A stretch of DNA of 64,000 nt from Conchiformibius steedae (GTDB lineage: Bacteria; Pseudomonadota; Gammaproteobacteria; Burkholderiales; Neisseriaceae): assembly GCF_014054725.1 (NCBI RefSeq), contig NZ_CP059563.1:1205749-1269748 (forward strand), given 5' to 3'. Both the position numbers and the translations under genes were made by a program. Of the stretch, positions 1-64,000 are shown in pieces (positions within the stretch are counted from its first letter, which is position 1; every line of letters starts with the position of its first letter). The notes under the pieces are model-generated. The model searched no databases and was not told where the DNA came from. It was given only the letters and a program-made list of their open reading frames with translations.

Positions 1-2
1 CC

Positions 3-488
3 ATTATTCACAGCAAAATTGAATTTGATATGCTGTTTGGTCCTGCTTATAAAGGGATTATTTTGGCGGCTGCCACGGCGATGATGTTGGCGGAACGGGG
101 TGTGAATGTGCCGTTTGCCTACAACCGCAAAGAAGCCAAAGACCACGGCGAAGGCGGGGTGTTGGTGGGTGCGCCTTTGGCGGGGCGGGTGCTGATTATT
201 GACGATGTGATTTCGGCGGGAACATCGGTGCGCGAATCGGTGCGCCTGATTGAAGCAGCGGGCGCGACACCTGCGGCGGTGGCAATTGCGCTGGACCGCA
301 TGGAAAAAGGCACGGGCGAAAAATCGGCGGTGCAGGAAGTAGAGCAGCAATACGGTTTGCCCGTGGCGGCAATTGCCACTTTAGACGATTTGTTTGCGCT
401 GCTGCGCGCCGAGCAAAGCGAGGCATTAACGGCATATCTGCCTGCGCTGACGGCTTACCGCGAGCGTTATGGCGTTTCTGCTGCTTAA
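3..488 (+). CDS. pyrE: Orotate phosphoribosyltransferase, 3' part
   Basis: Catalyses orotate + PRPP to OMP in pyrimidine synthesis (cytosol). The reading frame is already open at the window edge, so the start codon lies to the left and about 161 C-terminal residues are visible, most of a usual ~213-residue PyrE. Family motifs are the substrate segment FGPAYKGI, the catalytic loop NRKEAKDHGEGG and the PRPP-binding motif VLIIDDVISAGTS. It ends directly before a strong hairpin. The identification is secure; only the N-terminus is unseen. Confidence 0.95.
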   Translation: MIHSKIEFDMLFGPAYKGIILAAATAMMLAERGVNVPFAYNRKEAKDHGEGGVLVGAPLAGRVLIIDDVISAGTSVRESVRLIEAAGATPAAVAIALDRMEKGTGEKSAVQEVEQQYGLPVAAIATLDDLFALLRAEQSEALTAYLPALTAYRERYGVSAA

Positions 489-491
489 TTG

Positions 492-528
492 AAAACAGGC
501 GCATACTGCTAATGTATGCGCCTGTTTT
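492..528. terminator. Bidirectional terminator pyrE / lipoprotein gene
   Basis: A perfect 15-bp inverted repeat (492-506 with 514-528) has a 7-nt loop and A/T tracts at both outer ends. It lies between the convergent pyrE and the minus-strand lipoprotein gene, whose stop codon touches it, so it can end transcription from both sides. Confidence 0.85.
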
Positions 529-1145
529 TATAGTTTTTTAAATTCAAAAATGCTGAAATCGGGAAACACGCTTAAATAATACTGCGCCCCGTGTGCTTCC
601 AGTTCGGCGGTATGCCAAAAACGCTGTTGGGTTTTCGGCAGCAGCACAAAGGCGATGTGATAGGGTTCGCGAATTACCGCTTGGGTGTGTTTGGCGTGTT
701 GTCGCCACATTTGCGCGATTTTCGGCACATCTTGAAAACGGATTTGTGCCAAGGGCATTAAGTGGCGTTCAGGCTTTTTTTTGGTCGCAAATTCTTCGTC
801 TTCGTTTTCAACTAATTGCCATTTTCCATGTTCATAACGGAAAAACAATAATTTATCAGGATGCTGTGGGTCTTGTGCCAGCAGTTCAATGCGTGGGCGC
901 ACGCCATTAAAAAAATCTATTTTTTCATAAATATACACGGACTTGCCTGCAAACTGTGGCTGCTGGGGCAGGCTGTTTTGCGCGGATTGCAGTAAGGCGG
1001 TGTCTTCCAGCAGGTTGCGGCGGGGCGCGGGTGCGCTTTTTGCGGAGGATTTTTTAGTGGGGGTGTCGGCTTCGGCAGCGTCGCCGCATGCGCCAGTCAG
1101 CAATACGCTTGCCAGCATTAGGCTGGAAAATATTTTTTTAATCAT
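528..1145 (-). CDS. Putative lipoprotein of unknown function
   Basis: A 205-residue protein with a lipoprotein-type N-terminus: Lys residues, a hydrophobic stretch, then LLTGAC with the Cys near residue 20. The -3 position is Thr, so the lipobox is slightly atypical. A low-complexity Thr/Lys/Ser/Ala/Pro linker follows, then a soluble domain rich in aromatic and charged residues with no motif I recognise. Its start overlaps the 3' end of recR by 8 nt, so the two are probably co-transcribed. It is likely anchored to the outer membrane facing the periplasm. The function is unknown. Confidence 0.75.
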   Translation of the reverse strand: MIKKIFSSLMLASVLLTGACGDAAEADTPTKKSSAKSAPAPRRNLLEDTALLQSAQNSLPQQPQFAGKSVYIYEKIDFFNGVRPRIELLAQDPQHPDKLLFFRYEHGKWQLVENEDEEFATKKKPERHLMPLAQIRFQDVPKIAQMWRQHAKHTQAVIREPYHIAFVLLPKTQQRFWHTAELEAHGAQYYLSVFPDFSIFEFKKL

Positions 1146-1749
1146 GGTGTTGATTGTGTGTGTTTAATTGTTTTCGTTCGTAAACGGCTTGGGCGAGTGT
1201 GCCTGCATCTACATATTCAATCTCGCTGCCTAAAGGCATGCCCCGTGCCAAACGGCTGATGCGGTAGGGCTGGGATTTCAGCAGTTCAATCAAAACATAA
1301 GCGGTGGCATCGCCTTCGGCGGTGGCGGCGGTGGCAATAATGATTTCGCTGATGTGGCTGCGCGACAGGCGTTCTATCAACCTTTCCAGTGCGATGCTGT
1401 GCAAATCCATGTTTTGTATGGGGTTGATTTGTCCCATGAGCACAAAATAGACACCGTCGTGGCAGTTCGCGGCTTCCATGGCGGCAACATCGGCGGGCAT
1501 GGAAACAATCATCAGCCGTTGCGGGTCGCGGGTGGCATCGGCGCACACGCTACAGCGTTCGCCTTCGCAAAAGGTATTGCAATCAATACAATGGTTAATT
1601 TGTTTGAGTGCGTGTTGCAGGGCTTGGGCGAGTTCGTCTGCGCCTGCGCGGTTTTGCTGCAACAGGGCGTGTGCCATGCGTTGCGCGGTTTTGGGTCCGA
1701 CATTGGGCAAAACGCACAGGGCTTTAATCAGTCGGTTAAAGGCATCCAT
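1138..1749 (-). CDS. recR: Recombination mediator RecR
   Basis: RecR acts with RecF/RecO to load RecA on SSB-coated gaps. The 203-residue product begins MDAFNRLIKALCVLPNVGPK, which is the typical RecR N-terminal helix-hairpin-helix. A four-Cys zinc motif (CIDCNTFCEGERCSVC) and a TOPRIM domain follow. An in-frame ATG 18 codons upstream exists, but the extra residues have no family counterpart and would be translated through a hairpin, so I chose the internal ATG. It overlaps the downstream lipoprotein gene. A TATAAT box lies on this strand at 1816-1821. Confidence 0.93.
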   Translation of the reverse strand: MDAFNRLIKALCVLPNVGPKTAQRMAHALLQQNRAGADELAQALQHALKQINHCIDCNTFCEGERCSVCADATRDPQRLMIVSMPADVAAMEAANCHDGVYFVLMGQINPIQNMDLHSIALERLIERLSRSHISEIIIATAATAEGDATAYVLIELLKSQPYRISRLARGMPLGSEIEYVDAGTLAQAVYERKQLNTHNQHHD

Positions 1750-1756
1750 GGGCGAT

Positions 1757-1812
1757 AAAAAACGGGCTTTTCGGGTGTGCGGACGGGGTGTTTGCCCGCG
1801 CATCCGAAAAGC
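1757..1812 (-). terminator. Hairpin with U-tract in front of recR
   Basis: A 17-bp stem (1766-1782 with 1796-1812, two G-U wobbles, 13-nt loop) is followed on the minus strand by six U residues, ending about 8 nt before the recR start codon. It has the form of an intrinsic terminator for aceF. It also sits in the recR leader, so it may reduce recR expression. Confidence 0.65.
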
Positions 1813-1880
1813 GCCATTATAGTCAATCTGCTTGCGTTTTCCTATGCTGATGAAAACGCAAACGCATCAACAGGATAAGT

Positions 1881-3503
1881 TTACAGCAATACGCGGCGGA
1901 AGTCTTTCAACAAATTCGCCAAATACACGGTAAAGCGCATGCCTGCTGCGCCGTCAATCACGCGGTGGTCAAACGACAAGCTCAAGGGGCACATCAGGCG
2001 CGGCTCAAACTCTTTGCCGTTCCAAACGGGCTTCATTTGCGATTTGCACACGCCCAAAATCGCTACTTCAGGGGCGTTCACAATCGGGGTAAAGCTGGTG
2101 CCGCCGATGCCGCCCAAGCTGGAAATGGTAAAGCACGCGCCTTGCATTTCCTGCGGTTTCAGCTTGCCTTCGCGGGCTTTTTTGCTCAATTCCGCCAGCT
2201 CTTGGCTGATTTCTTTCAGACCTTTTTTGTCCACGTCTTTAATCACGGGCACGACCAAACCGTTGGGCGTGTCGGCGGCAAAACCGATGTGGTAGTATTT
2301 TTTCAACACCAAATTATCGCCGTCCAAAGACGAATTAAATTCGGGGAAGGCTTTCAGCGCCGACACGCTGGCTTTGATAATAAATGCCAAGGGCGACACT
2401 TTTACGCCTGCTTTTTCCCATTCTTTGTTCAGGCTTTGGCGGAACGTTTCCAAATCAGTCATGTCCGCTTCGTCGTTTACGGTAACGTGCGGAATCATCA
2501 CCCAGTTGCGCGACAGGTTTTGACCGGAAATTTTCTTAATGCGGCTCAGTTCTTTCACTTCAATTTCGCCGAACTTGGCAAAATCCACTTTCGGCCACGG
2601 CAACAAGTCCAGTCCGCCGCCGAGAGAAGCGGCAGCGGCAGGTTTGGCAACGGCTGCGCCGCCTTGCATCACGCCTTTTACAAAGCCTTTCACGTCTTCC
2701 GCCAGAACGCGACCTTTTGCGCCTGTGCCGTTTACCAAGCTCAAGTCCACGCCCAATTCACGCGCCAGTTTGCGCACAGACGGACCTGCGTGGGCTTTGG
2801 CAAAACCTGCTTCATTAACAGGGGTGTCGCCAAAAGCAGCTTTGGGGGCGGCGGCAGGGGCTTCGGTTTTGGCGGGTGCAGCGGCAGGCGCAGTAGCGGG
2901 CTGCGGTGCGGGTGTTTCGGCTTTGGGTGCGCTGGGGGCAGGGGCAGCAGAAGCGGCGGTTTGCACATCGGCAATCGGGCTGCCTTCGGACACTTTGTCG
3001 CCCACTTTCATGTGCAAGGCGGTAATTACGCCCGCAGCGGTGGACGGTACGTCCATGGTGGCTTTGTCGGATTCCAAAGTCAGCAGCACATCATCCAGCG
3101 AAACGGTATCGCCCACTTTAACTGAAATATCAATGACATCTACTGTGCTGCCACCGATGTCGGGAATGGCAACGGTTTGTACGGCTGCACCTGATGCAGC
3201 GGGCGCAGCTTGGCTGGGGGTTTCTGCTTGAGCAGGGCTTTCAGCGGGTGCAGCAGCGGCAGACGCACTGCTTTCCACACGCACAATCACGCTGCCTTCA
3301 GAAACTTTGTCGCCTGTTTTTACCAATACTTCAGCAACCACGCCCGCCGCATCAGCGGGAACGTCCATGGTGGCTTTATCGGTTTCTAAAGTAATCAGGG
3401 TGTCGTCCAAGTTTACGGTGTCGCCCACTTTCACTTCTACGGCAATCACATCTACATTTTCGTGTCCGCCGATGTCGGGGACTTTAATTTCAATTAAGCT
3501 CAT
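1881..3503 (-). CDS. aceF: Pyruvate dehydrogenase E2 (dihydrolipoyl acetyltransferase)
   Basis: Core acetyltransferase of the cytosolic pyruvate dehydrogenase complex; it moves the acetyl group from E1 to CoA. The 540 residues show two lipoyl domains, with lipoyl lysines K43 ([10 protein letters not shown]) and K147 ([10 protein letters not shown]), each followed by a long Ala/Pro linker. Next come a peripheral-subunit-binding domain ([18 protein letters not shown]) and the catalytic domain with DHRVIDG at 512-518. E. coli AceF has three lipoyl domains, so two is a normal variant. aceE lies upstream on the same strand but is separated by two small genes. No lpd (E3) gene is in the window. Confidence 0.97.
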
Positions 3504-3608
3504 GATTTAACTTTCTTTTGTTTGAATGGGGAAACGATGCGTACAGATTTGACAGATTACCGGTACATACTGTGCCAAACCCGAACAGATGATTTTATTT
3601 GGCATAAA

Positions 3609-3622
3609 ATACAACATTGTAT
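3609..3622. promoter_or_regulatory. Small inverted repeat upstream of aceF
   Basis: ATACAA and TTGTAT are separated by 2 nt, about 105 nt before the aceF start, in a short AT-rich gap between the cargo gene and aceF. The form suits a dimeric repressor operator, but no second copy was seen in the window and no regulator can be named. Confidence 0.3.
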
Positions 3623-3649
3623 TTGCCCCAAAAAAGGTTTTTACAGCCT

Positions 3650-4102
3650 TCAAACGGCTTGCTTCCATTGTTGCCATTGCGAAAAACGTTGGTTCAACAA
3701 GGCTTTGATGCGGTCGTAATGTTCCCAAGTATCGGGTACGCGGTAATCGGCGTATTCGCTGAATGTATCATTGAAGTCTTGCAGATAATGGGCGTACTGC
3801 TGCGCAAAACTGCCATTGTCTTCTTGATAGTAATCAACGGCAAAGGCTTCACCCGTTTCGTTGAAATCTTCGCCCCACAACTTTTCATCGCAATATTTGA
3901 TTAAGAACTCAACGCCTGTGATTTCCCGACGCAATAGCTGTGCAATGGCTTCAGGCTCTTCTTCGGTGTGAATATCGCCTGCCAAACCTTGCTCAAACGC
4001 CCAAGTTAAGAAAAAGCCGATGTGAACACCTGCATTTTCTTCCGGTACGTCGTCGGGAAAACCATCGCTGCCATAATGCCAATCCATACGGTCTATTGCC
4101 AT
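3650..4102 (-). CDS. DUF7832-like, possible immunity-type protein
   Basis: A 150-residue acidic soluble protein starting MAIDRMDWHYGSDGFPDDVP, with GVHIGFFLTWAFEQGL next. This arrangement (aromatic N-terminus, Asp/Pro turn, then an amphipathic helix ending WAFE) resembles proteins annotated as DUF7832, which often occur singly or near toxin-immunity loci; I recall this from family knowledge and could not search. The C-terminal half is rich in Tyr, Asp and Glu, with no signal peptide. It sits between aceE and aceF, 9 nt after a small membrane or secreted peptide gene. The role is unknown; polymorphic-toxin immunity is a guess. Confidence 0.7.
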   Translation of the reverse strand: MAIDRMDWHYGSDGFPDDVPEENAGVHIGFFLTWAFEQGLAGDIHTEEEPEAIAQLLRREITGVEFLIKYCDEKLWGEDFNETGEAFAVDYYQEDNGSFAQQYAHYLQDFNDTFSEYADYRVPDTWEHYDRIKALLNQRFSQWQQWKQAV

Positions 4103-4111
4103 GTTTTCATC

Positions 4112-4246
4112 CTATTTTTCGCATTGTTTGGTTTGGGCGTTATACGAACCGCCATAATCCAAACAATGGTCTTGGTCGCCAAAAATTAAGCCGTAAGCAC
4201 CATAGGCAATCATCAATACACCAATTATAAACACCCATTTTTTCAT
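4112..4246 (-). CDS. Small membrane/secreted peptide (44 aa)
   Basis: A 44-codon gene that begins MKKWVFIIGVLMIAYGAYG, a clear hydrophobic N-terminal segment, then a short polar tail with DHCLDYGGSYNAQTKQCEK. The pattern Cys-Leu-Asp-x-Gly-Gly-Ser ending in a second Cys recurs in small secreted or lipoprotein-like proteins near toxin-immunity genes. The two Cys residues could form a disulfide in the periplasm. It precedes the DUF7832-like gene by 9 nt in the same direction, so they are probably expressed together. Function unknown. Confidence 0.65.
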   Translation of the reverse strand: MKKWVFIIGVLMIAYGAYGLIFGDQDHCLDYGGSYNAQTKQCEK

Positions 4247-4275
4247 TTCGTTTCAACTTTTTGGATTCCCCGTTG

Positions 4276-4305
4276 GGTAAGGGCGGGATTGTATCTGCCC
4301 TTACC
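4276..4305 (-). terminator. Hairpin after aceE
   Basis: A 9-bp stem (4276-4284 with 4297-4305) lies between the aceE stop and the small peptide gene. It lacks a U-tract, so it may stabilise the aceE 3' end or attenuate readthrough rather than terminate fully. Confidence 0.4.
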
Positions 4306-4338
4306 GATATGGGGGATGATTGGCTGTTTGAAAATAAA

Positions 4339-7026
4339 TCAGCGTTTCCAGCTCGGCGCGGTATCGGTGGCGATGCCATATTTTTCAATGGCTTGCTGTA
4401 CCACTACTTTTTCCAGTTTGCCTTCGTTTGCCAAAGCGTTCAGCGCGGCAAGGGCAACGTGGTAGCGGTCCACTTCAAAGAAGCGGCGCAGGTTGGCGCG
4501 GCTGTCGCTGCGACCGAAACCGTCCGTACCCAATACGGTGTAGCTGCCGTTTTCTTTGGGGATATAGGCGCGGATGCGGTCGGCGAAGTTGCGGATGTAG
4601 TCGGTTGCAGCGACCACAGGACCGTTGTGTCCCGCCAGCTGTTGTGCCACAAACGGGGTTTTTTGTTCGCCCATCGGGTGCAACAGATTGTGGCGTTCGG
4701 TTTCAATGGCATCGCGGTGCAGCAGGTTGAACGAGGGGCAAGACCACACGTCAGCATCCACGCCAAAATCGTCTTTCAGCAATTGAGCGGCGGCAATCAC
4801 TTCGTTCAAAATCGTACCCGAACCCATCAGTTGAACTTTTTTATCGCTGTTTGCGCCTGCTTGCAGCAAATACATACCTTTCAGAATTTCCTGCTCAATG
4901 CCGTCGCGTTGGGGCATGGCGGGGTGGGCGTAGTTTTCGTTCATTACGGTTAAGTAGTAGAACACGTCTTCTTGTTCCACATACATGCGGCGCAAACCGT
5001 CTTGAATAATCACCGCCAATTCGTATTGGAAAGTGGGGTCGTAAGACACGCAGTTGGGAATCAAATCTGCCTGAACGTGGCTGTGTCCGTCTTCGTGTTG
5101 CAAGCCTTCGCCGTTCAGCGTGGTGCGACCTGCCGTACCGCCCACCAAGAAACCGCGCGTGTGCATATCGCCCGCTGCCCAAGCCAAATCGCCCACACGT
5201 TGGAAACCGAACATAGAGTAGTAAATATAGAACGGAATCATGGCGTAACGGCTGTTGGCGTAAGACGTACCTGCGGCAATCCAGTCTGCCATCGCACCCG
5301 GTTCGTTAATGCCTTCCTGCAAAATCTGACCGTCAATGGATTCTTTGTAGAACATCAATTGGTCTTTGTCTTGCGGGGTATAGGTTTGACCTTTCGGGTT
5401 CCAAATACCGTATTGGCGGAACATGCCTTCCATACCGAAAGTACGGCTTTCGTCAGGCACAATCGGCACAATGCGTTTACCGATTTGCTTGTCTTTCAAC
5501 AAGGTGGACAGGATACGCACAAACGCCATGGTGGTGGAAAACTCGCGCTCGCCGCTGGATTGCAGTTGTGCGTCAAAGGTTTCCAAAGCGGGAATCGGCA
5601 GGGCTTCGGTATTGGGGTTGCGCTGCGGCAAATAACCGCCCAAGCTGTTGCGGCGTTCGCGCAGGTAGCGCATTTCTTCGCTGTCTTCGGGGAAGCGGTA
5701 GTAGGGCAAATCGCCGCTTTCAATTTGTTCGTCTGTTACGGGAATACCAAAACGGGTACGGAATTTTTTCAGCGATTCCACGTCCATTTTTTTCGCTTGG
5801 TGCGCCACGTTTTGACCTTCGCCTGATGCGCCCATGCCGTAACCTTTAATGGTTTTAGCCAAAATTACAGTGGGACGACCGCCGGCATTGTTTACCGCTT
5901 CATGATAGGCAGCATACACTTTATGCGGGTCGTGCCCGCCGCGGTTCAACGCCCAAATTTCTTCGTCCGACATATTCGCCACCATGGCTTTCAGTTCGGG
6001 CGTGTTGAAAAAGTGTTCGCGCACATACGCGCCGTCTTTGGATTTATAGGTTTGGTAGTCGCCGTCTACCACTTCGTCCATGCGTTTTTTCAGGGCGTTG
6101 TCGGTGTCGCGTGCCAACAAAGCGTCCCAACGGCTGCCCCAAATCACTTTCAGCACGTTCCAGCCTGCGCCACGGAAGTTGCCTTCCAATTCCTGAATGA
6201 TTTTGCCGTTGCCGCGTACAGGACCGTCCAAACGTTGCAGGTTACAGTTAATCACAAAAATCAGGTTGTCCAAGCCTTCACGCGCCGCTAAAGCAATCGC
6301 GCCTTGGCTTTCGGGTTCGTCCATTTCGCCATCGCCGCAGAACACCCATACTTTGCGTCCTTTGGTTTTGCTCAAACCGCGTGAATCCAAGTATTTCAGG
6401 AAACGTGCTTGGTAAATCGCCATCAACGGACCCAAGCCCATGGATACGGTGGGGAATTGCCAGAAATCAGGCATCAAGTGCGGGTGGGGGTAAGACGACA
6501 AGCCTTTACCGTCCACTTCTTGACGGAAGTTGTCCAATTGTTCTTCGCTCAAACGTCCTTCTACAAAGGCGCGGGCGTAAATACCGGGGGCAGAGTGTCC
6601 TTGTACAAACACCAAATCGCCTTCTTCATCGCCGTTTTTGGCGTGCCAAAAGTGGTTAAAACCCACATCGTACAAGGTGGCAGCAGATTGGAAGGAAGCA
6701 ATGTGTCCGCCCAATTCCAAGTCTTTTTTGCCTGCGCGTAACACCATGGCAGCGGCGTTCCAACGGATAATGGAACGGATGCGGTGTTCCAATTCGTGAT
6801 TACCGGGGGATTTTTGCTCTTTGCCTACAGGAATGGTGTTCAAATAAGCAGTGGTGGCATCAAAGGGTAAATGCACGCCGCGACGACGGGTGTATTTCAC
6901 CAAGTTTTCCAACAGGAAATGGGCGCGTTCTTCGCCTTCGTTTTGCAATACGGAGCTTAATGCGTCCAACCATTCTTGGGTTTCAATGGGGTCGGTATCG
7001 TGCACGTCGTTATAGGTTTGAGACAT
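4339..7026 (-). CDS. aceE: Pyruvate dehydrogenase E1, homodimeric type
   Basis: Decarboxylates pyruvate with thiamine diphosphate and reductively acetylates the E2 lipoyl group. At 895 residues it matches the single-chain E1 of proteobacteria (E. coli 887). The ThDP/Mg motif is visible as GDGEMDEPES at 231-240, closing with INCN at 259-262. Other E1 blocks include GHISSF-like LGGHIASFQS and the C-terminal transketolase-type domain with TAGRTTLNGEGLQHEDGHSH. It is transcribed towards aceF with two cargo genes between. Codon use matches neighbouring core genes. Confidence 0.97.
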   Translation of the reverse strand: MSQTYNDVHDTDPIETQEWLDALSSVLQNEGEERAHFLLENLVKYTRRRGVHLPFDATTAYLNTIPVGKEQKSPGNHELEHRIRSIIRWNAAAMVLRAGKKDLELGGHIASFQSAATLYDVGFNHFWHAKNGDEEGDLVFVQGHSAPGIYARAFVEGRLSEEQLDNFRQEVDGKGLSSYPHPHLMPDFWQFPTVSMGLGPLMAIYQARFLKYLDSRGLSKTKGRKVWVFCGDGEMDEPESQGAIALAAREGLDNLIFVINCNLQRLDGPVRGNGKIIQELEGNFRGAGWNVLKVIWGSRWDALLARDTDNALKKRMDEVVDGDYQTYKSKDGAYVREHFFNTPELKAMVANMSDEEIWALNRGGHDPHKVYAAYHEAVNNAGGRPTVILAKTIKGYGMGASGEGQNVAHQAKKMDVESLKKFRTRFGIPVTDEQIESGDLPYYRFPEDSEEMRYLRERRNSLGGYLPQRNPNTEALPIPALETFDAQLQSSGEREFSTTMAFVRILSTLLKDKQIGKRIVPIVPDESRTFGMEGMFRQYGIWNPKGQTYTPQDKDQLMFYKESIDGQILQEGINEPGAMADWIAAGTSYANSRYAMIPFYIYYSMFGFQRVGDLAWAAGDMHTRGFLVGGTAGRTTLNGEGLQHEDGHSHVQADLIPNCVSYDPTFQYELAVIIQDGLRRMYVEQEDVFYYLTVMNENYAHPAMPQRDGIEQEILKGMYLLQAGANSDKKVQLMGSGTILNEVIAAAQLLKDDFGVDADVWSCPSFNLLHRDAIETERHNLLHPMGEQKTPFVAQQLAGHNGPVVAATDYIRNFADRIRAYIPKENGSYTVLGTDGFGRSDSRANLRRFFEVDRYHVALAALNALANEGKLEKVVVQQAIEKYGIATDTAPSWKR

Positions 7027-7340
7027 GGTTTTTCCTTTACTAACTGTTTGAGATAGGAGACGGTGGGGGAACGCTTGCGCCCGAAAACCTGCGCTGTGCG
7101 GGTTGGCGGATGCGGGGAACGGCGAACCTTCCGCAACGCGACAGACGCGGTCAGACGGTGTCGCGCAGATGGCAATATTTTAAACCAATACGCGGCTTTC
7201 GTCTGCATTTGAAAAGGGCTTTGATTGTGTTGCTAGGCGGGAGCAGATTGGCATTTTATGCTGTGCAGCCGCTGTGCTTTGCAGTTTGGTGCTGTGTATG
7301 AAGTAGAAGTCATCTCTACACAGGCAGTTGCAAACAGGCA
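7027..7340. other. Non-coding gap upstream of aceE
   Basis: About 310 nt without a convincing gene. It contains the aceE leader. On the minus strand a TAAAAT box (around 7180) could be a -10 element, but I see no good -35. The short open frames here are Arg/Leu-rich with no family resemblance, so I do not call them. Confidence 0.5.
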
Positions 7341-7373
7341 AAACGGGCAGCAGGGGTGTGTTGCTACCCGTTT
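7341..7373 (-). terminator. Terminator of glpQ
   Basis: A 12-bp inverted repeat with one mismatch (7341-7352 with 7362-7373) directly follows the glpQ stop on the minus strand and ends in a short U run. Confidence 0.65.
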
Positions 7374-7380
7374 GGGGAGA

Positions 7381-8511
7381 TTAAGGCTGTGCAGGGGCAG
7401 TGGGGGATTTTTTCTGCAAAAATGCTACGCCTGTATCGGGGAAGTCGGTAAACACGCCTGTGGCACCTGCGTGGTTGAGCAGGGCATCATACATTTCGTC
7501 CACATTGCTGAAAAATTCGGGCAGGGCATCACGGCGCACGGTGTAGGGGTGTACTGCCATTTTGTGTTTTGCCAATTCTTGCACCAAGGGGGTGTAAACA
7601 ATTTTGCCTTTTTTGGATTGTTCTTTGTCAATCAGCATATACCAACCCGGCCCGACACCGTCGGCGTATTTGGCGACTTCTGCCATGGCATTGGGTTGGA
7701 ACATCCAATCGTAACTGTAGTTTTCCCATTGCCCTGCGGGGTTTTTGGCTTCGGTTTCTTTCCAATCGGTGTAGGCAATCAGTTGAACCAGTTTGATGTC
7801 CATGCCCAATTGCGGCAGCAGCTCGGTTTTGATGCGCTTGAGTTCGTTAAAGTCAAAGGTTTGCAGGTACACGCGGTCGTTTTTGCTGGTGTAGCCGTAT
7901 TTTTTCAGCACTTTTAGGGTTTCTAAAGCGATGTCTTTGCCTTCTTTGTGATGCAGCCACGGGGCTTTGATTTCGGGGTAAATGCCGATTTTTTTGCCTG
8001 TGGATTTTTCCAAACCTTGAATAAATTCCAGTTCGTCTTCAAAGGTGTGGATGCGGAAATGCGATTGCCACATGGGAAAGCGTTGCGGATAAACCTGTGC
8101 TTGTTTGCCGTTTTCGGTGGTGAAGTTTTCGGTCATTTCCAGCGATTGGATTTCGTCTAATGTGAAATCGGCTACATAGTAACGCCCATCGGCACGAGCT
8201 CTGCCCGGAAATTTTTCGGCAACATTGGTCAAGCCGTCTAAAAAGTGGTCGTGAATCACAATCAGGCGGTTGTCTTTGGTCATTGCCAAATCTTGTTCCA
8301 AATAATCGGCTTGTTGACCCACTGCCAAGGCTTTGGATGCGAGGGTGTGTTCGGGCAGATAGCCGCTGGCACCGCGGTGGGCGATGATGAGTTTGTCGCT
8401 GGCAGATGCGGTGCGCTGTTGTTTGGGGGTGGGTGCGCCATCGGGACGACCGCCGCAGGCTGCTAGGCTGGTTGCCAAAATGGTTGCGCCGATAATGCGT
8501 AGGGTATTCAT
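7381..8511 (-). CDS. glpQ: Glycerophosphodiester phosphodiesterase (lipoprotein)
   Basis: Hydrolyses glycerophosphodiesters to sn-glycerol-3-phosphate and an alcohol. The 376-residue product starts MNTLRIIGATILATSLAACG, a lipoprotein signal with lipobox LAAC, so it is probably lipid-anchored facing the periplasm. The family's HRGASGYLPEHT metal/catalytic motif follows, then EQDLAMTKDNRLIVIHDH and, further on, IYPEIKAPW. An upstream in-frame start would add 52 residues and hide the signal peptide, so I rejected it. It lies directly downstream of glpT, which imports the product. Confidence 0.93.
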   Translation of the reverse strand: MNTLRIIGATILATSLAACGGRPDGAPTPKQQRTASASDKLIIAHRGASGYLPEHTLASKALAVGQQADYLEQDLAMTKDNRLIVIHDHFLDGLTNVAEKFPGRARADGRYYVADFTLDEIQSLEMTENFTTENGKQAQVYPQRFPMWQSHFRIHTFEDELEFIQGLEKSTGKKIGIYPEIKAPWLHHKEGKDIALETLKVLKKYGYTSKNDRVYLQTFDFNELKRIKTELLPQLGMDIKLVQLIAYTDWKETEAKNPAGQWENYSYDWMFQPNAMAEVAKYADGVGPGWYMLIDKEQSKKGKIVYTPLVQELAKHKMAVHPYTVRRDALPEFFSNVDEMYDALLNHAGATGVFTDFPDTGVAFLQKKSPTAPAQP

Positions 8512-8533
8512 GATGTTGTTCCTTAAATAAAAG

Positions 8534-8560
8534 GGCAGTCCGTTGGGGCGGCGGACTGCC
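8534..8560 (-). terminator. Terminator between glpT and glpQ
   Basis: A perfect 9-bp stem (8534-8542 with 8552-8560) just after the glpT stop is followed on the minus strand by CTTTTATTT. It should end or reduce glpT transcription before glpQ, whose start is about 20 nt further on. Confidence 0.75.
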
Positions 8561-8572
8561 TGTGTTGCGAAA

Positions 8573-10018
8573 TTATTTGCCGTAGTGGTCGCCCAATTTG
8601 GCTTTATGACGTCCTTCTTCCAGCATGGTGATAAACAGCAGCAATACCGCCAGCACGCCGCCGCCAATCATCACATAAAAGCCGCCGTCCCAGCCAAAAC
8701 GGTCTGCCGCCCAGCCGACCACGGCAGAAGCCGCCACCGTACCGCCCAAATAACCGAACAGTCCGGTAAAGCCCGCCGACGTACCCGCTGCTTTTTTGGG
8801 GGCGAGTTCCAAAGCGTGCAGACCAATCAGCATCACAGGTCCGTAAATCAGGAAACCAACGGTAGTCATCAGCACAAAATCGGTGAGCTGGTAGGGGTTG
8901 GCATACCATGCTTTGCCGGCGTATTGTGCCAGTTCAGCTTCGGGGGTGGCGGGATTGAGCCACAGGGCAACCACGGCAGCGGTGGTTAAAATCATAAAGA
9001 TAAAGCCTGTTAGCCCGCGTTTGCCTTTAAACAGCTTGTCGGACACCCAGCCGCACAACAGCGTACCCGGAATGGCAGCCAGTTCGTAAATGGTGTAAGC
9101 CCACGCCGTGCCTTTAATATCAAAGTGTTTCACTTCGCCCAAATACACGGGCGACCATTTCAATACGCCGTAACGAATCAGATACACAAAAATATTGGCT
9201 AGGGCGATGTACCACAACAAACGGTTTTTTAACACATAGGTAACGAAAATTTCTTTGGTGCTTAAGTCGTTTTCGTGGGTTTTTTCGTCATAGTTGTCGG
9301 GGTAGTCGTTGCGCCATTTTTCAATGGGGGGCAATCCGCAGGACTGCGGGGTGTCTTTCATTAAAAAATAAATGGGTACGGCGGCAATCATGGCGGCAAT
9401 GCCCGGATAGTACAGTGCCTGTTGCCAAACGTCTTTGGCGGTGGCTTCTACGCCGTGGGTTTGGTAATACAGCGCACCTGCCAGCAATACCATTAATCCG
9501 GGTACCATGCCGCCGACGTTGTGGGCGCAGTTCCACACCGATACGATGGAACCGCGTTCGGATTTGGACCACCAATGCACCATGGTGCGTCCGCACGGCG
9601 GCCAGCCCATGCCTTGAAACCAGCTGTTTAAAAAAATCAGCACAAACATGATGGCCACGCCCGAAGTCGCCCACGGCACCAAGCCCATCATGGTCATGCA
9701 CAAGCCCGACAGCAACAAGCCGCAAGGTAAAAATACTTTGGGATTGGAACGGTCGGAAATGCCCGCCATCAGAAATTTGGACAAGCCGTAAGCCAAGCCC
9801 ACGCCCGTGCCGATAATGCCCAAATCGGTTTTGGTGTACATGCCTGCTTCAATCAGTCCTTTTTGTGCCAAATCAAAGTTGGAACGGACAAAGTAGTAGG
9901 CAGCGTAGCCGAAAAAAATCCCGCTGAATACCTGCCAGCGCAAGCGGCGGTAGGTGGGGTCAATGCGTTCCTGCGGCAGCGGTTCGGTGTGCGGCGCAGG
10001 TTTAAAAATGCCAAACAT
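8573..10018 (-). CDS. glpT: Glycerol-3-phosphate transporter, MFS
   Basis: Inner-membrane antiporter taking up sn-glycerol-3-phosphate in exchange for phosphate. The 481-residue protein has the twelve-segment MFS pattern and strong similarity in form to Glp[26 protein letters not shown] at the first segment (positions about 26-50) and the signature [16 protein letters not shown] with NCAHNVGG. It is somewhat longer than E. coli GlpT (452), mainly through an insertion near the end with a Gln/Tyr-rich loop. AAGGAG lies 8 nt before the ATG. Paired with glpQ for scavenging glycerophosphodiesters. UhpT-like hexose phosphate transport is a less likely alternative. Confidence 0.92.
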
Positions 10019-10057
10019 GGCGTTGGCTCCTTAACATGTGTAAACAGACAGTAACAA

Positions 10058-10086
10058 ATCCTAACCGAAACCCCGACAACAGGCAA
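10058..10086 (-). promoter_or_regulatory. Candidate glpT promoter
   Basis: On the minus strand TTGCCT and TAGGAT are separated by 17 nt, about 40 nt before the glpT start. Each box matches the sigma-70 consensus at four of six positions, so this is moderate evidence only. Confidence 0.4.
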
Positions 10087-10199
10087 GCGGCGTGTTACGC
10101 TGTCAACAGACACTTCGGAGTGGAAAACACCATCTGTCCAAAGTGTGTTTGGGGATTGTTTGCCAGTATGCTTTGATATCCTATGGATGGAAGTGGAAA

Positions 10200-10421
10200 A
10201 TGCAGCCAAACGCAAAAATACGCATGGTGCATGAGCCAAAACAGTGGTTTCAAAAAGCAATGGCAGATAAAATGGGTATGTCTAAAAACGCTTACACCAA
10301 AATAGCACAACAACAGGGAAAACTGTCTGCCGAAACGGATAAGTTGCAAATGGCAGTTGCACAGCTTAAAAAGAAAAAGTTTTTCCTGCACAATAAGCAA
10401 ACAAGTTCCGATAAGTATTGA
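10200..10421 (+). pseudogene. Degraded XRE-type HTH regulator remnant
   Basis: A 73-codon frame starting MQPNAKIRMVHEPKQWFQK, then ADKMGMSKNAYTKIAQQQGKLS. This resembles the helix-turn-helix of small XRE-family regulators found in Neisseriaceae, where the expected form is about QWSQEEMAEKMGMSKNGYSKIERG. Here the Ile-Glu-Arg-Gly of the second helix is replaced by IAQQQG, and the C-terminal part becomes a Lys-rich tail with no dimerisation region. It looks like a decaying or highly diverged regulator. A longer frame begins upstream but the extra residues have no family match. It may still be translated. Confidence 0.45.
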
Positions 10422-10470
10422 TAGGCTGTTTGAAAGCATATATTGTTCATACAGCTGACATATTAAAACC

Positions 10471-11445
10471 ATGAACCACACCTCCCCCTATCTGAACTGG
10501 GCGCGTACCGCCCTGCACACCGAAGCCGCCGCCATTACCGAATTGGCAAACACACTGGACGACCACTTTGTCCGCGCTGCTGATGTTTTACTTGCCTGCA
10601 CGGGGCGCGTGATTGTTACGGGCATGGGCAAATCGGGGCATATTGCCCGTAAAATCGCCGCTACTTTTGCTTCTACGGGTACGCCTGCGTTTTTTGTTCA
10701 CCCTGCTGAAGCCGCGCATGGCGATTTGGGCATGGTGGTAGATGGCGATGTGGTGCTGGCGTTGTCCAATTCGGGCGAAAGCGATGAAATTTTATCCATT
10801 ATGCCTGCGCTTAAGCGCAAGAACATCCACTTAATCTGCATTACCGCCAAACCTGAGTCCAGCATGGCAAAACACGCCGATATCCACATTACCGCCGCCG
10901 TATCGCAGGAAGCCTGTCCTTTGGGATTGGCACCTACGTCCAGCACCACGGCGGTTTTGGCGTTGGGCGATGCTTTGGCGGTGGTGTTGTTAAAAGCGCG
11001 GGCGTTTACGCCGCAGGATTTTGCTTTAAGCCATCCTGCGGGCAGTTTGGGACGGCGTCTGCTGCTCACGGTGGCGGATATTATGCACAGCGGCGAAGAT
11101 TTGCCTGCGGTTTTAATGCATACGCCTTTAAAAAGCGCGGTGCTGACCATGAGCGGTAAGGGTTTGGGAATGTTGGCGGTGGTAGATGGCGCGAGCGTTT
11201 TGCAAGGCGTGCTGACCGATGGCGATGTACGCCGTTTGTTTGAACAACGCGATGAGTTTGCGGGATTAACGGTAAACGATGTGATGACCACGCGCCCGAC
11301 GGCGATTGCGCCCGAGAAGTTGGCTGCTGAAGCGGTGAAAATCATGCGCGAAAAACGGATTAATTGTTTACCTGTTACCGATGCGGCGGGTAAGGTGGTG
11401 GGGGCGTTGAATATGCATGATTTGTTAAAAGCGCGGGTGGTGTAG
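10471..11445 (+). CDS. kdsD: D-arabinose-5-phosphate isomerase
   Basis: Converts ribulose-5-phosphate to arabinose-5-phosphate, the first step of Kdo synthesis for LPS (cytosol). The 324 residues comprise an N-terminal SIS domain (TGMGKSGHIARKIAATFASTG; SNSGESDEI) and the conserved CPLGLAPTSSTTA loop. Two CBS domains follow (from DIMHSGEDLPAV and from DVMTTRPTAI). Length and N-terminus agree with Neisseria KpsF/KdsD. No strong ribosome site precedes the ATG. Its stop abuts the stop of recD on the other strand, with no room for a terminator. Confidence 0.95.
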   Translation: MNHTSPYLNWARTALHTEAAAITELANTLDDHFVRAADVLLACTGRVIVTGMGKSGHIARKIAATFASTGTPAFFVHPAEAAHGDLGMVVDGDVVLALSNSGESDEILSIMPALKRKNIHLICITAKPESSMAKHADIHITAAVSQEACPLGLAPTSSTTAVLALGDALAVVLLKARAFTPQDFALSHPAGSLGRRLLLTVADIMHSGEDLPAVLMHTPLKSAVLTMSGKGLGMLAVVDGASVLQGVLTDGDVRRLFEQRDEFAGLTVNDVMTTRPTAIAPEKLAAEAVKIMREKRINCLPVTDAAGKVVGALNMHDLLKARVV

Positions 11446-13143
11446 TTAATCTGAAGATTCGCTGTTTAAATAATCGCCCAAGGTGCTGCGGCGCGGGGTG
11501 TTGTCGGTGCAGGCGCGGGCGAAACTTTCGGGATCACCCCAGTAGCGGAAATGGGATTTGGCGCGGGTAATGGCGGTGTACAGCAGGGCGCGGGTAAAGC
11601 CGCTGTGTTGGTCTGACTGCGGCGGCAACAGCCAGACTTCGCGGTATTCCGAACCTTGGCTTTTGTGTACGGTAATGGCAAAGGCGGTTTCGTGGGCGGG
11701 CAAACGGTTCAGCGGCAGATAACGCAATCCGCCGGCGGCATGGGGAAAACAGGCTGCCAAACCGTCTTGATGGGGCAACACCAGCCCGATGTCGCCGTTA
11801 AACAAGGCGGTGGCGGGGTCGTTGCGGGTAATCATCAGCATTTGCCCCGCAAACCATGTGCCGTTGCCGCGCCCGTGACGGCGCAGGTGTTCGGTATAGG
11901 CTTGGTTCAGGTTGTCGGCATCGCGGCGGCGGGCAGCCAGTACTACGGTATCGGCGGCGCGGGCAAAGGCGGTTTCGGCATCGCCTGTCTCTACTGCCTG
12001 CCAGTAGTCGCGGTGGGCGAGATACAGGGCGGCGGCTTGAACGGCAAACGTGCCTTGCTGCTGTGTGAGTTCGGTGGGAAAACGGGCAAACTGCGCCCAT
12101 GCGTTCTCGGCATCGCCCGCCGCCACCGCGCGTGCCAAACAGCCAATCGCGCTATTGTCGTCAAAACGGTGGCTGATACGCAAACGGGCGCTAAAACGAC
12201 TCAAACTGTCGGCGGGGTGCTGCGGTAGCAGTTGCGCCACACGCTGCACCATTTGTTCAGACAGCGTTGCGCGTTGCGCTGCCAATACTGCCAACACCGC
12301 GCCCGCGCCCACAGGTGGAAGCTGGTCGGCATCGCCCAACAAAATCACACGGCAGCGGTTAGGTAAAGCGCGTAACATTTGCAAAAACAAATAATTGTCT
12401 ATCATAGACGCTTCGTCTGCCACCAATACGTCTAAAGACAAACGGTGTCGCTCATGGTAAGCAGGGCGCATCTGCGGCGGACGCAGCTGCAACAAACGGT
12501 GCAGGGTTTGCCCTTCCAAGGCGTGTAATTGCTCGGCAACCGCAGGGTCTAAATCGGGAATGCGCCCAACGGCTTGGCGCAAGGCTTCAGACATCCGCGC
12601 CGCTGCCTTGCCCGTGGGCGCAGCCAAAGCAATATCAGGCACACGCCCGCCATCGCTTAATAATGCCAATAATTTGGCAATGGTGGTGGTTTTGCCCGTT
12701 CCGGGTCCACCGCTAATCAAAGTAAAACGGTTTAATAAGGCAAACGCCGCCGCTGCCTGTTGGTCGCGTGCGCCCGCATCGGCAAACCAATGTTGCAAAC
12801 GGCTGGCACTGTCGCCAATATCAGGCAATTCTTCATCGCGCACGGGCGCAGACAGGCGTTGGATTTCCTGCGCCAAATCGCGTTCCAACTGCCAATTTCG
12901 CGCCCAAAACAAACGCCTCTCGCGCAACACCAGCGGAAATGTGCCATTGTGTCCCACCAGTGGCGCAGCCGCCGCCAAAGTGTCGCGCTCGGCGGCAGAA
13001 AGCCAAATAAAAGCATGTCCGTCTTCTTCGGCTTTTAACAAGCGCGGCACAAACGGCGACACCGCCGCCGCCGCTTCGGGCGCGTGGCGGGCAAACACAT
13101 CCATAATATGCGTGGTTGGGGAAAGCGGGTCGTCAAAATTCAT
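11446..13143 (-). CDS. recD: Exodeoxyribonuclease V alpha subunit
   Basis: RecD is the 5'-3' helicase of RecBCD, acting in double-strand break repair and degradation of linear DNA. The 565-residue protein has the Walker A motif GGPGTGKTTT at 145-154, followed by KLLALL. The helicase block VADEASMID and GDADQLPPVGAGAVL come next, and the C-terminal superfamily-1 motif TVHKSQGSEYREV lies near the end. recB and recC are not in the window. It converges with kdsD and ends one base from it. Upstream, the SUMF1-like gene ends 24 nt before its start. Confidence 0.95.
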   Translation of the reverse strand: MNFDDPLSPTTHIMDVFARHAPEAAAAVSPFVPRLLKAEEDGHAFIWLSAAERDTLAAAAPLVGHNGTFPLVLRERRLFWARNWQLERDLAQEIQRLSAPVRDEELPDIGDSASRLQHWFADAGARDQQAAAAFALLNRFTLISGGPGTGKTTTIAKLLALLSDGGRVPDIALAAPTGKAAARMSEALRQAVGRIPDLDPAVAEQLHALEGQTLHRLLQLRPPQMRPAYHERHRLSLDVLVADEASMIDNYLFLQMLRALPNRCRVILLGDADQLPPVGAGAVLAVLAAQRATLSEQMVQRVAQLLPQHPADSLSRFSARLRISHRFDDNSAIGCLARAVAAGDAENAWAQFARFPTELTQQQGTFAVQAAALYLAHRDYWQAVETGDAETAFARAADTVVLAARRRDADNLNQAYTEHLRRHGRGNGTWFAGQMLMITRNDPATALFNGDIGLVLPHQDGLAACFPHAAGGLRYLPLNRLPAHETAFAITVHKSQGSEYREVWLLPPQSDQHSGFTRALLYTAITRAKSHFRYWGDPESFARACTDNTPRRSTLGDYLNSESSD

Positions 13144-13167
13144 TGGTTTGATTGAAATATATAAAGA

Positions 13168-13938
13168 TTAGGCAGAACGGCGCACAGGCGCAACACAACG
13201 GAAACCCAAAAACGGCATGGCAAAATGTGGTTGTAAACGGCTACGCATATTCAAACGGATAAACGCGCCGTGGTTGGACGTACCCACCGCTGCATTGGCA
13301 GGAATCCCGCAAAACTCGCCGCCGCGCATGCCGTTAGCATCGGGTATCAACAAGGCATTGTTAAAATCTTCCGTCCATTCCCAAATCAGCCCGTGCAAAT
13401 CGTGTATGCCCCAAATATTTGCCTGACCACGCCCCACAGTACGCAAAACCCGTTTATCGCCTGCTGCATACCAGTCGTTAAACACACGGCGGTACGCGGC
13501 TTGATGTGTGCCGTTGCGGGCGGTGGGCGACGCCATCGCTGCATATTCCCATTCGGCGGTCAGCGGCAGACGTTTGTTTTGGGCGCGACAATAGGCATTG
13601 GCGGCAAACCAAGAAAGATTGGTAACGGGTTTGTCGGCATCGGCGGCGGCAGGCGCGTGGGCTTGCGCCCAATGGCGCAAATAAGTCGCCGAATCGGTTT
13701 GACGGGCATCGGCACGTCCACGCTGCCATTGCGGATAACGGCGCACAAATTCGGCAAACTGGCGGTTGGTTACGGGATACACGTCCATTTGAAACGCCTC
13801 TACCCGCACCGTTTGTGCTTTGGGATTCAGATACGGTATCGCAGGCGAAGCAGCGGGCAATTTTGCAGTTGGCACAGCCGCTTGCGCCAATGCGCCACAC
13901 AGCCCCCATGCCAATACCCACGCCGTTTTACTGCCCAC
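13168..13938 (-). CDS. SUMF1/EgtB/PvdO-family protein, secreted
   Basis: A 256-residue protein with a probable signal peptide (hydrophobic stretch ending GALAQAAV). A formylglycine-generating-enzyme-type C-type-lectin fold is recognisable from [62 protein letters not shown] and a closing FLGFRCV. The copper-binding Cys pair of true FGE is not complete: only one Cys is near the C-terminal block ([10 protein letters not shown]). It may therefore not oxidise sulfatase Cys; NirV-like or structural roles are possible. Its start overlaps the 3' end of rlmB by 11 nt. Confidence 0.85.
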
Positions 13939-14665
13939 GCTGCCGCCGCGTTTCCGCCAACACCATGCCCGCGCTTACCGAAATATTCAGGCTCTGCACC
14001 GTGCCAAACATCGGAATGGACACCAGCATATCGCAATGTTCGCGGGTTAAACGGCGCATGCCCTCGCCCTCGCTGCCCATCACCCAAGCCACACTGTCGG
14101 GAATATCGCAATGGAACAAATCCGCATCGCCGCCCACGTCGGTACCGACAATCCAAATCCCGTATTCTTTTAACTCGCGCAAAGTGCGTGCCAAATTGGT
14201 TACGGTAATATACGGCACACTTTCCGCCGCCCCACACGCCACTTTGCTGACGGTGGCATTCAAACCCGCGCTTTTGTCTTTCGGCGCAATCACCGCATGA
14301 ACGCCCATCGCATCGGCAGTCCGCAGACACGCGCCCAAATTATGCGGGTCGGTAATCCCGTCCAACACCAGCAACAACGGCGGTTCGCGCAAATTGTCCA
14401 ACACATCTTCCAAATGCACATGGTTTTTAGACGCATCCACAAAACCCGCCACTCCCTGATGCCTTGCCCCTTTGCACAGCGCATTCAAACGCTCGGCATC
14501 GGCAAAATGCAGGCGCACGTTTTCCGCAGCGGCTTTTTCCAGCACTTCGCGGGTACGCGCATCGCTTTTCCCTTCCAAAACATACAATTCGGTAATGGAT
14601 TTCGGGTTTTGCCACAAACGGGCATTAACGGCGTGAAAACCGTAAATCAATCTTTGATTAGACAT
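13928..14665 (-). CDS. rlmB: 23S rRNA (guanosine-2251-2'-O)-methyltransferase
   Basis: SpoU-family enzyme that 2'-O-methylates G2251 of 23S rRNA using SAM. The 245-residue protein begins with the RNA-binding substrate domain ([10 protein letters not shown]). The trefoil-knot motifs of the family follow: [33 protein letters not shown] and, near the C-terminus, [20 protein letters not shown]. The length is typical. It lies 14 nt after acpS and overlaps the SUMF1-like gene, so acpS-rlmB-SUMF1-like may form one transcription unit. Confidence 0.95.
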
Positions 14666-14679
14666 GGCTTTAATGGGGT

Positions 14680-15078
14680 TCAGGCAGTTTCGGCAACGGC
14701 AAACGCGCTCACATAACGCGCTTCGTCACTCAAACTCAAATGGATTTTGACAATATTTTTGGCAACAAGCCATTGTTTTAAGGCTTCTTCGCACACAAAT
14801 TCAGGCTTGCCCGCTTCGTTGTGGCTCACGCTGATGCCGTGAAAACCCACAGGCTCGCGGATGCCCGTTCCCACCGCTTTGGCAAACGCTTCTTTGGCGG
14901 CAAAACGTTTTGCCAGAAAACGCACGGCTTCATCGCGGTTTTTCGGCGAAAACTTATCGGCAAATTCCAAAGCCTCAATACGGCTCAAAATACGGCGCGG
15001 CAAGGCTTCGCCGTATTTTTTATACAGGGTTTCAATGCGTTTGACGGCAAGAATATCCGTACCGATTCCGTAAATCAT
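14680..15078 (-). CDS. acpS: Holo-[acyl-carrier-protein] synthase
   Basis: Transfers 4'-phosphopantetheine from CoA to acyl carrier protein. The 132 residues show the family start [16 protein letters not shown] with the Mg-binding Asp, then [20 protein letters not shown] with the catalytic Glu, and SVSHNEAGK. Length fits AcpS. The last codons carry a DUS-core sequence (AAACTGCCTGAA on this strand). It follows pdxJ by 24 nt, the common pdxJ-acpS pairing of proteobacteria. Confidence 0.96.
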
Positions 15079-15102
15079 GGTGTGTCCTTTTGAGAAAGGT
15101 GC

Positions 15103-15831
15103 TTAAAACGCCCCTTGGCGGGCGCGGAACATGGCTTCTTTCATTTGGCGCACCGCTTCGGGCAAGCCTACAAACAAAGCATGGGCAATCAGCGAATGTC
15201 CGATATTCAGCTCGGCAATGTCGGCAATCCGTGCCACAGGCTCAACATTGTGCAAGGTCAAACCGTGTCCTGCGTTTACCGTCAAACCCAAGCTGCGGGC
15301 AAACGCAGCAGCTTCGCGGATACGCGCCAATTCGTGTTCGCGGCGAGCAGGCGCGGCATCGGCGTAAGTGCCTGTGTGGATTTCAATCACACGCGCACCC
15401 ACATCGTGCGCGGCTTGGATTTGTTCGCGCTCAGCAGCGATAAACAGCGACACGCGGATATCCGCCGTGTGCAGCTGTTTCACGTATTCCGCCACTTTTT
15501 CCTGCTGCGCCAATACGTCCAAACCGCCTTCGGTGGTGATTTCTTCACGGCGTTCGGGGACAAGGCACACATCTTCGGGCAATACCGCCAAAGCATTGCT
15601 CAACATTTCTTCGGTCATCGCCATTTCCAAATTCATGCGGGTTTTGAGCGCGTGTTTGATGGCAAACACGTCTTCATCGCGGATATGGCGGCGGTCTTCA
15701 CGCAGGTGCAGGGTAATCAAATCCGCGCCGTGGGTTTCGGCGGTGAGCGCGGCTTCCAAAGGGCTGGGGTAAACCGTTCCCCGCGCATTACGCACGGTGG
15801 CAATGTGGTCAATATTCACGCCTAGCAACAT
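15103..15831 (-). CDS. pdxJ: Pyridoxine 5'-phosphate synthase
   Basis: Condenses deoxyxylulose-5-phosphate with aminoacetone-3-phosphate to pyridoxine phosphate (vitamin B6). Starting at [18 protein letters not shown] gives 242 residues, the usual PdxJ length. A longer in-frame start adds 27 unrelated residues. Visible motifs include [23 protein letters not shown] and [11 protein letters not shown] near the end. Next gene is acpS. Confidence 0.96.
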
Positions 15832-15898
15832 AACGGTATTTCCTACTGCTGTAAAAAAGGGGAAACGCAGTGTAACAGATTTTGGCGCAGACGTGAAA

Positions 15899-15923
15899 AC
15901 ACGCAGACACAAGGTCTGCGTGT
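15899..15923 (-). terminator. Terminator of msrC
   Basis: A perfect 10-bp stem (15899-15908 with 15914-15923) has a 5-nt loop and is followed by TTTTC on the minus strand. It lies 35 nt after the msrC stop and before the pdxJ start. Confidence 0.7.
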
Positions 15924-15958
15924 ATTAGGGCGTGTTTATTTGCTTATGCGGCGGAAAA

Positions 15959-16456
15959 TTACAATGCTGCGGTTTCCGTTATCGCCGCGCACACTTTTTC
16001 CAGCCATTCGGCATCGGTTTGGTCAAATGCGCCCACGCTTTCCGCATCCACATCCAACACACCTGCGATGTCGCCGTTGCGCCGATACAGCGGCACCACA
16101 ATTTCCGAACGCGAACGCGAAGAACAGGCGATGTGGTCGGGGTGGACGGATACGTCTGCCACCACTAGGGTTTGCGCCTGCCCCCATGCCTGCCCACACA
16201 CGCCACGCCCTTTGGCAATGCGGGTGCAGGCAGGCGGACCTTGAAACGGTGCGAGCAATAATTCGTTTTGTTCGTCATTGACTAAATAAAAACCCACCCA
16301 CAGCCAATCAAACTGTTCTTTCAGCACCGCACACACATTGCCTAAAGCGGCGTTGAGCAATTCGGGTTCGGGGTCAAGCATGGCGCGGATTTGCGGCAGC
16401 AGTTCGGCATAACGCTGCGCTTTAGGTAAATCGGCAGCAAGGGAAAATTCGTGCAT
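15959..16456 (-). CDS. msrC: Free methionine-(R)-sulfoxide reductase (GAF)
   Basis: Reduces free L-methionine-(R)-sulfoxide as part of oxidative-stress repair in the cytosol. The 165-residue single GAF domain has the family cysteines in ACTRIAKGRGVCGQAW and HIACSSRSRSEIVVP, and the motif WVGFYLV. Length and sequence form agree with the characterised Neisseria meningitidis fRMsr. It is 6 nt downstream of a DyP peroxidase gene, so the two oxidative-stress genes are probably co-transcribed. Confidence 0.92.
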   Translation of the reverse strand: MHEFSLAADLPKAQRYAELLPQIRAMLDPEPELLNAALGNVCAVLKEQFDWLWVGFYLVNDEQNELLLAPFQGPPACTRIAKGRGVCGQAWGQAQTLVVADVSVHPDHIACSSRSRSEIVVPLYRRNGDIAGVLDVDAESVGAFDQTDAEWLEKVCAAITETAAL

Positions 16457-16462
16457 ATACTT

Positions 16463-17374
16463 TCAATCCGCCAAATGATTCAAACGTTCCACCGAAGGCA
16501 CAAAATAATATGCCCCCGATACGGCTTGGGTTAAACGCTGCAACATCAAATCGGTGCGCCCGTCTGCGCTGTCGCCAAACATGCTCAATAATTGCTGCTC
16601 AATATTGTGCAAACGCGCACTGTAAGCAATAAACATCAAACCGTGTTCGCCCGAAACTTTGCCAAACGGCAGACTGCGGCGCACAATTTTCAAACCCACG
16701 CCGTTTTCTTTTAAATTTACACGGGCAATGTGGGCTTCGGGGTGAAGCTGTTCTCCTTCAAATTCAATGTCTTCTTCTTTGCTGCGCCCGATGGCTTCTT
16801 CTTGTTGCGCCAATGAAAAACCGTTCCATTTTTTCAAATCGTGGCGGTATTTTTGCAAAACGGCATAGCTGCCACCCGCATCGGCTGCACCCTCGCCAAT
16901 CGTGCCAACAGTGCGGATATCGTCATCGCCCTGCGGGTTTTCCGTACCGTCAATAAAACCGTCTAAACCGCGTTCCTGATAACGGCGGAAACCGTGTTCT
17001 TCGGTTTTCACTTCCACCGCATCGCCAAAGGCACTCAACACGGCTTGGGCAAGGGTGAAATTGGTGTCGTGGCACAAAGACTGGATATGAATCATCAAAT
17101 CGTGCTGGGTGGCTGCTGCTGCGCCTTGACCCAAAGGGGTAAAGTTTTTCAGTTCTGCGCCTTCGTCTGCGTGATTAAGGCTGCGCCAAAAATCAGCACC
17201 AAAACCGATGCTCATGCCCAAACGGTTGTCGGGGAAACGGTTTTGTAAATCGTTTAAAGCGGCTAATGCTTGTTTCGCAGCAGTGGCAATGGCTTGGGGC
17301 TGACGGATTTGTGCTTCAATAAATATGCCTGCGGTGCAGTGGTCGGGAATAATGGCGGTTTGCGGGGTGCTCAT
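16463..17374 (-). CDS. DyP-type peroxidase, YfeX-like
   Basis: A 303-residue heme peroxidase. The DyP signature GXXDG is seen as GFIDGTENPQGDDD, with the catalytic Asp. The putative proximal heme His is in HIARVN, and the distal Arg region is IVRRSLPFG. There is no signal peptide or Tat motif, so it is cytosolic, as for YfeX. Neighbouring msrC suggests a role in peroxide defence. Dechelation of heme, proposed for YfeX/EfeB, cannot be judged from sequence. Confidence 0.92.
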   Translation of the reverse strand: MSTPQTAIIPDHCTAGIFIEAQIRQPQAIATAAKQALAALNDLQNRFPDNRLGMSIGFGADFWRSLNHADEGAELKNFTPLGQGAAAATQHDLMIHIQSLCHDTNFTLAQAVLSAFGDAVEVKTEEHGFRRYQERGLDGFIDGTENPQGDDDIRTVGTIGEGAADAGGSYAVLQKYRHDLKKWNGFSLAQQEEAIGRSKEEDIEFEGEQLHPEAHIARVNLKENGVGLKIVRRSLPFGKVSGEHGLMFIAYSARLHNIEQQLLSMFGDSADGRTDLMLQRLTQAVSGAYYFVPSVERLNHLAD

Positions 17375-17453
17375 GGTGGTGTCCGAATCTGTTTATTAAA
17401 AGGGAAATCAGGCAGATTGTAACAAAAGCGGCGGATAACGCAACGGGGCGGGT

Positions 17454-18521
17454 TTAGGAGGCAGACTCAATGATGCCACCACCCAAGCAGATATCGCCGT
17501 CATACAGCACGGCAGACTGCCCTGGTGTGACTGCCCATTGCGGGTCGTCAAAATGCAGTTCGGCGCGGTCTTCGCCGCTGTATTGCAAGGTACAAAGCGC
17601 ATCTGCCATGCGGTAACGGGTTTTGCAGGTATAGCGTCCTGCGGCGGGGGCTTCGCCCTGTGTCCAACTTAAACGGTTCATGCACAGGCTGCGGCTGTAC
17701 AACAGCGGATGGTCGTGTCCCTGTACCACGATTAATTCGTTATCCGCCAAATTTTTGCCCGCCACAAACCATGCTTCGCCCGCGCCGCCAATGCCTAAAC
17801 CTTTGCGCTGTCCGAGGGTGTAAAACATCAATCCGATGTGTTCGCCTATGGTTTTGCCTTCGGGGGTGACCATGCGCCCTGCACGGGTAGGCAGGTATTG
17901 CTGCAAAAAGGCACGGAAGGGGCGTTCGCCGATAAAGCAGATGCCCGTGCTGTCTTTTTTGGCGGCGGTGGGCAGACGTAATTCGGCGGCAAGGTGGCGC
18001 ACTTGCGGTTTTTCCATTTCGCCCAAGGGGAACAGGGCGTATTGCAGCTGTTGCGGTTGTAAACGGTATAAAAAATAGCTTTGGTCTTTGTTGTTGTCGC
18101 AGCCTTTTTGCAGCAGGTGTACGCCATCGCGCACGGTTTTGCGGGCGTAATGCCCTGTGGCAATGGCTTCTGCGCCTTGTTGCAGGGCGTGTTGCAAAAA
18201 GCAGGTAAATTTGATTTCGGCATTGCACAAAACATCGGGATTGGGGGTACGTCCTGCTTGGTATTCTTCTAAAAAATAACGGAATACGCGGTCTTTGTAT
18301 TGGTCGGCAAAATTCACGATGTCTATATCTATGCCCAGCAGGTCGGCAACGGCAACGGCATCTAATGCATCTTGTTTGATGCTGCAATATTGGTCGTTGT
18401 CGTCATCTTCCCAGTTTTGCATAAAAATACCGTGAACGTGATTGCCTTGCTGTTGCAGCAGGTGCGCGGCTACGGAAGAATCAACGCCGCCGGACAATCC
18501 GACAATAATGTGTTGTGACAT
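17454..18521 (-). CDS. mnmA: tRNA 2-thiouridine synthase MnmA
   Basis: Thiolates U34 of tRNA(Lys, Glu, Gln) using sulfur relayed from IscS. Starting at [20 protein letters not shown] gives 355 residues; an ATG 10 codons upstream is less likely. The PP-loop SGGVDSS binds ATP. The two catalytic cysteines lie in [12 protein letters not shown] and [11 protein letters not shown]. The C-terminal beta-barrel domain follows. It starts 16 nt after the glycosyltransferase gene ends. Confidence 0.96.
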
Positions 18522-18537
18522 GGTGTTCTCTAAATCT

Positions 18538-20169
18538 TTATTGGGTATCAATTAAAACAAAGGCTTCGGTTTTGTTGCGCGGTCGCCGCCCCTGCCAAAC
18601 GGTTTTGCCTGCGGGGGCGTGTTGCTGCTGCGGGTTGTATTGGCGCAAACGGTAACGGCAATGCGCAGCAGCGGGAACGGTGGCGTATTGCGCCCATGCC
18701 AAAGCGGCTTCGCTGGCGTGGGGGTCAATAGACAGACATTCGCCTGCGGGCAAGGCAGCTTCAATTTTTGCCACAAGGGGACGGTAGCTTTTGGCAGCGT
18801 CTAGCCACGGTAAAAACAAGGTCATCAATAATGCCCACACCAGCGTCACGCCTGCCGCCCAATTGCTCACTGCCTGCCGTCCGCGAATGTGTTTGCGAGT
18901 AATCGCCCACACCCACAGCGGGGTAAACAACAATGCCACGGTAATGGGAAAAGGGCTGATTTTAGGCAAGTAATCGGGGCTGAAATAGGCGGCGCGTTCG
19001 GCGAGCTTGGCGGGAAAACCAAAGTTCATCGCCAAAAAACCCAACCACAAAAACAACGCCGCCGCACCAAACGCAGCAATGCCGAACCAGTTTAAAAACG
19101 CCGCCACGCCACGGCGCAGATAATCCAGTCGCGCCGAACCAAACACCGCCAAAGCAGGCAGCAGCAGCAATAAATGGTCTTGAAAACGCTGCGGCTGCAA
19201 CAGCACAAACGGCACAAACACCGCCGCCCAACACAGCAGCAGTCGCGCAGACGGCTGGCGCAGCAAATGTTTGCCCGAATGCGCCGTCCACCCCGCCAAC
19301 GCCCATGCGGGAAAGGCAAACCACAGCAGGTTTTGCAGATAATAGCCGCCGTAAAATCCTGCTTTCAGCCCCGCCATACCGCCAAACGCGCCAAACAAAT
19401 AATGATGCACATACAAATCAAACGCCACCGCATCGGTTTTCGCTAATACCGCCAACTGCACCGCCAAAGCAGGCAACACACACACGGGTAATCCCACCAA
19501 TGCCGCTACCAAACCTTGTCGCGCTTCACAAGGCGAATACCGCAGCCACAACAGCAATACCGCCATCACCCCCGCCGCCGCCAACCAACCCGCCGACTGC
19601 CCCAATAGCACCGCGCCTGCCGCCGTTACGATAATCCCCGCCGCCGTGTTGCGCCGCAGCCACGCCATGCCCCACAACGCCAGTGCCGTTCCCGCAAACA
19701 CCACCGACATTGCCCCCAAAAAATGCCCCATGCCCAACATACCCGCCGAGCCGATTAAAATCAATACCGTAGCCCGCCCGCAGTAGCGTCCGAACAATAA
19801 ATACGCACTCATGCCCGCCGCCGTCAGTCCCAGTGCGGTAAACGACACACTGGCAAAACGCGCCGCCGCGTAAGCATCTGCCCAATGCGGCGACAACAGC
19901 GTTTGCCACGTCTTTGCCAACCACACATACACGGGCGCAACTTGAAAATACGGTTCGCCCTGCAAAGTGGGCAGCCAAGCTGTTTTATCTGCCGTTTCGC
20001 TAATCACGGCAAATAATTGCGGTTCGGCGGGATTCCACAAATCATGCGAAAACACACCTGGCCACAACCACGCAAACGCCATCAGCAGCAACAACCACAC
20101 CGATTCGCGGGCAGAAGGGGCGGGGCGGCAATGTTCGGGGGGCAGGCGGGTCAGCATCACAAAAACCAA
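18538..20169 (-). CDS. ArnT-like membrane glycosyltransferase
   Basis: A 543-residue polytopic inner-membrane protein with about eleven or twelve hydrophobic segments. The first loop has the acidic motif [15 protein letters not shown], in the place where GT-C/PMT-family transferases (ArnT type) carry their catalytic Asp/Glu, followed by [18 protein letters not shown]. The substrate is unknown; lipid A, LPS or another surface glycan using a polyprenyl-linked sugar are options. A second ATG four codons in is an equally good start. It lies just upstream of mnmA. Codon use is GC-rich like its neighbours. Confidence 0.8.
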
Positions 20170-20194
20170 GCAATCAGCGGGGGCGATATTATAG

Positions 20195-20461
20195 CCTAAA
20201 GTGCATCATATACCGACAGCCGATGATTGGAAAATTGATTGATTAACTAGCTATATAATAGATATATTGTATAATATAAATTTAAGTAACGTTTAACTTA
20301 TGGATGGTGTTGCACTTTTTTAGACTGCTAGGAACTTTTTCTATGTATTTAATGGAATAAATTCTAATAAATTTAGAGGTGGATATAATTGGTTACTATG
20401 GTACATGCATCAATTAATGAAATGAGTGGATATAGGGCTTTTTTTGCTTGGGATATTGAAA
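20195..20461. other. AT-rich island with a decayed reading frame
   Basis: About 270 nt that are strikingly AT-rich against the GC-rich surroundings. On the plus strand one frame from an ATG at 20300 reads MDGVALF, a stop, about 33 codons (ending WLLWYMHQLMK), a second stop, then about 20 hydrophobic codons. This suggests a broken small gene, perhaps horizontally acquired. I recognise no family. On the minus strand it is the 3' flank of tatD and the upstream region of the ArnT-like gene, but no clear promoter was seen. Confidence 0.45.
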
Positions 20462-21238
20462 TTAATTTTTAAAAAACAATCTGTTTAAGTTGGCTTCGGT
20501 TTGCATGGCAATGTTTGCCAAGCTTTCGCCGCGTAATTGTGCCAATGTTTCCGCTACTTGGCGCACGTTTGCGGGCGTATTAACGGCATCGCGCCGCATA
20601 AAGGGGCTGTCGGTTTCCAAAACCAGTGCATCTAAAGGCAAAACAGCGGCGGCGTGGTGCAGTTTTTTGGCATTCGGGTTGAGCAACATCATGCCAATGC
20701 CGATTTTAAAACCTTGTTTGATAAATAATTGTGCGGTTTCCACGCTACCCGAAAACGCATGGGCGATACCGCCTTGTTTAAAACCCGTTTGCTGAAACGC
20801 GGCAAACACGGCAGCGCCGGCGCGTACATGATGCAGCACAATCGGGCGTTGGTATTGCTGCGCCAAATCCAATTGAGCAACAAAGCGTTGCGTTTGACGG
20901 GCGCGGGCTTCGGCATCGCTGGCGCGGTGAAAATCCAAACCGATTTCGCCCACCCACAGCGCAGGATATTGCTGCAAAGCCTGTGCCAATGCCGCCAAAT
21001 CGTCTGCGGGATTTTCCACATCAAACCAAGGATGTAAACCCAGCGCAGCGGCGCACACTTCGGGCAGGTGCGATAGCTGGACGACTCTTTCCCAATCGCG
21101 GCGGCGCACGGCGGGAACTAAAAAACGGCTCACGCCCGCTTGTTTGGCGGCGGCGATGATATCGGGCAATTGCGCAAACAGCACATCTTCGGCAAGATGA
21201 CAATGGCTGTCGGTGAGCGCCCAAGTTTCAGCCGACAC
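20462..21238 (-). CDS. TatD-family metal-dependent hydrolase
   Basis: TIM-barrel metallohydrolase of the TatD/YcfH group, which act as 3'-5' DNases or other phosphoesterases. Metal ligands are seen in LTDSHCHL, GEIGLDFHR, LHHVRAG, HAFSGS and ETDSPF. I place the start at a GTG giving 258 residues (VSAETWALTDSHCH), the usual size. An ATG at 21295 would add 19 residues with no family match and overlap metW by 68 nt. With the GTG start the overlap is 11 nt, indicating translational coupling. The exact substrate is not known. Confidence 0.85.
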   Translation of the reverse strand: MSAETWALTDSHCHLAEDVLFAQLPDIIAAAKQAGVSRFLVPAVRRRDWERVVQLSHLPEVCAAALGLHPWFDVENPADDLAALAQALQQYPALWVGEIGLDFHRASDAEARARQTQRFVAQLDLAQQYQRPIVLHHVRAGAAVFAAFQQTGFKQGGIAHAFSGSVETAQLFIKQGFKIGIGMMLLNPNAKKLHHAAAVLPLDALVLETDSPFMRRDAVNTPANVRQVAETLAQLRGESLANIAMQTEANLNRLFFKN

Positions 21239-21809
21239 GGTAAAATGCCAAACTGCCCAATAAATTAGGCAAATGTTCCACACGCATACCGCCACGCATC
21301 ACGGCGCGTTCCAAAATCCGCACATTGTTGCGGGCGCACAGGCGTTCAAAATCGTGCAGGGTGCAAAGGTGAATATTGGGGGTGTCGTACCAGTGATGGG
21401 GCATGCGTTCGCTGACGGGCATGCGTCCGTCTAACAGAATTTGTAAACGGTTGCGCCAATAGCCGAAATTGGGAAAGCTGACCACAGCTTGTTTGGCAAT
21501 GCGGGTGAGTTCGCGCAAAATGGCTTGGGTGTTTTGCATGGCTTGCAGGGTTTGACTGAGTACCAGTACGTCAAAACTGTGGTCGGCGAACGCGTCCAAA
21601 CCGCGTTCCAAATCGGCTTGAATCACGTTTACCCCGCGCTCGATGGCGGCTTGTACGCTGTCGGTGTCAATTTCTACGCCGTAACCCGTGCAGTTTTTGT
21701 GTTGGGTAAGTGCAGACAGCAGCTCGCCCTTGCCGCAACCCAAATCCAAAACGTGGCTGCCTGAGGGAATCCAGTCGTAAATCAATTGTAAATCATCGCG
21801 TAAATTCAT
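21228..21809 (-). CDS. metW: Methionine biosynthesis protein MetW
   Basis: A 193-residue SAM-dependent methyltransferase-like protein. The start LRDDLQLIYDWIPSGSHVLDLGCGKGELL carries the SAM-binding DLGCGKGE. The C-terminal GGMRVEHLPNLLGSLAFYR is typical of MetW, which works with MetX homoserine acetyltransferase in many proteobacteria. metX is not next to it here, which is unusual. The 3' end overlaps tatD. Confidence 0.92.
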   Translation of the reverse strand: MNLRDDLQLIYDWIPSGSHVLDLGCGKGELLSALTQHKNCTGYGVEIDTDSVQAAIERGVNVIQADLERGLDAFADHSFDVLVLSQTLQAMQNTQAILRELTRIAKQAVVSFPNFGYWRNRLQILLDGRMPVSERMPHHWYDTPNIHLCTLHDFERLCARNNVRILERAVMRGGMRVEHLPNLLGSLAFYRVG

Positions 21810-21851
21810 GGTTTTTCTTTATTGGGTGGGAAAGTGCCGTTCTGTTTTTCA

Positions 21852-21900
21852 TAAAAAAACGGCAAACGTGCGTATTGTGAAACAAATTTGCGCGTTTGCC
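21852..21900 (-). terminator. Terminator of tal
   Basis: On the minus strand an 8-bp stem (21861-21868 with 21893-21900; extended by imperfect pairs) is followed at once by a run of seven U residues. It lies between the tal stop and the metW start. Confidence 0.8.
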
Positions 21901-21927
21901 AAACGGATTAGCCTGTTATCAGGGTAT

Positions 21928-22980
21928 TTAATCCAATGCAGCCAATAATTTGGCAAAAGCATCTTCAAATTGCTTCAGTCCGTCTGCCTGCAAACGGGTT
22001 GCCAGCGCGTCCAAATCCACGCCCGCAGCCTGTACTTGTGCCAGCACTTCGGCAGCGGCATCTACGTTTTCGCTTAAAGTGGCGCGTGCCGTGCCTTGAC
22101 TGATAAAGGCGTTTAAGGTGGCATCGGGAACGGTATTGACGGTGTGTTCGCCAATCAATTCATCAATATACAGGGTGGCGGGGTAGGCGGGATTTTTTAC
22201 GCCTGTGGAAGCCCACAGCAGGCGTGGGGGATGGGCGTGATGGCTTTGCAGCAGCTTGGAATAGGCGTTTAAGCTGTGTTGCCAATCGCGGTAGGCGGTT
22301 TTGGCAAGGGCAATGGCGGTTTTGCCGCGCAGGGCTTCGGGCAAGCTGTCGTCCACAGCGGCATCAATGCGCGAAATAAAGAAACTGGCAACCATGTGAA
22401 TTTGATGAACGGGCAAACCTGCTTCGGCACGGGCAGCGATGCCGTCCCAATAGGCGGCGCAGGCGCGTTGGGTTTGGTCGTGGGAAAACAGCAGGGTAAC
22501 ATTGATGTTGATGCCTGCCTGAATCAGTTCGCGCACGGCGGCAATGCCTGCTTCGGTGGCGGGGATTTTAATCATGGCATTGGGGCGGGCGATGGCGGCG
22601 TGCAGGCGTTTGGCTTCGGCAACCGTGCCTGCGGTGTCGTGCGCCAGCGCGGGCGATACTTCCAAACTGACAAAACCGCTGCTGCCGTTCGCAGCATCAA
22701 ATTCGGCACGACAGATGTCGCAAGCTGCCTGTACATCGGCAACGGCAAGGGTTTCGTAAATTTCAGCGGCGGTTTTGCCTTCGTCTTTCAGCGCGGCGAT
22801 GTCGTCTGCATACAGCGGGTCGCTGGAAAAGGCTTTTTGAAAAATGGCGGGATTGGACGTTACCCCACACACGCCTTGCGCCAACATGTCTGCCAGCGTG
22901 CCTTGGCGCAGCAATGAACGTGAAAGGTTGTCCAGCCAGATTTGCTGACCCAATTGTTTGACTTCTTTTAAAATACTCAT
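21928..22980 (-). CDS. tal: Transaldolase
   Basis: Pentose-phosphate pathway enzyme moving dihydroxyacetone units between sedoheptulose-7-phosphate and glyceraldehyde-3-phosphate. The 350-residue product starts [34 protein letters not shown] and the Schiff-base lysine region [12 protein letters not shown] mark the longer TalB-distinct type found in actinobacteria, cyanobacteria and Neisseria. An earlier in-frame Met adds 8 residues without support. Confidence 0.94.
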
Positions 22981-23022
22981 GCTGTGTGTATCCTGTGTAA
23001 TCAATGGTTAATAAAGCAGATT

Positions 23023-23523
23023 TTAGCCTATGTGTTGCTGTTGCGGGCGCAGTTCTTTTTTCAGGCGCAGATAAATGGTGCGCTTGACCAGTGCGATGGT
23101 GTCGCCTGCTTCGTCAAACAGGCGCACGGTAAAATCGGGCAGGTATTTTTCGCCGTTGGCAGTGGCGTTTTTGATGTGTTCCACCGTGTAGGCATCTATG
23201 GAGCAATCCAAATAAACCGCGCCATAACCTGGTTTGACAAACTCAATTTCGGCGGATTTGTCCCACACATAATGGGTTTGCCCGAAAATGCAGTTGAGCA
23301 TCATGGCGTAAATGGGGTCGGTGAGCGCAAACAGGCTGCCGCCAAACTGCGAACCGTGTGAGTTTTTGGTAATGCGCCAATCGCGCAGACGGGCGCGGCA
23401 ATGGGTGTAGTCTTCGGAAAGATGGGTAATCTGTATGCCGCTGAATAATAAGGGTGTCCACAAATTGATGCGGCGGCGCGTGGCTTCGGCGGTTTTTAAC
23501 GGTTTTTTCGGCATGGGCAACAT
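23023..23523 (-). CDS. DUF4442 hotdog-fold protein, thioesterase-like
   Basis: A 166-residue protein with the DUF4442 core: RARLRDWRITKNSHGSQFGG followed by SLFALTDPIYAMML. This is a hotdog fold related to acyl-CoA thioesterases and the YiiD C-terminal domain. The Asn/His/Gly motif lies where catalytic residues occur in related enzymes. No signal peptide. It starts 3 nt after ygfZ ends, so they form one unit. The substrate is unknown. Confidence 0.85.
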   Translation of the reverse strand: MLPMPKKPLKTAEATRRRINLWTPLLFSGIQITHLSEDYTHCRARLRDWRITKNSHGSQFGGSLFALTDPIYAMMLNCIFGQTHYVWDKSAEIEFVKPGYGAVYLDCSIDAYTVEHIKNATANGEKYLPDFTVRLFDEAGDTIALVKRTIYLRLKKELRPQQQHIG

Positions 23524-23526
23524 GGC

Positions 23527-24366
23527 TTACTCGCTTTCGCCCAAATCAAAAAAACGCTGTTCAAACGCCAAAGTTGCGCCCGTGCTGTCGCAGATTTCGT
23601 TGGCAGCGTATTTAATCACTGCCAAAGCGATGTTGTCTTGCGCGTTAATCACAATACCTGCTTCCGCGCCTGCGGGGTCGGTTAATTTATCGCCTGCTGT
23701 GAGCGGGGACGTGCCTGTCAGCACCGCCAAGCCGCGTTTAACCTGCCCTCGGTATTGCGCCCGTGCGATGATTTCCTGCCCCGGATAACAGCCTTTGCGG
23801 AAATGGACGCCACCGATGGTGTGCTGGTTCAGCATTTGCGCCACGCAGCTTTCGGTGGTGGCAGCGGCAATCCACGGATAACCGCAACGGATTTCGTGTG
23901 TGTTCCACACCGCTTCGGCAGCGGCATCATACGGCGGCAGTTCGGCAAGCGGGGCAAGGGTAAATGTGCCGCCGTGGGGCAGGGCGATTTGTCCTTGCGC
24001 GGCGGACAACACCAGCGCGGGCGCATCGGCAAACACAATCGGCGCATCCGCGTGTAACTGCCCTGCTGCACCCCAATCCGCCAAAATTTCCAATTGCACT
24101 TGCGAGCGCAGCACAAACATTTTTAAGCGTTTGACCACGCTTTCCGCCATATCCGCCGCCAATGCCAGCAAAATTTCATCGCCTTGGCGGTAGGCCAGCA
24201 TATTGGCAATTACACGCCCTTTGGGGGTATTGTAGGTGGCATAACACGCGTGTTGGTCGGGCAGATTATTGATGTCGTTAGATAATTGGCGGTGAAGAAA
24301 ATCACGGCAGTCTGCGCCCGATACGCGCACCACAGCGAAAAAGGGAAGTTGGGTGTGTGTCATCAT
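23527..24366 (-). CDS. ygfZ: Folate-binding Fe-S assembly protein YgfZ
   Basis: GcvT-like tetrahydrofolate-binding protein helping maturation or repair of Fe-S enzymes. The 279-residue product has the signature KGCYPGQEIIARAQYRGQVK with the conserved Cys, and an N-terminal FLHRQLSNDINNL segment. It lies immediately upstream of the DUF4442 gene. A Correia-like repeat lies 19 nt upstream of its start and may affect its expression. Confidence 0.92.
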   Translation of the reverse strand: MMTHTQLPFFAVVRVSGADCRDFLHRQLSNDINNLPDQHACYATYNTPKGRVIANMLAYRQGDEILLALAADMAESVVKRLKMFVLRSQVQLEILADWGAAGQLHADAPIVFADAPALVLSAAQGQIALPHGGTFTLAPLAELPPYDAAAEAVWNTHEIRCGYPWIAAATTESCVAQMLNQHTIGGVHFRKGCYPGQEIIARAQYRGQVKRGLAVLTGTSPLTAGDKLTDPAGAEAGIVINAQDNIALAVIKYAANEICDSTGATLAFEQRFFDLGESE

Positions 24367-24384
24367 ATTGTCCTTTATGTTTTT

Positions 24385-24491
24385 TATAGTTGATTAAAAT
24401 CGCAACGATACCGCGTTGCCAACGCCCTGATGTACTATGCGTACACGGCGGGCGTTTCCGCCTTGTCTCGTTTTTATTTTCATCAACTATA
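24385..24491. repeat. Correia-like miniature inverted-repeat element
   Basis: A 107-bp element bounded by inverted repeats TATAGTTGATTAAAAT and (reversed) TATAGTTGATGAAAAT, starting and ending in TA. Inside are CGTTGCC, GTACTATGCGTAC and CCGCCTTGTC. Order and sequence match Correia repeat elements of Neisseria (ends TATAGTGGATTAA; internal GTACTATTTGTACTG, CGCCTTGTC) in the short internally deleted form. It sits between the DUF456 gene and ygfZ. Neisseria copies carry promoter-like ends and RNase III sites, which may apply here. Confidence 0.75.
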
Positions 24492-24513
24492 TTAAGTTGG
24501 CATGCTTTGGGGA

Positions 24514-25014
24514 TTACGCCCACCAATGCACCACATACTGCGCTGCCACCACCAGCACAATCACTAACGCCGCGCCGATTTTGGCTGCCGTTCCCACCAC
24601 AAAACCGACAAATGTGCCGATGCCAACCTTGCCTGCTTTCAGCAAATCGCGTTTGGCAATAAATTCGCCGATGGCTGCGCCAATCAGTGGGCCGAGCAGC
24701 AGTCCGATTATCCCGAAAAAAATCCCCGCAATACCACCGATAAACGCGCCCCAAACCGCCTGTTTGTCTGCGCCCGTGTATTTTGCGCCCAACATCCCCG
24801 CAACAAAATCCATCGCCATGCCAAACAGCGTGGGCAACAGCAGCAGAATCAGCGTCCACACGGTAATGATTTGGTAATCTTGGGCATACGCCAGCAGCCA
24901 TGCACCACCGAACATCATCGGCAATCCAGGCAGGGCAGGATAAACCGTCCCTGCCGCGCCTGCCAGCAGCAGGGTTAGGGCAAGGACAATTAGTAAAACG
25001 GTAAGCAGGGTCAT
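24514..25014 (-). CDS. DUF456 family membrane protein
   Basis: A 166-residue inner-membrane protein of four to five hydrophobic segments. GTVYPALPGLPMMFGGAW near the N-terminus and the Gly-rich GPLIGAAIGEFIAKRDLLKA plus KVGIGTFVGFVVG correspond to DUF456 (YqgC-like). I chose the ATG that begins MTLLTVLLIVLALTLLLAG, because the longer frame would read into the glnB region with no membrane character. The function is unknown. It follows glnB by 58 nt. Confidence 0.85.
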   Translation of the reverse strand: MTLLTVLLIVLALTLLLAGAAGTVYPALPGLPMMFGGAWLLAYAQDYQIITVWTLILLLLPTLFGMAMDFVAGMLGAKYTGADKQAVWGAFIGGIAGIFFGIIGLLLGPLIGAAIGEFIAKRDLLKAGKVGIGTFVGFVVGTAAKIGAALVIVLVVAAQYVVHWWA

Positions 25015-25072
25015 CAGGGTGTTACATGTGGGAAAAACATCAAGATGGTTGCAGGTGTGGAAAAAACAAGGT

Positions 25073-25435
<363 letters not shown>

Positions 25436-26461
25436 TTACAGGTTGTAGCTTACCCAGCCTTGCAGGTTGTCGCGTGCCAAGTCGGCAAGTGCGTCCAGCC
25501 AATCGGGGTTGTCGTTCAGGCAGGGAATGTAGTGGAATTGTTCGCCGCCGTTGGCAAAAAATTCTTCGCGCCCTGCGATGGCGATTTCTTCCATGGTTTC
25601 CAAGCAGTCGGAGACAAATCCGGGGCAAATCACGTCTAATTTTTTGATTTTTTGTTTTTTCGGCAGCGAAACAAATAAGTCTTGGGTGGACGGTCCAATC
25701 CATTTAGCTTTGCCGAATTGGCTTTGGAAAGACACGGTGTAGTCTTGTTCGCCCAAACCCAGTTCGGCGGCAACCAGTTGGGCGGTTTTGCGGCATTCGT
25801 GGGGGTAGGGGTCGCCTTTGTCGTGTTGGGCTTGGGGAATGCCGTGGAAACTGAACATCAGCAAGTCGCCTGCGCCGTGTTCGGCACGGTAGTTGCGGAT
25901 TTGGGCGGCGAGGGCTTTGATGTAGCCTTCGTGGTCGTAAAAGCGGGTAACGGTGCGTACCGACATTTGGTTGCGCTGTTTGAGCAGTTCTTTTAAAACT
26001 TTATCAATGGCGGCGGCGCTGCTGCTGGCGGCGTATTGGGGATACAGGGGCAAAACGAGTACGCGCCCGACGCCGTTGGCTTTGAGTTTGGCAAGGGCTT
26101 GCGAAACAAGGGGTTCGCTGTAGGTCATGGCGTATTCAATATATAAATCCTGCGGCAGGCGTTGGCGCAGACCATCGCGCTGGCGTTCGGTAAACACTTG
26201 CAGGGGCGAGCCTTCGTTCAGCCATACGCGTTCATAGTTTTCGGCAACGTGTTTGACGCGCAGGGGAATCACTGCGCCAAACAAAATGGGTTTCCAAAGG
26301 AAAGACGGCAGTTCTACCACGCGTTTGTCGGACAAAAAGCGGCGCAAATAGGGTTTGAGGGCTTCGGGGCTGGGGCGTTCGGGCGTGCCGAGGTTCATCA
26401 GCAGAATGCCTGTTTTGTTTTGTTGTTCAAAGGTGATGTGGGGTTCGGTGTGGAAGCTCAT
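25436..26461 (-). CDS. hemH: Ferrochelatase
   Basis: Inserts Fe2+ into protoporphyrin IX, the last step of protoheme synthesis. The 341-residue product has MNLGTPERPSPEALKPYLRRFLSD, the conserved metal-binding His in FSFHGIPQ, and CPGFVSDCLETMEEI with the catalytic Glu. The length is usual for proteobacterial HemH. It is 21 nt after purE and 24 nt before glnB, in one direction. A DUS core occurs within the gene at 25515-25523. Confidence 0.96.
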   Translation of the reverse strand: MSFHTEPHITFEQQNKTGILLMNLGTPERPSPEALKPYLRRFLSDKRVVELPSFLWKPILFGAVIPLRVKHVAENYERVWLNEGSPLQVFTERQRDGLRQRLPQDLYIEYAMTYSEPLVSQALAKLKANGVGRVLVLPLYPQYAASSSAAAIDKVLKELLKQRNQMSVRTVTRFYDHEGYIKALAAQIRNYRAEHGAGDLLMFSFHGIPQAQHDKGDPYPHECRKTAQLVAAELGLGEQDYTVSFQSQFGKAKWIGPSTQDLFVSLPKKQKIKKLDVICPGFVSDCLETMEEIAIAGREEFFANGGEQFHYIPCLNDNPDWLDALADLARDNLQGWVSYNL

Positions 26462-26482
26462 GATATTTTGGATTTTTAAAAA

Positions 26483-26977
26483 TTAGGCGGGGGAAACGGG
26501 GGGCAGGTTCATTGCCAGCACGGTTTCGCTTTGGCTGCGGCGGAAGTCTGCCAGTTTTTGTGCCAATTCGGGCTGTTGGTTGGCAAGCAGCGAGACGGCA
26601 AACAGGGCGGCATTGGCTGCGCCTGCTTCGCCGATGGCAAATGTGGCAACGGGTACGCCTTTGGGCATTTGCACAATGGACAGCAGCGAATCTTCGCCGC
26701 GCAGGTATTTGCTGGGAACGGGTACGCCGAGTACGGGCAGGGTGGTTTGGCTGGCAACCATGCCAGGCAGATGCGCCGCGCCGCCTGCGCCTGCAATAAT
26801 GGCTTGTAAACCGCGTTCGCGGGCGGATTTGGCGTAGTCAAACATCAAATCGGGGGTGCGGTGTGCCGACACCACGCGGGCTTCATAGGTTACGCCGAAT
26901 TGTTCCAAGATACGGGCGGCGTGTTCCATTACGGGCCAATCGCTGTTGCTGCCCATGATAATGCCGATGGCGGTCAT
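26483..26977 (-). CDS. purE: N5-carboxyaminoimidazole ribonucleotide mutase
   Basis: Purine synthesis enzyme converting N5-CAIR to CAIR. The 164-residue protein has the class I PurE motifs [18 protein letters not shown] with the catalytic His, and [11 protein letters not shown]. purK is not adjacent. It is the first gene of a possible purE-hemH-glnB-DUF456 unit and is divergent from maeB. Confidence 0.96.
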
Positions 26978-27151
26978 GGCGGGATTCCTTGTTTGAATGG
27001 GAAAGAATGGGCTGGATTGTATCGCCGCCCCTTTGATTAGGCAATATTCGCCGACTATGGCGAAAATATCGTGCCAACGCTTTCAGCCACACGGTTTTTG
27101 GGAGTAAAATCGCCGCCATTTACCACTAGCGAACAGAAAGCGAGCCGCCTT

Positions 27152-29437
27152 ATGGACGAGCATATCAAAGAAGCCGCCCTTCATTTTCACGAATACCCCA
27201 ATCCGGGCAAAATCCAAGTTGCCCCCACCAAGCCTTTGGCAACCCAACACGATTTGGCATTGGCGTATTCACCGGGTGTTGCCGCACCGTGTATGGAAAT
27301 TCACGCCGACCCGCTTGCCGCCTACAAATACACCGCCCGTGGCAATTTGGTTGCCGTGATTTCCAACGGCACGGCAGTGCTGGGTTTGGGCAATATCGGC
27401 GCATTGGCGGGCAAGCCCGTAATGGAAGGCAAAGGCGTATTGTTTAAAAAGTTTGCCAATATTGACGTATTTGATATTGAAGTCAACGAAACCGACCCCG
27501 ACAAACTGGTGGACATTATCGCCGCTTTAGAGCCCACCTTCGGCGGCATCAATTTGGAAGACATCAAAGCCCCCGAGTGTTTTTACATTGAGAAAAAACT
27601 GCGCGAACGTTGCAATATCCCCGTGTTCCACGACGACCAGCACGGTACCGCCATTATTACCGCCGCCGCCGTACTCAACGGCTTGCGCCTGATTAAAAAA
27701 GACATTGCCGAAGTCACTTTGGTGTGTTCGGGCGCGGGTGCAGCCGCGATTGCCTGCTTGGATTTGCTCGTTGCCTTGGGCATGGAACGCGAAAACATCA
27801 CCGTATGCGATTCCAAAGGCGTGATTTACCAAACCCGCGAAGACCGCGAACGCATGGACGAATCCAAAGTCCGTTACGCCATTGCCGACAATGGTCAGCG
27901 CGTATTGGGCGATGCCGTTACGGGCAAAGACATTTTCTTGGGCTTGTCGGGCGCAAACGTGTTGAAACCCGAAATGTTGCAAACCATGGCGGAAAATCCG
28001 ATGGTGTTTGCCTTGGCGAACCCGCAGCCTGAAATTTGGCCGCCCGAAGCCAAAGCCGTGCGCCCCGACGTGATTATCGGCACAGGACGTTCCGATTTCC
28101 CCAACCAAGTCAATAATGTATTGTGCTTTCCGTTTATCTTCCGTGGTGCGCTGGACGTAGGCGCAACCACCATTAACGAAGAAATGAAACTCGCCTGTGT
28201 CCACGCCATTGCCGATTTGGCGATGGCAGAGTCCAACGACGTAGTGGCAGGCGCATACGGCGGCGAAGAGCTGAAATTCGGTGCGGAATACCTGATTCCC
28301 AAACCGTTTGACCCGCGCCTGATTGCCTGTATTGCCCCTGCCGTGGCCCAAGCCGCGATGGATTCGGGCGTTGCCACCCGTCCGATTGCCGATATGGACG
28401 CTTATGTAGAAAAACTGAACCAGCAAATCTACAAAACCAGCCTGTTTATGCGCCCCGTGTTCTCACAAGCCAAAAAAGAAGTCAAACGCATTGTGTTGGC
28501 AGAAGGCGAAGACGAGCGCGTATTGCACGCCGCGCAACAAATTGTGACCCAAAAACTGGCGTTCCCGATTTTGGTGGGGCGCAAAGAGATTGTGGAGCAG
28601 CGTTTGCAAGCACAGGGTTTAACCATTCAGGCAGGCAAAGATTTTGAATTGGTGGATTTAACCGACAACCCCTATTACGAAGAAAGCTGGCAGCTGTATT
28701 ACGACCTGCTCAAACGCCGTGGCGTAACCGCCAAAATGGCACGCCGCCGCGTGGTTGCCAACACCACTTTGGTGGGCGCGGCAATGGTGCGTTTGGGTCA
28801 TGCCGACGGCATGGTGTGCGGTACGATGGGGCGTTTTTACGACCACTTTGAAATCATGGAAGAAGTCATCGGTTACGACAATCCCGAACGCAACGCCTGT
28901 GCCATGAACGCCGTGATTACCAATAAAGGCAATTTCTTTATCGCCGATACCTATGTGATTCACGACCCCACCGCCGAACAGGTTGCCCGCAATACCTTAA
29001 TGTGTGCCAAAGAAATCAAACGTTTCGGTATTCAGCCCAAAGTGGCGCTGGTGTCCAATTCCAATTTTGGTTCGCATGTGGACAAAGACAGCACCAAAAT
29101 GCAGCAGGCATTGGAAATGTTGCGCGAATGGGCGCCCGATTTGGAAGTGGACGGCGAAATGCAGGCAGATTTGGCGTTGGACGACGAACTGCGTAAGCAA
29201 ACCTTCCCCGAAACCACCCTGCACGGCGCAGCCAATGTGTTGATGATGCCGAATGTGGAAGCGGCAAACATCAGCTACAACCTGATGCGTGTTCACGCCA
29301 CCAACGGCATTACCGTTGGACCGATTTTGATGGGTATGAACAAACCCGTTCACATTATCACCCCGCAATCTACCGTGCGCCGTATCGTTAATATGGTGGC
29401 ATTAACGGCGGTTGATGCGCAACTGTGGGATAAATAA
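27152..29437 (+). CDS. maeB: NADP-dependent malic enzyme with phosphotransacetylase-like domain
   Basis: Oxidatively decarboxylates malate to pyruvate and NADPH. The 761-residue product has two parts. Residues 1 to about 430 form the malic enzyme ([46 protein letters not shown]). From about residue 440 to the end is a phosphotransacetylase-type domain, regulatory in MaeB enzymes. I chose [20 protein letters not shown] as the start; the frame opens 27 codons earlier with no family match. The promoter region is shared with purE. Confidence 0.95.
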
Positions 29438-29472
29438 AACAACTTGCTGGTTTTTTAAATCCCCTTAAAACA

Positions 29473-29512
29473 AAAGCCCTGTGCGAATCCGTGCAGGGCT
29501 TTGGTTTTTTTG
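29473..29512 (+). terminator. Terminator of maeB
   Basis: A 9-bp stem (29473-29481 with 29494-29502) is followed by GG and a seven-T run, 35 nt after the maeB stop. Confidence 0.85.
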
Positions 29513-29576
29513 TGATGAATTGATTGTTTTTGGATTTAATGAAAAACAATGGTTTATATGTATGTTGATGTAAGGA

Positions 29577-29605
29577 TTGGCGCAATTGCCGAAACATCGT
29601 AAAAT
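29577..29605 (+). promoter_or_regulatory. Promoter of ppa
   Basis: TTGGCG and TAAAAT are spaced by exactly 17 nt, 35 nt before the ppa start codon. The -10 box matches sigma-70 at five of six bases; the -35 keeps the TTG. Confidence 0.6.
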
Positions 29606-29640
29606 TACCGTTTTTATCGCAAGTATTAGGAACAGCAATT

Positions 29641-30171
29641 ATGGCAGACTTTAACCAGATTTTAGACGCGGGCGATGTGGACGGCGGCATCATCAATGTG
29701 GTAGTAGAAATTCCGCAGGGTTCCAACCACAAAATTGAATGGAACCGCAAATTAGCCGTGATGCAGTTGGACCGTGTTGAACCGCAGCTGTTTGCCAAGC
29801 CCACCAATTATGGTTTTATCCCGCAAACTTTGGACGAAGACGGCGATGAATTGGACGCACTGATTATTACCGACACGCCGCTGCCTACTGGTATTTTCTT
29901 GGAAGCGCGTATTATCGGCGTGATGAAGTTTGTTGATGACGGCGAAGTGGACGATAAAATTGTGGTTGTTCCCGCTGACGACCGCCACACAGGTAATGCC
30001 ATTCAAACTTTGGACGATTTGCCCGCGCAACTGATTAAGCAAATTGAGTTTCACTTTAACCACTACAAAGATTTGAAAAAAGCAGGCACCACCAAAGTGG
30101 AACACTGGGGCGATATTGATGAAGCCAAAGCCGTGATTCGTGAATCACAGGCGCGTTGGCAGCAACGTTAA
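29641..30171 (+). CDS. ppa: Inorganic pyrophosphatase
   Basis: Family I soluble PPase hydrolysing pyrophosphate and pulling biosynthetic reactions forward. The 176 residues show KIEWNRKL, PTNYGFIPQTL and DEDGDELDALI, the metal-binding block; the usual Pro of DGDPxD is Glu here. VPADDRH and the C-terminal HYKDLK follow. RBS AGGAACAGCA precedes the ATG. Length is typical. Confidence 0.96.
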   Translation: MADFNQILDAGDVDGGIINVVVEIPQGSNHKIEWNRKLAVMQLDRVEPQLFAKPTNYGFIPQTLDEDGDELDALIITDTPLPTGIFLEARIIGVMKFVDDGEVDDKIVVVPADDRHTGNAIQTLDDLPAQLIKQIEFHFNHYKDLKKAGTTKVEHWGDIDEAKAVIRESQARWQQR

Positions 30172-30178
30172 ATTGGGT

Positions 30179-30197
30179 AGCGGGCAGTTTGCCCGCT
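30179..30197 (+). terminator. Hairpin after ppa
   Basis: A perfect 8-bp G/C-rich stem (30179-30186 with 30190-30197) and 3-nt loop lie 7 nt after the ppa stop. The T-run is about 14 nt further on, so termination strength is uncertain. Confidence 0.5.
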
Positions 30198-30231
30198 TGA
30201 TGCACAACCGATTTTTTTTGACACCACTGCC

Positions 30232-30846
30232 ATGACCACCCAACCCAATGTATCGCGCCGCCTGCTGCTGCTGGGCGGTGCTGCTACTTTGTTGCCCGTG
30301 CCACTGCGTGCGGGCGCACAGCGCGAAGAAACCCTGTCTGATGACGTTGCCAGCGTGATGCGCGGCTCGGTGGAACACGCCAGCCCGCCGCGTTTGGTGT
30401 TTTCCCGTGCCATAGACGGACAACGTTGGCTGAACGATATGTCGGCACGGCTGGCGCGGTTTCCGCCTGCGGGCGAGTGGGAACGCCGCCGCATGCTCAC
30501 CATGATTCAATACGAAGCCACCCGCGCCGATTTGGATGTGCAGCTAATTTTGGGGCTGATTGAAGTAGAAAGCAATTTCCGTCAATACGCCGTGAGCAAT
30601 GTGGGTGCCAAAGGGTTGATGCAGGTGATGCCGTTTTGGCAGAAATACATCGGCAAACAAAATCATAACCTGTTTGATATGCGTACCAATTTGCGCTACG
30701 GCTGCACCATTTTGCGCCACTATAATAATTTGGAAAACGGCAATATGCGCCGCGCCCTTGCCCGTTACAACGGCAGTTTGGGCAGCGATAAATATCCCAA
30801 TGCCGTTATTGGCGCATGGCAGAACAACTGGCAATGGCGCGCCTGA
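30232..30846 (+). CDS. SLT-type lytic transglycosylase
   Basis: Cleaves the glycan strand of peptidoglycan in the periplasm. The 204-residue product has a signal sequence with twin Arg (VSRRLLLLGGAATLLPVPLRA), suggesting Tat export. The SLT domain follows from about residue 88: QYEATRADLDVQLILGLIEVESNF with catalytic Glu at 113, then AVSNVGAKGLMQVMPFW and NLRYGCTILRHY. The C-terminal ALARYNGS is typical. It is 27 nt upstream of an Lrp-like gene on the same strand. Confidence 0.88.
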   Translation: MTTQPNVSRRLLLLGGAATLLPVPLRAGAQREETLSDDVASVMRGSVEHASPPRLVFSRAIDGQRWLNDMSARLARFPPAGEWERRRMLTMIQYEATRADLDVQLILGLIEVESNFRQYAVSNVGAKGLMQVMPFWQKYIGKQNHNLFDMRTNLRYGCTILRHYNNLENGNMRRALARYNGSLGSDKYPNAVIGAWQNNWQWRA

Positions 30847-30873
30847 ACACACACCGTTTAGAGGAACACATCA

Positions 30874-31365
30874 ATGGGGCAAATCACTTTAGACAAAACC
30901 GATTTGAAAATCCTGCAAGTGTTGCAGGAAAACGGGCGTTTGAGCAATGTGGAGCTGTCTGACCGCGTGGCACTGTCGCCCTCGCCGTGTCTGCGCCGTC
31001 TCAAGCAGTTGGAAGAATCGGGCATTATCCGCCGCTATGCTGCCCTGCTTGCGCCTGCGCGTTTGGATTTGGGTTTGCAGGTGTTTATCCGCGTGTCCAT
31101 CAACAAAGCCCCCGATGCGCGTGAAGAATTTGCCCGCGCCGTATTGGGTTGGCAGCAGGTATTGGGTTGTTACGCGCTCACGGGCGAAACCGATTTTCTG
31201 CTGCACGCCTTTTTTACCGATATGACGGCGTTTTCGCATTTTGTGCTGGACGTGTTGTTGTCGCACACGGCGGTACTGGACGCGCATTCCAGCTTTGTGT
31301 TGAAAGAAATCAAAAACACCACATCGCTGCCCTTGGGGCATTTGCAACCGGGGTATGCGCCTTAA
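30874..31365 (+). CDS. Lrp/AsnC family transcriptional regulator
   Basis: A 163-residue DNA-binding protein. The N-terminal HTH is LDKTDLKILQVLQENGRLSN followed by SVALSPSPCLRRLKQLEESG-like residues, and IIRRYAALLAP opens the linker. The C-terminal RAM/ligand-binding domain carries GCYALTGETDFLL. The sequence is close to global Lrp in form, but targets are unknown. Expression may be coupled to the upstream transglycosylase gene. Confidence 0.9.
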   Translation: MGQITLDKTDLKILQVLQENGRLSNVELSDRVALSPSPCLRRLKQLEESGIIRRYAALLAPARLDLGLQVFIRVSINKAPDAREEFARAVLGWQQVLGCYALTGETDFLLHAFFTDMTAFSHFVLDVLLSHTAVLDAHSSFVLKEIKNTTSLPLGHLQPGYAP

Positions 31366-31378
31366 ACAAGGGTATTTT

Positions 31379-31418
31379 AAAAAATCCGTACCAATATCAA
31401 GTTTGGTACGGATTTTTT
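31379..31418. terminator. Strong terminator after the Lrp-like gene
   Basis: A perfect 15-bp stem (31379-31393 with 31404-31418) has A6 and T6 flanks and a 10-nt loop. It ends the plus-strand unit and can also stop the minus-strand SMI1/KNR4-like gene. Confidence 0.9.
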
Positions 31419-31468
31419 ATATATTTAATTTTAAATAAAAAGTGTGAATGACAGTAGGGTGGGCTTAA

Positions 31469-31939
31469 CTAGGAATGCAATTTGAGTAAAAACTCATCAA
31501 AGTTATTGGCTATGTGACTGACTTGCATTCTGATATTGCCTGAACCATCTTCAATAAAATGATCATGATACATTAAAACAATACTGGGCTCGTTTGAATG
31601 ATGGCGATAATCAAAGCAAATGTAATCGCCATTCCCACTACAACCAAAAGCAATGATTTGATTGCCATAAGCATATTCATCATGGATTTGAGAGTCAGTA
31701 TGGATACTTGAACCATCTGCTATTTCGCTTTTATACCCGAAAAATACAATGTCTCTTTCATCTTTTTCGCCATCACTATTAACAAAATCAAAAATATTGT
31801 CTTCAAGATATAAATAATCGTGCTGACTTATGAGTGAAATGTACGTTTCTGGAAACTGTACGCCTGCTTGTTGTGCAAAACGTTCAATAATGGCACGGGA
31901 AACAGAACCTTCATCGTGCCAGATTTTTAAATGTTTCAT
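31469..31939 (-). CDS. SMI1/KNR4-family immunity-like protein
   Basis: A 156-residue acidic soluble protein, clearly more AT-rich than its neighbours. The SMI1/KNR4 (SUKH) pattern is visible: an N-terminal helix with FAQQAGVQFPETYISLISQH, a central IAFGCSGNGDYICFDY (matching the G-x-G-D-x-Y-x-F/L-D block) and a closing HIANNFDEFLLKLHS. SUKH proteins commonly neutralise polymorphic or contact-dependent toxins. No toxin gene is adjacent, so it is an orphan immunity-type gene. It lies 19 nt downstream of truB. Confidence 0.82.
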   Translation of the reverse strand: MKHLKIWHDEGSVSRAIIERFAQQAGVQFPETYISLISQHDYLYLEDNIFDFVNSDGEKDERDIVFFGYKSEIADGSSIHTDSQIHDEYAYGNQIIAFGCSGNGDYICFDYRHHSNEPSIVLMYHDHFIEDGSGNIRMQVSHIANNFDEFLLKLHS

Positions 31940-31958
31940 AAATAAAATCTTGATAAAT

Positions 31959-32873
31959 CTAATCTGACTTGGGTGTACTCATTAAACGCACGGCTTTCAG
32001 CGTGCCATGTGCGGGCGAGTAGGATACCAATCCGACAAATCCGCCGCAGGGCGCGTAGGCGCGTAAGGGCGTGTGTGCGGGTGCTGCGCCCTTCCAAGCG
32101 GGTAAACGCCCACAATGGACATCGCGGGCGGTGTCGGCAGAAACATCAATGCGCGGCAGGTGCGTTACCAAGGCATCGCAGGGCAATAACAGCGCATCAC
32201 GGGCATTCTCGCCCAGCTCGGCAAGGTGGTCTAAAGTGTGGGCGTTGGCAACCGAAAAACCAGCGGTGGCGGTACGGCGCAGGGCGCTTAAATGGGCGAA
32301 TGTGCCGATGTGTTTGGCGATGTCTTCTGCCAAAGTGCGAATATAAGTGCCTTTGCTGCAACGCACGTCCAGCGTGGCAAACGGCGGGGAAAAATCGCTG
32401 ATGTTGATTTGGTAGATGGTGATGTCGCGTGCTTTGCGCTCGATGGTAATGCCTTGACGGGCGTATTCGTACAGGGGTTTGCCTTCGTGTTTGAGGGCGG
32501 AAAACATGGGGGGAACTTGGCGGATTGTGCCTGTGAGTGCGGTACAGGATTGTTTAAATTCGTTTAAAGCTATATCGCTGCGGGCAGTGGCGATGATGTC
32601 GCCTTCGGCATCGCCTGTGGTGGTGGCTTCGCCAAGTTTGAGGGTGGCGGTGTAGGCTTTGTCGGCATCCAATAAATATTGGGCGAATTTGGCGGCTTCG
32701 CCAAAGCAGACGGGCAGTAATCCGCTTGCCAAGGGGTCTAATACGCCTGTGTGCCCTGCTTTTTCGGCGCGGTACAGGCGGCGGGCGCGTTGTAGGGCGG
32801 TGTTGCTGCTGATGCCTAGGGGTTTGTCTAATAATAATACGCCGTGAACGGGGCGTGTGGTGGTGGTGGTCAT
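31959..32873 (-). CDS. truB: tRNA pseudouridine-55 synthase
   Basis: Makes pseudouridine 55 in the T-loop of tRNAs. Starting at MTTTTTRPVHGVLLLDKPLG gives 304 residues. The catalytic Asp is D46 in GHTGVLDPLASGLLP. KAYTATLKLGEATTTGDAEG, RKARDITIY and SKGTYIRTLAEDI follow, with a PUA-like C-terminus. A start five codons earlier is possible. The gene is divergent from birA-coaX and has no rbfA or infB next to it. Confidence 0.95.
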   Translation of the reverse strand: MTTTTTRPVHGVLLLDKPLGISSNTALQRARRLYRAEKAGHTGVLDPLASGLLPVCFGEAAKFAQYLLDADKAYTATLKLGEATTTGDAEGDIIATARSDIALNEFKQSCTALTGTIRQVPPMFSALKHEGKPLYEYARQGITIERKARDITIYQINISDFSPPFATLDVRCSKGTYIRTLAEDIAKHIGTFAHLSALRRTATAGFSVANAHTLDHLAELGENARDALLLPCDALVTHLPRIDVSADTARDVHCGRLPAWKGAAPAHTPLRAYAPCGGFVGLVSYSPAHGTLKAVRLMSTPKSD

Positions 32874-32992
32874 GACGGGTGTGGGCAAAAAGGCGAATGA
32901 TACCCGATTGTGTACGGCTTTGCGCCCGAATGCGGCAAAATCGGGTAAAATGGACAGTTTCGCAATCTTTTTGTTTAAAGTTTCACTGTCCT

Positions 32993-34708
32993 ATGCCGCT
33001 GCATTCGCTTCTTACCGTCCTTGCCGACAACCAAGCCCACCACATTACCGAATTGGCACACGCTGCGGGTCGCCGTCCCGAATTGCTCAATGCCCTGTGG
33101 CAGCAAACCCCGCCGCACATCCGCGGTTTGCTGCGCCAGAAAGACGGTTTTTGGCAGTTGGTGCGCCCTTTGGCGTTGTTGCCCGAAAATCATACTGCGC
33201 CGCATTTCCGTGTGGAAGTGTTGCGCGAAACCACTTCTACCAACGAGGTTTTGTTGGACGCGGTCAAACGCGGCGAAGCCATTCACCGCCGTGTGGTGGT
33301 GGCGCATCATCAAACGGCGGGGCGCGGACGGCAGGGCAGGGCGTGGGAAAGCCGTGCGGGCGAATGCCTGATGTTCAGCATCGGTTACACCTTTGGGCGC
33401 GAGCGTGCCGAATTGGGCGCGTTGGCACTGGTCACGGCGCTGGCGTGTCGTGAGGCATTGGCGGCTTTGGGTTGCCCCGTGCAAATCAAATGGCCCAATG
33501 ATTTGGTGGCGGGCTTGGACAAATTGGGCGGGATTTTAATTGAAACGGTGCGCCGTGATGAGCAGATTCATGCGGTTATCGGCATCGGCATCAATTTTGT
33601 GCTGCCCAAAGACGTGGAAAACGCTGCTTCGGTGCAATCGGTGTGCGAAGCGAAAATTTTACCTGCCGATTTGTTGGACGGTATTTTAAGCCGTTTGCAC
33701 CAAAGCCTGCCGCAGTTTGACGGACACGGTTTTGCGCCCTTTCAAGCGGCATATCAGGCGGCGCACCGCGACCACGGGCGTGAAGTGGCAGTATTGCACG
33801 AAGGCGCGGTTCAGCACGAAGGGCGTGTAACGGGTGTGGCGGCAGACGGTATGTTGCAGCTTTTAACCGAAGCGGGCGAAATCCGCATTGCCAGCGGCGA
33901 AACCAGCTTGCGTCTGCCGCAGCAGTTGGCAAACGACAACACTGCGGAAGCCGCTGCGCCCGTGCGTTATTTATTGTTGGACGGCGGCAACAGCCGTTTA
34001 AAATGGGCGTGGGTGGAAAACGGCAATATTGTGGCAACCAATCACGCGCCTTATCGCAATTTGGACGTATTGCATGATGAATGGCTGCAATATGGCGCGG
34101 GGGTGTCGCGGGTGGTGGGTTCGGCGGTGTGCGGCGCAGCCAAACAAGCCATGGTGGCAGCGCGGCTGCCGCACGTTAAAATTGAATGGCAAACCTCGAT
34201 GAAACGCGGTTTGGGGATTTACAACCACTATCAAAATCCCGCCGAACACGGCGCAGACCGTTGGTTTAATGTGTTGGGTAGTCGCCGTTTCAGCAGCCGC
34301 GCCTGTGTGATTGTCAGCTGTGGTACGGCCGTTACAGTGGATGCGCTCACTACCGACAACCACTATTTGGGTGGTACGATTATGCCGGGGTTTCATCTGA
34401 TGAAAGAATCGCTGGCATTAAAAACCGCCAATTTGAACCGCGTTCCGGGCAAACTGTTTCCTTTTCCCACCACTACTGCCAATGCCGTAGCAGGAGGCAT
34501 GATGGATGCCGTTTGTGGCTCGCTAATCCTGATGCACAGCCGCTTGCAGGCGCGTAACGGCGGCGAAGCCGTGGACGTATTACTCACCGGCGGCGGCGCA
34601 GTTAAAGTGGCGCGCGCCCTTCCCGAACAATTTACTTTAGACAATAGCGTGAAAATTGTAGATAATTTGGTGATTTTCGGACTTCTTAACTGGATTGAAC
34701 AAGCATGA
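32993..34708 (+). CDS. birA-coaX: Fused biotin-protein ligase / type III pantothenate kinase
   Basis: A bifunctional protein of 571 residues. The N-terminal half is BirA: a winged-helix-like segment, then TTSTNEVLLDAVKRGE, AGRGRQGRAWESRAGECLMFS, KWPNDLVAGLDKLGGILIE and GIGINF. It biotinylates the acetyl-CoA carboxylase carrier. From about residue 320 is CoaX: YLLLDGGNSRLKWAWVE, GADRWFNVLGSR and SCGTAVTVDAL, phosphorylating pantothenate. The same fusion is known in Neisseria. The frame opens 38 codons earlier, but MPLHSLLTVLADNQAHHITE fits the family start. The stop overlaps the next gene (ATGA). Confidence 0.94.
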   Translation: MPLHSLLTVLADNQAHHITELAHAAGRRPELLNALWQQTPPHIRGLLRQKDGFWQLVRPLALLPENHTAPHFRVEVLRETTSTNEVLLDAVKRGEAIHRRVVVAHHQTAGRGRQGRAWESRAGECLMFSIGYTFGRERAELGALALVTALACREALAALGCPVQIKWPNDLVAGLDKLGGILIETVRRDEQIHAVIGIGINFVLPKDVENAASVQSVCEAKILPADLLDGILSRLHQSLPQFDGHGFAPFQAAYQAAHRDHGREVAVLHEGAVQHEGRVTGVAADGMLQLLTEAGEIRIASGETSLRLPQQLANDNTAEAAAPVRYLLLDGGNSRLKWAWVENGNIVATNHAPYRNLDVLHDEWLQYGAGVSRVVGSAVCGAAKQAMVAARLPHVKIEWQTSMKRGLGIYNHYQNPAEHGADRWFNVLGSRRFSSRACVIVSCGTAVTVDALTTDNHYLGGTIMPGFHLMKESLALKTANLNRVPGKLFPFPTTTANAVAGGMMDAVCGSLILMHSRLQARNGGEAVDVLLTGGGAVKVARALPEQFTLDNSVKIVDNLVIFGLLNWIEQA

Positions 34709-35337
34709 GACATCTGTTTTACATTTTGGTGATGCTCAACATCATCGTGTTTGCCGCCATTATCGGCAACAAAGTGTTCAGGCAGTATCTGCCCGCGCAG
34801 CCGCAGGGCAACGCCCAAGCCCCGCAGCAGCAACCTGTAGTGGTGTCGCCCCCACAAATTATTATTAACACAGGCGATTTACAAAATGCCAGCGCCGTAC
34901 GTGCCGCCGTAAACGGCAGCAATGTACAAGTACAGCAGCCCAACCGCCGCGCCGTTCAAGCCCAGCAGGGCAAACCCGCCCCGTCCCGCGAAAAAACCGC
35001 CGACAAAGCCCACAAAGCCCCTGCCGTGCGTAATATCAGCGTACAGGGCAACAACAGCGAACCCGTTGAGCGTTTGGGTACGCCGCGTGTACAGTATAAA
35101 GCCTGTTCTGCGCGTGTCAGCATTCCCGAAGACGACTATCACCGCATCAAAGGCTTGTTGCGTAAATACCCGCACGCTGCCAGCCGTCAGGTGGTACAGG
35201 GTGGTGGCGAAGACGGCGGACAAAGTTCTGCCCGCATGAACGTCCTGTTTATGTCGGTAAACGACCAAGAAGCAGGCGCGATTCAAGGCGTGGTAGGGCG
35301 TTACGGACAATTAAGCCGCACCCCCTGCAATCACTAA
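34705..35337 (+). CDS. Membrane-anchored SPOR-like protein
   Basis: A 210-residue protein with one N-terminal membrane segment (HLFYILVMLNIIVFAAII), a long Gln/Pro/Ala/Lys linker to about residue 125 and a C-terminal small domain: CSARVSIPEDDYHRIKGLLRKYP followed by RMNVLFMSVNDQEAGAIQGV. The topology and C-terminal alpha/beta pattern suit a divergent SPOR peptidoglycan-binding domain, as annotated after birA-coaX in Neisseriaceae. The ATGA overlap indicates coupling. The SPOR assignment is an inference. Confidence 0.7.
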   Translation: MRHLFYILVMLNIIVFAAIIGNKVFRQYLPAQPQGNAQAPQQQPVVVSPPQIIINTGDLQNASAVRAAVNGSNVQVQQPNRRAVQAQQGKPAPSREKTADKAHKAPAVRNISVQGNNSEPVERLGTPRVQYKACSARVSIPEDDYHRIKGLLRKYPHAASRQVVQGGGEDGGQSSARMNVLFMSVNDQEAGAIQGVVGRYGQLSRTPCNH

Positions 35338-35358
35338 ACCCTCATTTTGTTGTGAATT

Positions 35359-35387
35359 TGCAACATGGAAACCCCTTCCATGTTGCA
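35359..35387 (+). terminator. Terminator after the SPOR-like gene
   Basis: A perfect 12-bp stem (35359-35370 with 35376-35387) and 5-nt loop is followed by CTTTATTTT. It lies 21 nt after the stop and 33 nt before the DUF4112 gene. Confidence 0.75.
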
Positions 35388-35420
35388 CTTTATTTTGAGC
35401 ATTTTAAGGAAAAAAACACT

Positions 35421-35897
35421 ATGCCCGAACACCGCCGTTATCCCGAATTATTACGCAGCCGCAGCTACCAAGCCTGCAAACAGGTCAGCCGTTATTTAGA
35501 CGATTACCGTTTGGACGGCGTGATTGGACTCTTCCCTGTGGTGGGCGATGCGGTTGGACAAGGTTTTAATGCCGTTTATCTGTATGTGGCAGCAGTAAAA
35601 CTGCGCTCGTGGCGTTTGTCGCTGGTGGTGTTGTGTAACGGTTTGATAGACACCGTGATTGGTCTGATTCCCTTTTTGGGTGCGGTGCTGGATTTTTTCT
35701 ATCAAGCCAACAAACGCAATTTGGCGTTAATTGAAGGCTTTGCCACAGGCGATGCCGAAGTGGTGCGCGAAGTGAACCGCCGTGCGCTGGTGTCGCTGGG
35801 ACTGATTGCGCTGCTGCTGGTGTCGGCATACTGGTTGGCAAAATTGGCGTGGGCAGTGCTGATGTATCTGTGGCAAAGCGCAACGGGCTTATTCTAA
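35421..35897 (+). CDS. DUF4112 family membrane protein
   Basis: A 158-residue protein with a basic N-terminus, the DUF4112 motif LDGVIGLFPVVGDAVGQGFN, a second block VLCNGLIDTVIGLIPFLGAVLD-like (two membrane-associated segments) and a hydrophobic C-terminal stretch. AAGGA precedes the chosen ATG by about 12 nt. An upstream in-frame start would begin within the preceding terminator. The function is unknown. Confidence 0.85.
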   Translation: MPEHRRYPELLRSRSYQACKQVSRYLDDYRLDGVIGLFPVVGDAVGQGFNAVYLYVAAVKLRSWRLSLVVLCNGLIDTVIGLIPFLGAVLDFFYQANKRNLALIEGFATGDAEVVREVNRRALVSLGLIALLLVSAYWLAKLAWAVLMYLWQSATGLF

Positions 35898-35898
35898 A

Positions 35899-35935
35899 AA
35901 AACAACAGCCTGAAGAAAAATCAGGCTGTTGTTTT
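35899..35935. terminator. Bidirectional terminator DUF4112 gene / ppsR
   Basis: A perfect 15-bp stem (35899-35913 with 35921-35935) has A and T runs outside. It lies between two convergent genes and ends 4 nt before the ppsR stop. Confidence 0.85.
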
Positions 35936-35938
35936 CAT

Positions 35939-36757
35939 TTAAAAACGGCGTTTTAATTTGCATTCCTGCATAATGGCGACTGCCAATTCTTCCACCGATT
36001 TATGCGTGGTATTGGTAAACGGAATGCCGTGGCGGCGGAACATGGCTTGCGCGTCTGCCACTTCATTGCGGCAGGTGTTTAAATTGGCATAACGCGAATC
36101 GGGACGGCGTTCTTGGCGGATGTCGTGCAAACGCTCGGGCTGAATGGTTAAACCAAATAATTTGTGCTTGTGGTTTTTGACCATGCGCGGCAAGTCGGTG
36201 GTGTCCAAATCATCGGGCGTTAAAGGATAATTGGCGGCGCGGATGCCGTATTGCAACGCCAAATACAAGCAGGTAGGTGTTTTGCCGCTGCGCGAAACGC
36301 CCATTAAAATCACATCTGCTTCTTCCAAGTTTTTATCGGACACGCCATCATCGTGGTTAAGCGAAAAATTAACCGCTTCCATACGCGCATCATAGCGTTC
36401 CAAATTATGCACGCGGCTTTGCACCGAATGTCGCGCCCGCACGCCAAATTCTTCTTCCAACACCCCCAAAAACGCATCAAAAAAACTCAAATGCAAACCT
36501 TTGCTGGTTTTCACGATTTCGCGCACTTCGTCATTGACAATGCTGGAAAACACCAAAGGACGCGCTTCGTCTTCTTCAGCGGCGCGGTTGATAATCTGCA
36601 CCAAGCCGTGGGCTTTGTCGGCGGTATCCACATAGGGGTAGGTGGAACGTTTAAATTTCATGTTTTCAAACTGTTCCAACAGGGCATCGCCCATGTTTTC
36701 AGAGGTAATGCCTGTGCGGTCGGAAACAAAAAAGGCACGGCGGCGGGCTTGGGTCAT
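35939..36757 (-). CDS. ppsR: PEP synthase regulatory kinase/phosphorylase
   Basis: DUF299 enzyme that inactivates phosphoenolpyruvate synthase by ADP-dependent phosphorylation and reactivates it with Pi. The 272-residue product starts [20 protein letters not shown]. The P-loop [15 protein letters not shown] and [13 protein letters not shown] are diagnostic, as is RYANLNTC near the end. A start 13 codons upstream is less likely. No ppsA is in the window. It is 51 nt downstream of coaBC. Confidence 0.93.
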
Positions 36758-36808
36758 GGCGGGATTCCTTTGCTTGGATAAACAACAAAACGCCATTATA
36801 ACGCGCTT

Positions 36809-37993
36809 TTACACGCCTTGCGCCTTGCCCCTTAATTGCGCGATGCGCTGTACGATGGCATCAGCGGCGGCATCTTTGCTCATTTCGGGTAGCGCGGTTT
36901 CAGCAAAATCATCTAGTAAAACAATCTTATTGGTGGTTTTTCCCATTGCTTCGAACACTTGGTTCGCCACCAATAAAGGGACGTTTTTCTTGGCGCGTTT
37001 GGCGCGGGCGTAGTCCAACACGTTTTCGCTTTCGGCAGCAAAACCCACGCAAAACGGCGCGTTTGGCATCGTGGCAACCGATTGTAAAATATCGGGGTTT
37101 TCTACCAATTCCAATACGGGCGCGTTGCCCGTTTTTTTCATTTTCTGCGCCGAAGCATTGGCAACGCGGTAATCCGCCACCGCCGCCACCGCAATAAAAA
37201 TATCGCTGTCGGGCAACTGCGCCTGCACCGCTTCATACATTTCACACGCGCTTAATGCCTGCTGTGTAAACGTTAAACCCGCAGGCAAAGGCACGGACAA
37301 TTTGCCGTACACCAGCTTAACCGCTGCACCCGCCCGCCGACACGCCCGCGCCAATGCCACGCCCATTTGTCCGCTGGAAATATTGGTGATGCCGCGCACG
37401 GGGTCTATCGCTTCATAGCCTGCGCCTGCGGTCAGCAGCACGGTTTGCCCTGCCAAAAGTTGCGGCGACCACACATCGGGCAGCAAATCCGCCAATTCCG
37501 CCGCTTCGGGCATTCTGCCTGCGCCCACTTCGCCGCAAGCCTGTTCGCCGTGGGCGGGCGCAAACACGGTAATGCCGTCTTGCTGCAACTGCTTGATATT
37601 GCGTTGATTGGCGGGGTTATGCCACATTTGCACATTCATGGCAGGGGCAACCGCCAGCGGACAGGTTCGCGCCGCCGCCAGTTCGGTAATCAGATTGTCG
37701 GCAATGCCGCGGGCGATTTTGGCGAGGGTGTTGGCGGTGGCAGGCGCAATCAGCATCACATCGGCGGCGCGGGTGGCGTTGATGTGCGCCATGCCGTTGC
37801 CCGTGCCGCCGTTTTCGGTGAGGACGGGATTGCCGCTTAAGGCCTGAAAGGTTTGTGCGGACACAAATTCGGTGGCGGCGCGAGACATGGCAACGGTAAC
37901 GCTATGCCCTTGTTTTTTCAGCAGGCGCACCAGTTCGCAGGATTTATACGCGGCAATGCCGCCGCAAACGGCTAATAGAATGTGTTTGGACAT
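36809..37993 (-). CDS. coaBC: Phosphopantothenoylcysteine synthetase/decarboxylase
   Basis: Bifunctional CoA synthesis enzyme. Residues 1 to about 185 are the flavin-dependent decarboxylase CoaC (VCGGIAAYKSCELVRLLKKQG, APAMNVQMWHNPANQRN, GEQACGEVGAGRMPE). The rest is CoaB (TAGAGYEAIDPVRGITNISS, GQMGVALARA, VAAVADYR, NPDIL, FAAE). Length 394 is usual. With coaX earlier in the window, several CoA genes are near each other, though not in one operon. Confidence 0.95.
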   Translation of the reverse strand: MSKHILLAVCGGIAAYKSCELVRLLKKQGHSVTVAMSRAATEFVSAQTFQALSGNPVLTENGGTGNGMAHINATRAADVMLIAPATANTLAKIARGIADNLITELAAARTCPLAVAPAMNVQMWHNPANQRNIKQLQQDGITVFAPAHGEQACGEVGAGRMPEAAELADLLPDVWSPQLLAGQTVLLTAGAGYEAIDPVRGITNISSGQMGVALARACRRAGAAVKLVYGKLSVPLPAGLTFTQQALSACEMYEAVQAQLPDSDIFIAVAAVADYRVANASAQKMKKTGNAPVLELVENPDILQSVATMPNAPFCVGFAAESENVLDYARAKRAKKNVPLLVANQVFEAMGKTTNKIVLLDDFAETALPEMSKDAAADAIVQRIAQLRGKAQGV

Positions 37994-38028
37994 GGTTTTT
38001 ATTGAATTTAATTTGTGTAAATAGTGGT

Positions 38029-39792
38029 TTATTGGGCGTATAGGCGTTTTAGGGCGGCTTGGGCGAATTTTTTGGCTTCTTTATTATCATTTTGCTGGGC
38101 GGCTTGACGGTACCAATAGATAGCCTGCTCTCGGTCTTGGTTAATACCTTCTCCATGTTCATACATCACGCCCAAACTAAGCTGTCCCGATGCATACCCC
38201 TGTTCGGCTGCCTTACGAAACCACTCCGCCGCTTGTCGGTTATCTGTACTTACCCTATCCCCATTGTAGTACATCAAAGCCAAATTATATTGTGCATTGA
38301 CATTGCCTTGCTCAGCAGCCATTCTAAGTTCTACTAATGCCTCATCTCCATTCAGAGCAACATCACGCCTTGGTCTGTCAATTTGCTCTTTGCCTAAAGC
38401 TGATGCTTCCGAATAGCGATTTTGCGATGCAGTTACATCAGTTTCTGAACGATGGGGAATTTCCATTATTACCAAAGGCTCCGAGTTGTTTATATCTATA
38501 GCTGATTCACTCTCCGAGTAGTCAGCAACTTCCACTGCTGCCGAAGACGCTACCTTATTTGTATATTCTGTCACAGATGAAGCCTCTCCCCAAGACTCCG
38601 AAGCAGCATCTTGTACTCCTATTGCACTGGCATCCGAAGCATAAACGGCAGAAGCATTATCCATTCCCTCTATATCCGATGCGCTTTCGCTCAAAGCAGG
38701 GGTTTCCGCGATATAGACATCTAGTTTTGCATGTTTATCATAATACGAAGCCAAAAACAGCAGCATCATCAATGTAATAATCACAAAAAAGACTACATTA
38801 AACACATTTTTATCTGCCTTGTTTTGCTCCTCAGCTTTTGTTGTCGGCTTAACCGCAGCCGCTTTTTCAGGCTGCTTGTGCAGTGCGGGCGGCGGCGTGG
38901 CGGTTTCACTGCCATTGTTTGCCGCATTATTAAGGGCTTGGCGCATTTGCGCCACCGTTTGAAAGCGTTGCGGCGGTGCCAAACTAAAGCCCTTGTCCAC
39001 CGCCGCCAGCCATGCCTGCGGATAGCGGACGCGGTAGTCGGGATTATCGGTCAGCGTAGGCAACCTGCGGCCGATGCGGTCAGTCGCAGGCAGCGGCAGC
39101 TTGCCCGTTACCGCTTGATACAGGCAGGCGGAAAGCGCGTATAAATCGCTAGCAGGCGACAGTTTGCCGCTGCCGCCGTATTGTTCAATCGGCGAATAGC
39201 CTTGACTGATAAACAGCAGCGAACTTTGCGTATTTGGCCCAGCCGCAAAACGCCTTGCCGCGCCAAAATCAATCAGTATCGGTGTGTTCTCCGCCAGCAG
39301 AATGTTTTGCGGCTTAATGTCGCGGTGCAGAATGCGCTGATTGTGCAGATATTCTAAAGCATCAAGCAGTGGCAGAAAAATGTTGTTTAATTTTGTGCGG
39401 TTGGGCTGGGGGTGCTGGCGCAGGTAATCAGAAAAAGTGTCGCCGCCAATATAGGGCATCACAAAATAAGCGGTGCTGTTGGCTTCAAACAAGTCGGTTA
39501 CGGGAACGATATTGGGGTGTTTCAGTCGGTGCAGCAGTTGCGCTTCACGGAAAAAATAGCGCATACCGCGTTCAAATAATTCGCGGTGGGCGTGATGGGG
39601 TAAAACTTCGCTGCTCTTGGGCAGGCGTTGTGCCAATTCAGATGGGAAATATTCTTTGATAACAAAGCGGTTGCCCAAACGGATGTGTTCGGTCAGATAA
39701 GTTACACCAAAACCGCCCGAACCGAGTATGCGGACAATGCGGTAGTTTTGGTGAAGTAGCTGTTCGGCAGTAAGCGGGTAGGGGTGGGACAT
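38029..39792 (-). CDS. Membrane Ser/Thr protein kinase with Sel1 repeats
   Basis: A 587-residue Hanks-type kinase. The kinase domain spans about 17-290: Gly loop GSGGFGVTY (24-32), Lys46, catalytic HRDIKPQNILL (156-166) and DFGAA (175-179), so it looks active. One membrane segment lies at about 330-350. A Ser/Ala/Glu-rich linker follows to about 480, then at least two Sel1 repeats (AEQGNVNAQYNLALMYYNGD; ASGQLSLGVMYEHGEGINQD). The kinase should be cytosolic and the repeats periplasmic. I chose an ATG four codons after a TTG. It lies downstream of a PTP-like gene. Substrates are unknown. Confidence 0.88.
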   Translation of the reverse strand: MSHPYPLTAEQLLHQNYRIVRILGSGGFGVTYLTEHIRLGNRFVIKEYFPSELAQRLPKSSEVLPHHAHRELFERGMRYFFREAQLLHRLKHPNIVPVTDLFEANSTAYFVMPYIGGDTFSDYLRQHPQPNRTKLNNIFLPLLDALEYLHNQRILHRDIKPQNILLAENTPILIDFGAARRFAAGPNTQSSLLFISQGYSPIEQYGGSGKLSPASDLYALSACLYQAVTGKLPLPATDRIGRRLPTLTDNPDYRVRYPQAWLAAVDKGFSLAPPQRFQTVAQMRQALNNAANNGSETATPPPALHKQPEKAAAVKPTTKAEEQNKADKNVFNVVFFVIITLMMLLFLASYYDKHAKLDVYIAETPALSESASDIEGMDNASAVYASDASAIGVQDAASESWGEASSVTEYTNKVASSAAVEVADYSESESAIDINNSEPLVIMEIPHRSETDVTASQNRYSEASALGKEQIDRPRRDVALNGDEALVELRMAAEQGNVNAQYNLALMYYNGDRVSTDNRQAAEWFRKAAEQGYASGQLSLGVMYEHGEGINQDREQAIYWYRQAAQQNDNKEAKKFAQAALKRLYAQ

Positions 39793-39848
39793 TGGGGAAA
39801 GCAAGTCAATGCAATTGGGCGAAATATAACATTTCTTTATCGTTGCGG

Positions 39849-40172
39849 CTATGCGGGCAAATGCGGGGCAACAGCACTTTTAAGCAGTTCCACCAATTCG
39901 GCATCCATATAACGGTAATCATCAGGAATATCCAACACAATTAGGGTTTTGTGCTGCAATGCGCGGGCAAATGTGGCGCGTAGGCGCGATTGGTGTTTTT
40001 CTTCCATTACCAAAATTTTGTCTGCCCACGCAATATCCGCCGCGCTAACGGTGCGCCGTGCATTGGGCGATGTCCCTGCAGAACGTACCTGAATAGAGGG
40101 ATGGCGGCGGAAAATGGTTTCGGCAGTGGGGCTACGCCATTGGTTGCGGCTACAAATAAACAGTAAATTCAT
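39849..40172 (-). CDS. Low-molecular-weight tyrosine-phosphatase-like protein (COG4551 type)
   Basis: A 107-residue cytosolic protein starting MNLLFICSRNQWRSPTAE. CSRNQWRS gives the C-x5-R phosphatase loop. DIPDDYRYMD near the C-terminus resembles the general-acid Asp region of the small COG4551 phosphatases. A longer frame adds 25 residues that overlap a DUS hairpin, so I chose the internal ATG. It lies 56 nt upstream of the Ser/Thr kinase, same strand, suggesting a kinase-phosphatase pair. Activity is inferred. Confidence 0.8.
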   Translation of the reverse strand: MNLLFICSRNQWRSPTAETIFRRHPSIQVRSAGTSPNARRTVSAADIAWADKILVMEEKHQSRLRATFARALQHKTLIVLDIPDDYRYMDAELVELLKSAVAPHLPA

Positions 40173-40197
40173 GTTTCTGACGAAAGGTAAATGTGGA

Positions 40198-40232
40198 TTC
40201 AGGCAGTTTTCGCCATGGGAAAACTGCCTGAA
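40198..40232. repeat. Hairpin of two DUS-core sequences
   Basis: TTCAGGCAGTTTTC (40198-40211) and its exact complement (40219-40232) form a 14-bp stem with a 7-nt loop. Each arm contains the DUS core CTGCCTGAA preceded by AAA rather than AGG. It lies between the unknown 74-codon gene and the phosphatase-like gene. There is no U-tract. Confidence 0.7.
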
Positions 40233-40247
40233 AGGGTGTGAAAACAA

Positions 40248-40472
40248 TCAATCAAACCATTCGGAATGGAAGGATTGGGCGCATATGGGATAGATAAAAC
40301 GCAATTGCCTGGCGCGGCGGACTTTTTCGCTGCGGCTGTACATCAAGCCCCAATCTTTTTCCAAACAGCGCGGTTCTGGGATTTTGCGCGGGGTGGCGGA
40401 TTGGTTGTGTTGGGAACGACGTTTTTGCCAACGCCGCCATGCACGGGTGCGATTTTGGGGGATATTATCCAT
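40248..40472 (-). CDS. Small basic conserved hypothetical protein
   Basis: A 74-residue Arg/Trp-rich protein: RTRAWRRWQKRRSQHNQS near the start, then EKDWGLMYSRSEKVRRARQL. It is strongly basic without a membrane segment, which could mean nucleic-acid binding. AAGG lies 13 nt before the ATG. It resembles small hypothetical proteins of Neisseriaceae as far as I recall, but I cannot name a family. It is upstream of the phosphatase/kinase genes, same strand. The high Arg content could also mark a chance frame. Confidence 0.5.
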   Translation of the reverse strand: MDNIPQNRTRAWRRWQKRRSQHNQSATPRKIPEPRCLEKDWGLMYSRSEKVRRARQLRFIYPICAQSFHSEWFD

Positions 40473-40661
40473 TTATTCAAAACCTTGTAATATTAACAAA
40501 TCAACGGGTTCAGCAGCCGCGATATGAAATATCAAGCAATGGGTTTTGGATGCGGATAAAAATCGGATATTACGGTGTGCGCGGGTGTGTTGTCAAATGG
40601 CTTTTATTGTGGTGGAAAAGTGTTTATAGTTTGCGCCTGTTGTTTTACCTGTGGAATACCG

Positions 40662-41087
40662 ATGAAACCTGCTCAAAAAATCATGCTGGCGGTGCTGTTG
40701 CTGCTGTTTGCGGCGGCGAAGGTGGCGATGTTGCTGTGGTGGCAAAGCCGTCAGCCTGAAGTACAAACGCTGTCGTGTAATCCTGCTGCCGAAGGTTGTC
40801 GTTTTGACGGCGGGGCGCAATTGAAGCTGATGGGGGTGGGCGGGAACGAACAGCCGTTTGCGGTGTCGGTATCGGGTTTGCCTTTGGATACGCAAGCGGT
40901 GTCGCTGTCGTTTGCTATGCGGGATATGGACATGGGCTTTAACCGCTTTGATTTGCAACACAAGGGGCAGGGCGTTTGGCGGGGCGAGCAGCTGCGTTTA
41001 CCTGTGTGCAGCTTGTCGCGCCACGATTGGATTGCGGAATGGACGGTAGATGGCAAGCGTTATCAGGCGGATTTTCAAACACAATAA
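40662..41087 (+). CDS. Membrane-anchored periplasmic protein, unknown
   Basis: A 141-residue protein with an N-terminal membrane anchor (KIMLAVLLLLFAAAKVAMLLWW) and a periplasmic domain. The domain has three Cys (LSCNPAAEGCRF and PVCSLSRHDW) and the segment SFAMRDMDMGFNRFDL. Met-rich DMDMG in a beta-sandwich-like domain recalls FixH/YtkA-type proteins, which could suggest metal or respiratory-complex assembly; this is a guess. The frame opens 29 codons earlier, but those residues are Cys-rich and implausible. Confidence 0.7.
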   Translation: MKPAQKIMLAVLLLLFAAAKVAMLLWWQSRQPEVQTLSCNPAAEGCRFDGGAQLKLMGVGGNEQPFAVSVSGLPLDTQAVSLSFAMRDMDMGFNRFDLQHKGQGVWRGEQLRLPVCSLSRHDWIAEWTVDGKRYQADFQTQ

Positions 41088-41165
41088 TGCGCGTGCGCGG
41101 TTGAAAAGCCACAGGCTGCGGCGTACAATCGCAGCGTTTTCCTATCCTGTTTGCGAAAGCCGTTT

Positions 41166-41786
41166 ATGACACATCACAACAAAGGCAATGTTTTTATTAT
41201 TTCTGCTGCATCCGGCACGGGCAAAACCACGCTGGTGTCGCGCCTGTGTGCCAATCCTGATAACCGCATTCGTGTGTCGGTGTCGCACACCACCCGCGCC
41301 CCGCGTGCGGGCGAAACTGATGGCGAACATTATTATTTTGTTTCCAAAGAAACTTTTATGGACTTGGTGGGACAGGGCGCGTTTTTGGAACACGCCGAAG
41401 TGTTTGGTAATTATTACGGCACGGGCATGGCGGGCGTGGAAGATTTGTGCAATCAGGGCTTTGATGTGATTTTGGAAATTGACATTCAGGGCGCGGAACA
41501 GGTGCGCCGTTTGCTGCCCGATGCCGTCAGCGTGTTTATTTTGCCGCCGTCGCTGGCAGAGCTGGGCGAGCGTTTGCGCAGGCGCGATACCGACAGCGCC
41601 GAAGTGGTTGCCCGCCGCCTATTAAAAGCCGAGCAGGAAATTCAGCAAGCCTTTATTTTTGATTTTGTTGTGGAAAATAAGGATTTAGACCAAGCGGAAC
41701 GCGATTTGCTGCATATTTTCAAAGCCCACCGCTTCAGCCAAAAACAGCAGCGCAAAACCATTGAAAAAGTTTTGCAAAATCATTAA
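41166..41786 (+). CDS. gmk: Guanylate kinase
   Basis: Phosphorylates GMP to GDP. Starting at ATG 41166 gives 206 residues. The P-loop is SAASGTGKTTL (13-23), followed by RVSVSHTTRAPRAGETDGEHY, the GMP-binding block, and LEIDIQGAEQVR. It is the first gene of gmk-rpoZ-spoT, the classic proteobacterial order linking GTP supply, RNA polymerase and (p)ppGpp. Confidence 0.96.
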   Translation: MTHHNKGNVFIISAASGTGKTTLVSRLCANPDNRIRVSVSHTTRAPRAGETDGEHYYFVSKETFMDLVGQGAFLEHAEVFGNYYGTGMAGVEDLCNQGFDVILEIDIQGAEQVRRLLPDAVSVFILPPSLAELGERLRRRDTDSAEVVARRLLKAEQEIQQAFIFDFVVENKDLDQAERDLLHIFKAHRFSQKQQRKTIEKVLQNH

Positions 41787-41849
41787 AATCGGTGTTAATA
41801 TATTACAAGCCCCGTTTACGCGGGAAAAATGATTAAAAAAGGCAAACTT

Positions 41850-42056
41850 ATGGCACGTATTACTGTAGAAGACTGCATCAGCAAAATTCCCAACCACTTT
41901 GATTTGACGCTTACCGCCGCCCGCCGCGCCCGCCAATTGGAAAACGGTTCTTCCCCACTGGTGGACGATGTGCGCCACAATAAGGCAACTGTTACCGCTT
42001 TGCGCGAAATCGCCGCTGGACAAATCGGCACAGAAATTCTCTCGCGCAGCAAGTAA
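41850..42056 (+). CDS. rpoZ: RNA polymerase omega subunit
   Basis: Small subunit helping assembly and the ppGpp response of RNA polymerase. 68 residues, starting [20 protein letters not shown] and including AARRARQL and [16 protein letters not shown], as usual for omega. An ATG seven codons upstream is an alternative. It lies between gmk and spoT. Confidence 0.96.
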
Positions 42057-42072
42057 CCCGCACACAGGCTTT

Positions 42073-42107
42073 AACGGCATCGCTTCAGGCAGATGCCGTT
42101 TTATTTT
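42073..42107 (+). terminator. Terminator between rpoZ and spoT
   Basis: A 9-bp stem (42073-42081 with 42092-42100) is followed by TTATTTTT. The loop holds a DUS core (42084-42092, minus strand). It lies inside the gmk-rpoZ-spoT cluster, so it probably allows partial readthrough. Confidence 0.7.
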
Positions 42108-42138
42108 TAGAAGTTTAAGAAGTATAAAGGAAAACATC

Positions 42139-44223
42139 ATGAAACTGCCCCCAGCCCCCACCGCCACTTACGACAGCCTGTACACCCTGCCTGCGCGTGA
42201 AAAGCTGTTCGCTGCCGCCCATTATTTAAACGAAGAAGAACGCCAATTGCTGGAAAAAGCCTGCGCGGTGGCGTTTCGCGCCCATAGTGGACAAGAGCGC
42301 AAAAGCGGCGAACCTTATATTACCCACCCCATTGCCGTTACCGAAGAGCTGGCAAAGTGGAATATGGATATTGAAACCCTTTGCGCCGGTTTGCTGCACG
42401 ATGTATTGGAAGACACCGAAATAGAATACGGGCATATGGTGGAATGGTTTGGGCGCACCATTACCGAGCTGGTGGACGGCGTATCCAAGCTGAACAAATT
42501 TGATTATTCCGACAAAGCCCTGCATCAGGCAGAAAGTTTCCGCAAGCTGGTGATGGCGATGACCAAAGACGTGCGCGTGATTTTGGTAAAGCTGTCTGAC
42601 CGTTTGCACAATATGCGTACCCTGTATGGCGTAGACAAAATTGCCAAACGCCGCAGCACTGCCCGTGAAACTTTAGAAATTCATGCCCCCATTGCCAACC
42701 GTTTGGGCTTTAACAGCGTCTATCGCGAATTACAGGATTTGGCGTTTGAACACCTGTATCCCGAGCGTTTTCGCACCTTGCAAAAAGCCATGCAAACCTT
42801 CCGCGACCAATATGGCGAAGTGATTGATACCGTAGTAGCAAATTTTGCCAAAGGCTTGAGCGAAAATAATATTGCCAATGCCGAAATTGACGGGCGCGAA
42901 AAGCATTTGTACAGCATTTACGAAAAAATGAAACGCCGTAAAGTAGGCTTTGAGCAAGTGTTTGATATTTACAGCATTCGCGTGCTGGTGGACAGCAATT
43001 TGGACTGTTATACCGCTTTGGGCGTGATGCACATGCTGTACCGTCCTGATTTAAAGCGTTTTAAAGACCATATTGCCATTCCCAAAAGCAACAGCTATCA
43101 AAGCCTGCACACCACTTTGAAAGGTCCGCAAGGTTTGCCGATTGAAGTGCAAATCCGCACCCGCCAAATGCATTCCATTGCTGAAAGCGGGATTGCTTCG
43201 GTGTTGGACAGCGCCAATACTTTGCAGCGCACCAAACAATGGTTGGAAGATATTTTGGAATTGCAAGAGCGCAGCGACGGCGATGCCACCGAATTTATGA
43301 GCCATGTTAAAGGCGATTTGGCAGCGGGTAATGAAGTGTATGTGTACACCCGAGAGGGCGAAATCATTACCCTGCCGCGTGGCGCAACCGCTTTGGATTT
43401 TGCCTATGCCATTCACAGCGATTTGGGACACCGCTGCATCAGCGCAGAGATTAATAAAAAAGAAGGGCAGCCGCTGCGTACCCGCTTGCACAACGGCGAC
43501 CAAGTGATTATCAATGCTGTAGAAAAAGGCGGTGCATTGCAAGTCAAACCACAATGGCTGGACTGGGTGGTAACGGGACGCGCCCGCAGCGCCATCCGCC
43601 AGTATTTGAAGCGGCGCAACCGCAGCCAAGCGGCGCAATTGGGTAAAATTTTATTGGAACAGGCATTTGCCGCATCCCAACAAACTGCGCCCGATTACGA
43701 TGAAGAATGGTGTTACCGCGTAGGCAGCGGCGAAATCAGCGTTCAGGAAGCCGTGCGCCGTTTGGCGGAAGGCGTAGAGTGGAACGATGCGCCCGTGTGT
43801 GTGGATGCAGGTGCGGAAGGCGTGGTATTGGGCGTGTGTTGTCGTCCTGTGGCGGGCGATGCGGTACGCGCGGTGCGCGGTTCGGGCGACGGCTTTACCA
43901 TTCACCGCGAACACTGTCCGCGCCTGTTGCAAGCGCCGTCTGAACGGCAGGTGGATGCTGAATGGCGCAGCCGTTCGGCGCAAGGCTACGATGTGGAACT
44001 GCGGGTATTGAGTGCCGATGCACATGGATTGTTGGCGGCGCTGACAGCGGCGGTTTCGGAAAGCGGAAGTAACATCAATGCTTTGGATACCGTGTCTTTG
44101 GTAGATGATACGGGAACGATGGTGTTCCGCTTTAGCGTGCGTGTGGGCAGTTTGGCGGATTTGCAGGCAACCGAACAGGCTTTACGGCGCATTGTGCAAG
44201 TGCGTTCGGTGGAACGGGTGTAA
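42139..44223 (+). CDS. spoT: Bifunctional (p)ppGpp synthetase/hydrolase
   Basis: Stringent-response enzyme, 694 residues. The hydrolase HD domain is intact: His49 (RAHSGQERKS), His63 (YITHP) and HD at 87-88 (LLHDVLEDTE). The synthetase domain has FDIYSIRVLV, IPKSNSYQSLHTT and IEVQIRT with the catalytic Glu. A TGS domain (VYTREGEIITLPRGATALDF), a helical/zinc region and a C-terminal ACT domain follow. AAGG precedes the start. The intact HD suggests SpoT/Rel rather than RelA. A Neisseria-type DUS (GCCGTCTGAA) lies at 43935-43944. Confidence 0.94.
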   Translation: MKLPPAPTATYDSLYTLPAREKLFAAAHYLNEEERQLLEKACAVAFRAHSGQERKSGEPYITHPIAVTEELAKWNMDIETLCAGLLHDVLEDTEIEYGHMVEWFGRTITELVDGVSKLNKFDYSDKALHQAESFRKLVMAMTKDVRVILVKLSDRLHNMRTLYGVDKIAKRRSTARETLEIHAPIANRLGFNSVYRELQDLAFEHLYPERFRTLQKAMQTFRDQYGEVIDTVVANFAKGLSENNIANAEIDGREKHLYSIYEKMKRRKVGFEQVFDIYSIRVLVDSNLDCYTALGVMHMLYRPDLKRFKDHIAIPKSNSYQSLHTTLKGPQGLPIEVQIRTRQMHSIAESGIASVLDSANTLQRTKQWLEDILELQERSDGDATEFMSHVKGDLAAGNEVYVYTREGEIITLPRGATALDFAYAIHSDLGHRCISAEINKKEGQPLRTRLHNGDQVIINAVEKGGALQVKPQWLDWVVTGRARSAIRQYLKRRNRSQAAQLGKILLEQAFAASQQTAPDYDEEWCYRVGSGEISVQEAVRRLAEGVEWNDAPVCVDAGAEGVVLGVCCRPVAGDAVRAVRGSGDGFTIHREHCPRLLQAPSERQVDAEWRSRSAQGYDVELRVLSADAHGLLAALTAAVSESGSNINALDTVSLVDDTGTMVFRFSVRVGSLADLQATEQALRRIVQVRSVERV

Positions 44224-44238
44224 GTTTTGTTTCTGTTT

Positions 44239-44280
44239 GCCATTCTGATGTGTCTGTGGGTACATCAGAATGGCTGATGA
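44239..44280 (+). terminator. Terminator of spoT
   Basis: A perfect 13-bp stem (44239-44251 with 44262-44274) with a 10-nt loop lies 15 nt after the spoT stop; a five-T run follows 6 nt beyond the stem. Confidence 0.75.
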
Positions 44281-44301
44281 TTTTTAAGAGAAAATAATCT
44301 T

Positions 44302-45603
44302 ATGAAAAATAAGAATATCGCTTTATCGTTTGTTGCTGTGCTGTCTGCGCTGACATTGTCGGTACAGGCAGAAAACAATCCTAATCTTCAACAGGCAGCA
44401 GCTGCCTATGAACGCGGTGATTATGCGGAAACCAAAAGATTGTTGGAAACAGAAGCTTTAAAAAACAATGCCGAAGCGCAAAACAATCTGGGTGTATTGT
44501 ATGCGGGTGGGCATGGTGTGGCGCAAGATTATGGATTAGCGCGACAATGGTATGAAAAAGCAGCGGCAAAGGGATTTGCCGAAGCACAATATAATCTTGG
44601 TGTGATATATGAAAAGGGGCATGGGGTAACACAAAACTATGAATTGGCGCGGCAATGGCATGAAAAAGCTGCTGCACAAGGACATATTAAAGCAGCAAGC
44701 AATTTGGGGGCGTTGTATGCTAACGGGTTGGGTGGGGTGCAAAATGATAAGCTGGCACGGCAATGGTGGGAAAAGGCTGCGGCGGCAGGAAATGTTGAAG
44801 CACAATACAATCTAGGGGTAATGTATGCCAAAGGGCAAGGTGTGGCAGTGAATCATAACTTGGCAAAACAATGGTATGAGAAAGCGGCTGCACAGGGGCA
44901 TATGGGCGCTCAATATAATTTGGGGCTGATGTATGCAGATGGATTGGGTGTAGCGGTAAACGGTGGTTTGGCAAAACAGTGGTATGAAAAAGCTGCGGTG
45001 AGGGGTAGTGCCGATGCCCAATTTGGTTTGGGTTTGCTGTATCGGTATGGAAACGGTGTGAAACAGAATGACCAATTGGCGCAGCAATGGCTAGAAAAAG
45101 CGGCTGTTCAAGGACATTCTGATGCACAAAATATGCTGGGCATATTGTATCAGGAAGGTGGCGATGGTGTAGGGCAAGACCATAAATTGGCGCTACAGTG
45201 GTATGAAAAATCGGCGCTACAAGAAAATGCCGAAGCGCAATTTAATCTTGCTGCTTTGTATCATTTGGGCTTGGGTGTGAAGCAAAATGATGAACTGGCG
45301 CGACAATGGTTGGAAAAATCTGCTGTGCAGGGAAATATCAACGCACAACAGAATTTGGGCGGATTTTATTACTTTGGTGCACAGGGTGTATCTAAAGATT
45401 ATGCCTTGGCATGGAAATGGTGGGAAAAAGCGGCTATGCAAGGGAATGCCCAAGCCCAATTTGACCTTGGTACTTTGTATTACAATGGGCATGGTGTAAA
45501 ACAAAGTAATGAGTTGGCAAGGAAATGGTTGAAAAAGGCAGCCGAACAGGGGCATGAAGATGCCAAACGTGCGCTGCAACAATTAAAAGCTCAAGGTCAT
45601 TAA
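44302..45603 (+). CDS. Secreted Sel1-repeat protein
   Basis: A 433-residue protein with a signal peptide (ALSFVAVLSALTLSVQAENN, cleavage after QA) and ten tandem Sel1 repeats of 36-37 residues plus a partial one. Each has the form AQ-x-NLG-x-x-Y-x-x-G-x-GV followed by LA-x-QW-x-EKAA. Such solenoids mediate protein-protein contacts, often in the periplasm. The gene is more AT-rich than spoT before it. It could be a partner of other envelope proteins. The kinase at 38.0-39.8 kb has the same repeat type, but no direct link can be shown. Confidence 0.9.
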   Translation: MKNKNIALSFVAVLSALTLSVQAENNPNLQQAAAAYERGDYAETKRLLETEALKNNAEAQNNLGVLYAGGHGVAQDYGLARQWYEKAAAKGFAEAQYNLGVIYEKGHGVTQNYELARQWHEKAAAQGHIKAASNLGALYANGLGGVQNDKLARQWWEKAAAAGNVEAQYNLGVMYAKGQGVAVNHNLAKQWYEKAAAQGHMGAQYNLGLMYADGLGVAVNGGLAKQWYEKAAVRGSADAQFGLGLLYRYGNGVKQNDQLAQQWLEKAAVQGHSDAQNMLGILYQEGGDGVGQDHKLALQWYEKSALQENAEAQFNLAALYHLGLGVKQNDELARQWLEKSAVQGNINAQQNLGGFYYFGAQGVSKDYALAWKWWEKAAMQGNAQAQFDLGTLYYNGHGVKQSNELARKWLKKAAEQGHEDAKRALQQLKAQGH

Positions 45604-45624
45604 ACCCATTCCCCGTTAAGATAA

Positions 45625-45657
45625 CAGGCTGCCTGAAACGCTTATTCAGGCAGCCTG
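45625..45657. terminator. DUS hairpin terminator, Sel1 gene / potE
   Basis: Two full DUS 12-mers AGGCTGCCTGAA in opposite orientation (45626-45637 and 45645-45656) form a 13-bp stem with a 7-nt loop between convergent genes. Paired inverted DUS acting as terminators are well known in Neisseriaceae. Confidence 0.85.
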
Positions 45658-45663
45658 CTGTGT

Positions 45664-46980
45664 TTAGAACGGTTGTTTTAAATCATATTTGGTGGAAACC
45701 ACTTTGCCGTACAACACCCAGCCAGCAAATACCGCCATACCGCCCCAATACATTGCTTCCATACCTGCGCCGTAAAGCGCGTAAAAGCTGTACAGGTTGC
45801 CGACAAAGGCAATCAGCGAAGTAAACACCATTTCTTTATGCGGCACCTGATTGGCTTTTTGCAGCACGATAATTGCCGACATCGACAAAATATACGGAAT
45901 CAGATTGGTGACGACCGCCAAATTCACCAAAATATCAAACTGTTTGCTCAGGCTGGGGCTAACCGTCATCAGTGCCAGCACCGTTTGCACCGAGGCAATA
46001 ATCAGCATACCCAATACAGGTGTGTTGGTGCGGCTGACTTTGCCGAATTGCGGAATAAAATAACCTTCGTCCGCGCCCGATTTAAACACTTGGGCGATGG
46101 TAAACTGCCAGCCCAGCAGTGAACCTGTACAAGACATAATCATCAGCGCAATCACGATTTGCCCTGCGGTGTGGTTAAACATGGATGCAAACACCAAGCC
46201 GAAAGGCGCGTCGGAAGCCGCCAAGGAAGCATTCGGCACAATGCCTGCCACCACATTGGTGGATGCAATATAAATCACCGCCGTAATCAAGGTACCCCAC
46301 AACACGGCAATCGGGACGTTTTTTTCAGGATTGTCCACCGCATCAGCATTGGCGCAAGCGGATTCCAAACCCAAAAACGCCCACAATGTAATGGCAATGG
46401 AAGCGGGAACGGCTTCGCTTAAAGGCATATTGTGCGGATTCCATGCCGCCGCATACATTTCGGGGCTGAACCAAAACCAGCCGAACAGCGACACGCCCAC
46501 CACAGGCAGCACCACGCCCCACACGGTCACGCTGCTGATTTTACCCGTTACCGATGCACCGCCGAAGTTTGCCGCCATGGTCGCCCACACAAACAGCACC
46601 GTACCGATGGCCACTTCTAAAGGCGACAAATTCCAGCCCATAAAGGTTTTCAGGTAGCCGACGGCGGAAATGGCAATCGCCACATTGGCAATCAACAGCG
46701 AAACGGCATAAGTGTAGTTCGCCATAAAATTGCCTGATTTGCCGAAAGAATATTCGGCATAACCGCCCATGCCGCCGCTGTTGCGGCTGAAGCGTCCGCA
46801 TTTGGCAAAGGCATACGCCAACGCCATTGAGCCGACGGCGGTAACCAGCCACGATAAAATCGACACCGTGCCGACTTGTGCCAATTTGGCAGGCAGCATA
46901 ATAATGCCCGAACCCATCATATTGACAACGGTTAGAATCGTCAGTTGGACGACACTCATTTTATTTTTAGAAACAGCCAT
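45664..46980 (-). CDS. potE: Putrescine/ornithine antiporter
   Basis: APC-family inner-membrane transporter exchanging putrescine for ornithine. The 438-residue protein is close to E. coli PotE over its whole length, including VVQLTILTVVNMMGSGIIML, SRNSGGMGGYAEYSFGKSG, LWAFLGLESACANADAV and SCTGSLLGWQFTIAQVFKSG. It shows twelve hydrophobic segments. It follows speF with an 80-nt gap containing a DUS hairpin, as in the enterobacterial speF-potE acid-response operon. Confidence 0.94.
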   Translation of the reverse strand: MAVSKNKMSVVQLTILTVVNMMGSGIIMLPAKLAQVGTVSILSWLVTAVGSMALAYAFAKCGRFSRNSGGMGGYAEYSFGKSGNFMANYTYAVSLLIANVAIAISAVGYLKTFMGWNLSPLEVAIGTVLFVWATMAANFGGASVTGKISSVTVWGVVLPVVGVSLFGWFWFSPEMYAAAWNPHNMPLSEAVPASIAITLWAFLGLESACANADAVDNPEKNVPIAVLWGTLITAVIYIASTNVVAGIVPNASLAASDAPFGLVFASMFNHTAGQIVIALMIMSCTGSLLGWQFTIAQVFKSGADEGYFIPQFGKVSRTNTPVLGMLIIASVQTVLALMTVSPSLSKQFDILVNLAVVTNLIPYILSMSAIIVLQKANQVPHKEMVFTSLIAFVGNLYSFYALYGAGMEAMYWGGMAVFAGWVLYGKVVSTKYDLKQPF

Positions 46981-47013
46981 AATTTTTTACCTTTCTGAAT
47001 GGTTACACCTAAA

Positions 47014-47046
47014 CAGGCTGCCTGAAACCTTATTTCAGGCAGCCTG
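47014..47046. terminator. DUS hairpin between speF and potE
   Basis: AGGCTGCCTGAA at 47015-47026 and its inverse at 47034-47045 form a 14-bp stem with a 5-nt loop. It lies inside the putative speF-potE operon, 15 nt after the speF stop, so it may reduce potE expression relative to speF or protect the speF mRNA end. Confidence 0.85.
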
Positions 47047-47060
47047 CATCTCGCCCGAAA

Positions 47061-49232
47061 CTATGCTTGTTCAGTATTGACTGCGTAACCGAAAGCACGA
47101 CGGCTGCCGTCTTCCTGTTCCTGCAAATACACGCCCTGAATTTCTGGTTCAAAACCCGGCAGCGAATTGATGCCTTCTTCTAATGCCAGAAAATACTGCT
47201 GTACCGCCCCGCCCCACACTTCACCCGGAACCGTACACAACACCCCCGGTGGATAGGGCAGCGCACCTTCTGCCGCCACTTTGCCCGCAATTTCACTCAA
47301 ACGCACCAAATGCACTTCATTGCGAATCAGAGCTTGCTGTGCATCGTAGGCACTCATCGCCTGACGCGGCCAACCGTCGGCGCGGAACATGGCTTTTTGC
47401 AGGTTTTTCATATCATTGCGTTTATAGAACTCGTGCATTTCGCGGCACAGACGGCGGATGGTGTAGCCACGGTAATAATCTTCATAACGCGCATACACAC
47501 TGGGCAGCACATCGCACATCAGGCTGTCGTTTTCAATATGCCGTTCAAAACGCGCAATCAAAGCGGTTAAATGCTGCAGCTTCGCCAAATTTTCAGACGG
47601 TGTCAGCAGGAACAAAATAGAGTTCAAATCGCATTTTTCGGGAACAATGCCGTTGTCGCGCAAGAAATTCGCCAAAATCGTGGCAGGAACGCCAAAATCT
47701 TCATAAGCCCCTGTTTGTACGTTAATACCGGGGGTGGTCAGCAATAATTTGCACGGGTCCACAAAATATTGGTTTTCGGCATAACCTTCAAACGAATGCC
47801 ATTTTGCATCGGGTTCAAAGCGGAAAAAGCGCAAATCATCGCAAATGGTTTCGGTTTCGTAGCTCTGCCACGGCTTGCCGTCCACCGTTTCGGGGACAAA
47901 CGGGCGAATCATTTTGCAGGTGTCCAGCATCAACTTACGCGCTTCCACGCCCACGCGCACACAATCGCGCCACAATTTGCGTCCCGCTTCGCCTTCGTGC
48001 ATTTTGGCGTTCACGTCCAAGGCGGCAAACATGGGGTAAAACGGGCTGGTAGAGGCGTGCATCATAAAGGCATTGTTAAAACGCTTGTGGTTGCAATAAC
48101 GTTTTTGTCCTTTGATGTGGCTGTCTTTTTTATGGATTTGTGAGGTTTGCGAAAATCCAGACTGCTGTTTGTGTACCGATTGGGTCACGATAATACCGGG
48201 GTCGTTTTCGTTCAGTTCCAGCAACAGCGGCGAACAGTCGCGCATCATCGGGATAAATTGTTCGTAGCCCACCCATGCGGAATCAAATAAAATGTAGTCG
48301 CACAAATGACCGATGCGGTCCACCACCTGACGGGCGTTGTAAATGGTGCCGTCGTAAGTGCCAAGCTGAATCACCGCCAAACGGAACGGGCGTTCGGCAT
48401 CGGCGCGTTCGGGCGCGACTTTGCGGATTTCGGCGCGGATATAGTCTTCGTCAAAACACGCGGCATCAATACCGCCGATAAAGCCGTAGGGATTACGCGC
48501 GGTTTGCAGGTAAACGGGGCGCGCGCCGCAAATCATCAATGCGCCCAAATGGATGGATTTGTGGTTGTTGCGGTCAAACAAAACCAAATCGTCTTTTGCC
48601 AACAGGGCGCTGGTCACCACTTTATTGGCTGTGGACGTGCCGTTGAGGACAAAATAGGTTTTGTCGGCGTGATAAACTTTGGCGGCGTGTTTTTGCGCGG
48701 CGCAGGCAGGACCTTCGTGAATCAGCAAGTCGCCCAAACGCACATCGGCATTACACAAGTCGGCACGGAACAGGTTTTCGCCGAAAAAGTGGAAAAATTC
48801 GCGCCCTGCGGGGTGTTTGGCAAAGAACTGTCCGCCTTGGTGTCCGGGGCAGTCAAAGGCGGCGTAACCGCGTTTGGTGTAGTTTTTCAGGGCGTTGAAA
48901 AACGGTGGGGCAAGCTGGGCGGCGTATTCGTCGGCGGCAGCGGCAATTTGTTTGCCGTAGTAATGGCGGCTGCCCAAACCCAGTTGAATTACGCCGCTTA
49001 ATTCGGGCAACACGGCGGCAGGTACGGCTTCATTGGGTTGCAATGCCAAGAAAACAGGCACGCCAAAACCAGAATTTTTGACTTTTTCCACCGCTGTTTC
49101 AATGTGTTCTACCGATGAAACCACTGCGCCGATATTGGTCAGGTCGCTTTGATGCAGATTGACCACTTCGTAAGCATCGGTAATAAAGCCTTCTTGAACG
49201 GAAGGACAGGCGGCAATTTTTAAGTATGTCAT
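47061..49232 (-). CDS. speF: Ornithine decarboxylase, PLP-dependent (fold type I)
   Basis: Decarboxylates ornithine to putrescine. The 723 residues match bacterial SpeC/SpeF (about 711-732): wing domain at the N-terminus, then GTSTANKVVTSALLAKDDLV, DSAWVGYEQF and the PLP lysine K355 in SVHKQQSGFSQTSQIHKKDS. The pairing with potE favours the inducible SpeF role (acid consumption, putrescine export) over SpeC. The leader upstream has alternative hairpins. Arginine or lysine decarboxylase is less likely given the sequence of the active site. Confidence 0.93.
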   Translation of the reverse strand: MTYLKIAACPSVQEGFITDAYEVVNLHQSDLTNIGAVVSSVEHIETAVEKVKNSGFGVPVFLALQPNEAVPAAVLPELSGVIQLGLGSRHYYGKQIAAAADEYAAQLAPPFFNALKNYTKRGYAAFDCPGHQGGQFFAKHPAGREFFHFFGENLFRADLCNADVRLGDLLIHEGPACAAQKHAAKVYHADKTYFVLNGTSTANKVVTSALLAKDDLVLFDRNNHKSIHLGALMICGARPVYLQTARNPYGFIGGIDAACFDEDYIRAEIRKVAPERADAERPFRLAVIQLGTYDGTIYNARQVVDRIGHLCDYILFDSAWVGYEQFIPMMRDCSPLLLELNENDPGIIVTQSVHKQQSGFSQTSQIHKKDSHIKGQKRYCNHKRFNNAFMMHASTSPFYPMFAALDVNAKMHEGEAGRKLWRDCVRVGVEARKLMLDTCKMIRPFVPETVDGKPWQSYETETICDDLRFFRFEPDAKWHSFEGYAENQYFVDPCKLLLTTPGINVQTGAYEDFGVPATILANFLRDNGIVPEKCDLNSILFLLTPSENLAKLQHLTALIARFERHIENDSLMCDVLPSVYARYEDYYRGYTIRRLCREMHEFYKRNDMKNLQKAMFRADGWPRQAMSAYDAQQALIRNEVHLVRLSEIAGKVAAEGALPYPPGVLCTVPGEVWGGAVQQYFLALEEGINSLPGFEPEIQGVYLQEQEDGSRRAFGYAVNTEQA

Positions 49233-49313
49233 AGCAAATTATCCCTTGGGTTGTGTTGAAGAAAGTAGCAATACCACGCCCCATCGTTTAAACAGAGACG
49301 TAATATTCTGTGC

Positions 49314-49363
49314 AAACGGGAATCAGTAGAAAAACGGAATCTGCCGAACACGGACACCCGTTT
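49314..49363 (-). promoter_or_regulatory. Possible attenuator in the speF leader
   Basis: On the minus strand AAACGGG (49357-49363) can pair with CCGTTTTT (49330-49337), giving a terminator-like stem with U5, or with CCCGTTT (49314-49320) further downstream. The two pairings exclude each other. A TATAAT box is upstream at 49409-49414. Stems are short (6-7 bp), so evidence is modest. Confidence 0.35.
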
Positions 49364-49601
49364 GTTAAAAGAAGTTTTTATTGATAGTGGTTTAGAGTGT
49401 ATAGCATAATTATAAAATACTTGTTCTGATGTTGTGTTGATTAGGGTCAAGAAAGGGTTCTAAAGGCAATCCATTAGGTGTTTTTTGATGTGTAATAAGT
49501 GGTAATTTTGATGTTGCTGCTACTTCGGTTTCGGGCAGCTTGAAATCTTGTTAGAATCGCCGTTTTATTTGTTTTAATGTTGTCGCCAAGGAATTTCCCC
49601 G

Positions 49602-51302
49602 ATGAAAGCCAGCCAATTTTTTATTTCCACCTTAAAAGAAGCGCCTGCCGAAGCCGCGCTGCCCAGCCACAAATTGATGTTACGCGCAGGCTTGATTAAA
49701 GCCAATGCTTCGGGTTTGTACACTTGGATGCCGATGGGTTTGCGCGTATTGCGTAAAGTGGAAAACATTGTGCGCGAAGAAATGAACCGCGCAGGGGCGG
49801 TGGAACTGCTGATGCCTGTGGTGCAAGCTGCCGAATTGTGGCAGGAAAGCGGGCGTTGGGACTTTTACGGTAAAGAACTGCTGCGGATAAAAGACCGCCA
49901 CGAACGCGATTTCTGCCTTGGTCCGACTTGCGAAGAAGTGATTACCGATATTGTCCGCAAAGAATTTAATTCTTACAAACAACTGCCGAAAAACTTTTAC
50001 CACATCAACACCAAATTCCGCGACGAAGTGCGCCCCCGTTTCGGCGTGATGCGCGCGCGTGAGTTTGTGATGAAAGATGCTTATTCCTTCCATGCCGATT
50101 ACGAATCGCTGGTTAAAGATGGTTATCAGCCTATGTATGATGCTTATTGCCGTATTTTTGACCGCTTGGGCTTGGATTACCGTCCTGTGGCGGCGGATAC
50201 GGGCAGCATCGGCGGTACAGGTTCGCATGAATTTCAAGTGATTGCCGAATCGGGCGAAGACGTGATTGCCTACAGCGACGCTTCCGATTACGCCGCCAAT
50301 GTGGAATTGGCGCAAACCCTGCCTTTAGCGGGCGAACGCGCCGCGCCAGCCGCACCTTTAAACAAAGTGTCCACGCCCAATGTTAAAACCATTGCCCAAC
50401 TGGTTGAATTTTTAACTATCCCTGTAGAAACCACCATGAAATCCATTGTGGTGGCAGGCGAAAACGAAGGCGAGCTGGTGTTGCTGCTGCTGCGCGGCGA
50501 CCATGAATTTAACGACATCAAAGCGGAAAAACTGGCGGGCGTGAAATCGCCTTTGGAAATGGCGTCGCCTGAAGCGGTACGCGCTGCCTTTGGTGCGGAC
50601 GGCGGTTCGTTGGGTCCTGTTGGTTTTACAGGCAAAGTGTATGCCGATTATGCGCTGGAAAAAGGCGCGGATTGGGTGATTGGCGCAAATGAAAACGACT
50701 GCCACTACACAGGCTTTAACTTCGGGCGCGATGCCGCCGAACCCGAATTTGTGGATTTGCGCAATGTCGTAGCGGGCGACCCCAGCCCTTGCGGTACAGG
50801 CAGCCTGAAACTGGCACGCGGTATTGAAGTGGGACACGTTTTCCAGTTGCGCGACAAATATTCCGCTGCCATGAACGCCGTATTCTTGGACAACAACGGC
50901 AAATCGCAAGTGATGGAAATGGGCTGTTACGGCATCGGCATTACCCGTATTGTCGCCGCCGCCATCGAGCAAAATCATGACGAACGCGGCATGATTTGGA
51001 CGGACAGCATGGCACCGTTTACCGCCGTGATTGTGCCGATGAACTACAAAAAATCCGAAGCCGTGCGCCAAGCCGCCGATGATTTGTACGCGCAACTGCT
51101 GGCAGCGGGCGTCGATGTGCTGCTGGACGACCGCGATGAACGTGCAGGCGTGTTGCTCAACGACAGCGAATTGCTGGGCATTCCGCACCGCATTGTCATT
51201 GGCGACCGCGGCTTGAAAGAAGGCGTGGTGGAATACACCCAACGCGCGAACGGCGAAACGCGCAGCGTAGCTGTTGCCGAAGTAAAATCATTGTTTGAAT
51301 AA
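49602..51302 (+). CDS. proS: Prolyl-tRNA synthetase
   Basis: Class II aminoacyl-tRNA synthetase charging tRNA(Pro). The 566-residue bacterial-type enzyme has motif 2 region [21 protein letters not shown]-like residues, [15 protein letters not shown], and the inserted YbaK-type editing domain at about 230-390. The motif 3 region [14 protein letters not shown] and the C-terminal anticodon-binding domain ([12 protein letters not shown]) follow. It carries an AGGCAGCCTGAA 12-mer at 50798-50809, the Kingella-type DUS. AAGGAA precedes the ATG. Confidence 0.96.
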
Positions 51303-51316
51303 AACTTTATTGATTA

Positions 51317-51354
51317 AAAAATCCCCTTCGTGTTTGGCTACAAAGGGGATTTTT
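51317..51354. terminator. Bidirectional terminator proS / dnaX
   Basis: A perfect 12-bp stem (51317-51328 with 51343-51354) has A and T runs outside, between convergent genes. Confidence 0.85.
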
Positions 51355-51360
51355 GTGGTT

Positions 51361-53391
51361 TTAAGCCGCCAGTTGCAAACTGCTTTCGCGCCAACGCGCC
51401 GAAAAGGTTTGCAATAAAGCCTGCACTGCCGCATCTTGTTCCAAATATTGTTTGGCTTGGGCGCGTTGTTCCAGCACAATCCGTTCGCGGTACATAGACG
51501 GCGTTTCCCAACCGCAATCATCTTGCCATGCCGTGGTACGCAGGTTTAAACCGCTGCCGTAATGCTGCCGCAAAGCGCGGATAATGCGCTCGCGGTACTC
51601 GTATTCGGGCGCGTTTTTAATGGTTTTTTCGTCCATCAATGCCAGCGTGAGTGTGTTGTTTTCTAAAGAAACCCATGCCAAATGCTGCAACATCATTTGC
51701 GCGGCAGCCACTTGTTTGCCGATGCGCGACACAATGGTAAACCAGTTTTCTGCCGTTAATTCGGGCATGGCTGCGGCGGGTGCGGGTTCTGCTGCTGGGG
51801 TATCAGCAGTAGGATTTTCTGCTGCGGTGCTTGCTTCGGTTTTAGTGTGTTCGTGAATAAGCGGGGCTTCGGCTTCGGGGGTAAAATGGCTTACGTCAAA
51901 ATCATTACCTTCATCGTCCAACCACGGCGGCGGTGCATCGTCTTCTGCCCACGGCATGGGCGGCGGACAATCGTTTTCTGCGGGTGGGGTGGACGTGGTT
52001 TCGGTGTCGGTCAACCACGGCGGTGTGTCTTCTACTTCTACCGTTTCTGCTAAAACGGGCGCAGGGGCTGCGGGTGTGGTTTCTGCAATAACAGGCGCAG
52101 CAGGGGGCAGCGGCGTGTGGTCGCGGCGGCGGATTTCCTGCGGTTTGGGCGGGGGCAAATCTTGCGGTTTGAATTGTTTGGGGGCAGGGTGGGCGTCGCT
52201 GGGACGGCGCAGCGGCGGTGCGTTTTCGGGCAAGATGGCGCGGCGTTCGGCAGTGGGTGCAGCGGCATGGTCAATATAGCCGTGAACAGGCGTATTGTCG
52301 GCAGCAAACGGCGCAAATGCTAACATCCGCAGCAGCGTCATCACAAAGCCAGCATATTCATCGGGGGCAAGCGGCAAATCCTGTCTGCCGTGTACCGCGC
52401 ATTGATAATACAGCTGGATTTGTTCGGGGTGCAGTTCTTCTGCCAAACTGTGCAATGTGTCGCGTTCGGGGTCGTCTGCCAGTGCAGCGGGAACGTGGCG
52501 CACCAGTGCCAAACGTTGCAGCAGCAATGCCAACTCTGCCAATGCGGCATCAAAGCCCACGGCATTGGCTGCCATTTCCTGCGCCTGCGCCAATAAACTG
52601 CTGCCGTCTTGGGCAATCAGCGCGTTGATGATGCGGTACAGGTGTTGTTGGTCAAGCGCACCCGTCATGCGGCGTACGTCTGCTTCGTTTACCTTACCTG
52701 CGCCCATGGCGATGGCTTGGTCTAGCAGGCTTAAGGCATCGCGCATAGAACCTGCCGCCGCGCGTGCCAGCAGTTGCAAAGCCGCGTGTTCGTAAGCAAT
52801 GCCTTCGCTGTCCAACACATGCGCCAAATGTGCCGATACCTGCTGCGGGGTCATATTACGCAACACAAATTGCAAACAGCGGCTTAATACGGTAACGGGG
52901 ACTTTGTGCGGGTCGGTAGTCGCGAGAATAAATTTAACGTGTGGCGGCGGCTCTTCCAAAGTTTTCAACATGGCGTTAAACGCACTTTTGGACAGCATAT
53001 GCACTTCGTCAATAATATAGACTTTATATTTGCCAGACGTGGGTGCGTATTGCGCGTTTTCCAGCACTTCGCGGATATTGTCTATGCCTGTGTTGGATGC
53101 AGCGTCAATTTCCAGCAAATCGGGAAAACGTCCTTGGTCAATGGCGGTACAGGCGGCGCATTGTCCACACGGCTCGCCCTGCTGCGGCGCGTGGCAGTTA
53201 AAGGCTTTTGCCAAAATACGGGCAATGGTGGTTTTGCCCACGCCCCGCGTACCAGTCAGCAGGTAGGCATGGTGCAAACGCCCTTCGGCGAGCGCGTTTT
53301 GCAGGGCTTTAACAATGTGTTCCTGCCCGACTAAATCGGCAAAGGTTTTCGGTCGCCATTTGCGGGCGAGCACTTGATAAGCGGGGGTCAT
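51361..53391 (-). CDS. dnaX: DNA polymerase III subunit tau/gamma
   Basis: Clamp-loader ATPase of the replisome. The 676-residue protein has the AAA+ Walker A GTRGVGKT (47-54), a zinc module with Cys 66, 75, 78 and 81, IIDEVHMLSKSAFNAMLKTLEEPP and the sensor region. A long Pro/Ala/Glu linker (about 385-545) leads to a tau-type C-terminal domain. I saw no slippery A-tract like that of E. coli, so a separate gamma is not evident. yebC lies about 100 nt upstream. Confidence 0.95.
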   Translation of the reverse strand: MTPAYQVLARKWRPKTFADLVGQEHIVKALQNALAEGRLHHAYLLTGTRGVGKTTIARILAKAFNCHAPQQGEPCGQCAACTAIDQGRFPDLLEIDAASNTGIDNIREVLENAQYAPTSGKYKVYIIDEVHMLSKSAFNAMLKTLEEPPPHVKFILATTDPHKVPVTVLSRCLQFVLRNMTPQQVSAHLAHVLDSEGIAYEHAALQLLARAAAGSMRDALSLLDQAIAMGAGKVNEADVRRMTGALDQQHLYRIINALIAQDGSSLLAQAQEMAANAVGFDAALAELALLLQRLALVRHVPAALADDPERDTLHSLAEELHPEQIQLYYQCAVHGRQDLPLAPDEYAGFVMTLLRMLAFAPFAADNTPVHGYIDHAAAPTAERRAILPENAPPLRRPSDAHPAPKQFKPQDLPPPKPQEIRRRDHTPLPPAAPVIAETTPAAPAPVLAETVEVEDTPPWLTDTETTSTPPAENDCPPPMPWAEDDAPPPWLDDEGNDFDVSHFTPEAEAPLIHEHTKTEASTAAENPTADTPAAEPAPAAAMPELTAENWFTIVSRIGKQVAAAQMMLQHLAWVSLENNTLTLALMDEKTIKNAPEYEYRERIIRALRQHYGSGLNLRTTAWQDDCGWETPSMYRERIVLEQRAQAKQYLEQDAAVQALLQTFSARWRESSLQLAA

Positions 53392-53446
53392 GGCGCAATT
53401 GCATAAAACGGTAAACCGCCGATTTTAACATTTTTTCTGAAAACAA

Positions 53447-53466
53447 AGCCCCCTTAATTGGGGGCT
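53447..53466 (-). terminator. Terminator of yebC
   Basis: A 7-bp G/C stem (53447-53453 with 53460-53466) with a 6-nt loop is followed on the minus strand by TTTGTTTTC, 30 nt after the yebC stop. Confidence 0.75.
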
Positions 53467-53496
53467 GGGTTGGGTCTGCGTTTATTGAATCGGAGT

Positions 53497-54225
53497 TTAA
53501 TCCAACTGCAACACAGCAGAAGTGTACACGTTTTGCACGTCGTCCAAATCTTCCAAAGCGTCAATCAGCTTTTGCATTTTTTCGGCATCTTCGCCGCTTA
53601 ACACGGTTTCGTTTTGCGCGCGCATGGTCACATCGCCGTCTTCTGATTTAAAGCCTGCTTCTTCCAGCTTGGCTTTGACTTGCGCCCAATCAGCAGGGGC
53701 GGTAATCACTTCAATCATGCCGTCTTCATCGGCGGACAACACGTCTTCCGCGCCCGCTTCCAAAGCCGCTTCCATCAGTGCATCTTCATCGGCATTGGCA
53801 AACACCAAATAGCCCTGATGCACAAAGTTAAACGCCACACAGCCGTCCGTACCCAAATTGCCACCGTTTTTATTAAACGCATGGCGTACATCAGCCACAG
53901 TGCGGGTTTTGTTGTCGGTCATACAGTCCACCATCAACGCCGCGCCGCCAATGCCGTAGCCTTCATAGCGCAGTTCTACATAATCCACGCCTTCCAAATT
54001 GCCCGTGCCTTTGTCAATGGCGCGTTGCACATTGTCTTTGGGCATATTCGCGTCCCAAGCCTTGTCCATTGCCAAACGCAGGCGCGGATTGGACGCAGGG
54101 TCGCCGCCGCCCAGCTTGGCGGCAACGGTAATTTCTTTAATCAGCTTGGTAAAAATTTTACCGCGCTTGGCATCGGCGCGGGCTTTCTTGTGTTGGATAT
54201 TCGCCCACTTACTGTGTCCAGCCAT
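53497..54225 (-). CDS. yebC: YebC/PmpR family protein
   Basis: A 242-residue member of the TACO1/YebC family, acting in translation of proline-rich stretches in some bacteria or as a transcription regulator in others. Start [20 protein letters not shown] and RIKGK-type basic residues, [34 protein letters not shown] and the acidic C-terminal domain are typical. Its upstream region is shared with the divergent atp operon. Confidence 0.94.
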
Positions 54226-54399
54226 GATTTTTCCTTTTCTACAAACAAAAAACAGGTGTGGATTTTAACACAAATTGCTTTTTGTTCCGCTGTTGCCGCG
54301 TATTTGCCCCGTTTACGCAGACGAAAAATTTAACCTTTTGAAAACAAAGTTAAGCGTAAAATTTATTTACTTTTATTTCACAAAGATTAACAAATTTCC

Positions 54400-54428
54400 T
54401 TGACGAAACAGCAAGGCTTGATTATATT
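54400..54428 (+). promoter_or_regulatory. Promoter of the atp operon
   Basis: TTGACG and TATATT are separated by exactly 17 nt, each matching sigma-70 at five of six bases. Transcription should begin near 54435, upstream of the chosen atpI start. The 170 nt before it, shared with yebC, are AT-rich. Confidence 0.75.
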
Positions 54429-54460
54429 TGCGCCAACTTTTGAAACGCAGTGTAGCCATC

Positions 54461-55694
<1,234 letters not shown>

Positions 55695-55698
55695 TTAA

Positions 55699-55971
<273 letters not shown>

Positions 55972-56029
55972 TATCCGTTTTGAATTGACAAGGCGGATTT
56001 GATTAACCCTGATACGAAGGTTAAGTAAA

Positions 56030-56500
56030 GTGAATTTAAATGCAACCTTAATTGCACAAGTCATTGTCTTCGGCATTTTGGTGTGGTTTGTGGTCAAACA
56101 CGTTTGGCCGCCCATTATGCAGAAGCTGGACGAGCGTGCCGACAAAATTGCCGAAGGTTTGGCGGCTGCCGAGCGCGGAAAAAGTGATTTTGAGCAGGCA
56201 GAGAAGAAAGTTGCAGAACTCTTGGCGGAAGGGCGCACTCAGGTTGCCGAAATGGTAGCCAATGCGGAAAAACGCGCGGCACAAATTGTGGAAGAGGCTA
56301 AAGACCAAGCCACAAGTGAAGCCGCCCGTATCGCGGCACAAGCCAAAGCCGATGTTGAGCAAGAGGTAAACCGCGCCCGTGAAGCATTGCGTGAGCAAGT
56401 AGCTGCTTTGGCGGTAAAAGGTGCAGAATCTATTTTGCGCCGCGAAGTGGACCAAAAACAGCACGCCAAAATGCTCAGTGCCTTGAAACAGGAGCTGTAA
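56030..56500 (+). CDS. atpF: F-type ATP synthase subunit b
   Basis: Peripheral stalk subunit, 156 residues. The N-terminal membrane helix [25 protein letters not shown] is followed by a long charged Ala/Glu/Lys coiled coil. The start codon is GTG. atpH begins 4 nt after its stop. Confidence 0.96.
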
Positions 56501-56504
56501 GCTT

Positions 56505-57050
56505 ATGATTGAGTTCGCAACCGTTGCGCGCCCGTATGCCAAAGCATTGTTTGAGCTGGCTGAACAAAAGCAGCAAACTGAATGCTGGTTGGGCGGTCTT
56601 GCGCAGTTGGCTTGGCTGGTACAGCAGCCGCAAGTAAGCGGTTTGCTCGGTCGGGTTGATACCGATGCCGCACAAAAAGCGAACGAATTAACGGCGCTGC
56701 TTGATTGCCCCGATGCGGTCAAGAGTGCCGAATTCGGCAACTTTGTGCAGGTGTTGGCGCAGGAAAAGCGGCTGACCGTTCTGCCTGAAATTTACGCGCA
56801 GTATCAAAATTTGGTTTTGATGCAAAATCATGTCGAAAAAGCGGTTATTTATACTGCTTACGATGTGGCTGCCAAAGAGCAGGCAAAAATTGTCAGTGAC
56901 TTGGAACAATATTTCAATACCCGTTTGCAAGCATCTTTTCAAACCGATCCCGAATTGATTGGCGGTGTGAAAGTGGAAGTAGGCGATCAGGTATTGGATC
57001 TGTCGGTGCAGGCGAAACTAAACCGCCTGTACACGGCGATGACAAATTAG
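56505..57050 (+). CDS. atpH: F-type ATP synthase subunit delta
   Basis: Links the peripheral stalk to the F1 head. 181 residues, starting with the helical domain [20 protein letters not shown] and ending with the conserved [20 protein letters not shown] segment. The length is typical. A DUS core lies at 56781-56789. atpA starts 10 nt later. Confidence 0.96.
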
Positions 57051-57060
57051 GAGAGTTTTC

Positions 57061-58608
57061 ATGCAGCTTAATCCTGCTGAAATCAGTGATTTGCTGAAAG
57101 CCAAAATTGAAAAACTGAACACTGCCCCCGAAGTGCGTACTCGTGGCACGGTGATTTCAGTAACCGATGGTATCGTCCGCGTATATGGTTTGTCAGATGT
57201 GATGCAAGGCGAAATGCTGGAATTCCCCGGCAACACTTTCGGCTTGGCGATGAACTTGGAACGCGATTCGGTCGGCGCGGTGGTGCTGGGCGAATACGAG
57301 CACATTAAAGAAGGCGACGAAGTTAAGTGTACGGGTCGCATTTTGGAAGTGCCGATTGGTCGTGAGCTGGTTGGTCGCGTGGTTAATGCCTTGGGTCAGC
57401 CCATTGACGGCAAAGGTCCGATTAACACTGCCCAAACTGCCCCGATTGAAAAAATTGCCCCCGGTGTGATTGCGCGTCAATCGGTTGACCAGCCGATGCA
57501 AACGGGTATTAAAGCGATTGATTCTATGGTACCTGTGGGTCGTGGTCAGCGTGAGCTGATTATTGGCGACCGTCAAACAGGTAAAACCGCTGTGGCATTG
57601 GATGCGATTGTCAATCAAAAAGGTACAGGCGTTATCTGTATTTATGTGGCAATTGGTCAAAAAGCGTCTTCTATTGCCAACGTGGTTCGCAAGCTGGAAG
57701 AACACGGTGCAATGGAGCATACCATTGTGGTGGCGGCAACCGCATCTGAAGCAGCTGCTCTGCAATTTATTGCCCCCTATTCAGGCTGCACCATGGGTGA
57801 ATACTTCCGCGACCGCGGCGAAGATGCCCTGATTGTGTATGACGATTTGTCTAAACAAGCCGTAGCTTACCGTCAAATTTCTCTGCTGTTGCGCCGCCCC
57901 CCCGGTCGTGAAGCCTACCCAGGTGACGTATTCTACTTGCACTCACGCCTGCTGGAACGTGCAGCACGCATCAATGCCGATGAAGTGGAAAAATTGACCA
58001 ATGGCGAAGTAAAAGGCAAAACAGGCTCACTGACTGCACTGCCGATTATTGAAACCCAAGCGGGTGACGTATCTGCATTCGTACCTACCAACGTGATTTC
58101 TATTACCGACGGTCAGATTTTCTTGGAAACCGACTTGTTCAATTCGGGCATCCGTCCTGCGATTAACGCGGGTATTTCGGTATCGCGCGTAGGTGGTGCG
58201 GCACAAACCAAAGTCATCAAAAAATTGGGCGGCGGTATCCGTTTGGCATTGGCACAATACCGTGAATTGGCAGCGTTTTCGCAATTTGCTTCCGATTTGG
58301 ACGAAGCTACCCGCAAGCAGCTGCAACATGGTGAAGTGGTTACTGAACTGATGAAACAAAAGCAGTTCAATACCTTGAATACCGCTGAAATGGCTTTGAC
58401 CCTGTGGGCGATTAACAACGGTTCTTATGCCGATGTGCCTGTTGCCAAAGCTTTGGCATTTGAAGCGGATTTCCTGTCGTTTGTACGTACCCAGCACAGC
58501 GATTTGCTGGACGCGGTAAACGCTTCAGGTGCTTTGTCGGACGAAAACGAAAAAGTGCTGACCGATGCCATGAAGACCTTTAAGGCTTCTTCCAACTACG
58601 CATCATAA
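57061..58608 (+). CDS. atpA: F-type ATP synthase subunit alpha
   Basis: Non-catalytic nucleotide-binding subunit of F1. The 515-residue protein has the Walker A GDRQTGKT at 169-176, [17 protein letters not shown] (Walker B region) and the signature [20 protein letters not shown]-like ribosome site GGAGAG precedes the ATG by 5 nt. Confidence 0.98.
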
Positions 58609-58629
58609 GCAGGAAAGAAGGAGTCTGAA

Positions 58630-59508
58630 ATGGCAGTAGGAAAAGAGATTCTGACCAAAATCCGCAGTGTTCAAAATACCCAAAAGATCACTAAAGCGAT
58701 GCAGATGGTATCCACTTCCAAAATGCGCAAGACTCAGGACCGGATGCGTTTGGCAAGACCGTATGCGGAAAAAGTCCGTTTGGTTATGAACCACTTGGCA
58801 AAAACCAACGAATATCACGGTCTGCCGATTCTGCAGCGCCGTGATGAAGTGAAACGCGCAGGCTTTATCCTGATTACCACGGATAAAGGCTTGTGCGGCG
58901 GTTTGAACGCCAATTTGCTGAAGAAGTTTTTCATGCAGGTTCAGGCTTATCAAAGCCAAGGCGTGGAAGTGGAAGTGGTTTGCTTGGGCGGAAAAGGCCT
59001 GGCTGCCTGTCAGCGTGTCGGTTTGAATGTGGTTGCCAGCGTGGTGAATTTGGGCGATACGCCAAAAATGACCATGCTGTTGGGCGCGGTCAGCAATGTG
59101 GTTAAACGCTATGAAAGCGCCGATTTGGATATCGTGCATTTGGTGTATTCCGGCTTTATCAATACAATGAAGCAGGAACCGCGTTCGGAAGTATTGCTGC
59201 CCATCGGTAAATCTGAATTGGAAGAGCCAATGGCAGGCGATGAAACCTACAATTGGGATTACCATTACGAACCCAGCCCCTTGGAAGTATTGGAGCATTT
59301 GGTTAAGCGTTATTTGGAATCCGTGGTGTTTCAGGCCTTGTGCGAAAACATGGCTTCCGAGCAGGCGGCGCGGATGGTGGCGATGAAAGCGGCAACCGAC
59401 AATGCCGGCAATGCCATCAAAGAATTGCGTTTGGTGTATAACAAATCACGTCAGGCCGCAATTACCACAGAATTGTCAGAAATTGTGGCGGGTGCGGCGG
59501 CTGTATAA
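58630..59508 (+). CDS. atpG: F-type ATP synthase subunit gamma
   Basis: Central rotor shaft of F1. The 292-residue protein has the N-terminal helix AVGKEILTKIRSVQNTQKIT and the C-terminal family signature ITTELSEIVAGAAA with AMKAATDNAGNAIKEL before it. GTDKGLCGGLN-like TTDKGLCGGLNANLLK is also clear. Length is normal. Confidence 0.97.
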   Translation: MAVGKEILTKIRSVQNTQKITKAMQMVSTSKMRKTQDRMRLARPYAEKVRLVMNHLAKTNEYHGLPILQRRDEVKRAGFILITTDKGLCGGLNANLLKKFFMQVQAYQSQGVEVEVVCLGGKGLAACQRVGLNVVASVVNLGDTPKMTMLLGAVSNVVKRYESADLDIVHLVYSGFINTMKQEPRSEVLLPIGKSELEEPMAGDETYNWDYHYEPSPLEVLEHLVKRYLESVVFQALCENMASEQAARMVAMKAATDNAGNAIKELRLVYNKSRQAAITTELSEIVAGAAAV

Positions 59509-59532
59509 GCCCCGTCCGCCAAACAGAATTAG

Positions 59533-60939
<1,407 letters not shown>

Positions 60940-60949
60940 GGAGGCTGGC

Positions 60950-61372
60950 ATGAGCATCATGCAGGTTGAGGTGGTCAGCAACGAAGAACTGATTTTTGCT
61001 GGTGAGGCAAAGTTCGTGGTTGTGCCTACCGTAAACGGCGAATTGGGGATTTGTCCCAGACACGAGCCGATTATGAGTTTGGTGCGCCCAGGTGCTTTGC
61101 GTGTGACCCCTGCCGATTCGGATGAAGAGGTATTGGTGGCAGTTGCCGGCGGTGTGCTGGAAGTATGCCCGAGCAAAATCACCGTGTTGGCCGATGTGGT
61201 GGTGCGCAGTGCCGAAATCGACCAGCAGCGCGCCGAAGAAGCCAAAAAAGCAGCGGAAGCATCTATTTCGCAAGCGAAAGACGATGAGTCACGCGCCCGC
61301 GCACAAGCTGCTTTGGCTGCCGCTATCGCCGAACTGAAAACTTTGGAATACTTGTCTAAACGCAGAATTTAA
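60950..61372 (+). CDS. atpC: F-type ATP synthase subunit epsilon
   Basis: Regulatory subunit joining gamma to the c-ring. 140 residues: a beta-sandwich (MQVEVVSNEELIFAGEAKFV; GELGICPRHEPIM) and a C-terminal Ala/Glu-rich helical hairpin that can inhibit ATP hydrolysis. AAGGAGG precedes the start. It is the last gene of the operon. Confidence 0.96.
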   Translation: MSIMQVEVVSNEELIFAGEAKFVVVPTVNGELGICPRHEPIMSLVRPGALRVTPADSDEEVLVAVAGGVLEVCPSKITVLADVVVRSAEIDQQRAEEAKKAAEASISQAKDDESRARAQAALAAAIAELKTLEYLSKRRI

Positions 61373-61397
61373 TTTTGCAAATGCCAAGCATCAAACC

Positions 61398-61420
61398 GCC
61401 GCCCTGTGATACAGGGCGGC
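61398..61420 (+). terminator. Terminator of the atp operon
   Basis: A perfect 10-bp G/C-rich stem (61398-61407 with 61411-61420) with a 3-nt loop lies 25 nt after atpC. The following ATTTGTTATT is a weak U-tract. Confidence 0.75.
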
Positions 61421-61524
61421 ATTTGTTATTGCTAATCGGCAGGATTTTCAACACGGGGTAAACCCGACAAATCCACTCAACAATGTTAAAATATCGCTGC
61501 TTTAAATGATGTTTTGAGGAAATT

Positions 61525-63381
61525 ATGGCACTTTTGCAAATCGCCGAACCCGGTATGGCGGCTGCACCGCACCAGCACCGTTTGGCTGTGGGCATTGATT
61601 TGGGAACAACCAACAGTTTGGTGGCAACGGTAAAAAGTGGTTCTGCCGTGTGTTTGGCGGATGCAGAGGGCGCAGTTTCACTGCCTTCGGTGGTGCGTTA
61701 TGCTGAAAACGGCGAAACCGTGGTGGGCGCAGCGGCGTTGGCGATGCAAAAGCGCGACCCCGCCCACACCATTAGCTCTGCCAAACGCTTGATTGGGCGT
61801 AGTTTGGACGATATTGATACTGCCCATCTGCCTTACCGTTTCAGCCCGTCCGAGCAGATTATCGGCATTCACACCCGCCACGGCATCAAAACCCCGATTG
61901 AAGTGTCTGCTGCCATTTTAGACAGTTTGCGTGAACGTGCCGAAGCTGCGTTGGGCGGTAATTTGGTGGGTGCGGTGATTACTGTTCCCGCTTATTTTGA
62001 TGACGCGCAACGCCAAGCCACCAAAGACGCGGCGCGTTTGGCGAGCATCAATGTTTTGCGCCTGCTTAACGAACCCACTGCCGCCGCCATCGCCTATGGT
62101 TTGGACAATGCGTCTGAAGGCACGTTTGTGGTGTACGATTTGGGCGGTGGCACGTTTGACGTATCGGTGCTGAAATTGTCCAAAGGCTTGTTTGAAGTCA
62201 AAGCCACCAACGGACATTCCGCATTGGGTGGCGACGATTTTGACCACCGTTTGTTCTGCCACCTGCTGGAATCCAAAAATCTTTCCCTAACCGATGACGG
62301 CGATGTGCAATTGCTGATGGGTTTGGCACGCCAAGCCAAAGAAACCTTGAGCGAAGCCGATGAAACCACCGTTCGCGCCGAATTGCACGACGGCACATTG
62401 TTGGAAGCCCGCATCAGCCGCAGCGAATTTCACGCGATGACCCAACATCTGGTTGCGAAAACCATTGAACCCGTTAAGCAGGCATTAAAAGATGCCGATG
62501 TGTCCAAAGCGGATATTAAAGGCGTGATTTTGGTGGGTGGAGCGACACGGATGTTACACGTCCGCCAAGCCGTTGCCACCTTTTTCGGGCAAACCCCGCT
62601 GACCAATCTCAATCCCGACCAAGTGGTTGCTTTGGGCGCAGCGATGCAGGCAGATGTGTTGGCAGGCAATAAGCGCGAAGACGAATGGTTGTTGTTGGAC
62701 GTTACCCCGCTGTCGCTGGGATTGGAAACCTATGGCGGTTTGGCAGAGCGCATTATCCCGCGCAACAGCACCTTACCCACGGCGCGGGCGCAAGAATTTA
62801 CCACATTTAAAGACGGACAAACCGCCATGACTGTGCATGTGGTGCAGGGCGAGCGCGAATTGGTGGCAGATTGCCGCAGTCTGGCGAAATTTACCTTGCG
62901 CGGTATTCCGCCGATGGTGGCGGGCGCGGCGCGGATTCGGATTACCTTTCAAGTAGATGCAGACGGTTTGTTGTCGGTATCGGCGCGTGAGCAAACCACG
63001 GGCGTACAGGCACAAATTGAAGTGAAACCGTCTTACGGACTGGACGATGCCGCGATTACGCAGATGCTGCAAGACAGCCTGTCGCACGCCAAAGACGATG
63101 CCGCTGCGCGCGCCCGTGCCGAAGCGCAGGTAGAAGCCGAAGGTTTGCTGGCAGCGGTGCACGGGGCTTTGGCTTTGGATGCGGATTTGTTGAACGAACA
63201 AGAGCTTGCTGAAGTCAACCGCCATTTGGATGCGCTGGAAAACGCCTTGCCTGAAGCCGCTGCCGATGTGTTGCGGGCGCAAACGCAGGTATTGGTACAG
63301 GCAACTGATACCTTCGCTGCCCGCCGTATGGACCGCAATATCCAACGCGCTTTGCAGGGCAAGGCGATTGGCGAGTTATAA
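61525..63381 (+). CDS. hscA: Fe-S assembly chaperone HscA
   Basis: Hsp70-type ATPase that assists transfer of Fe-S clusters from IscU. The 618-residue protein has the ATPase motifs [28 protein letters not shown] and [14 protein letters not shown], with the HscA-type short N-terminal extension. The substrate-binding domain begins near [17 protein letters not shown]. It is not DnaK, judged by size and the C-terminus. hscB is convergent on the other strand, rather than upstream as in isc operons. No iscU/iscS/fdx is in the window. Confidence 0.94.
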
Positions 63382-63399
63382 AGTATTGATGAACTGTCA

Positions 63400-63437
63400 A
63401 AACAGGCAAACATTAAATAATTGGTGTTTGCCTGTTT
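63400..63437. terminator. Bidirectional terminator hscA / hscB
   Basis: A perfect 13-bp stem (63400-63412 with 63425-63437) with a 12-nt loop lies between the convergent genes; TATTTATTTTT follows on the plus strand. Confidence 0.8.
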
Positions 63438-63460
63438 ATTTATTTTTGGAATCAAGCATT

Positions 63461-63961
63461 TTAACTGTCAGGTAGTGTATTTTTGATTTCTTTAAGCATT
63501 TTGTCTAAAAAACGTCCTTGCCGCAGCAGTTGCGCGGCGGCTTCGTATTGTTCCGCTGCAAATGCGCTATGCAGTTGTGCCAATAATTCATGGTAGGCAG
63601 CGGCGATTTCTGCCTGTAACGCTTGAATGGCTGCGCTGTCGTCTGCTTCGGCAAGCTGTTCGCGCCATGCCATTTGCTGCATTAAAAATTCGGGGGCAAA
63701 ATGGGTGTGTTCGGGGGCATCGGCATCAATGTTCTGTTTTTGCAGTAGATAGGCGGCGCGTTCCAGCGGATGACGCAATACGCGGTAGGCTTCATTCACG
63801 GCGGCACTCATCATCACGGCTTGTTTTTGTTCAAAAGCGGAAGCGGCGGCGGCACGGTCGGGGTGGAATTGCGCTGCCAGTTCGCGGTAGCGGGTGTCTA
63901 ATGCGGTTTCGTCTAAAGGGAATTGTTCGGGCAATCCGAACAGGGTAAAAGGGCAGGGCAT
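63461..63961 (-). CDS. hscB: Fe-S assembly co-chaperone HscB
   Basis: J-domain protein that delivers IscU to HscA. Starting at MPCPFTLFGLPEQFPLDETA gives 166 residues. The HPD motif is in AAQFHPDRAAAASAFEQKQA, and the C-terminal three-helix bundle that binds IscU follows (EFLMQQMAWREQLAEADD). A start 11 codons upstream is less likely. Its promoter region runs to the window edge. Confidence 0.93.
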   Translation of the reverse strand: MPCPFTLFGLPEQFPLDETALDTRYRELAAQFHPDRAAAASAFEQKQAVMMSAAVNEAYRVLRHPLERAAYLLQKQNIDADAPEHTHFAPEFLMQQMAWREQLAEADDSAAIQALQAEIAAAYHELLAQLHSAFAAEQYEAAAQLLRQGRFLDKMLKEIKNTLPDS

Positions 63962-64000
63962 GGTGTTTTCCGATATTTGAAAAAACGGTATCATAAAACG

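Follow-up and report, generated by a model that had tools for sequence, protein, structure and literature searches.

Gene sets that combine a kinase, a PP2C phosphatase and an FHA protein are known from Pseudomonas aeruginosa, where PpkA, PppA and Fha1 belong to type VI secretion (PMC6213207, excerpts). The diversity of the sensors carried by bacterial kinases has long been described, in a text that mentions neither Sel1 nor MORN (PMC1262709, excerpts). In conflict systems, Sel1 repeats have been noted behind membrane segments (PMC7159879, excerpts). FHA and trypsin domains have also been found within one protein: NP_811686.1 of Bacteroides thetaiotaomicron has the arrangement FHA-FHA-trypsin, with its FHA domains at the N-terminus (PMC2605481, excerpts).

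Here we analyse a kinase gene of Conchiformibius steedae (Neisseriaceae), located in a window of 64,000 nucleotides, by which we mean the whole stretch of DNA that was analysed. On balance, the evidence tips slightly in favour of this kinase being an orphan with an alternative sensor that feeds an envelope system made of a PP2C, a kinase and a trypsin-like/FHA protein. This reading corrects the phosphatase partner of the kinase and points to a lineage-restricted Ser/Thr phosphorylation system; among the literature matches listed, none describes such a system in Neisseriaceae.

A predicted transmembrane kinase with Sel1 repeats

The kinase gene lies on the minus strand at 38029..39792 and encodes 587 residues from its ATG start. 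An alternative TTG start at 39804 gives a 591-residue frame (38029..39804, minus strand), which is used below for the residue numbers of the catalytic motifs and domains. The frame matches Pfam Pkinase with 126 bits (cut-off 31.7) and Pfam Sel1 with 77.7 bits (cut-off 30.7), the kinase domain covering about residues 17-290 and the Sel1 match two stretches within residues 503-571.

The initial annotation had described a kinase with all catalytic motifs, and both the Pkinase match and an alignment of eight sequences bear this out. The catalytic set is complete, with the glycine loop, Lys50, the alpha-C Glu87, HRD160-162, Asn167 and DFG179-181, and these residues are invariant across the alignment with the exception of Arg161 (HLD replaces HRD in a second Sel1 kinase of the same genome). 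By its motifs the product is a Hanks-type Ser/Thr kinase, with activity predicted.

The predicted membrane segment is the one strongly hydrophobic stretch, which begins at residue 330 (ATG frame), in line with the single segment annotated before. It is preceded by Lys-rich sequence and followed by an acidic, Ser/Ala/Glu-rich linker that leads to the Sel1 repeats, which suggests that the Sel1 end lies in the periplasm. Accordingly, of the earlier proposal that Sel1 repeats lie outside the membrane, the repeats themselves stand and their periplasmic side is probable, as a prediction of topology. Kinase domain, putative membrane segment and Sel1 repeats are thereby found in one frame, the architecture of a Sel1-fused transmembrane kinase. 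A structure model of the full-length protein is reliable over most of the kinase domain and poor elsewhere, including the Sel1 part, so that it does not confirm the Sel1 fold.

The sensor had also been described as different from that of PASTA kinases. Indeed, Pfam finds Sel1 and no PASTA, and the NCBIfam PASTA-kinase model NF033483 reaches 146.6 bits against a cut-off of 450.

The Sel1 kinases are paralogues of clustered kinases

Three kinases of this group are encoded in the C. steedae genome (G000): the window kinase, a kinase with MORN repeats (L002) and a second orphan Sel1 kinase with six repeats (L003; G000:C3:1345718-1347718, L118:6719-8719). The latter is flanked by genes for a thioesterase-like protein and a large membrane protein. 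Among the matches listed, the kinase domain is matched in 6 of 83 family genomes (G000, G001, G002, G003, G039 and G065), the other family genomes aligning to the Sel1 end of the query only; a weak kinase match in a seventh genome could lie beyond those listed.

In a tree of 38 kinase domains, the window kinase groups with the second Sel1 kinase (98/84); this pair is sister to the six other family kinases (98/97), and these eight stand apart from the 30 others (100/99). The tree thus places the two as paralogues, sister to family kinases of which several are clustered with PP2C.

Across the class, the kinase domain is matched in 102 of 369 genomes, the C. steedae genome included. Sel1 repeats and a kinase domain share a frame at 6 of the 29 other class-level loci fetched, drawn from the 102 matching genomes, a count that may miss Sel1 repeats since several of these loci (L126, L127 and L135) are cut. 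The Sel1 label requires five changes on the tree, at least three of them being forced by well-supported branches, with gains and losses not told apart. We conclude that the Sel1-kinase fusion is recurrent in the class and is therefore not new.

A lineage-restricted PP2C-kinase-trypsin/FHA module

The more interesting part is the module to which the paralogous kinases belong. The MORN kinase of C. steedae is found in a four-gene cluster at about 1586.5-1592 kb of G000:C3 (L093:2486-8046), in the order membrane PP2C, kinase with MORN repeats outside, trypsin-like protein with a membrane segment and two FHA domains, and small FHA protein. Kinase, PP2C, trypsin/FHA gene and a gene for a similar small protein are in a row in G002, and the first three are clustered in G003. 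In G039, kinase and PP2C lie near a contig end and the trypsin/FHA gene at the end of another contig. On a 3.4-kb contig of G001, PP2C and kinase occur together and the trypsin/FHA gene is absent; G065 keeps all three on three contigs. MORN repeats were assigned by Pfam in the C. steedae kinase only, and from the eight-sequence alignment in G001 and G065.

The six family genomes, out of 83, that hold the kinase group are precisely those in which the trypsin/FHA protein (at E up to 1e-10) and, likewise, the PP2C (at E up to 1e-5) were found. This co-occurrence (6/6 versus 0/77, Fisher p = 2.6e-9 with shared ancestry ignored) comes from a small sample of six genomes with shared ancestry, in 4 of 12 genera. 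In the rest of the class as sampled, 368 further genomes, no trypsin/FHA protein was found (E up to 1e-20, at most three candidates scored per genome). The module is thus restricted to a lineage, and no description of it was found among the literature matches listed, which covered titles, abstract openings and open papers.

The co-occurrence concerns the kinase group and not the window gene itself. The window kinase falls in the same clade, in the same genomes as PP2C and trypsin/FHA genes, and is an orphan, being adjacent to neither. What the data show is an intact sequence, paralogy, co-occurrence and the clustering of the paralogous kinases; a use of the same PP2C and FHA proteins by the orphan Sel1 kinases would be a step beyond this, based on paralogy and co-occurrence and not on adjacency.

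A further clue comes from G001, a genome of the same genus. There, a Sel1 C-terminus that shares 70% identity with the window kinase's end is located 101 nt upstream of a trypsin/FHA gene, in the place that the MORN kinase holds in C. steedae; a contig edge cuts off the rest, and a similar small-protein gene comes after the trypsin/FHA gene. The fragment, which may or may not belong to a kinase, could be an orthologue of the window kinase, and hints that sensor kinases may be interchangeable.

Alternatively, the window kinase may stand alone, with substrates of its own and unconnected to PP2C and trypsin/FHA proteins. Its neighbourhood (small protein, PTP, coaBC and ppsR-like gene) contains no recognised partner and, among the matches listed, it has no clear orthologue in the other 82 family genomes. 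Nonetheless, every genome in which its closest relatives are found has PP2C and trypsin/FHA genes as well, and we regard this independence as unlikely.

Elsewhere in the C. steedae genome, an 80-kb contig carries, in this order, genes for a PP2C, a divergent kinase and a TerC-like protein (G000:C2:54698-58267, L004). This set resembles tellurite-type (TerY-P) sets.

The trypsin-like part may be a pseudoprotease in one branch

The trypsin/FHA protein consists of a trypsin-like domain, a membrane segment and then FHA. The proteins of G002, G003 and G039 carry the His, Asp and Ser motifs. Three proteins have another residue in place of the catalytic His: the larger copies of G000 and of G001 and the G065 protein. 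These come from the three genomes with MORN-like kinases, and in two of them, the larger copy of G000 and the G065 protein, Ser is replaced as well. The loss of His, and partly of Ser, suggests that the trypsin-like part has become a pseudoprotease used for signalling in one branch. The FHA motifs GR, SxxH and NG, the meaning of which is taken from excerpts of PMC1262709, are kept in the 616-residue protein of C. steedae; in the G065 protein, GQ replaces GR in the second FHA domain.

Two of the three genomes with MORN-like kinases have, elsewhere, a copy in which the triad motifs are present. In C. steedae, this second, solitary trypsin-like/TM/FHA protein is encoded at G000:C3:82162-83634 (L111:6118-7656), and in G001 at L112:1991-3514. 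The solitary protein is a possible partner of the orphan Sel1 kinases.

The neighbouring phosphatase goes with a small basic protein

Genes on the minus strand follow in the order 74-residue ORF, PTP, kinase, coaBC and ppsR-like gene. The PTP gene (39849..40172) encodes 107 residues with a C-x5-R-S/T loop and matches Pfam LMWPc with 34.2 bits (cut-off 23.2). Its structure model is confident (pLDDT 94) and matches the structures of Wzb and YwlE. By loop and modelled fold the product is a minimal LMW-PTP, and a predicted phosphatase. It contains the motif IPDDY, of which D84 is invariant and D85 variable in a 15-row alignment; this motif may supply the catalytic Asp near the C-terminus.

As the initial annotation had it, this C-x5-R phosphatase gene is upstream of the kinase on the same strand, with 56 nt from the PTP stop to the kinase ATG, and a small basic protein precedes it. 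The latter (74 residues; 40248..40472, minus strand) is a real ORF: relatives with 45-54% identity are found upstream of the PTP in seven other family genomes, and 25 positions are invariant over the eight sequences.

The 83 family genomes give 19 matches to the PTP, 16 of them good. Not counted as good are those of G042 (partial, two stops), G025 (E about 1e-4) and G021 (9e-4); G061, with one in-frame stop, is counted and was omitted from the alignment, which holds 15 of the 16. The small basic protein lies upstream of the PTP at 8 of these 16 loci (7 of 15 outside the C. steedae genome), and the other neighbours vary by locus (for example, aroA-, fmt-, GMC-oxidoreductase- and transporter-like genes). 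Gene names given to neighbours throughout (aroA, fmt, gmk, spoT, coaBC and ppsR) are presumptive, having been assigned by eye. Outside the family, 12 records match the PTP; five plasmid loci were examined and one of them, from Pantoea, has a weaker relative of the small protein (5e-13) before the PTP (L060:3778-4348). Together, these loci define the small basic protein and the PTP as the recurrent unit.

The pair (window 39849-40472) is found at shifting sites, as if moved together.

In the initial annotation, the PTP was a candidate phosphatase for the kinase, and the two, perhaps with a nearby Sel1 protein, could form one envelope signalling unit. The two genes are close and on the same strand, a promoter-like site is found upstream of the small protein on that strand, and no promoter-like or terminator-like site separates PTP and kinase, which makes co-transcription plausible, even though the scan itself is uninformative (5 promoter-like sites versus 4.0 in shuffles, and 2 terminator-like sites versus 4.0). 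Of the 83 family genomes, however, 16 have a good match to the PTP, 6 have the kinase group and 2 have both. The presence of one shows no association with that of the other (the PTP is in 2 of the 6 kinase genomes; Fisher p = 0.33), the two lie side by side in C. steedae only, and at the 15 other good PTP loci no kinase match is found within flanks of 1.5 kb. By the criterion of conserved gene order in Neisseriaceae, set beforehand, the pairing fails, and with it the idea of a single unit of kinase, phosphatase and Sel1 protein. Moreover, the recurrent neighbour of the PTP is the 74-residue protein, and no phosphatase gene was recognised beside the second Sel1 kinase. LMW-PTPs act on phosphotyrosine or phosphoarginine rather than on phosphoserine or phosphothreonine, a preference ill-suited to a Ser/Thr kinase. 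We therefore consider it improbable that the PTP is the cognate phosphatase; it is probably not a functional partner of the kinase, and its position upstream is best taken as coincidence, co-transcription being possible nonetheless.

C. steedae has a separate Wzb-like gene (147 residues) that adjoins a Wzc-like gene near C3:1184-1187 kb, the latter matching eps_fam with 160.9 bits (cut-off 108.05). Tyrosine phosphorylation in this species is thus probably served by its own Wzb/Wzc-like genes.

Anti-phage and type VI kinases as improbable alternatives

The window kinase also matches the PADLOC models PD-T4-6 (1.3e-45) and mad6 (4.5e-45), which raises the question of a role in phage defence, like that of PD-T4-6 or MAD6. 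However, 36 PADLOC models match, mostly to the kinase domain alone, which points to a general kinase match, and for MAD6 the NCBIfam model NF047741 reaches a score of 129.4 against a cut-off of 460. PADLOC gave no match on the PTP, the only neighbour scanned. An anti-phage role is very improbable. A PpkA-type kinase that regulates type VI secretion has a virtually negligible chance, because VipB (PF05943), the one family used as test for the machinery and found in the E. coli control, is absent from the C. steedae genome, given as 100% complete, even though PpkA (5hnv, 1.3e-38) is the best kinase-domain match among solved structures.

Other neighbours of the kinase

The gene we take to be coaBC (36809..37993, minus strand) is 35 nt downstream of the kinase and is followed by the putative ppsR-like gene (35939..36796, minus strand). 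An operon with coaBC as a conserved unit was rejected, as the neighbours of coaBC differ in the loci of relatives that were read. No kinase, PTP or small-protein match is found within 1.5 kb of coaBC at 29 other coaBC loci, taken from 79 other genomes with a match, some of these loci ending early; in the one genome of the same genus, the contig ends inside coaBC.

The ten-repeat Sel1 protein that had been noted 4.5 kb from the kinase is there: the gene lies at 44302..45603 on the plus strand, the product is probably secreted, and Pfam counts ten Sel1 stretches. With 7 (over cut-off) to 10 other Sel1 frames in the 2.2 Mb of this genome, a Sel1 gene would be found that near the kinase by chance in about 3-5% of cases, which is mildly unexpected. 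A link between the two was not retained, the genes being on opposite strands with six genes between them.

Sel1-repeat frames also occur in rows, apparently expanded, in other genomes (G026:C1:429367-434406, G031:C7:27786-32416 and G034:C162). One C. steedae open frame of 1265 residues (G000:C3:649836-653399) contains many Sel1 repeats in two blocks.

Proposed mechanism

If the window kinase feeds the PP2C-kinase-trypsin/FHA system, its periplasmic Sel1 repeats would be the sensor. A ligand or an envelope protein would bind these repeats and change the state of the kinase, which would then phosphorylate threonines, either its own or those of neighbouring membrane proteins. These phosphothreonines would be bound by the FHA domains of the trypsin/FHA proteins, which would relay the signal or alter the periplasmic part, and the PP2C would reset the phosphorylation. 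The Sel1 kinases would thereby be extra inputs to the kinase/FHA/PP2C system; the PTP would go with its small basic companion and lie beside the kinase by chance. In this scheme we infer topology, activity, ligand and the coupling of phosphothreonine to FHA.

By extension, the system may be an envelope switch that works from the inside outwards and is limited to a few genera of one family. Interchangeable sensor kinases (with MORN, Sel1 or other periplasmic parts) would phosphorylate membrane proteins, FHA domains on the cytoplasmic face of a single-pass protein would bind these, and a periplasmic trypsin-like protease would thereby be controlled through the membrane; in the genomes with MORN-like kinases, a signalling pseudoprotease would take its place. 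We put this forward tentatively and consider it doubtful. If true, the control of a trypsin-like protein across the inner membrane by FHA and phosphothreonine would be an unusual regulation of envelope proteolysis, and the kinases with swapped sensors would show one output given several inputs.

Comparison with known systems

The closest described set is PpkA-PppA-Fha1, which likewise combines a Hanks kinase, a PP2C and an FHA protein (PMC6213207, excerpts). Here, by contrast, there is no VipB gene, FHA is joined to a trypsin-like domain, and the repeats on the kinases are Sel1 or MORN. PASTA kinases (PknB/PrkC/Stk1), which occur with a PP2C, are alike in having a transmembrane kinase and an outside sensor, and a PP2C gene also lies beside the MORN paralogue in C. 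steedae. The Sel1-fused kinases of the class share the one-frame architecture and differ in falling outside the family clade on the tree.

For the phosphatase, the C-x5-R loop and the fold are common to Wzb and YwlE; the 107-residue protein is about 40 residues shorter and is often preceded by the small basic protein. Finally, NP_811686.1 shares both domain types with the trypsin/FHA protein but differs in their order, which here is trypsin-like domain, membrane segment and FHA (PMC2605481, excerpts).
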